From the IMG/VR virus record IMGVR_UViG_3300000549_000017, positions 1-24,085 of that record: a stretch of DNA of 24,085 nt; one strand, 5' to 3'. This DNA is from a virus. Both the position numbers and the translations under genes were made by a program. Positions 1 to 24,085 of this stretch are shown here, piece by piece (positions within the stretch are counted from its first letter, which is position 1; every line of letters starts with the position of its first letter). Below the pieces are notes generated by a model. That model saw nothing but the letters and a program-made list of their open reading frames with translations, was not told where the DNA came from and did not search any database.

Positions 1-183
1 ACGCCCGCGATAGGTGGAATATTCGATATACCATCCGCCCGTTAATTCCAAAGTCGAAGAATATGCCGCATTGCCGCCGTCGAGTTTCAGCAGATGGCAG
101 GTTATGCCTTCGTCGAAGAAAATCTCGCGCAAAGCGTCGAATTCCATCTTTTTTGCGGCGATAATTTCATCGAGAATCGACAT
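1..183 (-). CDS. Phage structural-region protein, partial at window edge
   Basis: This gene reads leftwards from an ATG at 183 and stays open to base 1, giving 61 codons with no stop, so its C-terminus lies outside the window. The visible protein begins MSILDEIIAAKKMEFDALRE and ends in a beta-rich stretch (LELTGGWYIEYS). It follows the 109-residue gene by 12 bases in the same direction and so belongs to the head-gene operon. Position downstream of the capsid gene suggests a head-completion or head-tail joining role, but that is inference from gene order only. I recognise no family. Confidence 0.6.
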   Translation of the reverse strand, partial: MSILDEIIAAKKMEFDALREIFFDEGITCHLLKLDGGNAAYSSTLELTGGWYIEYSTYRGR

Positions 184-195
184 AAATTTTCCGAT

Positions 196-525
196 TTACC
201 AAAATTCAATCGGCACACTTTCCGTGAAATTGCCGCAAACAAATTCGTCGATTTTGCCGATGTCTGCTAACCCGAGACGATTGCGAACGCGATTGGTAAT
301 CTCCAATCGTGAATTGGCAGGGTCGATTATGACGCCGCTTCTACCGCCTTTTAATTTGGTGAATTGATTTTTTAATGAATTCCACAAAGTAATGTCGGCG
401 AGTGTCGCTGTCCACTGTTCATTGTTCAAAGAACTAACCAACGTCTGAGCTTCGGCAAAGGTTGTCAGCTTGGCGATTTCTCGCACGCTTTCAATCTGGT
501 CATTTGTCGGATTCTCCGTCGGCAT
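196..525 (-). CDS. Hypothetical phage head-region protein (109 aa)
   Basis: A short, mostly helical and soluble protein beginning MPTENPTNDQIESVREIAKL, with no signal peptide or membrane segment. It lies 8 bases after the 65-residue gene and 12 bases before the partial gene at the left edge, all read leftwards. In siphophage genomes the genes just after the capsid gene usually encode connector or head-completion proteins, which makes that role plausible. I see no motif that proves it. The ATG at 525 has no strong ribosome binding site, so translation may be coupled to the gene before it. Confidence 0.6.
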   Translation of the reverse strand: MPTENPTNDQIESVREIAKLTTFAEAQTLVSSLNNEQWTATLADITLWNSLKNQFTKLKGGRSGVIIDPANSRLEITNRVRNRLGLADIGKIDEFVCGNFTESVPIEFW

Positions 526-533
526 ATTAAAAA

Positions 534-731
534 TTATTTATCGTTTTTCTTCGACTTTTTCGGTTTTTCCTCGTCGGTTTCGGCAGCTTCCGCCGCCTGC
601 GCGTCAATTTCGTTGAGCCGTTCGATTTCGGCGTCAATCATTACTTTTTCCGCATCAGTAACAAAAGCCTTGCCCTTGAAAAAAACCTTTCCGCCGACGT
701 GAACTGTTCTGTCTAAATCAATTTGTGGCAT
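534..731 (-). CDS. Small charged phage protein (65 aa) after the capsid gene
   Basis: The open frame extends further upstream, but the ATG at 731 is the likely start because GGGAGAAAG sits just before it, and a longer version would run into the capsid gene. The 65-residue product starts MPQIDLDRTVHVGGKVFFKG. It has a short beta-like N-terminal half, then a helical acidic segment and a lysine-rich tail (KPKKSKKNDK). Small proteins at this position are often head-tail connector or head-completion accessories. The family is not recognised and the role is inferred from position. Confidence 0.6.
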   Translation of the reverse strand: MPQIDLDRTVHVGGKVFFKGKAFVTDAEKVMIDAEIERLNEIDAQAAEAAETDEEKPKKSKKNDK

Positions 732-755
732 TTTCTTTCTCCCTTCAATAAATCG

Positions 756-788
756 TTTTCGGGCAAGCCGTTGAAACTCGCCCGAAAA
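756..788 (-). terminator. Hairpin after the major capsid gene
   Basis: A perfect 9-bp inverted repeat (TTTTCGGGC at 756-764 against GCCCGAAAA at 780-788, 15-base loop) lies 8 bases past the capsid stop. There is no U-run after it on the minus strand, so it is either a weak terminator or an mRNA 3'-end stabiliser that separates abundant capsid message from the genes downstream. Confidence 0.4.
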
Positions 789-795
789 TCTGTTT

Positions 796-1869
796 TTAGC
801 TGATTGCGCCGATTGTTCCGCTTGCTTCCGGTTCTTGAATGACAGGTGCGGACGTTTGCCAGCCCTGACCGTCAACACGCGGCGGCTTATCTTCCATATG
901 GCGAACGAGAAGTTTTCTGCCCGGCATTGATTCACCAGCCGCACGACCGACGCCGGTATATCCGAGCGTATCGGTTAGCGTGATTTGTTCCGTTCCGGTG
1001 TCAACCGTCTGGTCGCGTCCGGTGGTGCAAATGAACGTCATCGAATTGCGCGGGTAAAACCAGCTCGTAACGTCGCCTTGAAGCTGATAAGTTAAATCGT
1101 AGGTTTCAAGGGGCGGCAGTTCATTCGAGCCCATATACTCATTGAGCTTGGCAATCGAAATTAAACCAGCCGCGTCAGAGCGACCGACGACCGCGTTCCG
1201 AACTTTTTCGTTGCGCTGCAAAATGCTTCTGACCGTTCCGCTCGTCTTGATGCGATTGATTACGAAACCTTTCGCGCGAAGACGCTCGACCATCGGCAGA
1301 ATGTCGGAAACAAACGGGTCATTATTGTTGTCCGACCATTGAACCGTCGCGTTTGTGCGCTGTCCGGCAAAATTCGGATAATTGACCGTTTCGAGATAGC
1401 CGCCGTCGCCTTTGCGGATAATTTGACCTGCGACGATTGCGGCGACTCTCTGGCGTTCGTTGTGTTCGACAAGAGCGAGATTCAAAACGGCGTCCGCCCA
1501 ATTTCGGACAAATTCCGAAGCAGGGTCGAGTCCGGCTTGAGTCGCAATCATATCAATGAGCGTGTCGTAATCTTCGGCAGTGATATCCGCGCCGATGTCG
1601 GATTCGCCGAGTTCGACGAGAACGCTCGAAACCAGCTTTCCGTCTTTTTTCTGAACGGGCGAATAACGTGTTCCGTCATTGGCGACAATCGTTCGGAAAC
1701 GAATGCCGTTTTCCCGATACAGATTTTTCTTGACCTTTTTTTCCGGCAATAATTCGGCAAATTGATAGCGGCGATTCGGCACGCCGAACTGCGCGATTGT
1801 GTTATTTACGATGACCGCGAAATCGCCGTTTGCGTTAAGTTGAGCGATAAGTGTTTTTAAGTCAGCCAT
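796..1869 (-). CDS. Major capsid protein (lambda gpE-like)
   Basis: A 357-residue protein beginning MADLKTLIAQLNANGDFAVI. It is the right size for an HK97-fold shell protein, and it follows a scaffold-like gene and a decoration-like gene. Family-like features are an N-terminal helical segment, a long central region with FVINRIKTSGTVRSILQRN and VGRSDAAGLISIAKLNEYMG, and a late FYPRNSMTFICTTG strand near GRKLLVRHMEDKPPRVDGQG. These resemble the major capsid protein E family. The start at 1869 is 2 bases from the previous stop, so translation is probably coupled. I judged this by eye from sequence pattern and gene order. A profile search would settle it. Confidence 0.75.
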   Translation of the reverse strand: MADLKTLIAQLNANGDFAVIVNNTIAQFGVPNRRYQFAELLPEKKVKKNLYRENGIRFRTIVANDGTRYSPVQKKDGKLVSSVLVELGESDIGADITAEDYDTLIDMIATQAGLDPASEFVRNWADAVLNLALVEHNERQRVAAIVAGQIIRKGDGGYLETVNYPNFAGQRTNATVQWSDNNNDPFVSDILPMVERLRAKGFVINRIKTSGTVRSILQRNEKVRNAVVGRSDAAGLISIAKLNEYMGSNELPPLETYDLTYQLQGDVTSWFYPRNSMTFICTTGRDQTVDTGTEQITLTDTLGYTGVGRAAGESMPGRKLLVRHMEDKPPRVDGQGWQTSAPVIQEPEASGTIGAIS

Positions 1870-1871
1870 AA

Positions 1872-2492
1872 TTAGTCAACCCCCTTCGTCGTAACGTAAG
1901 TGCTGCGAATCTTGGCTTTAATCGCGGCAGAAAGAGCCGAAAAGCCGGGAAGGTAATTTTCCTTGACGACTTTGCCCGGACGATAAAATTCCATATCGGT
2001 CATTTTGTTCGCGTCGTAAATCTCGCGCGTGCCGATATAAACTTCGTCGTCAGCATCGGCGGCTTTTCCCCACGGCGCGTTTGCGTCGCGCTCGGCGAAA
2101 GTTCTGCCGAAAACCGTTCCCGAAGGAATGTATTTTCTGCCTGTCGTGCCCGGATAAGTCGCTGTGTCGCCGGATTCGAGCGCATTAACCAATGCTTCGA
2201 CCGGAACGCTGTTGCCGCCAGCCACACCGCCTGCGCCGTTAACGGTCGCAAACTCGTCGGAGCTAAAACGCAAAACAGTTCCTGCCGGAATTGCGCCCGA
2301 AAGCGTTCCGACAATTGGAATTGATGTCGCATTCTGAGCCGCTCCCGCGCCGCTAACAACGAATGTTACTGAGCCTTCGGCGTCGAACGAGGCAGGGTCA
2401 ATCTTTCCGGGTATCGGCAAAATCGTGTCCGCCCCGATAAAATCGCCCGCCCATCGCGGCGAAGTCGAATTTCGTGTGTATTCGAATCTCAT
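1872..2492 (-). CDS. Probable head decoration or capsid-accessory protein
   Basis: A 206-residue protein lying directly before the capsid gene. Its middle is rich in Gly, Ala, Ser, Thr and Val (FVVSGAGAAQNATSIPIVGT and GTVLRFSSDEFATVNGAGGV), which suggests a beta-structured, secreted-like or capsid-surface fold. The C-terminal third is more charged (MTDMEFYRPGKVVKENYLPG). Head stabilising proteins are commonly encoded here, as with lambda gpD before gpE. That is the basis of the call, since I do not recognise the sequence itself. The ATG at 2492 has a good site, AAAGGAGA. The ORF continues the scaffold-to-capsid operon. Confidence 0.5.
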   Translation of the reverse strand: MRFEYTRNSTSPRWAGDFIGADTILPIPGKIDPASFDAEGSVTFVVSGAGAAQNATSIPIVGTLSGAIPAGTVLRFSSDEFATVNGAGGVAGGNSVPVEALVNALESGDTATYPGTTGRKYIPSGTVFGRTFAERDANAPWGKAADADDEVYIGTREIYDANKMTDMEFYRPGKVVKENYLPGFSALSAAIKAKIRSTYVTTKGVD

Positions 2493-2505
2493 AGTAAAAT
2501 CTCCT

Positions 2506-3258
2506 TTATTTATCTTCGGTCTTCGTCAATGACGCGACCGTTCCGCCGTAGCGATTGTTAATCGTTTGTGTTGCGCCCGACGTGCCTTTTCCGCCTTTAC
2601 CCGATTCCTGACTTACCCATTGCTTGGTGCCGTTTCCGCCCTCGCCGCCTTCGGAACTGACAAACGTATCTGCAAATTTGCTGAAAAATGAATCGGTTTC
2701 AAAAAACTTATCGAGCTTGGTGTTGTCGGGTTTGCCGTCTTTTTCTCCGACGACATGCCAAACATCAATGTCTTTTTGTTCTTCGTCCTTTTCGACTTTC
2801 TTTTCAAATTTGAGTTTTTTGTCTTTCGCCAATTCAACGAACTTTTCGTTTAATCCGTTGGCTTTTGCGACTTCTTCAATCAGCCTTTCACCTATTACGG
2901 CTTCAAGCTGTCCTTCCAAATCGGTTTTTGCGGTTTTCAACGTCGGAATTTCTTCCACAGTCAATTCGGCAGCTTTCGCGGCGTTGCCGAGGGTTTCGAT
3001 TTCAATGTCAACTGCGACTTTTCCAGCTGGAAGTTGATTCACTTCGGCTCGCGTTTTCGCTTCATTCGCCTTTCGCAAATCTTCTTTCAGCGTTCGCTGT
3101 GTTTCTTCCAGACTTTTTTTAGCCTGAACAATCGGAACATCGTCATCGAGTTCAACTAAAATCCACTCGTCGCTCTCGTCTGCTTTTGCATACGCGCCTT
3201 TCAAATTGGCGGGAACTGCTGCTTCGGTCGGGTAACTACGTTTTAATTTATTTGGCAT
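2506..3258 (-). CDS. Probable scaffold / capsid assembly protein
   Basis: A 250-residue, very charged protein. Roughly residues 45-150 are predicted by eye to be coiled-coil (AKKSLEETQRTLKEDLRKAN, then further Glu/Lys-rich helix). The C-terminal part contains a Gly/Ser-rich low-complexity linker and ends in KTEDK. Such composition, and the place immediately before decoration and capsid genes, fits a phage scaffold. There is no visible serine-protease motif, so a protease-scaffold fusion is unlikely. It is the first gene after a promoter and hairpin leader at 3325-3447. The start has only a weak ribosome binding site (AAAAGAAT). Confidence 0.6.
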   Translation of the reverse strand: MPNKLKRSYPTEAAVPANLKGAYAKADESDEWILVELDDDVPIVQAKKSLEETQRTLKEDLRKANEAKTRAEVNQLPAGKVAVDIEIETLGNAAKAAELTVEEIPTLKTAKTDLEGQLEAVIGERLIEEVAKANGLNEKFVELAKDKKLKFEKKVEKDEEQKDIDVWHVVGEKDGKPDNTKLDKFFETDSFFSKFADTFVSSEGGEGGNGTKQWVSQESGKGGKGTSGATQTINNRYGGTVASLTKTEDK

Positions 3259-3324
3259 ATTCTTTTGAATTGTCCGGGATTGGCTTTTGCCTTCGCTGGT
3301 TTGCGCTTTTGCGCGGGAATTGAA

Positions 3325-3366
3325 AACGCCGTGTAAATCTTCGATTAAGAAGATTTACACGGCGTT
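3325..3366 (-). promoter_or_regulatory. Leader hairpin, copy A
   Basis: A perfect 18-bp inverted repeat: left arm 3325-3342 starts AACGCCGTG, six-base loop 3343-3348, right arm 3349-3366. It lies between the promoter at 3419-3447 and the scaffold-like start at 3258. No U-run follows, so it need not be a terminator. A diverged copy sits in the same relative place at 9360-9397. Confidence 0.7.
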
Positions 3367-3418
3367 AACGTGTTTGTGTCCAAGATTTTCGATGGACAAC
3401 GTAAAATTTTCAGAAAGT

Positions 3419-3447
3419 AAAGTAAACGAAAGTTTTGAAAAAAGCAA
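3419..3447 (-). promoter_or_regulatory. Putative late promoter, copy A
   Basis: On the minus strand TTGCTT (3447-3442) is separated by 17 bases from TACTTT (3424-3419). The motif is weak against the sigma-70 consensus. However, the whole block, including the shared ACTTTCGTTTAC, is conserved with the copy at 9453-9481, which is the main support. It would give a 5' leader of about 150 bases before the scaffold gene. Confidence 0.5.
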
Positions 3448-3490
3448 TAGCAAAATTGCGCTGATTCAAAATTTTTCGGTTATGCAAGTA

Positions 3491-3595
3491 ACATTAGGAT
3501 GAGTCGTTAAAACATCAGGATGAATCGTTAGAACTTTAGGATGAATAGAAAAAACATTAGAAATGGTCGCCGGAACATCGGAAATATGTGATTGG
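3491..3595. repeat. Five 21-nt tandem repeats
   Basis: Units begin at 3491, 3512, 3533, 3554 and 3575. The first three share ACATTAGGATGA-type starts and the last two are degenerate. On the minus strand the period reads as a seven-residue repeat (HPKVLTI, HPDVLTT, HPNVTCI) inside a 66-codon open frame (3466-3666) whose only early start is TTG. I do not call that frame a gene, because it has no ribosome binding site. The rest of the 3259-3706 gap holds the promoter and hairpin described separately. I see nothing else in it. Confidence 0.7.
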
Positions 3596-3706
3596 AGCGA
3601 TGGGCATCCGCCTACAATAAGCGCAAAGCGCGAAAACTTTTTTATTTCCTTTAGGCAATATTGCAAAGTGAGGACGCCGCTCGCTCAATCTATAGACGGA
3701 GACGGC

Positions 3707-4273
3707 TTACGGGTCAGTAGTTATAAAGAAGCCTTGAAATCTTGTCGAACCGAAAACGTTGGCAAGCGCGAAACTCCCCAACCCGCCGCAGCCCGCAAAG
3801 CTTTCAATCGTGGCGGAAAGCATATACTGCTGTGTCGAAGCGGCTGGAGTGAACGCATCCATATCGGTTCTCCAATACCAATCGAAAAAGCGTCCTATGC
3901 CCGGAGATTGGTAATAAAAGCCGGAAAACTGAGCGAAAATTAATTTTTTCAGCGTGCGGTTGTCTCCGTTAGGCACGCCGAAAAGCCCCAACCCCATGGC
4001 TTTTATGTTGACGTGAAAGCTTGCCTGCGCGTACCCGAAGCTTAGCCCGACAGCGGAAATCTCGCCCGAGGCAATGAAGTCGCCGCCTATCTGGATAGTC
4101 CTGGTGCCCCGCGGCATCTGGAATATCTTTGAAAAGCCGGCGATGACAGGGATTGAGCCAGCCAGATAAACTTCGTTTTGTATAGCCACAGCGCCTTCAT
4201 CATTCAGGCTGGTAATGCGATTCAATGTCCCATCTCTAATCAACCCGTACCTGGGCGGAAGCCAAAAGTCCAT
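3707..4273 (-). CDS. Unknown protein (188 aa), second gene of a moron-like pair
   Basis: A 188-residue protein beginning MDFWLPPRYGLIRDGTLNRI. It is rich in aromatic residues and glycine, with alternating hydrophobic stretches typical of beta structure (VNIKAMGLGLFGVPNG, FSGFYYQSPGIGRFFDWYWR). No signal peptide or clear membrane helix is seen. The ATG is one base after the preceding stop (TAATATG) and has GGAGAAATA upstream, so the two genes form a tight pair. The pair interrupts the usual portal-to-scaffold order and has its own promoter at 4867-4895. That points to cargo rather than a core structural gene. Family unknown. Confidence 0.6.
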   Translation of the reverse strand: MDFWLPPRYGLIRDGTLNRITSLNDEGAVAIQNEVYLAGSIPVIAGFSKIFQMPRGTRTIQIGGDFIASGEISAVGLSFGYAQASFHVNIKAMGLGLFGVPNGDNRTLKKLIFAQFSGFYYQSPGIGRFFDWYWRTDMDAFTPAASTQQYMLSATIESFAGCGGLGSFALANVFGSTRFQGFFITTDP

Positions 4274-4274
4274 A

Positions 4275-4772
4275 TTATTTCTCCTTTCCGGTCTTACGAT
4301 TCTTCGTGTCCCGAAAACCCTTCGGGCTTGTGGATGTAACTACAATTGTGAAAAGTCCGCGCCTTTCAACGCGGTCGGCAGGCGATGGACCAATAATGCT
4401 TAAGAGCTTTTCTACCACCGCCGCTTCGTTAATTCCCGCCGCCGCTAATTCCTTCTGCAGCTCCAGCTCGTTTTCCCCAACCGATTGTTCGATCTTCCGA
4501 AATTTTTCCGCGGAAGGTTTCTTTTGCAGATCCTGGAGCTGCAAGTCGAGTTTTTTCAAATCAACGCCTGTCTTTTCAAGAGCGATCCGCAATTTCGGCG
4601 CGAGTGTATTCGCCAACTTTTCCAGCGCTTTCATCTGTTTTTCTCTAGCCCGCGCGGCTTCCGTCTGCTCTTTCTCAGACAATTTGAAATACGCCTTTTT
4701 AATTGCATCAAGGTTGGCTGCCGGAATTCCCGCCGCCGCTATATCTTTTTCAGACCACTGTAATTCAGGCAT
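4275..4772 (-). CDS. Unknown coiled-coil protein (165 aa), first gene of a moron-like pair
   Basis: A 165-residue, mainly helical protein starting MPELQWSEKDIAAAGIPAAN. Residues about 30-110 are charged and heptad-like (AYFKLSEKEQTEAARAREKQ, LDLQLQDLQKKPSAEKFRKI). The end is a short hydrophobic strand (RRGLFTIVVTSTSPKGF) followed by a basic tail. The ATG at 4772 is preceded by GAAGGAG at good spacing. It is co-transcribed with the gene at 3707-4273. Both lie behind a promoter distinct from the late leaders, so expression may occur in the lysogen. I recognise no family and infer no biochemical function. Confidence 0.6.
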   Translation of the reverse strand: MPELQWSEKDIAAAGIPAANLDAIKKAYFKLSEKEQTEAARAREKQMKALEKLANTLAPKLRIALEKTGVDLKKLDLQLQDLQKKPSAEKFRKIEQSVGENELELQKELAAAGINEAAVVEKLLSIIGPSPADRVERRGLFTIVVTSTSPKGFRDTKNRKTGKEK

Positions 4773-4800
4773 AAATGCTCCTTCAATCCGTCCGGACTGC

Positions 4801-4834
4801 TTTCGGTTTTATCTCTTTACCGTTTAAACCGAAA
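4801..4834 (-). promoter_or_regulatory. Inverted repeat in the 5' leader of the moron pair
   Basis: TTTCGGTTT (4801-4809) and AAACCGAAA (4826-4834) form a perfect 9-bp inverted repeat with a 16-base loop. It lies between the promoter at 4867-4895 and the ATG at 4772. It could be an operator or an RNA hairpin. The remainder of the gap up to 5122 shows no gene; an open plus-strand frame there lacks an ATG start and a ribosome binding site. Confidence 0.4.
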
Positions 4835-4866
4835 CTAATTATCTATTGATGTTCAAGTGCGGAATA

Positions 4867-4895
4867 ATGATACGCCCCATTTTACGTATTGGCAA
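4867..4895 (-). promoter_or_regulatory. Sigma-70-like promoter for the 4275/3707 gene pair
   Basis: On the minus strand TTGCCA (4895-4890), 17 bases, then TATCAT (4872-4867). Each hexamer matches 5 of 6 consensus positions with ideal spacing. The predicted start near 4860 leaves a leader of about 90 bases. This is the second-best promoter match in the window and is unlike the late leaders. Confidence 0.6.
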
Positions 4896-5122
4896 GTGTC
4901 CGGCAAAATAATGCAAAAACGGGCAACTGCTTGACCGTTATGTCGGATAGAGAAACTTATCTTTTGCGCACTTTCGGCACTGATTTTACTTGCTTTACTA
5001 TGCGAAATTTTTTGCTAATTCTGAACTCAAAGCAAACCTCTTTCCTTAACTCTAAAATAAGTTTTCAGAAGGCGCGGCGCGCGCTTTAATCTATTGAATC
5101 CGACGTATCAGATTCTTACTAT

Positions 5123-6844
5123 TTAATTTTCGCTGCCTATTTCGTTTGTCATTAACGGTAAAAGTCGCTTTTGTTCTTCCTCATCATAACCGGCAATGAC
5201 CAGAATTTCTTCGGACGGAAATCCAGCTTGCTTTGCCAATATCGCAACCTCAAGCTGTTTTTTCTTCCGGGCGAGCTGGTAAAATTCACTTTGTTTCAAT
5301 CTAGACAATTCGGCTTCCGGGTCTTCAAATCCGCGCCGAGACAGATAAGCTTCCGGCGAAAGCCAACCGTCTTCTACATCTGCCTTATCGTTTTTCGTTT
5401 GTTCAGGGTCAAGCGCGCCCGCGTCAACAATCGAATTAAAATCAACGCGATATTTTTCAAATTCTTTTTCGCGTGTTCCGCCGCCGTTTCCGCTGGTCGT
5501 GTAAGCCGCCGCAAACCGCAGAGCAACTTCAATCATCCACCTGCCGCCGCCGTCAACTGTTCCTTTCGAGCGTTTCAGAGACTTATCAAATCCGGCGCGT
5601 CCTTCCTGTTTCGATATGCCGGAAGCATCCGATATATCATTCATTTGAACGTGGCTCTGATGTGCAGCGCTTCGCATAGCGAAAACGATTTTGTCTCGCT
5701 GTTGGTGGAAATTTGCAGAGTCAACAGGGTCAACGACCGTAAGCGTGGCGTTGGCATAGCCGATGATTTTTTTATGCTCGCCGACGCCTTCATAAATCGG
5801 AGTTCCGGTCAGAAAATTTGAATGTTCGCCGCCGAGGTGTAAGGTGGTTTTTTCGTATGTTCTCACCTTTGAGCCGTTCGTGCCTTCTTTGATAATCGGC
5901 TTGCTCGGTTTTTGCGTGTTCCCAAAATACCGCTCGCGGCTTCCAGCGGTTACAGTATTTTTGCCTGACATCGTCCACGTTAAATTAAGCTGTTTTTGAA
6001 GCGAGCGCATTTGCTCATCAATCAAAGGCTTTCGGGCAAATTCAAACATTAAAAGATTTCCGTTCAGATTTATCGGCTCGATTTCCGGCGGCGCGGTCGA
6101 ATCTTCGGGCGGCATATAAGCGGCAATCTGCGGCAGAGTTTTTTCGGCAAATTCCCGAAGCGAATCTTTTTCCAAAACTTTAAGCCGAGTATCGCCGTTT
6201 TCGTCCAGATAAGTTACTTCAAGCTTTTGGCTGTTGCCGCCATTTTTGACGAAAATTCCAAACGGCTCGTATTTTTCCTTTTCTTGAAATACTCCGGCGA
6301 CATCGGCTGGCAAAACTTCAAATTGAAGCATTTTCAGAGCGCCCGCAAGACTATTTTGTATTTTAATGCCGCCGGATTCGTCTCTGAATCCGTTAGGAAT
6401 AAAAGCGCGAATGACGCAACGTTCCTGCACAAGCGCAAGCGATAAAGCTTCGCGCAATGTTTCGAGCATCTTCCGAGAGTTCCACCACTCGATAAGCGCG
6501 TCAATCGCCTCTTTGCGCGTCCGGTCTTCGGTCTGGTCGTCGTCCGAATCTTTTTTGGTCGTGTCAATCAAATCCCAATCCGGCTCGCGCGCGATTGCGC
6601 CGTCAAGATGCGTTTCGACGATTGCGCCGATTTCATTTTCTGAGGTAAAAGCCGTTTGGATTTTTTCGATTATCTGCTCGCGGTTTGCGACATCCATCGG
6701 CGGCAGAGCCGGATAACCGTCGCCGTCCTGCCAATGGTCGCCGTCCAAAAATAATTTGTTGAGCTTGTAGCCTTCGGAAAGCCTGTTGCTCAATAAACTT
6801 TGTGCTTCTCTTAATTGTAGTGTTTTGCATTGTTTATACCTCAA
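5123..6844 (-). CDS. Portal protein
   Basis: A 573-residue protein directly after the terminase large subunit, where the portal is expected and of usual portal length. The N-terminus has LDGDHWQDGDGYPALP (about residues 33-48), a typical arm segment. A long acidic/helical middle follows, and a helical C-terminal region with YLSRRGFEDPEAELSRLKQ. It should form the ring at the capsid vertex through which DNA passes. The frame opens with TTG, and TTG overlaps the terminase stop as TTGA (6844-6841), a common coupling arrangement. The next ATG in frame is about 50 residues later, so I keep TTG. The call rests on order, size and pattern. Confidence 0.75.
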   Translation of the reverse strand: MRYKQCKTLQLREAQSLLSNRLSEGYKLNKLFLDGDHWQDGDGYPALPPMDVANREQIIEKIQTAFTSENEIGAIVETHLDGAIAREPDWDLIDTTKKDSDDDQTEDRTRKEAIDALIEWWNSRKMLETLREALSLALVQERCVIRAFIPNGFRDESGGIKIQNSLAGALKMLQFEVLPADVAGVFQEKEKYEPFGIFVKNGGNSQKLEVTYLDENGDTRLKVLEKDSLREFAEKTLPQIAAYMPPEDSTAPPEIEPINLNGNLLMFEFARKPLIDEQMRSLQKQLNLTWTMSGKNTVTAGSRERYFGNTQKPSKPIIKEGTNGSKVRTYEKTTLHLGGEHSNFLTGTPIYEGVGEHKKIIGYANATLTVVDPVDSANFHQQRDKIVFAMRSAAHQSHVQMNDISDASGISKQEGRAGFDKSLKRSKGTVDGGGRWMIEVALRFAAAYTTSGNGGGTREKEFEKYRVDFNSIVDAGALDPEQTKNDKADVEDGWLSPEAYLSRRGFEDPEAELSRLKQSEFYQLARKKKQLEVAILAKQAGFPSEEILVIAGYDEEEQKRLLPLMTNEIGSEN

Positions 6845-8253
6845 AAATCAAAATAGCTTTCGGTCGATTCTTCATCAAGTTCGTCGGCTTCCAGCTTCAA
6901 ATCAACTTCGGCAACCATATAGCGCGTGCAGTCGCAGCCGTGGTCATTTTCCTTAACGGGAGTTTCTTTATCTTCGTCAAAAACATACTCCTCGATTTCG
7001 TCTTCCGTGCAGAGCGGTTTTTTTGCCTCGACCAGCTCTGGATCACGTTCGACCAAAGAATCGCGCAGAAAATAAATTCCTGCTTTCCCGTTTGCTTTAA
7101 CGCGAAGACGAGATTCGACCTGCTGCAATCCACTTAAAACGTCCTTGAACGCCGGAACAGTCGGCATTCCCAAATGTCTTTCAAGCGTCGCGCGGTCTTC
7201 GGCGTCGTGGTCGCAAATGATTTTTTCCGGCAACGGCTCGGCGTCTTCGCGGATTTTTGTTCGAGTCCGCGTTTCCGGATCGTAATGCCAGCCGCAAACT
7301 TTGAGAATTTCGCGGGCGTGGTCTTCGACAAGGCGATTTGTGAAATAAATTTCGCGGATGCGGTATAGATTGCCGTCGTTATCCATCGCCCATTCCTGCC
7401 AGACAAACGGATTTCTGTAACCGAAGTCAACGACCCAAAACCTGCGCCAGTCGCGCGGAATGATGAATTTTCCGTTTTCATCGAAACGATTTATCAAATG
7501 AATGTCGGGATTGTAGGATTCCCAAATCATTCCTTCGGCTTGCACCCAAAGACCTTTGCGAAGGCGCATATAACGAACGCCAGTCAGTTTATCGAGCTTG
7601 TCGAGATACTTTTTCCCGCGCTCGGTAATTTCGCCCGTTTTCTGATTGAACAAAACGGGATTGTCTTCGTGCCGAGACTTAAACATTTTCAAAGCGTTGC
7701 GTTTTTCGCGCTGTTTCAAAAAATGTTTAGGATTTTGCGGATTGCAGTCGGCGAGCAGTTGTTGATAAGGCATCACGCCGTTTCTGAGTCGCGTCGTGAG
7801 ATTTTCCCAATCGTCTTCGGTGAGTTCGGTAGCTTCCTGAACGAAAATCATATCGTATTCGCTGGACATAATTTTCGAAGATTTATCCAGACCGCCGATA
7901 GCTACGATAGAACCGTTTTTATATTGATATTCCTGGTCTGTGGTTTGAAAGTGAACCTGTCTGCCTCTCCCGAGCGCGCCGACTGGCAAAACGTGGTTTT
8001 CGTAGGTAACAAGTGCGGTTTGGTTGAGTGAAGCGCGCGTTTTTCTTGCCAGAAGAAAACGCGCGCCGGCATATTTTTCGGCGCAGAAATGAACTTTTTC
8101 AAGACAGCCGCGCGATTTTCCCGTTCCAGCGGGTCCGTCCGTTACGACTTCATCGTCCTGGCAATAAAACACTTCGAGCGCCGCGCCAAATGGTTGATAC
8201 GGTCTTTCCTCTGGTCTAGGCGTAATCGTTTTGGAAGACGTCAGCATCGCCAT
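6841..8253 (-). CDS. terL: Terminase large subunit (DNA-packaging ATPase/nuclease)
   Basis: This is the motor that pumps DNA into the procapsid and cuts the concatemer. Numbered from the longest frame (TTG-free ATG at 8292), Walker A is GPAGTGKS (53-60) and Walker B is IFVQEA (149-154). A coupling motif ADCNPQNP lies near 181. The RNase H-like nuclease acidic residues fit D289 in WVVDFGYRNPF, D361 in CDHDAED and D454 in HGCDCTRY. I prefer the ATG at 8253, 10 bases after the small-subunit stop. The ATG at 8292 would overlap that gene by 29 bases and add only residues outside the conserved fold. Neither start has a clear ribosome binding site. Confidence 0.92.
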   Translation of the reverse strand: MAMLTSSKTITPRPEERPYQPFGAALEVFYCQDDEVVTDGPAGTGKSRGCLEKVHFCAEKYAGARFLLARKTRASLNQTALVTYENHVLPVGALGRGRQVHFQTTDQEYQYKNGSIVAIGGLDKSSKIMSSEYDMIFVQEATELTEDDWENLTTRLRNGVMPYQQLLADCNPQNPKHFLKQREKRNALKMFKSRHEDNPVLFNQKTGEITERGKKYLDKLDKLTGVRYMRLRKGLWVQAEGMIWESYNPDIHLINRFDENGKFIIPRDWRRFWVVDFGYRNPFVWQEWAMDNDGNLYRIREIYFTNRLVEDHAREILKVCGWHYDPETRTRTKIREDAEPLPEKIICDHDAEDRATLERHLGMPTVPAFKDVLSGLQQVESRLRVKANGKAGIYFLRDSLVERDPELVEAKKPLCTEDEIEEYVFDEDKETPVKENDHGCDCTRYMVAEVDLKLEADELDEESTESYFDF

Positions 8254-8263
8254 AATCAGAAAA

Positions 8264-8710
8264 CTAAACTTTAGAAGGGTCAAAACCTGCATATACTTTG
8301 GTTAGACTGACGCCGACATTTACATTCGGCTTGTCATCCGTCAGCTTTTGAATCTTGGCGAGAATCTCTAAAGCTTTCACTTTGTCTTTGAGCATTAAAA
8401 TGCATTCTTTTTCGTTCCCGTCATTGTCGTAGATAATTGAAACGTGGTCGCGCCAATCGGAATAGGCGACATCTTTCAGTTCATGTAAGGTCTGAAATTC
8501 GTTTACGCCGTTCGCCGCGGTCAGCTCGCGCATATACGTGAGAATCTCAGGTTTTCTAAGGTTTTCAAATGCAATTTGTGAACAGGTTTTTTCTGAATAT
8601 CCTGCCAGCCGTGCCGCTTCCGAGCCGTTGAATTTTGCATCAGATAGGTAATGTTCACAAAAAGATTTCTGTTTTCCGGTGAGTTTAATTTCTTCTTTTT
8701 CTTCGCTCAT
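8264..8710 (-). CDS. terS: Terminase small subunit
   Basis: A 148-residue protein whose N-terminal half matches the Terminase_2 family pattern: LTGKQKSFCEHYLSDAKFNG followed by SEAARLAGYSEKT, the DNA-recognition helix-turn-helix. The C-terminal part is helical (LKDKVKALEILAKIQKL), suited to ring assembly. It recognises the packaging site and recruits the large subunit encoded next. The ATG at 8710 overlaps the stop of the PAS gene by one base (TAATG), so the genes are translationally coupled. Confidence 0.88.
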   Translation of the reverse strand: MSEEKEEIKLTGKQKSFCEHYLSDAKFNGSEAARLAGYSEKTCSQIAFENLRKPEILTYMRELTAANGVNEFQTLHELKDVAYSDWRDHVSIIYDNDGNEKECILMLKDKVKALEILAKIQKLTDDKPNVNVGVSLTKVYAGFDPSKV

Positions 8711-9333
8711 TAAATTTTCACCATCCGCCCGATAAATTTATAGACCGTCCCGTCGGTGTTGAAGACGACGAACAACGTCTTTTCGACCTGTATCTCTTCG
8801 GTCGTTCTCTGATTAATGACACGGCATTTGATAGGTCTCAGAGTGCTCCCGGCGAGAGTCATCATCTCGTCGCGTCTTCTAACCATTTCTTGATCATCCG
8901 GATGAATACAGTTCTGCCAACCGTCGCCGACAGCTTCGCTGAGCCGCATTCCCGCCATTTCGAGCCAGGCATCGTTAAAAAATGTGCGCTTGCCCATCGA
9001 GTCCGCTTCCCAGTATCCGATATGCGAATTGTTGAGAAATTCCCTAAGAACGATTTCAACCTGCTGGAGAAGCCTTCGCGTATTCTCAAGTAGATTCTTT
9101 TCAGCCATCTGCGCCGTCAGCATGTCGCGCCATTTCAAGCGAACCTCTTCGAGCTCGCGGATGAGATTGATAATGGTGTCGGCTTCCGTTTTCTGCGTGT
9201 CGGCTTCGGTTTTATGAACGTCGGATTTAGCCTTATAAAAAAGAATCGCCGCCGTAATCCAGCCGCTCGCCGCTCCGATGAAAGCGATACCGAGTGTGAC
9301 AAGTTGAATCCAATTTTGTTTTAGCCATTCCAT
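8710..9333 (-). CDS. Membrane-anchored PAS-domain protein
   Basis: A 207-residue protein with three parts. Residues about 10-33 form a hydrophobic transmembrane helix (LVTLGIAFIGAASGWITAAI). Residues about 34-95 form a charged coiled coil with a doubled KTEADTQKTEADT motif. Residues about 97-207 match a PAS fold, with GYWEADSMGKRTFFNDAWLE, then GWQNCIHPDDQEMVRRRDEM, and a final strand VYKFIGRMVKI. PAS domains sense small molecules, redox or protein partners. No kinase, cyclase or other output domain follows, so signalling would need a partner. It is the first gene of the terminase operon behind leader copy B. A PAS protein at this place is unusual, and a holin-like use of the single helix is possible but unsupported. 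Confidence 0.75.
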   Translation of the reverse strand: MEWLKQNWIQLVTLGIAFIGAASGWITAAILFYKAKSDVHKTEADTQKTEADTIINLIRELEEVRLKWRDMLTAQMAEKNLLENTRRLLQQVEIVLREFLNNSHIGYWEADSMGKRTFFNDAWLEMAGMRLSEAVGDGWQNCIHPDDQEMVRRRDEMMTLAGSTLRPIKCRVINQRTTEEIQVEKTLFVVFNTDGTVYKFIGRMVKI

Positions 9334-9359
9334 CTGAGTTTTTGCCCTAAAATCAAAAT

Positions 9360-9397
9360 CGCCGTGTAAGTCCTCTTTTTTGAAGACCTACACAGCG
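9360..9397 (-). promoter_or_regulatory. Leader hairpin, copy B
   Basis: Arms 9360-9375 (CGCCGTGTAAGTCCTC) and 9382-9397 pair with three non-Watson-Crick positions. All three become G-U wobbles in RNA read from the minus strand and A-C mismatches in RNA read from the plus strand. The hairpin sits between promoter copy B and the PAS gene, as copy A does for the scaffold gene. Confidence 0.65.
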
Positions 9398-9452
9398 TTA
9401 GCGTGTTTTCTGCCCTAAATTAGTAGCGGGCAAACCTAAATTTTCGGATTAC

Positions 9453-9481
9453 AAGGTAAACGAAAGTTATAAAAAATGCAA
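9453..9481 (-). promoter_or_regulatory. Putative late promoter, copy B
   Basis: On the minus strand TTGCAT (9481-9476), 17 bases, then TACCTT (9458-9453), aligned with copy A at 3419-3447. The predicted leader is about 110 bases. The 9334-9660 gap contains this leader. It also contains a TTGACA at 9627-9632 that may serve the plus-strand gene at 9661, though I see no good -10 for it. Confidence 0.5.
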
Positions 9482-9660
9482 TAGAACTTTACTTTGAGCA
9501 GCATTCTGATGTATGGTGCTGACAAACTATACAGAACATTCTGCGCAATCATTCAATTCGAAGGCTTAAGTGATTTTTTAATAATTAGTCTTTGAATCCT
9601 ATTTGAAATTTCGGTGAAAACTGTTTTTGACACTTAAAAATCATTATTGATTTATAGCCT

Positions 9661-10179
9661 ATGGAAAAGAAAGATAAAAATTCAACAGCCAATCAGTTAA
9701 CTCAAAATCTTGATGCTCTTGTCGAACTTTATTGTGCTTTATTAGCAAAATCTAACCAAGAAGGCGATGGAATATGGAGTAGATTTAATGCAATGGTAAG
9801 CATAAATTTTGGTTTATTTGCCGCATTTGTTTTTGTCTTTCAAACAGATAAACCACAATTAGAACTATATCGCCCCTTATTTCTTATATTAATTTGCGGT
9901 ATTGGCATAGTTACCAGTATTTGGTCTTTCTATGTCTTGTTAAGACTATGGGGATGGCAACAATACTGGAGAAATCAACTAACGAAAGTTGAACAGGGAT
10001 TTCCTAAATCTTCTGAATGGGCAAGATCATTTTCCCCGAAAGGCGAAGAGGCTAGATTATTGCTTAATGATCCAGGGGTTAATCGCTCGCTTTGGTTTGG
10101 ATATACGCAACCATTTATTGCAATATTCGTCATTGCTTGGATTGTTCTGTTAGTCATTACCTTTTCTTCTGGTTTCTAA
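9661..10179 (+). CDS. Membrane protein of unknown function (172 aa)
   Basis: A 172-residue protein with about three membrane helices: FGLFAAFVFVF region near residues 49-62, LFLILICGIGIVTSIWSFYV near 73-92, and FIAIFVIAWIVLLVITF near 150-168. The soluble loop between the second and third is basic and Trp-rich (WGWQQYWRNQLTKVEQGF). It starts the only plus-strand pair inside the phage block, 17 bases before the epimerase gene. The start ATG has no ribosome binding site. A TTGACA lies 29-34 bases upstream, so a very short or absent leader is possible. I do not recognise the family. With its neighbour it may alter the host envelope. Confidence 0.65.
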   Translation: MEKKDKNSTANQLTQNLDALVELYCALLAKSNQEGDGIWSRFNAMVSINFGLFAAFVFVFQTDKPQLELYRPLFLILICGIGIVTSIWSFYVLLRLWGWQQYWRNQLTKVEQGFPKSSEWARSFSPKGEEARLLLNDPGVNRSLWFGYTQPFIAIFVIAWIVLLVITFSSGF

Positions 10180-10196
10180 AAATATCGGTATAACTT

Positions 10197-11180
10197 ATGG
10201 CAGAAGTTTGTTTGGTGACTGGTGGAGCTGGAAGTATTGGTTCCCATGTGGTTAGAAAGCTTTGCGACGGTAACAATGAAGTTGTTATTCTTGATAATCT
10301 TTCCGCATATCCTTTTGACTATTATCGAGAATTTGGGCTACAAAATCTTCCGGTTGAGTTAGTCCAAGGTGATTTGCGTGATAAAGCTCTACTATTAAAA
10401 TTGGTACCGAATGTTGACAGAATAATACATTTAGCGGCACTTGCAGATGTTGCTGAATGTACACGAAATCCTAAGATAGAGTTTGATATAAATGTTTTGG
10501 GAACTCAAAATCTCTTAGATGCTGCCGTAAATTCAAATATCAAGAAGTTTACCTTTATATCTTCTGCGAGCGTCTATGGCTCGCTAAGCGGACCTATTGA
10601 ACAGCGAAAATTCAATGAGAGCCAAGGTTGCTTTCCCGTTTCAAACTATGGACTGTCAAAGTTATGGGGTGAGCAACGGTGCCTACTCTACCACAAGTTT
10701 TACGGACTACCTGCTACAGCTTTAAGACTATTCAGCATTTATGGTTCTCGCCAGGTTCCGAAATTCGGCAGTCACAGTTGGTGTGTTGCAATCTTTGCAA
10801 TGCAGTTAAGATTACAGAAACCGATAACAATTTATGGGGATGGTGAACAAATTAGAGATTTTGTTCATATTAGCGATGTGGCTGACGCTATTGTTTGCGC
10901 AACCATGAGCAAGAATAGTACCGGTAAAATTTTCAATGTTGGGACTGGACTACCCACTTCAATAAACAGAATTTGCGACCTAATTTGTTTTCTAACGAAT
11001 TCGATTAGAAAAGTAGACCATTTACCATCGCGTGGAGACGATCCTTTAGGAGCATACGCCGATATAAATCAATGTAAAACAATACTAGGCTGGCAACATA
11101 AAACTGCACTCCAAGATGGAATACAAGAATATTTAACTTGGTTAGATAGCAACGAACATTTGATACCAGACTTTATATAA
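10197..11180 (+). CDS. NAD-dependent sugar-nucleotide epimerase/dehydratase (extended SDR)
   Basis: A full-length 327-residue extended short-chain dehydrogenase. The NAD-binding glycine motif is at the N-terminus (LVTGGAGSIGSH), with the ribose-binding acidic residue in VVILDNLSAYP. Other marks are HLAALADV, SSASVYG and the catalytic Tyr-Lys pair in NYGLSKLWGE. A substrate-side segment has IYGDGEQIRDFVHISDVADA followed by FNVGTG. These are typical of UDP-glucose/GlcNAc 4-epimerases and related enzymes that make precursors for surface polysaccharide. The exact substrate cannot be read from the sequence. As a metabolic gene on the opposite strand to the phage genes, it looks like a lysogenic-conversion gene that alters the host surface. 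Confidence 0.85.
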   Translation: MAEVCLVTGGAGSIGSHVVRKLCDGNNEVVILDNLSAYPFDYYREFGLQNLPVELVQGDLRDKALLLKLVPNVDRIIHLAALADVAECTRNPKIEFDINVLGTQNLLDAAVNSNIKKFTFISSASVYGSLSGPIEQRKFNESQGCFPVSNYGLSKLWGEQRCLLYHKFYGLPATALRLFSIYGSRQVPKFGSHSWCVAIFAMQLRLQKPITIYGDGEQIRDFVHISDVADAIVCATMSKNSTGKIFNVGTGLPTSINRICDLICFLTNSIRKVDHLPSRGDDPLGAYADINQCKTILGWQHKTALQDGIQEYLTWLDSNEHLIPDFI

Positions 11181-11186
11181 GTCTGG
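11166..11186. terminator. Hairpin at a convergent gene junction
   Basis: CCAGACTT (11166-11173) and AAGTCTGG (11179-11186) form a perfect 8-bp stem with a 5-base loop overlapping the epimerase stop. It lies where the plus-strand pair meets the minus-strand early operon. Neither strand has a U-run, so it may be a weak bidirectional terminator. Confidence 0.4.
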
Positions 11187-11201
11187 AAATATACCCCCAA
11201 T

Positions 11202-11417
11202 TTATCGGCGGCGAAATTTTTCATTTCTTTTCCAAACCATAGCATAACCGCATTTATCACAAACAATACGCTGCACTTTTAATGAAGGATTAAGAACTAA
11301 TCCGATAATATAAAGATATTCTCCGTCGGATTGATACAAAACGGCATTGCAAGATTTACGGGTTTCCGGCATTCGTCCTTTGCAGCGAACGTCTTTAATT
11401 TGTTTTTTGTTTTCCAT
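11202..11417 (-). CDS. Small zinc-ribbon protein (Com-like)
   Basis: A 71-residue basic protein with four cysteines: VRCKGRMPETRKSCNAVL gives the first pair, spaced more widely than usual, and IVCDKCGY gives a CxxC second pair. This resembles small phage zinc-finger proteins such as the Mu Com translational activator, with an unusual insertion between the first two cysteines. It is the last gene of the leftward early operon, 3 bases after the Toprim gene stop. A nucleic-acid-binding regulatory role is likely, but the target is unknown. Confidence 0.6.
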   Translation of the reverse strand: MENKKQIKDVRCKGRMPETRKSCNAVLYQSDGEYLYIIGLVLNPSLKVQRIVCDKCGYAMVWKRNEKFRRR

Positions 11418-11420
11418 TAT

Positions 11421-12545
11421 TCAAGCTATATATTCGACGATTGCCCTAACGTTTTCCGGCTTTAACGCTTCTTCTTCAGAGTCCATAATTGCTGCTCGTT
11501 CATCCAATAGTTCGTTGAATAAATCTAATAGATTTTCATCAGATAGAATTTTGTCCACTTTCTCGTTATAAGCATCTGCATATTCATTCCATTTCTGCGC
11601 CTTGAGTTCTCCATTGATTAAATAATCTGCCAAATCATAGCCGTTTTTCTTTTCCTCGCCGGTTGCCGCGTCCTCGATAATTCTGGAAGTGGTAACATTA
11701 AGCCCCATCCTTTGCGCGTCGATGGCTTCCCGGTTCCATAAATCGAATCCGTCGGCATCGGGAAAAAGAACGATTTTCCTGCCTCTGAACCGGCGCAGCT
11801 TTTCCGCCTTCAAATATGATTTCCCTCCGATTGCGAGCCAGACGAAGCTGTCGATAAACATCGAAGCGACCGCGGCGGTTTTCTCGGCTTCGACGACGGC
11901 GACGGGTTTCGATTTGTTCTTTTTAAAAAGATGCTCGCCGAAAAAGCAGATTTGGTGTTGAAACGTATCGGGCAGCACTTTCGCCCGTTTCAGCTCGTAA
12001 TGAATCCAGGAGGGATTTACCCGCTTATCGCGCTTCCCCGTTTTTTCATCGTAGGAGATAATCTTTCCGGTCCGGGCGCGTCCTTTGGCGTCAATCTGCC
12101 AGAAGACGGTTTTGCCCGTTCTGGTCGTTCCTATCAGGTAATCCTTAATCATCTTTCCGACTAGCTCCGAATCGATGAAAGACAAGAGGAAATTCAGGAA
12201 ACGGTTTTTGTCCGTGTGCTCTAGCGAGCGGACGACCAGCGAATTGTCAATTGTGTCGAAGTATTCGGCTCGCCCGTATTTGCTTACGGTATTTATGCTG
12301 CTCGCGGTCGTTACGTTCATTTTGTTTTTAGCGGCGACGTGTGCGCCGGCGGGGGCGCGCAGACCGAGAAACTCCTTCGGCGTCAGGTGATAGCCGCAGG
12401 ACGATTCGCGGTTGCAGCGCCCGACCGACGAGTCAAGATAATCTCCGATTTCGTCAATGTATCTGGCAAACTCGTTTTTCCTTCCGCATCGGGGGCAAGT
12501 GTAGCGGGAGCGGGAGCCTCTGTATTTTTCAAGCCGGTATTTCAT
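11421..12545 (-). CDS. Toprim-fold primase-like protein
   Basis: A roughly 374-residue protein (starting from the ATG at 12545; the frame also opens at a TTG one codon earlier). An N-terminal four-cysteine zinc motif, CPRCG with later GRCNRESSCGYH, resembles the zinc-binding head of primases. The C-terminal part contains a Toprim-like core: VAVVEAEKTAAV supplies the conserved glutamate, and RKIVLFPDADGFDLW supplies the DxD pair. The pattern resembles Toprim-like proteins (DUF6371 type) found in mobile elements. It probably primes or assists phage replication beside the helicase gene, with the iteron-like array between them. Primase activity itself is inferred. Confidence 0.7.
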   Translation of the reverse strand: MKYRLEKYRGSRSRYTCPRCGRKNEFARYIDEIGDYLDSSVGRCNRESSCGYHLTPKEFLGLRAPAGAHVAAKNKMNVTTASSINTVSKYGRAEYFDTIDNSLVVRSLEHTDKNRFLNFLLSFIDSELVGKMIKDYLIGTTRTGKTVFWQIDAKGRARTGKIISYDEKTGKRDKRVNPSWIHYELKRAKVLPDTFQHQICFFGEHLFKKNKSKPVAVVEAEKTAAVASMFIDSFVWLAIGGKSYLKAEKLRRFRGRKIVLFPDADGFDLWNREAIDAQRMGLNVTTSRIIEDAATGEEKKNGYDLADYLINGELKAQKWNEYADAYNEKVDKILSDENLLDLFNELLDERAAIMDSEEEALKPENVRAIVEYIA

Positions 12546-12595
12546 CAATTAATTTCTTTTTTTATCAGTAAAAACCTATGACGCGATTCGGAAGT

Positions 12596-12977
12596 GTCAT
12601 CTTCAGTCTGTGTAGTTTGTTAAACCCTTTAATATCAATCGTTTTACTGAAGATGTCGGGTAGTGTCATCTTCAGTCTTAACGACATCTTCAAAACGTCA
12701 TCTTCAGTAAAGAAATATCTGAAAATTTATAGACCTCTACCTACCCTTATCTTCCCCGTTTTTGAAAATTTCTCTTTCAAAACGGCTCGGACAAAGGCAG
12801 TTTTTGATGACGGGTTTCCAAAGAACTGAAGTTGACGCGCCTGAACTTGACGCTTCAAATGCGCTGAAGATGACACTCGCGGCATCTTCAAGCAACCTTC
12901 TGAAATAAAAGAGCTTACGGGATAAATTGTGCTGAAGATGACGTTTGCAAACGAGAGTCGCGCGCCGTCATCTTCAA
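12596..12977. repeat. Iteron-like array of an 11-mer, both orientations (likely origin)
   Basis: The 11-mer GTCATCTTCAG or its reverse CTGAAGATGAC occurs at 12596, 12647(-), 12665, 12683, 12697, 12826(-), 12841(-), 12864(-), 12881, 12932(-) and 12967. Five copies are exact, three have one mismatch and three have two. The left cluster is mainly plus and the right cluster mainly minus. An AT-rich centre carries an 8-bp inverted repeat (12760-12767 and 12775-12782). The array fills the 430-base gap between the primase-like and helicase genes, which suits a replication origin or operator set. Confidence 0.75.
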
Positions 12978-12978
12978 A

Positions 12979-14088
12979 TCAATTCTCGGCTTCCGAATGA
13001 TTGTCCGCCTCGGCTTCGAGAAGCTCAATCGGGAGCTTCCATTTCCATTTGACGTCGCCGCCGAAATAGCCGCCGGTCTTAAAGACGATGACGCCCAGCT
13101 TTTGCCGCGCGGTTCTTAAAGAGCGCTCGGTAATGCCCAAATCGTGAGCCTCCTTCTGCACCTCTTTGGCGCATCGCTCGCCTTCTTTTAATGCTTCGCG
13201 CAGGAACTTCATCGCCTCACGCCACCCCGCCTGATTGTCCTGGTTTTCCGGCTTGAACGCCGTGAGAATTTGCGTCGCGGTCAAATCGGACGTTCCGAGC
13301 CAGAACAAGCCTTCGTGCGTTATCTCGTAGCCCAGGGACTCGCCCTTCATCGCGTAATTGCATTTGTCGTGAATAAACGCTCCCTTCGTTCTGCTCTGCG
13401 GGTCACGCCCGATGATGACTTCGGAGCGGGCGATGGCGCGAAGGTCGATGCTGCCGAGTCCTGCGGCTCTGCCTTCGCCGCCGCCCTTCGCCTTTCCGAT
13501 GTGCCTGACCAGGATAAAAGAAGCGTTATACTGGACGGCGATTTCCGTCAGGCGCGTGGTGATCGGACGGATGGCGGTCGATAAATTGATATTCGTGTCT
13601 TTGGGAACGTAGGAAAAGAAAGGGTCGATAAAAACGAGCGTCGGCTTGATTTTCTCCATCAAATTCTCGAATCTGAGAAGCCCCATGTCGTCGAAGGTTA
13701 TCGGCTCGGTGACGGTCGCGATATTTTCGTGTTTCGCGCCGACCTGCGTCAGTCTCGGCTTGAGCGTGTCCTCTGCGTCGTCTTCCTCGGCGAGAAACAG
13801 CACTTTTCCCTCTTTGACATATTCGTCGGAGTTGGGGAATTTCCAGCCGTTCGAGACGACCGCTCCGAGGGCGGAGGTGATGTAGGATTTCCCGATGCCT
13901 TCCTCGCCCGTAAAAAGAGTAATCTTTTTTCGCGGGATATACGGAAACCAGAGCCATTCGACGGATTTCGCCTCGACGTCGCTCAGCCACGCGAACTTTA
14001 CCCCGCCGTCCCCGTTTTCCGTGAGACGCTCCGCTTCCGCCTTAATTTCTTCGATATTGATTGCGCTCTTACCGTCGCCAGCTCCCAT
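12979..14088 (-). CDS. RecA-like hexameric replicative helicase (AAA_25/RepA type)
   Basis: A 369-residue ATPase of the AAA_25 / plasmid RepA helicase type. Walker A is FTGEEGIGKSY (about 59-69), VLFLAEEDD follows, and Walker B is LVFIDPF (about 151-157). The conserved histidine segment is LVRHIGKAKGGGEGRAAGLG (about 193-212), then a DLRAIARSEVIIGRD strand. The C-terminal 70 residues look like a winged helix (ITERSLRTARQKLG). It should unwind DNA at the phage origin. Its stop codon abuts the last 11-mer of the repeat array. The ATG has GGGGAG upstream. Confidence 0.82.
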   Translation of the reverse strand: MGAGDGKSAINIEEIKAEAERLTENGDGGVKFAWLSDVEAKSVEWLWFPYIPRKKITLFTGEEGIGKSYITSALGAVVSNGWKFPNSDEYVKEGKVLFLAEEDDAEDTLKPRLTQVGAKHENIATVTEPITFDDMGLLRFENLMEKIKPTLVFIDPFFSYVPKDTNINLSTAIRPITTRLTEIAVQYNASFILVRHIGKAKGGGEGRAAGLGSIDLRAIARSEVIIGRDPQSRTKGAFIHDKCNYAMKGESLGYEITHEGLFWLGTSDLTATQILTAFKPENQDNQAGWREAMKFLREALKEGERCAKEVQKEAHDLGITERSLRTARQKLGVIVFKTGGYFGGDVKWKWKLPIELLEAEADNHSEAEN

Positions 14089-14163
14089 TTATACGCTCCC
14101 CGTCCCTTTTTGCTTTCTCCAATAACCCGGCGCTCCAAATTCGCCGTATTACTTTTGCCGACT

Positions 14164-14541
14164 TTAAGTCGCCCGGCTGATAATCGATCGTTTCCTTTTA
14201 ACCGGTTTGGCTTTAGCCCTTTCCTGAGCCGCCTTGTCCTTTGCCGTGCGCCTATATTCGCGCCACGCGGCGTCGACTTCCCGCTTGATAAATTTCAAAG
14301 GCTTTCTCGATACGCGCGGAATTTTATGCGTTCCGGCTTCCCCTCTTTGAACCGCGCGCTCCGAGCAGCCGAATTTAAATGCAACATAATCTTTAGTAAC
14401 AGTGGCGTTTGGAGGTAAAGCCTCAAAATAAGCGATTTCTTCCGGCGTAAATAACTTTGACTTTTTTTCAGACTTAAGCCGTTTCACCTCTACTTCAAGG
14501 TTCTCGATTCTGGCTAAAAGTTTTAGTTCAAAATCAGTCAT
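14164..14541 (-). CDS. Coiled-coil / helix-turn-helix protein (hybrid gene)
   Basis: A 125-residue basic protein. Residues 1-30 are a coiled coil, and residues about 40-95 are an excisionase- or MerR-like DNA-binding unit (NATVTKDYVAFKFGCSERAV, then GTHKIPRVSRKPLKFIKREV). The tail is Lys/Arg-rich. The first 54 residues are about half identical to the separate 50-residue fragment at 15066-15218, and the two part exactly after KDYVA. The 5' half of the gene is AT-rich with AT-ending codons (for example GTTACTAAAGATTATGTTGC), while the 3' half is GC-rich like its neighbours. This suggests a hybrid gene reconstituted when the HNH gene next door inserted. DNA binding is inferred from the fold. Confidence 0.7.
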   Translation of the reverse strand: MTDFELKLLARIENLEVEVKRLKSEKKSKLFTPEEIAYFEALPPNATVTKDYVAFKFGCSERAVQRGEAGTHKIPRVSRKPLKFIKREVDAAWREYRRTAKDKAAQERAKAKPVKRKRSIISRAT

Positions 14542-14553
14542 TTCTGCTCAAAC

Positions 14554-15057
14554 TCAGTTAGAAAAATTTAAATAAGCAAATTCGCCAAACAGTTCTTTTG
14601 CTTTTAAGTCATAAACACGCGCGGCATCTTCAGCATTTCGGTAATAACCAAGATGTATTCTTTTGCCTTTGTGCGTAATTTGAGCATGGTATTTTTGAGC
14701 TTGCTTATTCCAACAAACCCCTTTGTAACCACTCTTGTTATTTACCTGTTTGCTTCTATTTCGCAGATTCTCCGCTTTAGTAGATAAGCGAAGGTTTTTA
14801 CGCGTATTGTTCAAAGGATTGCGGTCTATGTGGTCAATACACAAACTTTCAGGAGTATTCATAATAAACTTGTGCATAGACTCAACCGTCCGCTTTCCTT
14901 TATGAACAACATTCCGTTTCGCAACGAATTTTCCGCCACCTGAGTAAGTTTTATCCTTACTGGCAAACCATTTATAAACCAAAACTCTTTCGGCGTCCGC
15001 CTCATCAATGATTGCAGTTTGCCCTTGTGTTAATGGAACTTCGATAATTTTGCTCAT
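14554..15057 (-). CDS. HNH homing-type endonuclease with AP2 DNA-binding domain
   Basis: A 167-residue protein counted from the ATG at 15057 (the frame also opens with a TTG at 15069). An N-terminal domain contains WFASKDKTYSGGGKFVAKRN. The HNH nuclease core is MHKFIMNT, then CIDHIDRNPLNNTRKNLRLS (H62, D75-H76, N88). The C-terminus is a clear AP2 domain: SGYKGVCWNKQAQKYHAQIT, then HLGYYRNAEDAARVYD and FAYLNF. This is the usual layout of free-standing phage HNH-AP2 homing endonucleases. It is AT-rich against GC-rich neighbours, and it lies between a truncated and a complete copy of the same coiled-coil/HTH gene. That is strong evidence for insertion by homing. Confidence 0.9.
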   Translation of the reverse strand: MSKIIEVPLTQGQTAIIDEADAERVLVYKWFASKDKTYSGGGKFVAKRNVVHKGKRTVESMHKFIMNTPESLCIDHIDRNPLNNTRKNLRLSTKAENLRNRSKQVNNKSGYKGVCWNKQAQKYHAQITHKGKRIHLGYYRNAEDAARVYDLKAKELFGEFAYLNFSN

Positions 15058-15065
15058 AATTTTAT

Positions 15066-15218
15066 TCAAGCGACGTAATCCTTGCCGACCGTCGCCGTCG
15101 CGGGAAGCCGTTCGAATTCATTGGCAATGTCTGCCGCCGATTTTTCGGACTTCAAACGCTCGACCGTTTTTTCGAGGTCGTCGAGCCGCTTCCAGACTTT
15201 TTCTTCAAATTCACTCAT
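15066..15218 (-). pseudogene. Truncated 5' half of the coiled-coil/HTH gene, cut by the HNH insertion
   Basis: A 50-codon frame from the ATG at 15218 to a TGA at 15066. The product starts MSEFEEKVWKRLDDLEKTVE and ends LPATATVGKDYVA. It aligns along its length with residues 1-54 of the 14164-14541 protein, sharing roughly 28 residues including RLKSEK and KDYVA, and stops exactly where the HTH should begin. Codons are GC-rich like the older phage genes. It overlaps the stop of the preceding gene by 8 bases, so it may still be translated. I read it as the original 5' end of the gene, displaced by the endonuclease. It could alternatively be an independent small paralogue. Confidence 0.65.
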
Positions 15219-15660
15219 CGCCGGATTGTTTGACCTTTTCGTAAAATTTCCTGACCGCGCTTAAAAGCTCGAATCCTTCTTTTTCGAGTTCGGCTTTGCT
15301 GTATCCGCCTTTCAAATTGAGCTTGACCAAATCGCCGAGCTCGTCGAAAATCTTTTCAATCAATTCGGCGAACTGCTCTTTTAAGGTCGGCTCGTCTTTG
15401 CGGTGACGGCTTCGCTCGCGTTCGAGAATTATCCAGAGACGCTCTTCCATTTCCGGCGAGAACTTCATCGCCGCCTGCAAAATTCTCATCACCTCGATAA
15501 ACGGGTTCGGGCGGCGCGCGTCCGATACGTTGAACTGGCGCGAAAGCCCGGACGAGTCGTTTTCCTTCATATAGCCGGAAATTCCGCTGACCGCGCCGGG
15601 GTTATCCTTGAAGAGCATATAAAGCTCCATTTCCGCTTTATCGAAATCGTGTTTTTTCAT
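15211..15660 (-). CDS. Hypothetical helical early protein (149 aa)
   Basis: A soluble, helical, charged protein. I use the ATG at 15660 because AGG lies 7 bases upstream, and the longer frame only adds six residues from a TTG. The N-terminal third has MKKHDFDKAEMELYMLFKDN, and the middle has FIEVMRILQAAMKFSPEMEE, LWIILERERSRHRKDE. The C-terminal half is likely coiled (LKEQFAELIEKIFDELGDLV). It belongs to the leftward early operon between the winged-helix gene and the interrupted HTH gene. I recognise no family. Confidence 0.6.
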   Translation of the reverse strand: MKKHDFDKAEMELYMLFKDNPGAVSGISGYMKENDSSGLSRQFNVSDARRPNPFIEVMRILQAAMKFSPEMEERLWIILERERSRHRKDEPTLKEQFAELIEKIFDELGDLVKLNLKGGYSKAELEKEGFELLSAVRKFYEKVKQSGDE

Positions 15661-15683
15661 AAACAAACCTGAGAACAAAAATT

Positions 15684-15698
15684 GGCTTCAAATAAGCC
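15684..15698 (-). terminator. Small intrinsic terminator-like hairpin
   Basis: On the minus strand, GGCTT and AAGCC (15694-15698 and 15684-15688) pair around ATTTG, with A-rich sequence before and AATTTTT after. It lies between the winged-helix/zinc gene (ends 15758) and the next gene (starts 15660). The 5-bp stem is short, so it may be leaky and allow operon read-through. Confidence 0.4.
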
Positions 15699-15757
15699 TT
15701 TTCAAATAAAAACCGTTCCGTTATTCTCTTTAGCGGTTCTTTGAAAATCTATTTTTT

Positions 15758-16156
15758 TTAACTGACTGCCGCGAGACTTTCGGTTTCCAGACACGGCGCG
15801 CAGGCGCAAATGCCGAGATAACAAATTGAGCCGTCGGGAAAATCCTTGTAGGGCGCCGTAAAATTGCAAAAGCTGCATACCCTTTCTTTTTCTTCGACGG
15901 GAAGCCGCCAGACGCCGCAGTGACTCGCAAAGCCTTCAATCCCGATATAATCGGACGTGCGGACTGACTTGACGGGAGGCTCGACGCACTCGACTAAGCC
16001 GAGCGTTTCGAGCCTGCGAAGATGGCGAATCGTCGTCGTCCGGTTCGCGCCGATTATTCCGACCGAGCTTATGCCTCCGCGCGACTCAAGGAAATCGAGA
16101 ATCTCCCTGCCCGTCGGCGAAATCTTTGGTTTTTGTGTCTGCATAGTAGGGTTCAT
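15758..16156 (-). CDS. Winged-helix regulator with C-terminal zinc motif
   Basis: The first ~70 residues fit a winged helix-turn-helix of MarR/GntR-like form: ISPTGREILDFLESRGGISS, NRTTTIRHLRRLETLGLVEC. The C-terminal part holds cysteines in CSFCNFTAPYKDFPDG followed by CYLGICACAPC, a probable zinc site. Likely a DNA-binding regulator of the early operon. Two ATGs (16156 and 16144) are possible and neither has a ribosome binding site. The frame also opens upstream with a TTG. A 60-base imperfect palindrome covers the region just before the start, so the start may lie in or right after a hairpin. This could make expression structure-dependent. Confidence 0.65.
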   Translation of the reverse strand: MNPTMQTQKPKISPTGREILDFLESRGGISSVGIIGANRTTTIRHLRRLETLGLVECVEPPVKSVRTSDYIGIEGFASHCGVWRLPVEEKERVCSFCNFTAPYKDFPDGSICYLGICACAPCLETESLAAVS

Positions 16157-16210
16157 TGACTCAATCAAGGGCAAGGAATCTAGTCCCTGCCCTTTGTTCA
16201 ATCAATGAAC
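16151..16210. promoter_or_regulatory. 60-base imperfect palindrome between two early genes
   Basis: Pairing each base with its mirror across 16151-16210 gives 23 of 30 complementary positions, including a perfect 9-bp outer stem (GTTCATTGA with TCAATGAAC) and a 7-bp inner block (AAGGGCA with TGCCCTT). It begins 2 bases after the stop of the gene ending at 16213 and overlaps the candidate start of the next gene. It could be a terminator-attenuator or an operator. Confidence 0.6.
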
Positions 16211-16212
16211 GC

Positions 16213-17898
16213 TTATGCCGCTTGCGCTCGCTCCCTTTGTTTTTGGTCGTGAATCAAACCTTGTTTAATGACTTCCGGCGACTTTAATTTCTCGCTCAAT
16301 TCATTACCGCAAATTAAGTCGAGCTGCCCGACAACTGCATTAAACAGGTCTTCCGGCGTTTTAGGATTTTCCAGTATTTCAGACAGGCATTTCGCTAACT
16401 TAGTAAGCTGCGTATCGTCTGTGTTTAAGTCTGCTGCCGAAGTTACGGATGCGGTTTTGGACTCAAACCGCTTCGCATATTGATTGAGTTCTTCACCGAC
16501 CTCCGTGCCGATAAACACGTCTGCAAATCCGTCAATCGAATCCAAAATGCCTTCGGCATAGATGGAGTTAAGCGAGTCGATTATTTTCGGGAAGGCGACT
16601 CTGAGAATGTCGGTATCGAAGTCGATTCCCATTCCGGCGTGATTCGCCGCCGCAAGAAGCAGGCTCTCAAGCGCATCTTTCGTATCATCGGAAACTTTTT
16701 CGCTGTCTAAGATATGGCAGATGTCGTTGGTGATTCTCTCCAGACGAAGCCGGTCGAGTTCTTCTATTGTCGCTGATTTAGATTGTTCGGCGCGCTTATT
16801 TTCCCACATCTCCCAAGGCTTGCCACTTTCTCGACGTGACCAATATTCACGGATAACCTCTTCTACGTATTCAGCGGAAATGTTTACGTCATTATTTATT
16901 CCGCAATCCCACGACGTTTGAAAAATGCCGTCGGCAAGACAATTAACAATCCTGTGCGGAACTGATTTATTATAAAAAATATCGTTGATTTTATTCGCCA
17001 TCGAAACGACGCAATCGTTATTATCTTGGATTTCTTCGGTCTGCCTTTTAATCTGCAAGCCTCGCACAGATTCACGAAGTAACGCTTCGCTGATAGCTTC
17101 GCGGGAAACCTCTATAACCAGTCTTTCGCCCGCCATATCATTAAGCGAATCGTATAGCGTATTGAGAAAGCGCGACGGAATGTCCGCATTATTGATAAGA
17201 GCATGGACTAAGCCCGACAAATCGTTTTTGTGAACATAATCCGCTATTGGTTTTGCGTGTTCGGATTTTGAGCCGAACATGGAAGTTTCCTGCGGAGTTT
17301 CCGGTGTAGATTTGATAGTTTCCAATGAGGCTGGAAAGACTACTTCAAGCGTGAAACGTCCGTCTTTTCGCAAACTGGAGGTTTCTTTAACGATTGTAGG
17401 TTGAGGCGTATCATCATTTTCTTTTAATTCCCAAATTAAAGAAGAATTAGGCTGAATGAAATCGAAAGTAGTCGCTTCATCTAAATACAGACCTACCATG
17501 CTGTTTGGGTTGTAAGAGTTATCTTCGACAGCTTGTGCGTCGTAGACTTCAGTTGTTTTATCGGAAACCTGTTTTTCAGCGTGTCGCTTTAAAAGGTTTT
17601 CCATATACGCCGCGCTGGTATCATCCTCATCCTGAAAATCCGGGTCGTCGTCAGATAAATGCAAGTCGTTGAACACGGTATTAAGTCCGTCAAGAATACT
17701 GTTCTTAACCGGAACAGGTAAACCGGGGTCTCTCATAACCGCCGAAAGACGGACGGCTAACGATTCGACGCCTTCGGATGTTTTTTTATTCTTTTTGTGC
17801 CCGTTTCCGTTGCCGTTCGTGGGTTCAATCGTCGCCACGAATCCATTGCCATTACCGTTACTATTGCCGTTACCGTTTATATTTTTTTTGTTGTTCAT
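16213..17898 (-). CDS. Unknown early protein with Asn-Gly tract and five degenerate helical repeats (561 aa)
   Basis: A 561-residue acidic protein with a clear AAGGAG before the ATG. Residues 7-33 are an Asn-Gly low-complexity tract (NGNGNSNGNGNG). The rest is largely helical, with five copies of a two-helix motif near residues 47-79, 229-257, 299-330, 388-420 and 500-533. The shared pattern is two leucine-rich helices around a loop with a helix-capping Pro or Asp, for example ALINNADIPSRFLNTLYDSL and EILENPKTPEDLFNAVVGQL. Copies two to four are each followed by a second helical stretch (VSREAISEALLRES, ISAEYVEEVIREYW). No catalytic motif is seen. It is the second gene of the early operon. 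Family unrecognised. Confidence 0.65.
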   Translation of the reverse strand: MNNKKNINGNGNSNGNGNGFVATIEPTNGNGNGHKKNKKTSEGVESLAVRLSAVMRDPGLPVPVKNSILDGLNTVFNDLHLSDDDPDFQDEDDTSAAYMENLLKRHAEKQVSDKTTEVYDAQAVEDNSYNPNSMVGLYLDEATTFDFIQPNSSLIWELKENDDTPQPTIVKETSSLRKDGRFTLEVVFPASLETIKSTPETPQETSMFGSKSEHAKPIADYVHKNDLSGLVHALINNADIPSRFLNTLYDSLNDMAGERLVIEVSREAISEALLRESVRGLQIKRQTEEIQDNNDCVVSMANKINDIFYNKSVPHRIVNCLADGIFQTSWDCGINNDVNISAEYVEEVIREYWSRRESGKPWEMWENKRAEQSKSATIEELDRLRLERITNDICHILDSEKVSDDTKDALESLLLAAANHAGMGIDFDTDILRVAFPKIIDSLNSIYAEGILDSIDGFADVFIGTEVGEELNQYAKRFESKTASVTSAADLNTDDTQLTKLAKCLSEILENPKTPEDLFNAVVGQLDLICGNELSEKLKSPEVIKQGLIHDQKQRERAQAA

Positions 17899-17934
17899 AT
17901 TTCTCCTTAAATTTTTGCCGGTGTTTCAGGCGTC

Positions 17935-18573
17935 TTAAACTTCAATCCCCGCCGCCGAACCTGAAAGTCGCGTCATCAGGTTTCGTATCGGCTCTAATTC
18001 GTGCCTGTCCGTTTGCTCGATTGGTTGCGGAATGCCGCTAAACGCATCCCGCAGTACTTCCGCCTGGTGCTTGCACACGCGATTTCTTTTTGAAAAGTCG
18101 CTACACTCGCAGGAGGCAAAAACCTTACCTTTAATAGTTTTCAAAATAACCCTGTATTCTGTCCGGCTGTCGTGATTGACGACCACGAACGCATCCGGTT
18201 CGAAGTCGTGGAAGACTTCCAAATTGTTTTTATCGGCTCGCGCTATCGCTCCGGTAAATTCTCTTTCGCGGTCGTTCAGACAAATCAAAAGCGTTTCCGC
18301 AGTTTTCTCGTTTGCGACCAGAAGAACGTCGTCGCTTAGAATTCTGCGCCCGTCGGTGCAAATCATCTCGACGATGCCGTCCGAGAAGCGGTTTAATTCT
18401 TTGACCGTGTGCCAGGTCTTTTCTCTCGCCTCGTCGCGTCCCGCCCACGTCGAGTTGAAAACGAGAATGTGACTTCCCTTTTGTATTGAATCGAGTCGTT
18501 CGCGTTTAGTTCGTGCCGCTTGGGTTAAGTTGTCAATAAATCTGTCGTAATCGTTTGCGTTAAAATCTGCCAT
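17935..18573 (-). CDS. SWIM zinc-finger protein (212 aa)
   Basis: A 212-residue protein with a SWIM-type zinc motif near residues 152-170: CECSDFSKRNRVCKHQ fits CxC...CxH. SWIM domains bind zinc and mediate nucleic-acid or protein binding in bacteria. The N-terminal two thirds have no clear motif and look mixed helical and beta. It is the first gene of the leftward early operon, with TAGGAGAA before the ATG. It lies about 45 bases after a predicted start site at the XRE-controlled promoter (18625-18653), so it should be among the first genes expressed on induction. Its partner is unknown. Confidence 0.75.
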   Translation of the reverse strand: MADFNANDYDRFIDNLTQAARTKRERLDSIQKGSHILVFNSTWAGRDEAREKTWHTVKELNRFSDGIVEMICTDGRRILSDDVLLVANEKTAETLLICLNDREREFTGAIARADKNNLEVFHDFEPDAFVVVNHDSRTEYRVILKTIKGKVFASCECSDFSKRNRVCKHQAEVLRDAFSGIPQPIEQTDRHELEPIRNLMTRLSGSAAGIEV

Positions 18574-18624
18574 TTTGCTTTCTCCTAAATGAATTTCGGT
18601 TAAAAAATTAACCTTACATTTAAG

Positions 18625-18653
18625 ATTGTTACATTTTTTGCAACATAGGTCAA
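18625..18653 (-). promoter_or_regulatory. Early promoter with operator in the spacer
   Basis: On the minus strand TTGACC (18653-18648), 17 bases, then AACAAT (18630-18625). The spacer and -10 contain TGTTGCAAAAAATGTAACA, an imperfect palindrome, so a repressor bound there would cover the promoter. The -35 abuts the stop codon of the 82-residue XRE gene. The predicted start is about 45 bases before the SWIM-gene ATG. Confidence 0.6.
18627..18646. promoter_or_regulatory. Operator copy OL (palindromic)
   Basis: TGTTACATTTTTTGCAACAT, containing two 7-base half-sites around a T-rich centre. It recurs at 18981-19000 with one change (GCC for GCA). It overlaps the early promoter spacer and -10. Half-site TGCAACAT also occurs alone at 18660-18667, in the tail of the 82-residue XRE gene. 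Confidence 0.6.
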
Positions 18654-18902
18654 CTAAAATGCAACATTAGTAGTGAAAAAAAATTTTGCCGCAATTTGGG
18701 TAGGATGGATTAATTCTGAAACCGAAATACCATAAAAAGCTGAAAGTGACTGTAAAAGTTTCCAAGATGCTGCTGAACCCTGTTCAGCACGAATTATTGT
18801 AAATCTCGATACACCAACACTTTCCGCTACATTTTCTTGAGTTAGTTTTTTTGACTCTCTAAGTTTCACAAGTCTTGTATTGTCGTAATCTTCTTTCGTC
18901 AT
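18654..18902 (-). CDS. XRE-family HTH regulator (82 aa)
   Basis: An 82-residue protein that is almost entirely one XRE helix-turn-helix: RLVKLRESKKLTQENVAESV, then SRFTIIRAEQG and LLQSLSAFYGISVSELI. It is Cro/CI-sized, with no protease domain. A near-consensus promoter (TTGACA, 17 bases, TATATT at 18937-18909) places the predicted first mRNA base at or next to the ATG, so its message may be leaderless, as lambda cI is from PRM. It runs divergently from the 208-residue XRE gene and its stop overlaps the early promoter -35. Likely one of two repressors controlling lysogeny. Confidence 0.8.
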   Translation of the reverse strand: MTKEDYDNTRLVKLRESKKLTQENVAESVGVSRFTIIRAEQGSAASWKLLQSLSAFYGISVSELIHPTQIAAKFFFTTNVAF

Positions 18903-18908
18903 AATTCA

Positions 18909-18937
18909 AATATAATAGGAGAGAATAAGTATGTCAA
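18909..18937 (-). promoter_or_regulatory. Strong promoter for the 82-residue XRE gene
   Basis: On the minus strand TTGACA (18937-18932), 17 bases, TATATT (18914-18909): full -35 match and 5 of 6 at -10. The sequence from the -35 outwards (TGTCAATTAAAATGCAACAT at 18932-18951, plus strand) repeats with two changes at 18648-18667, beside the early promoter. The -10 lies only 6 bases before the ATG, implying a leaderless or nearly leaderless mRNA. Confidence 0.7.
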
Positions 18938-19557
18938 TTAAAATGCAACATCAAGTTGCTTGTAATGTCACCGCGAAGTCTGTTACATTTTTTGCCACAT
19001 TGAGTAATAAAAATACACAATTAAAAGCGCTTGGAAGTTGGATAAAACAACATCGTGAAAAGGCGAATCTGTCCCAAGAAACCGCAGCGGAAAAAGCGAA
19101 CTTAAGCCGTTTTCAATGGATGCGAATTGAAAATGGTCAAAGTGGCACGAAGAGAGAAACTTTAATTCAAATAGCTAAAGTCATTAATGCCGATGTAAAT
19201 CAGACTTTAAGAAAGGGCGGATTTATTGATTCATCGCTTGAGTCTGAATCAAATGTTGAGCATCAACTTCTTGAGTGGTTATCAGAGATAGATTTCTCTA
19301 TTTTTGATGAAACGGAAATAAAAGAAATTGTAGATTTCATCATATTTAAGGCACACCAAAAGGAGTATTCCCTCTACAAGAAAGATTTGATTAACATAGA
19401 TAATGAAGTTCCATACAGCAAAGCCAGTACCAAATCAACTGTAGCTAAAAGAGGTGCTATTAATTCAAAAACTGAAGCTGATGATATAGAAAGCGACGAA
19501 CAATCTGAAGAAGATGTAGTTGAGTTTCGTTTAGGCGGCATTATGTTAGGAGATTAG
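18931..19557 (+). CDS. XRE-family HTH regulator with long C-terminal region (208 aa)
   Basis: A 208-residue protein with an HTH near residues 31-88: LKALGSWIKQHREKANLSQE, KANLSRFQWMRIENG, TLIQIAKVINADVN. The C-terminal 100 residues are acidic and helical, with no LexA/S24 peptidase motif, so cleavage-based induction is not indicated. The ATG is preceded by TAGGAGAG. The N-terminal 30 residues extend before the HTH and their codons carry the second operator copy (18981-19000) and the half-site at 18944-18951. The gene's own coding DNA therefore bears regulatory sites. It is divergent from the 82-residue XRE gene, the usual layout of a lysogeny switch. Confidence 0.8.
   Translation: MSIKMQHQVACNVTAKSVTFFATLSNKNTQLKALGSWIKQHREKANLSQETAAEKANLSRFQWMRIENGQSGTKRETLIQIAKVINADVNQTLRKGGFIDSSLESESNVEHQLLEWLSEIDFSIFDETEIKEIVDFIIFKAHQKEYSLYKKDLINIDNEVPYSKASTKSTVAKRGAINSKTEADDIESDEQSEEDVVEFRLGGIMLGD
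18981..19000. promoter_or_regulatory. Operator copy OR inside the XRE coding region
   Basis: TGTTACATTTTTTGCCACAT matches 19 of 20 bases of the operator at 18627-18646. It lies at codons 17-24 of the 208-residue regulator. A TGCAACAT half-site at 18944-18951 sits next to the divergent -35. Confidence 0.6.
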
Positions 19558-19631
19558 AGTACAACCACCGAAAGCTGAAAATCGAAAATCGAAATAGATA
19601 TGCTCGAAAACTGTGGCGGGAAAGGCGGCGT

Positions 19632-19653
19632 CTTTATTTTTGTATCAGATTTA
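19632..19653 (+). repeat. Short direct repeat, copy 1 (copy 2 at 20262-20284)
   Basis: A 22-base block containing GTATCAGATTTA and a T-rich run recurs at 20262-20284 with one extra T. The copies precede the genes at 19682 and 20356. They may be shared promoter DNA or scars of recombination in the right arm. The 19558-19681 gap holds nothing else I can support. Confidence 0.5.
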
Positions 19654-19681
19654 ATTTTAGAAAATCAAAGGAGAAAAAATT

Positions 19682-20155
19682 ATGTCGGATTGGCTAGATG
19701 AATTAAAGAAAGATACGGAAGAAAAGAAAAGACATAGTGAAGAAAAAAGGATTGAGATAGCGAATCAAAATGAGCAAAAAAGATGGCTTATCTCTGATGC
19801 TTTTGAACAATTAAGAAAGACTTTTGAGCAAAATCTATCGCTTGTTAATAGCAAGCTTTATAATAATGCGCGAGTTTTCCGCCAAGATTATCCAGACTCA
19901 ATTATCAATGCGGGTAGCTATACTATTTCGTGCAAAGTATTCGGATGCGAAATATCGCTAGATTCACCTAATAACAAAATATTATTCGACATTAAAGCAC
20001 GCGGGCAAGACGGTCGTATATTTCCTATTCAAACGTTTGAAGTTACCACAGACGGTAATGAATTATTTTTTGAAGGAAACAGTCGAATAGAAATCATAGG
20101 CTTGTACCGTTACGTAATCGAAAAACTTCATAAGCTGGCTGAAGGCATTGATTAA
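19682..20155 (+). CDS. Unknown protein (157 aa) of the right accessory arm
   Basis: A 157-residue AT-rich gene with AAGGAG-like bases (GGAGAAAAAATT) before its ATG. The first 35 residues are a charged coiled coil (MSDWLDELKKDTEEKKRHSE). The rest alternates beta and helix (SYTISCKVFGCEISLDSPNN) and ends RYVIEKLHKLAEGID. The coding sequence for its last 12 residues has a second, diverged copy at 21782-21820 beyond the next gene. That suggests the arm was built by duplication and insertion. I recognise no family. A partner role for the nearby nuclease is possible but not shown. Confidence 0.6.
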   Translation: MSDWLDELKKDTEEKKRHSEEKRIEIANQNEQKRWLISDAFEQLRKTFEQNLSLVNSKLYNNARVFRQDYPDSIINAGSYTISCKVFGCEISLDSPNNKILFDIKARGQDGRIFPIQTFEVTTDGNELFFEGNSRIEIIGLYRYVIEKLHKLAEGID

Positions 20156-20261
20156 TAAAATAAAACACCAATTGGATGATGAAAGTTACGAATTATTAAA
20201 AAGACGGAATAAAGCCAATAAGGATTGGCAGTTGTGAGTTTGGAGTTTATAGAGGCAGAAA

Positions 20262-20284
20262 CTTTATTTTTTGTATCAGATTTA
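20262..20284 (+). repeat. Short direct repeat, copy 2
   Basis: A second copy of the T-rich repeat described at 19632, ending GTATCAGATTTA, placed before the nuclease gene at 20356. The 20156-20355 gap contains no other feature I can support. Confidence 0.5.
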
Positions 20285-20355
20285 GCACAAGTTGGAATGA
20301 CTTAAATCAATGAAAATTTAAATACGGTATGAAATGTTAAAACTTTTTCTAAAAC

Positions 20356-21783
20356 ATGAAAATAAGTAACCTTTTCCAACTTAACAAATCACAAGCCGAA
20401 CTTGACTTCGTTGATATTGATACAGACAGAGATATTGCTTTGTTTGTTGACCCTTTCTTTCTTGGGCTAAGAAAAGATAACTGGTCAATTGAAGCTACTC
20501 GAACAATTAAGAGTTTTTTTCAAACGCTTATTGATTTAATAAGAAATGAGCAGAATGATGAAGCAAGGCTTTTGTTTCGTCATCTAAGAGAACCTAATTC
20601 AACCTGTTTCGGTTTATCAAGGGATATACCTAGAGGAAGAGGGGTTGGAAGAGAAGATGCAGATAGAATTTTCGATAGTATTATTCAAAGTCGTGCTATA
20701 CAAACGGGCTTGATTCAAGACCTTGAAGATAAGCATCTTTTTGTTGACAATTTTGGAAAAGACAAACTCTCCGACATGACCACTAATATTATCAGGAAAC
20801 ACCTTATAGACTACACAATAGCCCAATGCAGACTTCACCAAATACCGATTACTCCAGATGTTCCGTCGGATTTTTATTGGAATCGAAGAACAAGACAGTG
20901 GGAAGCTGAACCAACTTCAATTCTTTTGATAGGAGCAAAGAAAATTCTTCTTGTACCTAAAGGCATTGTTTCTTTTAACGCCGACTATACTCCTCAACAG
21001 TATTACCAGCACTTCGTTTTGAATTTTTTGCAGAATGAGCACTTACAGATGAATTCGGCACTTGTGCAACGAAGGAAGGATGGAACAAGATTTGTAACTA
21101 AAAAAGATATTGAAGAAGAAAATCCTTATTCAAAGGAATTTTTAAGAGAGTTTACACAGCGAAATCCTCACGTCTTAGAAGAGTTTAAGAGAATCACAAA
21201 AACCCAATCGCTTTCAGATTTTGAAATATCTGATGTAGATATTCATGCTGTTGCCAATCGTTTAGTTGAAAGTCTAAATAACATACCTTTAGGAAACAAC
21301 GGTGCTACAAGGTACCATCGTTTAATTGTAGGGATTCTTGAGCTACTTTTCTACCCTCACTTAATTTATCCAGAGCTTGAAAGAGAAATTCACGAAGGTA
21401 GAAAAAGAATTGATGTTACATTCGACAATGCTGCAAAGTTGGGAATATTTAGCAGACTGTCGGAAAATATGCAGCTTCCAAGCCAGTATATTTTTGTTGA
21501 ATGCAAGAATTACAGTGATGACCCAGTTAATCCTGAAATAGACCAACTAGCTGGGAGATTTTCAGTCAACCGAGGTAAAGTAGGCTTTTTACTCTGTAGG
21601 CAAATAGACGATATGGATTTATTTATTAATCGTTGTCGTGATACTTACAGGGATGATAGAGGCTTAATAATTCCTCTAACTGACAACGATATTGTTCAGT
21701 TATTGCAAAATATTGATAACCGAAATAATGCCTTTTTAGATACATTTTTATCCGAAAGAATAAGAACAATAGCAATTAATTGA
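20356..21783 (+). CDS. PD-(D/E)XK-like nuclease, probable defence effector
   Basis: A 475-residue protein whose C-terminal 150 residues fit a restriction-endonuclease fold: a conserved acidic residue near E329 (ILELLFYP), then D353 in GRKRIDVTFDN, then E382-K384 in YIFVECKNYSDD, and Q397 in EIDQLAG. That order and spacing match PD-(D/E)XK active sites. The N-terminal 300 residues (LDFVDIDTDRDIALFVDPFF, REPNSTCFGLSRDIPRG) have no motif I know and may sense the target. The gene is AT-rich, starts without a clear ribosome binding site, and is followed by a relic of a neighbouring gene's 3' end. A DNA-cutting role against invading phage is inferred. Confidence 0.75.
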   Translation: MKISNLFQLNKSQAELDFVDIDTDRDIALFVDPFFLGLRKDNWSIEATRTIKSFFQTLIDLIRNEQNDEARLLFRHLREPNSTCFGLSRDIPRGRGVGREDADRIFDSIIQSRAIQTGLIQDLEDKHLFVDNFGKDKLSDMTTNIIRKHLIDYTIAQCRLHQIPITPDVPSDFYWNRRTRQWEAEPTSILLIGAKKILLVPKGIVSFNADYTPQQYYQHFVLNFLQNEHLQMNSALVQRRKDGTRFVTKKDIEEENPYSKEFLREFTQRNPHVLEEFKRITKTQSLSDFEISDVDIHAVANRLVESLNNIPLGNNGATRYHRLIVGILELLFYPHLIYPELEREIHEGRKRIDVTFDNAAKLGIFSRLSENMQLPSQYIFVECKNYSDDPVNPEIDQLAGRFSVNRGKVGFLLCRQIDDMDLFINRCRDTYRDDRGLIIPLTDNDIVQLLQNIDNRNNAFLDTFLSERIRTIAIN

Positions 21784-21820
21784 AAAACTTCATAAGTTAG
21801 CTCAAGGCATTAATGAATAA
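21782..21820 (+). pseudogene. Relic of the 3' end of a 19682-type gene
   Basis: These 13 codons read EKLHKLAQGINE then TAA and match the 3' end of the gene at 19682-20155 (EKLHKLAEGID then TAA) at DNA level except for a few bases. It starts at the nuclease stop but in another reading frame, so it is not translated with it. It marks a recombination scar. The relic has no start of its own. Confidence 0.6.
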
Positions 21821-21847
21821 GATTTGGAGTTTGAAGGAGAAATAGTT

Positions 21848-22051
21848 ATGGCAGATGAAACTTTGAGTAGACATAGAGTTGCATTCGATTTAGCTAAAGA
21901 AGTGCAGCATGATGAAAAACCTAGAAATACAGGTAGGTCAGTAAATCCAGAAGAGGCAAGAGAATATTGGTTTAAGTTGTATTATCAAAGTCTCAAAATA
22001 GTTAATGGTGAGAGTCCGGTCAGAGTTTTACCAAAGCCTTCGGAAGAGTAG
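21848..22051 (+). CDS. Small unknown protein (67 aa)
   Basis: A 67-residue protein from the ATG at 21848, which has AAGGAG upstream. A TTG 24 bases earlier also opens the frame. It starts MADETLSRHRVAFDLAKEVQ and is basic and helical, with EEAREYWFKLYYQSLKIVNG. Small proteins with an RHRVAFDLAKE-like start are common beside bacterial toxin or defence genes in my memory, but I would not assign a function. It follows the nuclease gene by 64 bases and carries the same AT-rich codon use, so it may be a small partner of that gene. Confidence 0.6.
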   Translation: MADETLSRHRVAFDLAKEVQHDEKPRNTGRSVNPEEAREYWFKLYYQSLKIVNGESPVRVLPKPSEE

Positions 22052-22148
22052 GGTACAGGACATCTATAAAAACGATTGCGAGATTCTTGAAGTCGTGACT
22101 TTTATTATTCATCCGACGGGATAAATATAAGATTAACTTAATAGGTAT

Positions 22149-22535
22149 ATGAACACCGAAACAAATCCATTGATGAGCCAGTGGATAATTCCCATTCTCG
22201 GCAATATTATAGCTGCAATCATCATATATTTTGCCGTACAAGCTGGAAATTTCGGAAAAAAGATATTAAGTAAAGACAATATTAAATCTAAGCTAAAGGC
22301 TAAATTAAATAGTAGTAATAAAAGTGCAGTCATTAAATATTTGTTATTTACTTTTATCGGGATATTTCCAGTCGGTTATAACATTTGGTGGTTTTATCAA
22401 TATGTTTTTGACACGTCTCCAGTTACACGAATAGAAGTTATATATATATTTATTGTTCTCCTATTAACTATTTACTGGATTTGGAATATCTTCTCAAAAT
22501 TCAAAAAATACTCCTTATCCGATTTCTCAGACTGA
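22149..22535 (+). CDS. Membrane protein of unknown function (128 aa)
   Basis: A 128-residue protein with about three hydrophobic helices: WIIPILGNIIAAIIIYFAV near residues 12-30, IKYLLFTFIGIFPVGYNIWW near 62-81, and IEVIYIFIVLLLTIYWIWNI near 95-114. A Lys/Asn-rich basic loop sits between the first two. It is read with the right-arm genes on the plus strand. The AGG just before ATG is a weak ribosome binding site. I recognise no family. It could be a membrane partner in an exclusion system, but there is no direct evidence. Confidence 0.55.
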   Translation: MNTETNPLMSQWIIPILGNIIAAIIIYFAVQAGNFGKKILSKDNIKSKLKAKLNSSNKSAVIKYLLFTFIGIFPVGYNIWWFYQYVFDTSPVTRIEVIYIFIVLLLTIYWIWNIFSKFKKYSLSDFSD

Positions 22536-22613
22536 TTATTTTGGTAACTGGTATAAAAATAAAATTGCAAGACTTTTGAAAGAATCAGATAAAAATTGAT
22601 TAAGGAGACCTTA

Positions 22614-23567
22614 ATGCCAAAAAAGATTTCTCTCGCCGCGTATTTCTTCCAGCTTCGGAATGTTAAAAGTCATACAAATTTAGATTTAAGAACTTTCAAC
22701 ATTAACAATAAAAATATTTTCACTTTGTTTTCAGAATATATTACTGCTAGAAACACAAATTCATCTGATGACAAAATCGACCAAAAAATACTCCGTGTTA
22801 AGCATTTCGACAATACCACAGTTCCAAATGCAATATCAGGCTCAATTGAAACAGGTGAATACGGCTATACCGCAGATTTTTTTGATGTCGAAGCACAAGT
22901 GGTATCTGAATTTAAAAGAAAATTAACTGATGCCGAAATGATACCTTTTTATTTTCTTGTTTCCTTACCAAAAGATAAGCCTTCTGGAATTATTATTCTC
23001 CAAAAATTTCAAAGTTTTGGTATAAAAACCGTTTTGTATAATGACTTGCAGGAATTTTTCCGAAAACTTAATGATGATTTAAGAGTTTCATTAAATCCGG
23101 CATTTTACGAATCTGTAATTGACGATTATCGCAAGAGTGAAATTAAGTCAATCAGAATCATTAAATATGTTATGCCTAAGGATATAGGAGATGTTTATAA
23201 TGCTAAAAACTTAAGTCCAACAGAGTCTTATTTAGAACTTGCTATTAGGGCAAAAAAGAAAAAGTCAATTAGCTTATATAAAGATGATGTTTTGGCGTAT
23301 TTACGGCAATATATAACTGAAAAACCGATTCCTCTTAATCGTTTAATTGAAATTCCGCAAATGCCTGATTATGATACAATTAAAATTGACCTAGAAATTA
23401 ATGGAAACACAAAAGTTTTGAACTTGGCAAATCCTTTTGCTACAGCTCCGCTTTACAACATTACCGATGATGTGAAAACCGAAAACGGACATCCTTTGTA
23501 TACAAGCATTAATCCAATTGCACAAGAATATCTGGAGAAAATCGAATCTGATAGGTCAATAGGGTAG
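22614..23567 (+). CDS. Putative exclusion/defence sensor protein (317 aa), first gene of a membrane-partner pair
   Basis: The ATG at 22614 has AAGGAG 6 bases upstream and is preferred to an earlier TTG at 22596. The 317-residue soluble protein begins MPKKISLAAYFFQLRNVKSH. Conserved-looking blocks are GYTADFFDVEAQVVSEFKRK, FYFLVSLPKDKPSGIIILQK and FQSFGIKTVLYNDLQEFFRK. No nuclease or NTPase motif is seen. It is followed after 2 bases by a four-helix membrane gene. A soluble component plus a small membrane protein at the prophage end, after the repressors, matches the layout of RexA-RexB and of Kiwa-type systems. That is architecture only; I see no sequence proof. Confidence 0.6.
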   Translation: MPKKISLAAYFFQLRNVKSHTNLDLRTFNINNKNIFTLFSEYITARNTNSSDDKIDQKILRVKHFDNTTVPNAISGSIETGEYGYTADFFDVEAQVVSEFKRKLTDAEMIPFYFLVSLPKDKPSGIIILQKFQSFGIKTVLYNDLQEFFRKLNDDLRVSLNPAFYESVIDDYRKSEIKSIRIIKYVMPKDIGDVYNAKNLSPTESYLELAIRAKKKKSISLYKDDVLAYLRQYITEKPIPLNRLIEIPQMPDYDTIKIDLEINGNTKVLNLANPFATAPLYNITDDVKTENGHPLYTSINPIAQEYLEKIESDRSIG

Positions 23568-23569
23568 TT

Positions 23570-24085
23570 ATGAGCAAAATTAATCCTATTTTAATAATTA
23601 AAGACCATTTAATTACGCTTGTTGACTATCAAAAGAATCAGACAGAAAACAAGCCTCAATATAGTATCTGGGATTTCTTTGTTTTTTATGGTATTCCGTT
23701 AATCGTAGCAATAGTTTGCATTAGATATTTTAAAGAAATTAGTTCTTCACTGACTAATATTTTAATAACAACTTTTTCGATTTTTGTAGGATTGCTTCTA
23801 AATTTGCTAGTTATTATTTATGATTTAGTAAAAAAAAGCATCGAAAAGAACAATGAGTTGAAAAGAAGATTTCTACGCGAAATTTTTTCAAATGTTTCTT
23901 ACTCAATATTAATTTCACTACTATTAGTATGTTGTTTACTGATTTCCTTAATTGATATTGATTATCTCCAGCTTACCTTATCTTTTGTTTCATATTTCTT
24001 AATAGGTAATTTTTTTCTGACAATATTAATGATTTTGAAAAGAATACACATTCTTTTATCAAAAGAATTTGATATTGAACCTTAG
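23570..24085 (+). CDS. Four-helix membrane protein (171 aa), partner of the 22614 gene
   Basis: A complete 171-residue protein ending in TAG at the last base of the window. Four hydrophobic helices are visible: FFVFYGIPLIVAIVCIRYF near residues 36-54, ILITTFSIFVGLLLNLLVII near 64-83, ILISLLLVCCLLISLIDI near 112-129, and LSFVSYFLIGNFFLTILMIL near 137-156. A charged loop with KKSIEKNNELKRRFLREIF lies between the second and third. The size and four helices fit the RexB model of an ion channel that depolarises the cell, but I cannot show homology. Tight spacing (TAGTTATG) with the 317-residue gene makes them a functional unit. Confidence 0.65.
   Translation: MSKINPILIIKDHLITLVDYQKNQTENKPQYSIWDFFVFYGIPLIVAIVCIRYFKEISSSLTNILITTFSIFVGLLLNLLVIIYDLVKKSIEKNNELKRRFLREIFSNVSYSILISLLLVCCLLISLIDIDYLQLTLSFVSYFLIGNFFLTILMILKRIHILLSKEFDIEP

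Follow-up and report, generated by a model that had tools for sequence, protein, structure and literature searches.

In phage lambda, the pR′-tR′ module yields a short RNA by default, read-through occurs via the antiterminator Q, and tR′ lies about 194 nt from pR′. The same logic holds for StxS, which arises from pR′-tR′, and for IsrK of Gifsy-1, where transcripts that terminate early are short RNAs and those that read through are mRNAs. Phage HK022 uses the RNAs putL and putR, which are ~70 nt long with irregular stems, belong to early promoters and bind RNA polymerase (PMC9378689). Attenuator regulons, in which 5′ premature terminators are shared by several operons, have also been described (Naville and Gautheret 2010, PMC2965389), and the mycobacteriophages of cluster K carry extended start-associated sequences (ESAS), a repeated non-coding element with an inverted repeat before several genes (PMC3203893).

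We analysed a linear virus record of 24,085 bases (IMGVR_UViG_3300000549_000017, hereafter the window) that contains two similar units of ~130 nt, A and B, both on the minus strand. Like the lambdoid late module (pR′, tR′ and Q), each unit combines a promoter-like element, a short leader and a terminator-like hairpin before late genes, so that a short RNA would be the expected default product. Unlike that module, the unit is present in two copies before two late operons, the end of its long hairpin P2 lies about 90 nt past the inferred start, and it includes a conserved small hairpin, P1. Moreover, the Q21 and lambda-Q families (PF06530 and PF03589) had no match in the three records searched (G000, G001 and G002), which may be incomplete; the search for Q82 (PF06323) was uninformative, with no signal in the controls. 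The spacer between the promoter boxes was partly conserved, which is only a hint of a Q-binding element or of a sigma-dependent pause close to the promoter.

The HK022 put system also has two similar RNA elements per genome near promoters, each with two stem-loops (~90 nt here), but, compared with its published description (PMC9378689), P2 is a regular helix of 16-18 bp with a T-tract and stands before late genes. Since no Q protein turned up and the architecture is not that of put, we do not class the leader as a member of either system. As in attenuator regulons, a premature terminator before non-homologous genes suggests common control, whereas here the element belongs to one phage lineage, brings a promoter-like region with it and has a terminator stem of very high stability. 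In comparison with StxS and IsrK, the RNA is predicted from sequence, has two copies and differs in structure. Unlike ESAS, whose many copies are tied to a 13-bp translation-start motif, the present element occurs twice and includes a promoter-like region and a T-tract.

Anatomy and conservation of the two units

Both units follow the order TTGCNN, 17 nt, TACYTT, hairpin P1, linker AAACACGYTAACGC, hairpin P2 (16-18 bp) and T-tract, and a sequence block, ACTTTCGTTTAC, is common to A and B. Unit A (3323-3450, minus strand) extends from the promoter-like region to the T-tract and lies upstream of a scaffold-like gene. Its -35-like box TTGCTT (3442-3447) shares an invariant TTGC with the three other leaders introduced below, the -10-like box TACTTT (3419-3424) lies 17 nt past it and is a weak consensus match, and the start site would fall at about 3410-3413. 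Then follow P1 (TGTCC...GGACA, 3377-3398), in which one pair is U-A where the other leaders have C-G, and P2 (3325-3366), with 18 perfect Watson-Crick pairs and the loop TTAATC. A terminator-like TTTT (3323-3326) comes after the P2 core and is followed by CAATT.

Unit B (9355-9484, minus strand) lies upstream of the PAS-TerS-TerL-portal genes and has the boxes TTGCAT (9476-9481) and TACCTT (9453-9458), with a putative start at about 9445-9448. Its P1 (TTTGCCC...GGGCAGA) occupies 9409-9434, and its P2 (9358-9399) has a 16-pair core at 9360-9397 and the loop AAAAAA, with three wobbles that are G-U when read as minus-strand RNA; the T-tract (ATTTTGATTTT) follows P2 at 9355-9358.

A DNA search of the record with leader A recovered the B copy (E 3.5e-16, 73% over 144 nt), and a covariance model, R1, scored A at 149.8 bits and B at 165.6 bits, both being part of the model's input. 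The search and a re-reading of the DNA bore out the position and sequence that the earlier note had given for the two copies, including TTGC(T/A)T, 17 bases, TAC(T/C)TT and the shared ACTTTCGTTTAC; P1, the T-tract directly after P2 on the leader strand and the limits of the paralogous similarity are additions to it. In a windowed alignment, similarity between A and B began at the -35-like TTGC and faded just past the T-tract in both phages that carry the units, and identity was low outside this stretch, so as read from sequence the repeated element is a putative promoter-to-terminator cassette. The minus-strand leaders folded better than all 200 dinucleotide shuffles, with z-scores of -7.05 (A) and -4.94 (B). 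The element is a real and probably functional RNA leader.

The second phage came from a search of IMG/VR with TerL, which gave 77 loci. Two of these (L004 and L005) have both units in the same two places as the window; they are identical over 19,104 bases, come from two metagenomes and represent one related phage, whose TerL is 85% identical to that of the window. The 39.7 kb record of L004 had exactly two strong leader-strand matches to the covariance model, which was built partly from these two. A and B of the window and of this phage are the four leaders compared below.

All genes following the units are on the minus strand. The first gene after A encodes a scaffold-like protein (2506-3258), assigned by position with no family match and 58% identical in the related phage. 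Unit B is followed by a gene for a membrane-PAS protein (8710-9333), with its ATG about 24 nt past P2, and then by TerS (8264-8710), TerL (6841-8292) and a portal-like protein (5123-6844), also assigned by position with no family match and 61% identical in the related phage. In that phage the first gene after B is different, the capsid protein has 26% identity in a global alignment and belongs to a different family, and the two genes that lie between portal and A in the window are missing, so that unit A stands ~26 nt past the portal gene. Because these adjacent genes are swapped or absent while the units, the scaffold-like and portal-like proteins and TerL are shared, the leader, judged by the two phages' sequences, is more constant than its neighbours. 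Recent gene conversion between A and B was not clearly supported, as the copies within a phage were overall no more alike than the orthologues.

Further searches covered a wider set of phages. R1 searched over 88 sources (the window, IMG/VR loci and 11 genome contigs) gave no further convincing match, a hit in L066 at E 3.5 being treated as chance. Pattern scans of IMG/VR DNA for the linker with lower stem, P1 and P2 found no phage besides the two contigs of the related phage, with the P1 pattern so strict that it missed even these. Searches with the portal, scaffold and replication proteins matched only L004 and L005, the capsid protein search returned no homologous locus, and annotated phages had no leader match. 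Rfam 15 had no match in the window at the gathering score, and sub-threshold matches to the P2 of A were to unrelated hairpin families.

Selection on the leader RNA

The earlier note had proposed that selection acts on the hairpin as RNA, in the transcribed strand, with a lack of covariation in homologous leaders as the result that would speak against it. The set available for this comparison consists of four leaders from two phages, which is too few for R-scape-type significance. Across P1 and P2, 97.9% of the cells were standard pairs, and four of the 24 pairs were changed on both sides, compared with 1.2 expected from shuffles, of which 2 of 500 reached as high a count. Controls with slid partners had 0-1 such pairs. 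Covariation is thus present, in four sequences only.

A second signal came from the wobbles. At the varying pairs of P2 there are three wobbles in B of the window and four in B of the related phage, and read in the leader sense all seven are G-U rather than A-C (sign test P 0.008, or 0.016 if the one wobble that the two B copies have in common counts once). The three changed pairs in B of the window were found as the earlier note had stated, with G-U in RNA of the minus strand and A-C in the opposite one, and the leader strand of the B copies folded at -37.8 kcal/mol compared with -22.9 kcal/mol for the opposite strand (window) and at -38.6 compared with -24.5 kcal/mol (related phage). Together the double changes and this bias are good evidence for the proposed selection within the four leaders. 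The loop and upper stem of P2 vary, a pattern as in terminators, and the lower stem and the linker are conserved in sequence.

In all four leaders, folds of truncated transcripts that still lack the 3′ arm of P2 predicted pairing between the linker and the 5′ arm. In this alternative helix 19 of 20 cells pair, no pair is changed on both sides and the helix is weak beside P2. In these models the linker is a possible antiterminator, although, with a weak helix and no double change, it could hardly prevent termination alone. Leader-peptide attenuation was rejected: in the B copies a frame starting with TTG (LPxTNLGQ...) closes just short of P2, but in A of the window it stops inside P2 and in A of the related phage it stays open, and there is no ATG start.

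Proposed conditional termination and its alternatives

The number of T residues in the 9 nt past the stem core was 6, 6, 8 and 7 on the leader strand of the four leaders, compared with 4, 4, 3 and 5 on the other strand, and in all four P2 and its T-tract lie between the putative promoter and the first gene. In both phage records, the P2 hairpins of the two units rank with the longest terminator-like hairpins. In a simple scan of the window P2 of B was the strongest terminator and P2 of A was not listed; the tract of the latter is short (TTTTCAATT). The earlier note had suggested that the hairpin could set ratio or timing or be a protein target; selection at the RNA level stands, whereas the T-tract had been missed, and because P2 ends in this tract we now favour a conditional terminator over those roles. 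That P2 instead protects the late mRNAs against decay from the 5′ end, or is cut by RNase III as a step in their processing, with P1 as a companion and an incidental T-tract, strikes us as rather unlikely: a very stable stem of 16-18 bp near the inferred 5′ end, its conservation in the RNA sense with a variable loop and the 5′ position in both late operons would suit such a role, but the T-tract that directly adjoins P2 in all four leaders, and on a single strand, would be left unexplained.

The claim of a duplicated late promoter was borne out in part, being plausible by conservation and position but poorly matched to consensus. At 17-nt spacing the boxes have 6-7 of 12 matches to the sigma-70 consensus, which is poor; sites scoring at least 7 are common (1032 in the window). 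No sigma-70 match above background was found for the boxes, which were absent from the promoter-scan list of the window. We therefore base the promoter reading on position and on the fact that all four copies keep TTGC and the 17-nt spacing, not on consensus. A Bacteroidota-type promoter, TTTG-N19-TAnnTTTG, was also considered and rejected, since its 7-8 of 10 matches are common and the best site in A of the window is out of register. Shine-Dalgarno-like sites accompany many genes (9 of 22 and 19 of 28), and so many argue against a Bacteroidota host.

Because ~24 nt between P2 of B and the PAS ATG leave no room for a further promoter, the packaging mRNA must cross P2, whichever promoter it comes from. 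It could be argued that P2 is an ordinary or partial terminator for transcripts of the upstream operon, in which case TTGC...TACYTT would be no regulated promoter or P2 would be unregulated. The position of unit A ~26 nt past portal in the related phage, where P2 would end the packaging transcript, and the terminator-like hairpins inside structural operons of distant TerL relatives fit this account, which we consider unlikely all the same, since the repeat starts at a -35-like TTGC that a bare terminator would not need, and B of the window has plus-strand genes upstream and its own gene 24 nt past P2. A promoter-to-terminator unit with P1, an unpaired linker and a terminator, present in two copies, could also be a small-RNA gene whose ~90-nt product acts in trans, or a by-product of attenuation reused like StxS or IsrK. 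This is improbable as the main explanation, because in both phages the units occupy the starts of the same two late operons and B leaves no space for a separate promoter before its gene, though it is compatible with a conditional terminator.

The limits of the repeat, the one-way T-tract, the long P2 and the forced crossing of P2 in B together look like a promoter-proximal conditional terminator. We give roughly even chances to the view that the units are conditional terminators (attenuators) like lambda pR′-tR′, present twice and co-regulating the packaging and capsid operons. The anatomy and its duplication, the presence of both units at matching places in a second phage, the covariation, the strand bias and the directional T-tract are directly seen, and from them we infer promoter activity, termination, antitermination and timing. 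Each unit would have three parts: a promoter, a short leader RNA (about 85-90 nt) that contains P1 and the conserved, unpaired linker, and an intrinsic terminator formed by P2 and the T-tract. During early infection or lysogeny most transcripts would stop at P2, leaving a short RNA; at a later stage RNA polymerase would cross P2 and read into the packaging genes (B) and the scaffold and head genes (A), helped by a factor that acts on P1 and the linker or close to the promoter. With two copies, one signal could switch both operons together.

Candidates for the trans factor are conserved early proteins encoded at 11202-11417, 14164-14541, 15211-15678, 15758-16201 and 17935-18573, which are 51-81% identical between the phages. 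There is a small chance that the leader is a new family of phage RNA, in a phage of a little-studied host, in which P1 and the linker either act directly on RNA polymerase, as a put-like and self-sufficient antiterminator for their own terminator, or recruit a non-Q antiterminator protein. Very improbable is a leader that serves chiefly as a site for a phage protein controlling translation or as a put-like RNA making polymerase termination-resistant: linker AAACACGNTAACGC and the lower stem are conserved beyond pairing needs, a 71-aa Cys-rich gene (11202-11417, 81% identical) ends the early operon near B and HK022 likewise has two put RNAs at two promoters (PMC9378689), but the stems of the put RNAs, which belong to early promoters, are irregular, P2 by contrast forms a regular helix that runs into a T-tract, and the 71-aa protein has no family match above cut-off.

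If the units are conditional terminators, this phage lineage would govern two late operons by repeating one terminator switch, and not from a single late promoter. This would explain the coordination of packaging and capsid genes despite swapped neighbours (the first B gene and the major capsid gene), and it would extend late-gene attenuation beyond well-studied model phages.

Other elements around the units

Downstream of A only, three tiny hairpins with AAAA loops (3259-3314, minus strand) lie in tandem, 21-25 nt apart: GCGC-AAAA-GCGC (3303-3314), GGC-AAAA-GCC (3282-3291) and ATTC-AAAA-GAAT (3259-3270), the last adjoining the scaffold-like ATG. They are kept in the related phage (G001, 14625-14683), and none of 60 shuffles had such a cluster. 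The scaffold-like gene has no Shine-Dalgarno-like site, and the trio is a possible translational operator. The major capsid genes of the two phages, at 796-1869 of the window (phrog_29) and 11985-13034 of G001 (a weak Phage_cap_E match), belong to different families.

Plus-strand genes for an 8xMP-family membrane protein and a nucleotide-sugar epimerase (9661-11180) separate the early operon of the window from unit B and had no match in the related phage. The 71-aa Cys-rich protein (11202-11417, minus strand) is zinc-ribbon-like and is encoded by the last early-operon gene upstream of B in both phages.

In distant TerL relatives, a conserved terminator-like hairpin, GGGGCGCTGTCTCTCT..AGAGGGATAGCGCCCC-TTTTTGATC, stands 4-14 nt before a reading frame of ~825 aa (L069 15652-15685, L071 14784-14819, L076 11610-11645 and L079 4661-4696). 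Repeated inverted repeats of the GAAGATGACACT type, which are origin-like, occupy the interval from the DUF6371 gene to the AAA_25 (replication-like) gene in both phages (window 12578-12951, L004 5580-5825). Finally, a long intergenic palindrome (window 16151-16209, L004 2933-2993) is similar in the two phages and forms a 28-pair stem in L004.

Follow-up and report, generated by a model that had tools for sequence, protein, structure and literature searches.

A near-symmetric iteron array beside a RepA-fold helicase gene as the proposed replication origin of a phage

The window analysed here was the whole IMG/VR virus record IMGVR_UViG_3300000549_000017 (24,085 bases), which is probably a fragment of a phage genome. 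A gap of 430 bases between the genes of a helicase (14088-12979) and a DUF6371 protein (12548-11421), both on the minus strand, carries an array of short repeats. We propose that this array is the replication origin of the phage and that the adjacent helicase is its own initiator, which would bind CTGAAGATGAC via its C-terminal winged helix; we assign this reading a probability of about 0.68. The initial annotation, made from the letters, had taken the repeats for the sites of an initiator or repressor and their place for that of an origin. This reading of their function gained support, since the motif was scarce elsewhere in the record, the array was conserved, and iterons recurred beside members of the helicase family. 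The array was also nearly symmetric, and in related cassettes the word changed when the helicase changed. The features concerned were as follows.

11421..12548, minus strand: Zn-ribbon and DUF6371 protein, presumed primase, downstream of the array (Pfam DUF6371 6.3e-50, Zn_ribbon_16 1.9e-23)
12596..12977, no strand assigned: array of 11 CTGAAGATGAC iterons, the proposed replication origin (motif count, gap shuffles, layout)
12596..12707, no strand assigned: left half of the array, sites 12596+, 12647-, 12665+, 12683+ and 12697+ (start-to-start distances 51, 18, 18 and 14)
12719..12753, no strand assigned: core of 35 invariant bases located between the left and right halves, possible site of unwinding or priming (35/35 identical in the relative)
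12756..12785, no strand assigned: dyad CCGTTTTTGAAA / TTTCAAAACGG, located on the symmetry axis of the array (read by eye)
12826..12942, no strand assigned: right half, which mirrors the left one, with sites at 12826-, 12841-, 12864-, 12881+ and 12932- (start-to-start distances 15, 23, 17 and 51)
12967..12977, plus strand: eleventh, outer site adjoining the helicase stop codon (motif match; the helicase-sense AAGATGAC octamer begins 5 bases past the stop)
12979..14088, minus strand: RepA-fold AAA_25 helicase, proposed initiator helicase (Pfam AAA_25, E 3.8e-23)
13036..13239, minus strand: helicase residues 284-351, predicted winged helix at the C-terminus that would bind the array (structure models)

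The count of 11 copies of GTCATCTTCAG/CTGAAGATGAC within 382 bases, five of them exact, was reproduced at up to two mismatches, with sites starting at 12596+, 12647-, 12665+, 12683+, 12697+, 12826-, 12841-, 12864-, 12881+, 12932- and 12967+. The bases TGAA, TG and the last C were invariant across all 11 sites. Against a shuffled background, proposed earlier as a check, the excess was clear: 1000 dinucleotide shuffles of the 430-base gap gave at most three matches at up to two mismatches vs. 11 observed. The whole record held 20 such matches vs. 4.6 by chance (maximum of 11 in 100 shuffles), and 11 of the 20 fell in region 12596-12977. Equal frequency of the motif elsewhere, which the initial annotation had named as evidence against its reading, was not found; the matches were concentrated in the array, and no exact copy of the 11-mer lay outside it in the 24,085 bases. 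Copies with at most one mismatch numbered eight inside the array and one outside (at 14623). The array reached the helicase stop codon, as had been described: it ended at 12977, one base from the stop codon at 12979-12981. Of the AT-rich centre reported at the same time, only a modest version stood, with 72% AT at 12690-12739 vs. 46–74% in the other scanned 50-base windows; the most AT-rich windows reached 72–74% and did not stand out. An Rfam search gave no match. As is characteristic of iteron-type origins, several copies of a short word were thus clustered in noncoding DNA (the open frame that overlaps them showed no coding constraint), and they were placed beside replication genes both in this record and in one independent relative.

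The opposed orientation of the two clusters was borne out, with four of five sites on the plus strand in the left cluster and four of six on the minus strand in the right one; the order from left to right was + - + + + | - - - + -, followed by the outer +. A feature absent from the initial annotation was a near mirror symmetry about 12769, in which five sites faced the other five, their positions deviating by 10 bases in total. This spacing symmetry was equalled by 2.0% of 20,000 random layouts, in a test made after the pattern had been seen. Orientations were mirrored in all five site pairs, a 1 in 32 event that was likewise tested post hoc. The inverted repeat noted earlier was present at 12756-12767 / 12775-12785 with a one-base bulge, as read from the sequence, and the relative retained this dyad with one arm mismatch. 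Adjoining the dyad was the 35-base core, which had also escaped the initial annotation; a 17-base piece of it was found in only two IMG/VR records, both representing the known relative.

Both flanking genes were found together in two IMG/VR records, at 94% and 81% protein identity. These records were identical over 8,149 bases and were therefore counted as one independent relative. Conservation of the array in relatives with the same replication genes, on which the earlier reading had been made to depend, was seen in this one relative: sites were identical at 112/121 positions (92.6%) and spacers at 198/271 (73.1%), with P 4e-6 for sites vs. spacers. The core positions used in the conservation script were identical at 36/38 (94.7%), and site 12826 was degraded in the relative. 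Cumulative GC skew, suggested at the outset as a marker, failed to point to the array: its minimum in the record lay near 18-19 kb, about 5-6 kb off the array and at a change of gene direction, and that of the 39.7 kb relative lay near 27-28 kb, not at the array. This relative (L007 / G002, 39,731 bases) carried a terminase 85% identical to that of our record but gave no match to the major head protein of our record, which may reflect mosaicism or a gap in the record; the query with the major head protein matched neither record searched and is uninformative on its own. A search of viral contigs for two close copies of the 11-mer returned 18 stretches. Two of them were the known relative, and the remaining 16 were set aside as probable acidic coding repeats, the start-to-start distances of the paired copies being multiples of three.

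AAA_25 was the sole match in the Pfam scan of the helicase. Its AlphaFold2 model, built from 60 sequences, had a mean pLDDT of 87, and the best structural match of the ATPase domain was RSF1010 RepA (1g8y; Z 22.0, rmsd 3.1, 212 aligned); a sequence search of the PDB with the helicase found nothing at 0.01. Residues 284-351 formed a helix-helix-helix-strand-strand arrangement in both the full-length model and the model of the isolated domain (55 sequences, mean pLDDT 79). Matches of the isolated domain to winged-helix proteins scored modestly, the best at Z 8.2 (rmsd 2.8, 68 aligned). The protein thus reads, on the models, as a helicase followed by a winged helix, and the predicted winged helix would be the part that binds DNA.

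Arrays beside more distant helicases were sought in loci from an alignment search with the helicase (80 from IMG/VR and 80 from genomes, the latter chiefly Clostridia). A strict search (at least six copies of a 10-mer with one mismatch in 450 bases) of L028-L037 and further loci was passed only by this record and the known relative (L036, L037 and L007). This result first looked like an absence of arrays across the helicase family, an interpretation dropped after a looser scan of 158 loci (L038-L195) revealed short arrays of other words adjoining the helicase gene. The close relative apart, none of the distant loci scanned had an array as large as that of this record. Directly 3′ of the helicase, a 10-mer family with at least four copies and both orientations occurred in 12 of 155 windows of 350 bases vs. 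15 of 1,782 control windows. The common word beside the distant helicases was AAGRNNGC. At least three copies of the 10-mer AAGRNNGCMA lay no more than 1 kb from the helicase in 49 of 112 dereplicated loci; the rest of the locus DNA (4.8 kb on average) reached that number in 11. In the noncoding DNA of the genome loci, 72 octamers were present in 7.1 kb located 0–250 bases 3′ of the stop (10.08 per kb) vs. 38 in 35.2 kb located more than 1 kb away (1.08 per kb; P 9e-30). The corresponding values for the viral loci were 16 in 2.3 kb (6.82 per kb) vs. 30 in 32.1 kb (0.94 per kb; P 3e-8). Control patterns were not significant in either group.

Since the octamer pattern had been chosen from the earlier locus scans, 22 loci served as a held-out test. 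They came from 196 genomes of one order, in which 22 of 30 new loci were used, none near an earlier helicase or near one another. The octamer occurred 35 times in 5.5 kb 3′ of the stop (6.32 per kb) vs. 41 times in 36.1 kb elsewhere (1.14 per kb), with P 4e-12 for 3′ vs. inside plus elsewhere, and 11 of the 22 loci had at least two copies; control patterns showed no enrichment. A further set of seven loci, three fecal phage records and four plasmids, had 12 octamers in 1.75 kb vs. 27 in 21.8 kb. Within it, L030 and L281 were without an octamer in the 250 bases, and the frame of L280 was broken, so that its 'stop' falls inside the gene. At some loci, the array was located 0.5–0.85 kb upstream of the helicase instead, near an Xre-type gene, and 61 of the 111 dereplicated loci tested had no cluster of three octamers in 250 bases near the helicase. 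In one locus (L120:988-1187), the AAGGCTGC array was itself duplicated, forming two three-site blocks 153 bases apart with equal spacing.

In helicase sense, the word of our record contains AAGATGAC, which fits AAGRNNGC at seven of eight positions; by hand estimate, a match this close would arise from the motif alone with a probability of roughly 7%. The copy nearest to the helicase begins 5 bases past the stop, where relatives often have their first octamer. The record's own form, AAGRNNAC, was not enriched beside the distant helicases, so that the kinship of the words rests on the seven matching positions and on place. The comparison of sequences is suggestive of such kinship, and the likeness of the place of the array to that in relatives is firmer.

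The DUF6371 protein, which had a weak PHROG match (DNA primase/helicase, E 0.0015), was taken as the probable primase, and an alignment search with it gave 80 loci. In L200, a primase 62% identical to ours was accompanied by an AAA_25 helicase with an HTH_24-like or sigma-70-region-4-like tail. This helicase had no significant BLAST similarity to that of our record, and the gap of 256 bases contained 10 copies of GTTCAA. No match to the terminase of our record was found in the L200 record, which may be a fragment; judging from these sequences, L200 appears to be another phage sharing the cassette. Other words occupied the same gap in further loci.

TGTAACA: L201 and L203; helicase of L201 AAA_25 with another HTH tail
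GTACGCA: L213; helicase AAA_25 with another HTH tail
TGGGACA: L033, L205 and near copies; helicase of L033 AAA_25 with another HTH tail
CTGCAA: L034
AACTGCA: L035; helicase DUF3987

The helicases of L032 and L206 were, like that of L035, of the DUF3987 type. Helicases with like tails had a common word (L201 and L203; L031, L033, L204 and L205), and unlike tails went with unlike words. Thirteen gaps were selected by hand from 26 of 83 primase loci, a choice that favors arrays, with some bounds taking in the end of the upstream gene; in these, a 7-mer was repeated beyond shuffles (k=7) at P 0.023 or better in 11 of 13 and at P 0.003, the smallest value that 300 shuffles allow, in 8 of 13. No 7-mer was repeated beyond shuffles in the gaps of L202 and L209. 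Left out of the selection were L031 and L204, as near copies of L205, and L207, L210-L212, L214-L219 and L234, which had no visible iteron-like gap or helicase-like neighbor. An automatic scan without hand selection flagged 10 of at most 83 primase loci, one of which (L228) looks plain AT-rich. The more distant primase relatives in the search list had no array. Iteron arrays therefore recur both beside the AAA_25 helicase family and beside DUF6371 primases. The TGGGACA repeats of L031 (1416-1757), L204 and L205 are found not only in the gap but also in the final part of the helicase coding sequence, and these iterons are thus partly translated.

Three candidate binders had been named in the initial annotation, namely the helicase, a Com-like zinc protein and a winged-helix protein. 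In 50 loci with at least three octamers in 250 bases, the helicase was the sole gene family found in 50/50, which points to it as the binder. Other families in these loci were serine-recombinase-like ORFs (35), Xre-type HTH (34), MobV-like (13) and tyrosine-integrase-like (11); apart from that of the helicase, cluster names were assigned by eye, with some of them confirmed. Covariation of the motif with the winged helix across the 50 loci was weak (Mantel r 0.096, P 0.018; r 0.086, P 0.063 given the ATPase domain) and is not counted here in favor of the helicase. Among the three candidates, the helicase is the best supported as the protein that would bind the array.

In the mechanism we propose, the C-terminal winged helix of the helicase would bind the CTGAAGATGAC sites. 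A pair of helicase rings with opposite directions would be loaded around the dyad and the invariant core by the two mirrored halves of five sites each, an arrangement that the mirror layout would suit. The dyad and core would then be the place of melting and of first priming by the adjacent DUF6371 primase.

An operator, at which a phage repressor or activator would regulate how the primase gene and those downstream of it are transcribed, is an unlikely alternative reading of the array. A regulator could act at such a place between co-directional genes, the record has two Xre-type HTH genes (18654-18902 and 18931-19557) as well as unnamed genes upstream of the helicase, and in some of the 34 of 50 array-bearing distant loci with an Xre-type gene, that gene is beside the array. 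However, the Xre-type genes of our record are about 5.7–6.6 kb from the array and no cognate repressor gene was found beside the sites, although a more distant regulator may act there; in 16 of the 50 loci, no Xre gene appeared in the stretch covered, some stretches being cut. A scan of 12450-13100 that covers sigma-70-like promoters only found none of that type. In our judgement, an array of 11 sites over 382 bases, nearly mirrored and with an invariant core, goes beyond what is usual for an operator, and the word changes with the helicase. The small plus-strand gene that the repeats might encode at 12578-12829 is hardly credible. The region has an open frame of 83 codons, with a similar open frame in the relative, but the 34 substitutions over 70 codons numbered 9 at first, 13 at second and 12 at third codon positions, a spread that gives no sign of protein constraint; moreover, there is a one-base indel near the end of the frame, which also leaves out most of the array's right half.

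Recombinase-like genes near the array in 35 of the 50 distant loci, MobV-like relaxases in 13 and an array between the helicase and a Mob_Pre relaxase in L118 would fit integrase or excisionase sites of the arm or accessory type or, for the distant elements, a part of an origin of transfer. This is improbable: neither family occurred throughout the array-bearing loci, as the helicase did; no recombinase or relaxase was found among the proteins of our record that were scanned; and primase cassettes have the array directly before the primase. Multiple short sites in both orientations would also suit a partition or centromere-like site as in phages living as plasmids, which we consider very improbable, as no ParA or ParB family member was found among the scanned proteins of the record and the place of the array tracks helicase genes across elements. 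In the loci compared, none of these three rivals (operator, partition site, recombination or transfer site) follows the array as closely as the helicase does.

The proposed origin may be compared with several known systems. RSF1010 RepA is the closest solved fold of the helicase (1g8y), and the likeness is one of fold only. On RSF1010, a separate initiator, RepC, acts on the iterons, whereas the helicase studied here has its own predicted winged helix; no RepC-like gene was recognised among the scanned proteins of this record, itself probably a fragment. The proposed reading, if true, would suggest that origin binding and initiation can be done by a RepA-fold helicase itself, a role that RSF1010 RepA is not known to have. 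In satellite phage P4, the alpha replication protein binds short iterons (ori/crr) through a winged helix at its C-terminus, but it is a fused primase-helicase of another helicase family. According to one study of initiator helicases from staphylococcal islands, SaPI Rep and Cch2 of SCCmec bind iterons downstream of their own gene via a C-terminal domain, Cch and SaPIbov1 Rep contain DUF927, and Cch2 is of another family (PMC7581432). Our system resembles these in a helicase with a C-terminal dsDNA-binding domain (here, the predicted winged helix of residues 284-351), in a primase function nearby (here, the presumed DUF6371 primase) and in iterons in the gap directly downstream of the helicase's own gene. 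It differs in that the helicase is a RecA-type, RepA-fold AAA_25 protein belonging to neither the DUF927 nor the Cch2 family, and in that Cch2 has three 5-nt AAGTG iterons vs. 11 longer, near-mirror sites here (PMC7581432). Owing to its different helicase type, it would be a parallel to the SaPI Rep and SCCmec Cch2 origins and not a member of that group.

The distant helicases with AAGRNNGC arrays were mostly found in Clostridia contigs with recombinases or relaxases and in this resemble integrative mobilizable elements (IMEs). According to a 2017 review, no study had yet addressed how excised IMEs replicate, and RepA/RepC are named there as no more than candidate factors (PMC5704250). The AAGRNNGC arrays make replication of excised mobilizable elements directly testable. 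A wider proposition, to which we give even odds, is that modular compact replicons are widespread in phages and mobile elements. Each would consist of a self-initiating AAA_25 or DUF3987 helicase, an exchangeable C-terminal HTH or winged helix and matched iterons adjoining the gene, one branch would have a DUF6371 primase opposite, a swap of helicase would be a swap of word, and AAGRNNGC would mark the predicted origin of the integrative elements of Clostridia. If true, the helicase, its DNA-binding tail and its iterons would be exchanged as a matched set, and a rule for finding origins in phages and in integrative elements of gut bacteria would follow: origins would be sought immediately 3′ of the stop codon of a helicase with a DNA-binding domain at its C-terminus. 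No description of such an arrangement was found in the open-licence literature on DUF6371, on COG3598/AAA_25 with iterons or on RepA helicases with iterons.

Several other genes of the record deserve mention. Two genes upstream of the helicase, the minus strand encodes a protein with HNH_3 and AP2 domains (14554-15069), likely a homing endonuclease. A PAS-domain protein (8710-9333, minus strand) is encoded just upstream of the terminase small subunit, and L007 has a like-sized gene at the same place. Among the minus-strand phage genes, two plus-strand genes at 9661-11180 encode an 8xMP-like membrane protein and a GalE-like NAD-dependent epimerase; their low GC suggests a recent insert. At the right, AT-rich, plus-strand end of the record, a protein of 475 residues (20356-21783, plus strand) matches the PADLOC candidate defence family PDC-M36A (E 3.6e-41).

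Follow-up and report, generated by a model that had tools for sequence, protein, structure and literature searches.

The DNA studied here, called the window, is an IMG/VR virus record of 24,085 bases consisting of a single uncultured contig. The locus of interest lies on its minus strand, where a gene at 15663-15211 is followed in order by a short fragment (fragment A), an HNH-AP2 endonuclease gene, a complete gene (gene B) and the gene of an AAA_25 ATPase (Table 1). The positions of the open reading frames, given by an earlier sequence-only reading of the window, were borne out. The ATG of fragment A overlaps the stop codon of the preceding gene (ATGAGTGA), which is the place of the native gene, directly behind this upstream neighbour.

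Table 1. Features of the locus in window coordinates, with the evidence on which each assignment relies.
Feature	Position	Strand	Evidence
Upstream neighbour gene, common to the empty-site relative	15211..15663	-	Syntenic 67% nucleotide match over 15070-16221
Fragment A, putative relic of the native 5' half; 50 codons ending in KDYVA, then TGA	15066..15218	-	Homologous to the N-terminus of gene B
Probable inserted element, comprising the HNH-AP2 gene and the replacement 5' half	15070-14372, 699 bp	-	GC segmentation; absent from L003/L004, where relic and 3' half are contiguous
HNH-AP2 gene, 167 codons from the ATG at 15057	14554..15057	-	Pfam and PHROG profile matches
Gene B, complete hybrid gene	14541-14164	-	Intact frame across both halves
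Putative replacement 5' half of gene B; 54 codons, own start codon, AT-rich, synonymously recoded	14380..14541	-	GC3 0.31
Putative native 3' half of gene B (helix-turn-helix-like protein)	14164..14379	-	GC 0.53; 67% amino acid and 67% nucleotide identity to L004
Downstream neighbour gene, AAA_25 ATPase	12979..14088	-	AAA_25 E=3.8e-23; 94% amino acid identity to L003/L004

The HNH protein matches Pfam HNH_3 with 32.5 bits, above the cut-off of 24.8, and its AP2 match (E=6.6e-7, 30.0 bits) lies just below the Pfam cut-off of 33.3. It aligns over its full length with phage HNH-AP2 proteins and matches the profile phrog_99 (PHROG 99, HNH endonuclease) with E=5.6e-43. Its start is more probably the ATG at 15057 (MSKIIEVPL) than the TTG overlapping the stop codon of fragment A. 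When a phage homing nuclease resides inside a coding gene, an intron or an intein is generally expected, or a gene left in pieces; free-standing phage homing nucleases are described between genes. A group I intron or an intein carrying the HNH gene, spliced so as to join KDYVA to FKFGC, has to be weighed here, HNH genes being common in introns. Nevertheless, a search of 12000-17000 against Rfam gave no match to an intron family at E<1, the sole hit being a viral hairpin that matched by chance, and thus no sign of the core RNA structure of a group I intron; with Pfam, the HNH protein showed no intein domain. Moreover, a spliced intron has no need of a second coding 5' half, and fragment A ends in a stop codon. 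Splicing is consequently regarded as extremely unlikely.

Fragment A is homologous to the first 54 residues of gene B, as the sequence-only reading had noticed. In a search within the record the two match with E = 3.3e-8, with 27 identical residues among the 50 aligned, and the homology ends after KDYVA. The local score of this pair is 110, versus a best score of 65 among 4,046 mismatched flank pairs from other HNH loci. As far as an intact frame and conserved residues can tell, gene B would work as a gene. A structure model of its product, with predicted helices at residues 50-57 and 61-66, weakly suggests a coiled coil plus a helix-turn-helix; its low confidence (pLDDT 60) makes it too weak for a fold search.

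The search for relatives with the AAA protein led to two records, L003 and L004, which belong to one related species and share 94% identity with the window in this protein; the longer loci L005 and L006, taken from these records, show 100% identity to each other over 19 kb. In this species the upstream gene is followed by one uninterrupted gene, MSDEMRTILERIENLENEVERLKS...NATVGKDYVAYRFGCSEEAV..., and then by the AAA gene. KDYVA is joined directly to YRFGCSE, and neither a nuclease nor a second gene half was seen at the site. The simplest view, according to the sequence-only reading, was that an HNH gene and a foreign 5' half were inserted together, the old half becoming a relic while a hybrid gene was rebuilt, and it had proposed to look for an uninterrupted relative; the gene of L003/L004, joined exactly at KDYVA and without the HNH gene, supports this view. 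At the DNA level, the window matches the relative at 82% identity up to 14317; the alignment resumes at 15070 with 67% identity, and nothing aligns in between. The empty-site evidence for the gene of the window comes from one independent species, about 67% identical in nucleotides there. Direct peptide-pattern searches of viral and genome contigs for gene B or the HNH protein gave no matches; tblastn with gene B gave none in phages and a single one in plasmids, at E=1; a motif scan for ATVxKDYVA recovered the known relative and, apart from it, a single unrelated locus (L345). The donor of the foreign 5' half was not found by any of these searches.

Comparison with the same relative brought out a near-perfect hairpin of about 60 nucleotides at window 16151-16209, which reads TTGACTCAATCAAGGGCAAG...CTTGCCCTTGATTGAGTCAA in the relative and is 80% conserved in L003/L004, on both strands; it is probably a bidirectional terminator. 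A dispersed repeat of about 130-145 bp is present at window 3322-3448 and 9340-9493, and the related phage also possesses two copies (L005 8203-8346 and 13259-13401).

The question of which half is foreign can be addressed by composition. GC3 is 0.31 in the new 5' half and 0.35 in the HNH gene, versus 0.61 in the relic, 0.57 in the 3' half of gene B, 0.65 in the upstream gene and 0.71 in the AAA gene, which reproduces the contrast between AT-rich and richer parts already perceived from the letters. A segmentation of 16201-12979 based on GC only, and blind to the genes, delimits one AT-rich block (37% versus 53% GC) whose ends, 15070 and 14372, are the two homology junctions; the resulting length of 699 bp is close to the 'about 690' bases first estimated. 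Where residues are identical to those of the empty-site gene, the codon is shared in 18 of 25 cases for the relic and in 11 of 31 for the new 5' half (p=0.008). Likewise, the 23 nucleotides before the junction agree with the empty site at 22 positions in the relic and at 16 in the rebuilt gene (counted by hand). At the protein level, the new 5' half is closer to the empty-site gene than the relic is (65% versus 52% identity), which would require a relaxed selection on the relic. Taken as sequence evidence, these comparisons support the view that the nuclease gene and the new 5' half would be foreign, and fragment A and the 3' half native. Two observations had been named beforehand as speaking against such a view: relatives carrying the two tandem genes without the HNH gene, of which none was found, and two alike halves of gene B, which in fact differ in composition and in codon identity.

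An abrupt composition change in an uncultured contig might also betray an assembly chimera of two related phages. Both junctions, however, fall at the same codon and in frame, a replacement of the 3' type is carried identically in two assemblies (L155 and L156, below), and a like layout is present in the deposited genome of the virus MetMV. A chimera is thus judged very improbable.

The layout was then sought elsewhere by comparing both flanks of each nuclease gene in a survey of over 200 HNH loci; known phages contributed eight of them, GTDB genomes 43 and IMG/VR 160. This yielded about ten additional independent cases in the sequences of phages and prophages. In some of them the replaced end is the 5' end and in others, as a mirror image, the 3' end. 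The target genes include those of the terminase large subunit, the small terminase, a holin and GMP reductase. Across the pairs the protein is kept, and identical residues often differ in codon (shared codons at identical residues: 12/29 in L233, 8/19 in L275 and 4/13 in L189).

A replacement 5' end with the relic upstream is seen in L154 (MHLSPQETVIIDYLNDGAWH / MKLSPQKRVIFDLHSDYEWH), in L189 (a small terminase matching the terminase small subunit of Arthrobacter phage Altadena), in L280 (a GMP reductase, IMPDH domain E=6.8e-56, adjoining an HNH-motif gene without Pfam match) and probably in Methanosarcina virus MetMV (L089/L111), which could also represent tandem paralogues. A replacement 3' end with the relic downstream is seen in L233 (terminase large subunit, 85% amino acid but 66% nucleotide identity, HNH_3 at 53.9 bits), L275 (holin, 82% amino acid and 66% nucleotide identity, with a frameshifted nuclease gene), L137, L114, L155/L156 (a ribbon-helix-helix-like gene, with 100% identity between two separate assemblies) and at a second site of L280, where the nuclease gene is broken. 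An uninterrupted relative of the L137 gene is present in Pseudomonas phage FBPa19 (L346). This relative ends in QANQRAERKGYGA, the downstream relic in QANQRAERNRYGA and the rebuilt gene in QANERAEFKRYGN; by this comparison it is the relic, closer to FBPa19, and not the rebuilt end that keeps the native end. Relatives of the large-terminase end of L233 occur in 237 phage records, at one place in each. No convincing fragment was seen in the known phages L337-L342, L088, L090, L092 and L093.

Some of these loci show further peculiarities. The region L280:4600-9250 is crowded with selfish genes: the HNH-motif gene that rebuilds the GMP reductase gene at its 5' end, an intein-like insert of LAGLIDADG type within the GMP reductase gene and the broken HNH gene with its 3'-end relic. 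In L189, the rebuilt small-terminase gene (3435-3843) appears frameshifted at a TTTT run, and the large-terminase reading frame downstream seems, by eye, to contain an intein-like insert. At L153:1550-1936, a gene not recognized as a nuclease has the two copies of a similar partial duplication on either side (MVKAGKIKSDQAHQNALHWM / MARARKVKSDGAAQGAVHWV).

Several candidates were discarded. L124 is an artefact, probably a planctomycete C-terminal motif; L105, L226, L132, L288 and L272 are artefacts of GC-rich frames, and L152 of a simple repeat. L181 was rejected as probably an ordinary tail-gene repeat and L251 as probably a non-coding repeat. An alignment of nine HNH sequences proved too diverse as a scan query.

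Statistically, random pairing of flanks between loci predicts 0.28 scores of at least 52, versus 11 observed, some of which are GC-rich artefacts. A within-genome control has a heavier score tail, produced by GC-rich frames and intragenic repeats, and a position-constrained scan before filtering gave a modest excess only. After removal of low-complexity and GC-rich alignments, scores of at least 46 were reached by 9 of 191 HNH genes versus 6 of 1,324 other genes; the p value of 1.7e-5 is only a guide, as the cases were already known when the filters and score cut-offs were fixed. Among the nine, at least one is an artefact (L272, mentioned above) and L251 is doubtful; the highest-scoring 'other' gene is the nuclease-like one in L280. 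Since the within-genome null is weaker than the mismatched-flank null, the claim of recurrence relies mainly on the inspected loci, in addition to the filtered test.

These loci bear on a further explanation, in which a tandem duplication came first and the HNH gene later entered the upstream copy, whose 3' half was lost, with nothing being rebuilt. Two homologous copies do flank the HNH gene, tandem paralogues are common in phages and L089 could be read in this way. On the other hand, the relative carries just one copy; the HNH gene and the downstream 5' half are of the same composition, while the downstream 3' half has that of the genome; in the cases inspected, the homology of the relic goes no further than the nuclease gene; and mirror cases of the 3' type exist. 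A prior duplication seems distinctly improbable.

The locus is likely to be occupied by a homing element of 699 bp in which an HNH-AP2 endonuclease gene is combined with a recoded 5' half, foreign in origin, of the target gene, and which entered this gene after the KDYVA codons. This interpretation builds on the insert, the uninterrupted gene of the relative, the displaced native half, the in-frame hybrid, the foreign composition and the layout at about ten other loci, all of them read from sequence. From these we infer cleavage of the uninterrupted allele and immunity of the rebuilt one. The nuclease would cut the uninterrupted allele near the junction codons of KDYVA. Repair from an element-bearing genome would follow, with the native 5' half (the later relic) and the 3' half acting as homology arms, and would copy in the nuclease gene together with the replacement half, giving a hybrid gene with recoded junction DNA. 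The recoded half would restore the protein and remove the cleavage site, and may be too diverged in DNA for a recombination with the relic that would loop out the element. Weighing against a homing element are the AP2 match below the Pfam cut-off, a donor of the new half that escaped the sequence searches, a single empty-site species, the modest excess of the unfiltered constrained scan and a new half that is more similar in protein to the relative than the relic is.

Ordinary intronless homing has also to be considered. A free-standing HNH gene would have been co-converted beside a resistant allele, and the upstream fragment would be the by-product of one illegitimate crossover, without any portable unit. 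It is established that free-standing nucleases of phages can be accompanied by co-conversion of a resistant allele next to them (PMC12724721 citing Belle 2002; PMC2988022). The same sources describe SegF, SegG and Mob as free-standing nucleases whose recipient allele is thought to become resistant through donor sequence, which resembles the phage element, and place the nuclease gene outside the target gene, with no split gene or relic half. In the window, the nuclease lies inside the split gene and separates it from its native 5' half, and the layout recurs at several loci with relics adjoining the nuclease. As a full account this process appears improbable; it is also plausible as the founding event of the homing element, which may have come from a phage with an HNH gene ahead of a resistant allele.

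The closest parallels are found in fungi. The sequence-only reading had compared the locus with Allomyces atp6. The two are indeed built alike, but Allomyces is not the sole closest case, the WHO elements of yeasts being also close mechanistically (PMC7282813). In Torulaspora and Lachancea yeasts, this type of homing works on FBA1, and the chimera was shown to be resistant to cleavage (Coughlan 2020, PMC7282813), a resistance that is inferred for the phage element. Both consist of a nuclease gene and a replacement target end, with a full-length chimera on one side and the displaced native fragment on the other; in the window, the chimera and native fragment flank the nuclease and the uninterrupted allele exists in relatives (one species). 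WHO elements replace the 3' end of FBA1 and use an HO-like, intein-derived zinc-finger nuclease, unlike the element of the window. With its HNH-AP2 nuclease, a different gene and a replaced 5' end (either end elsewhere), the element of the window works like a WHO element without being a member of this family. The mobile ORF hybrids of fungal mitochondria, first known from Allomyces atp6 and known also from Glomus atp6/atp9/cox2/nad3 (Beaudet 2013, PMC3630166), similarly associate an endonuclease ORF with a foreign gene end, a native end turned relic and a similar protein with diverged DNA; they differ in being C-terminal, of LAGLIDADG or GIY-YIG type, and mitochondrial. Finally, engineered home-and-rescue or cleave-and-rescue drives also combine a nuclease cutting a gene with a recoded, cut-resistant rescue copy, but they are synthetic, CRISPR-based and used in animals (PMC7968924, PMC7951863).

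A homing gene that rebuilds the end of its target seems not to have been described earlier in phages. No such arrangement was found by a literature search to which subscription papers were mostly out of reach, so that its absence is no proof, or by term searches in a survey of phage homing nucleases (PMC10448857), a T4 review (PMC2988022) and a lactococcal HNH study (PMC12724721). The sequence-only reading knew of no common phage precedent; with the about ten further phage or prophage cases, the locus is not unique.

An element repairing the gene that it splits would provide another way into coding sequence. The chances are about even that phage HNH genes are commonly portable home-and-rescue modules, composed of a nuclease and a recoded target end of either polarity, that can enter essential genes (terminase, holin, nucleotide metabolism) by homing and need no splicing; the displaced half would then still be visible at about 5% of HNH-AP2 loci. 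Such elements would explain some of the gene fragments beside HNH genes, homing could leave hybrid phage genes behind, and a predicted cut site follows from each case. They would constitute a natural counterpart of the engineered home-and-rescue drives.
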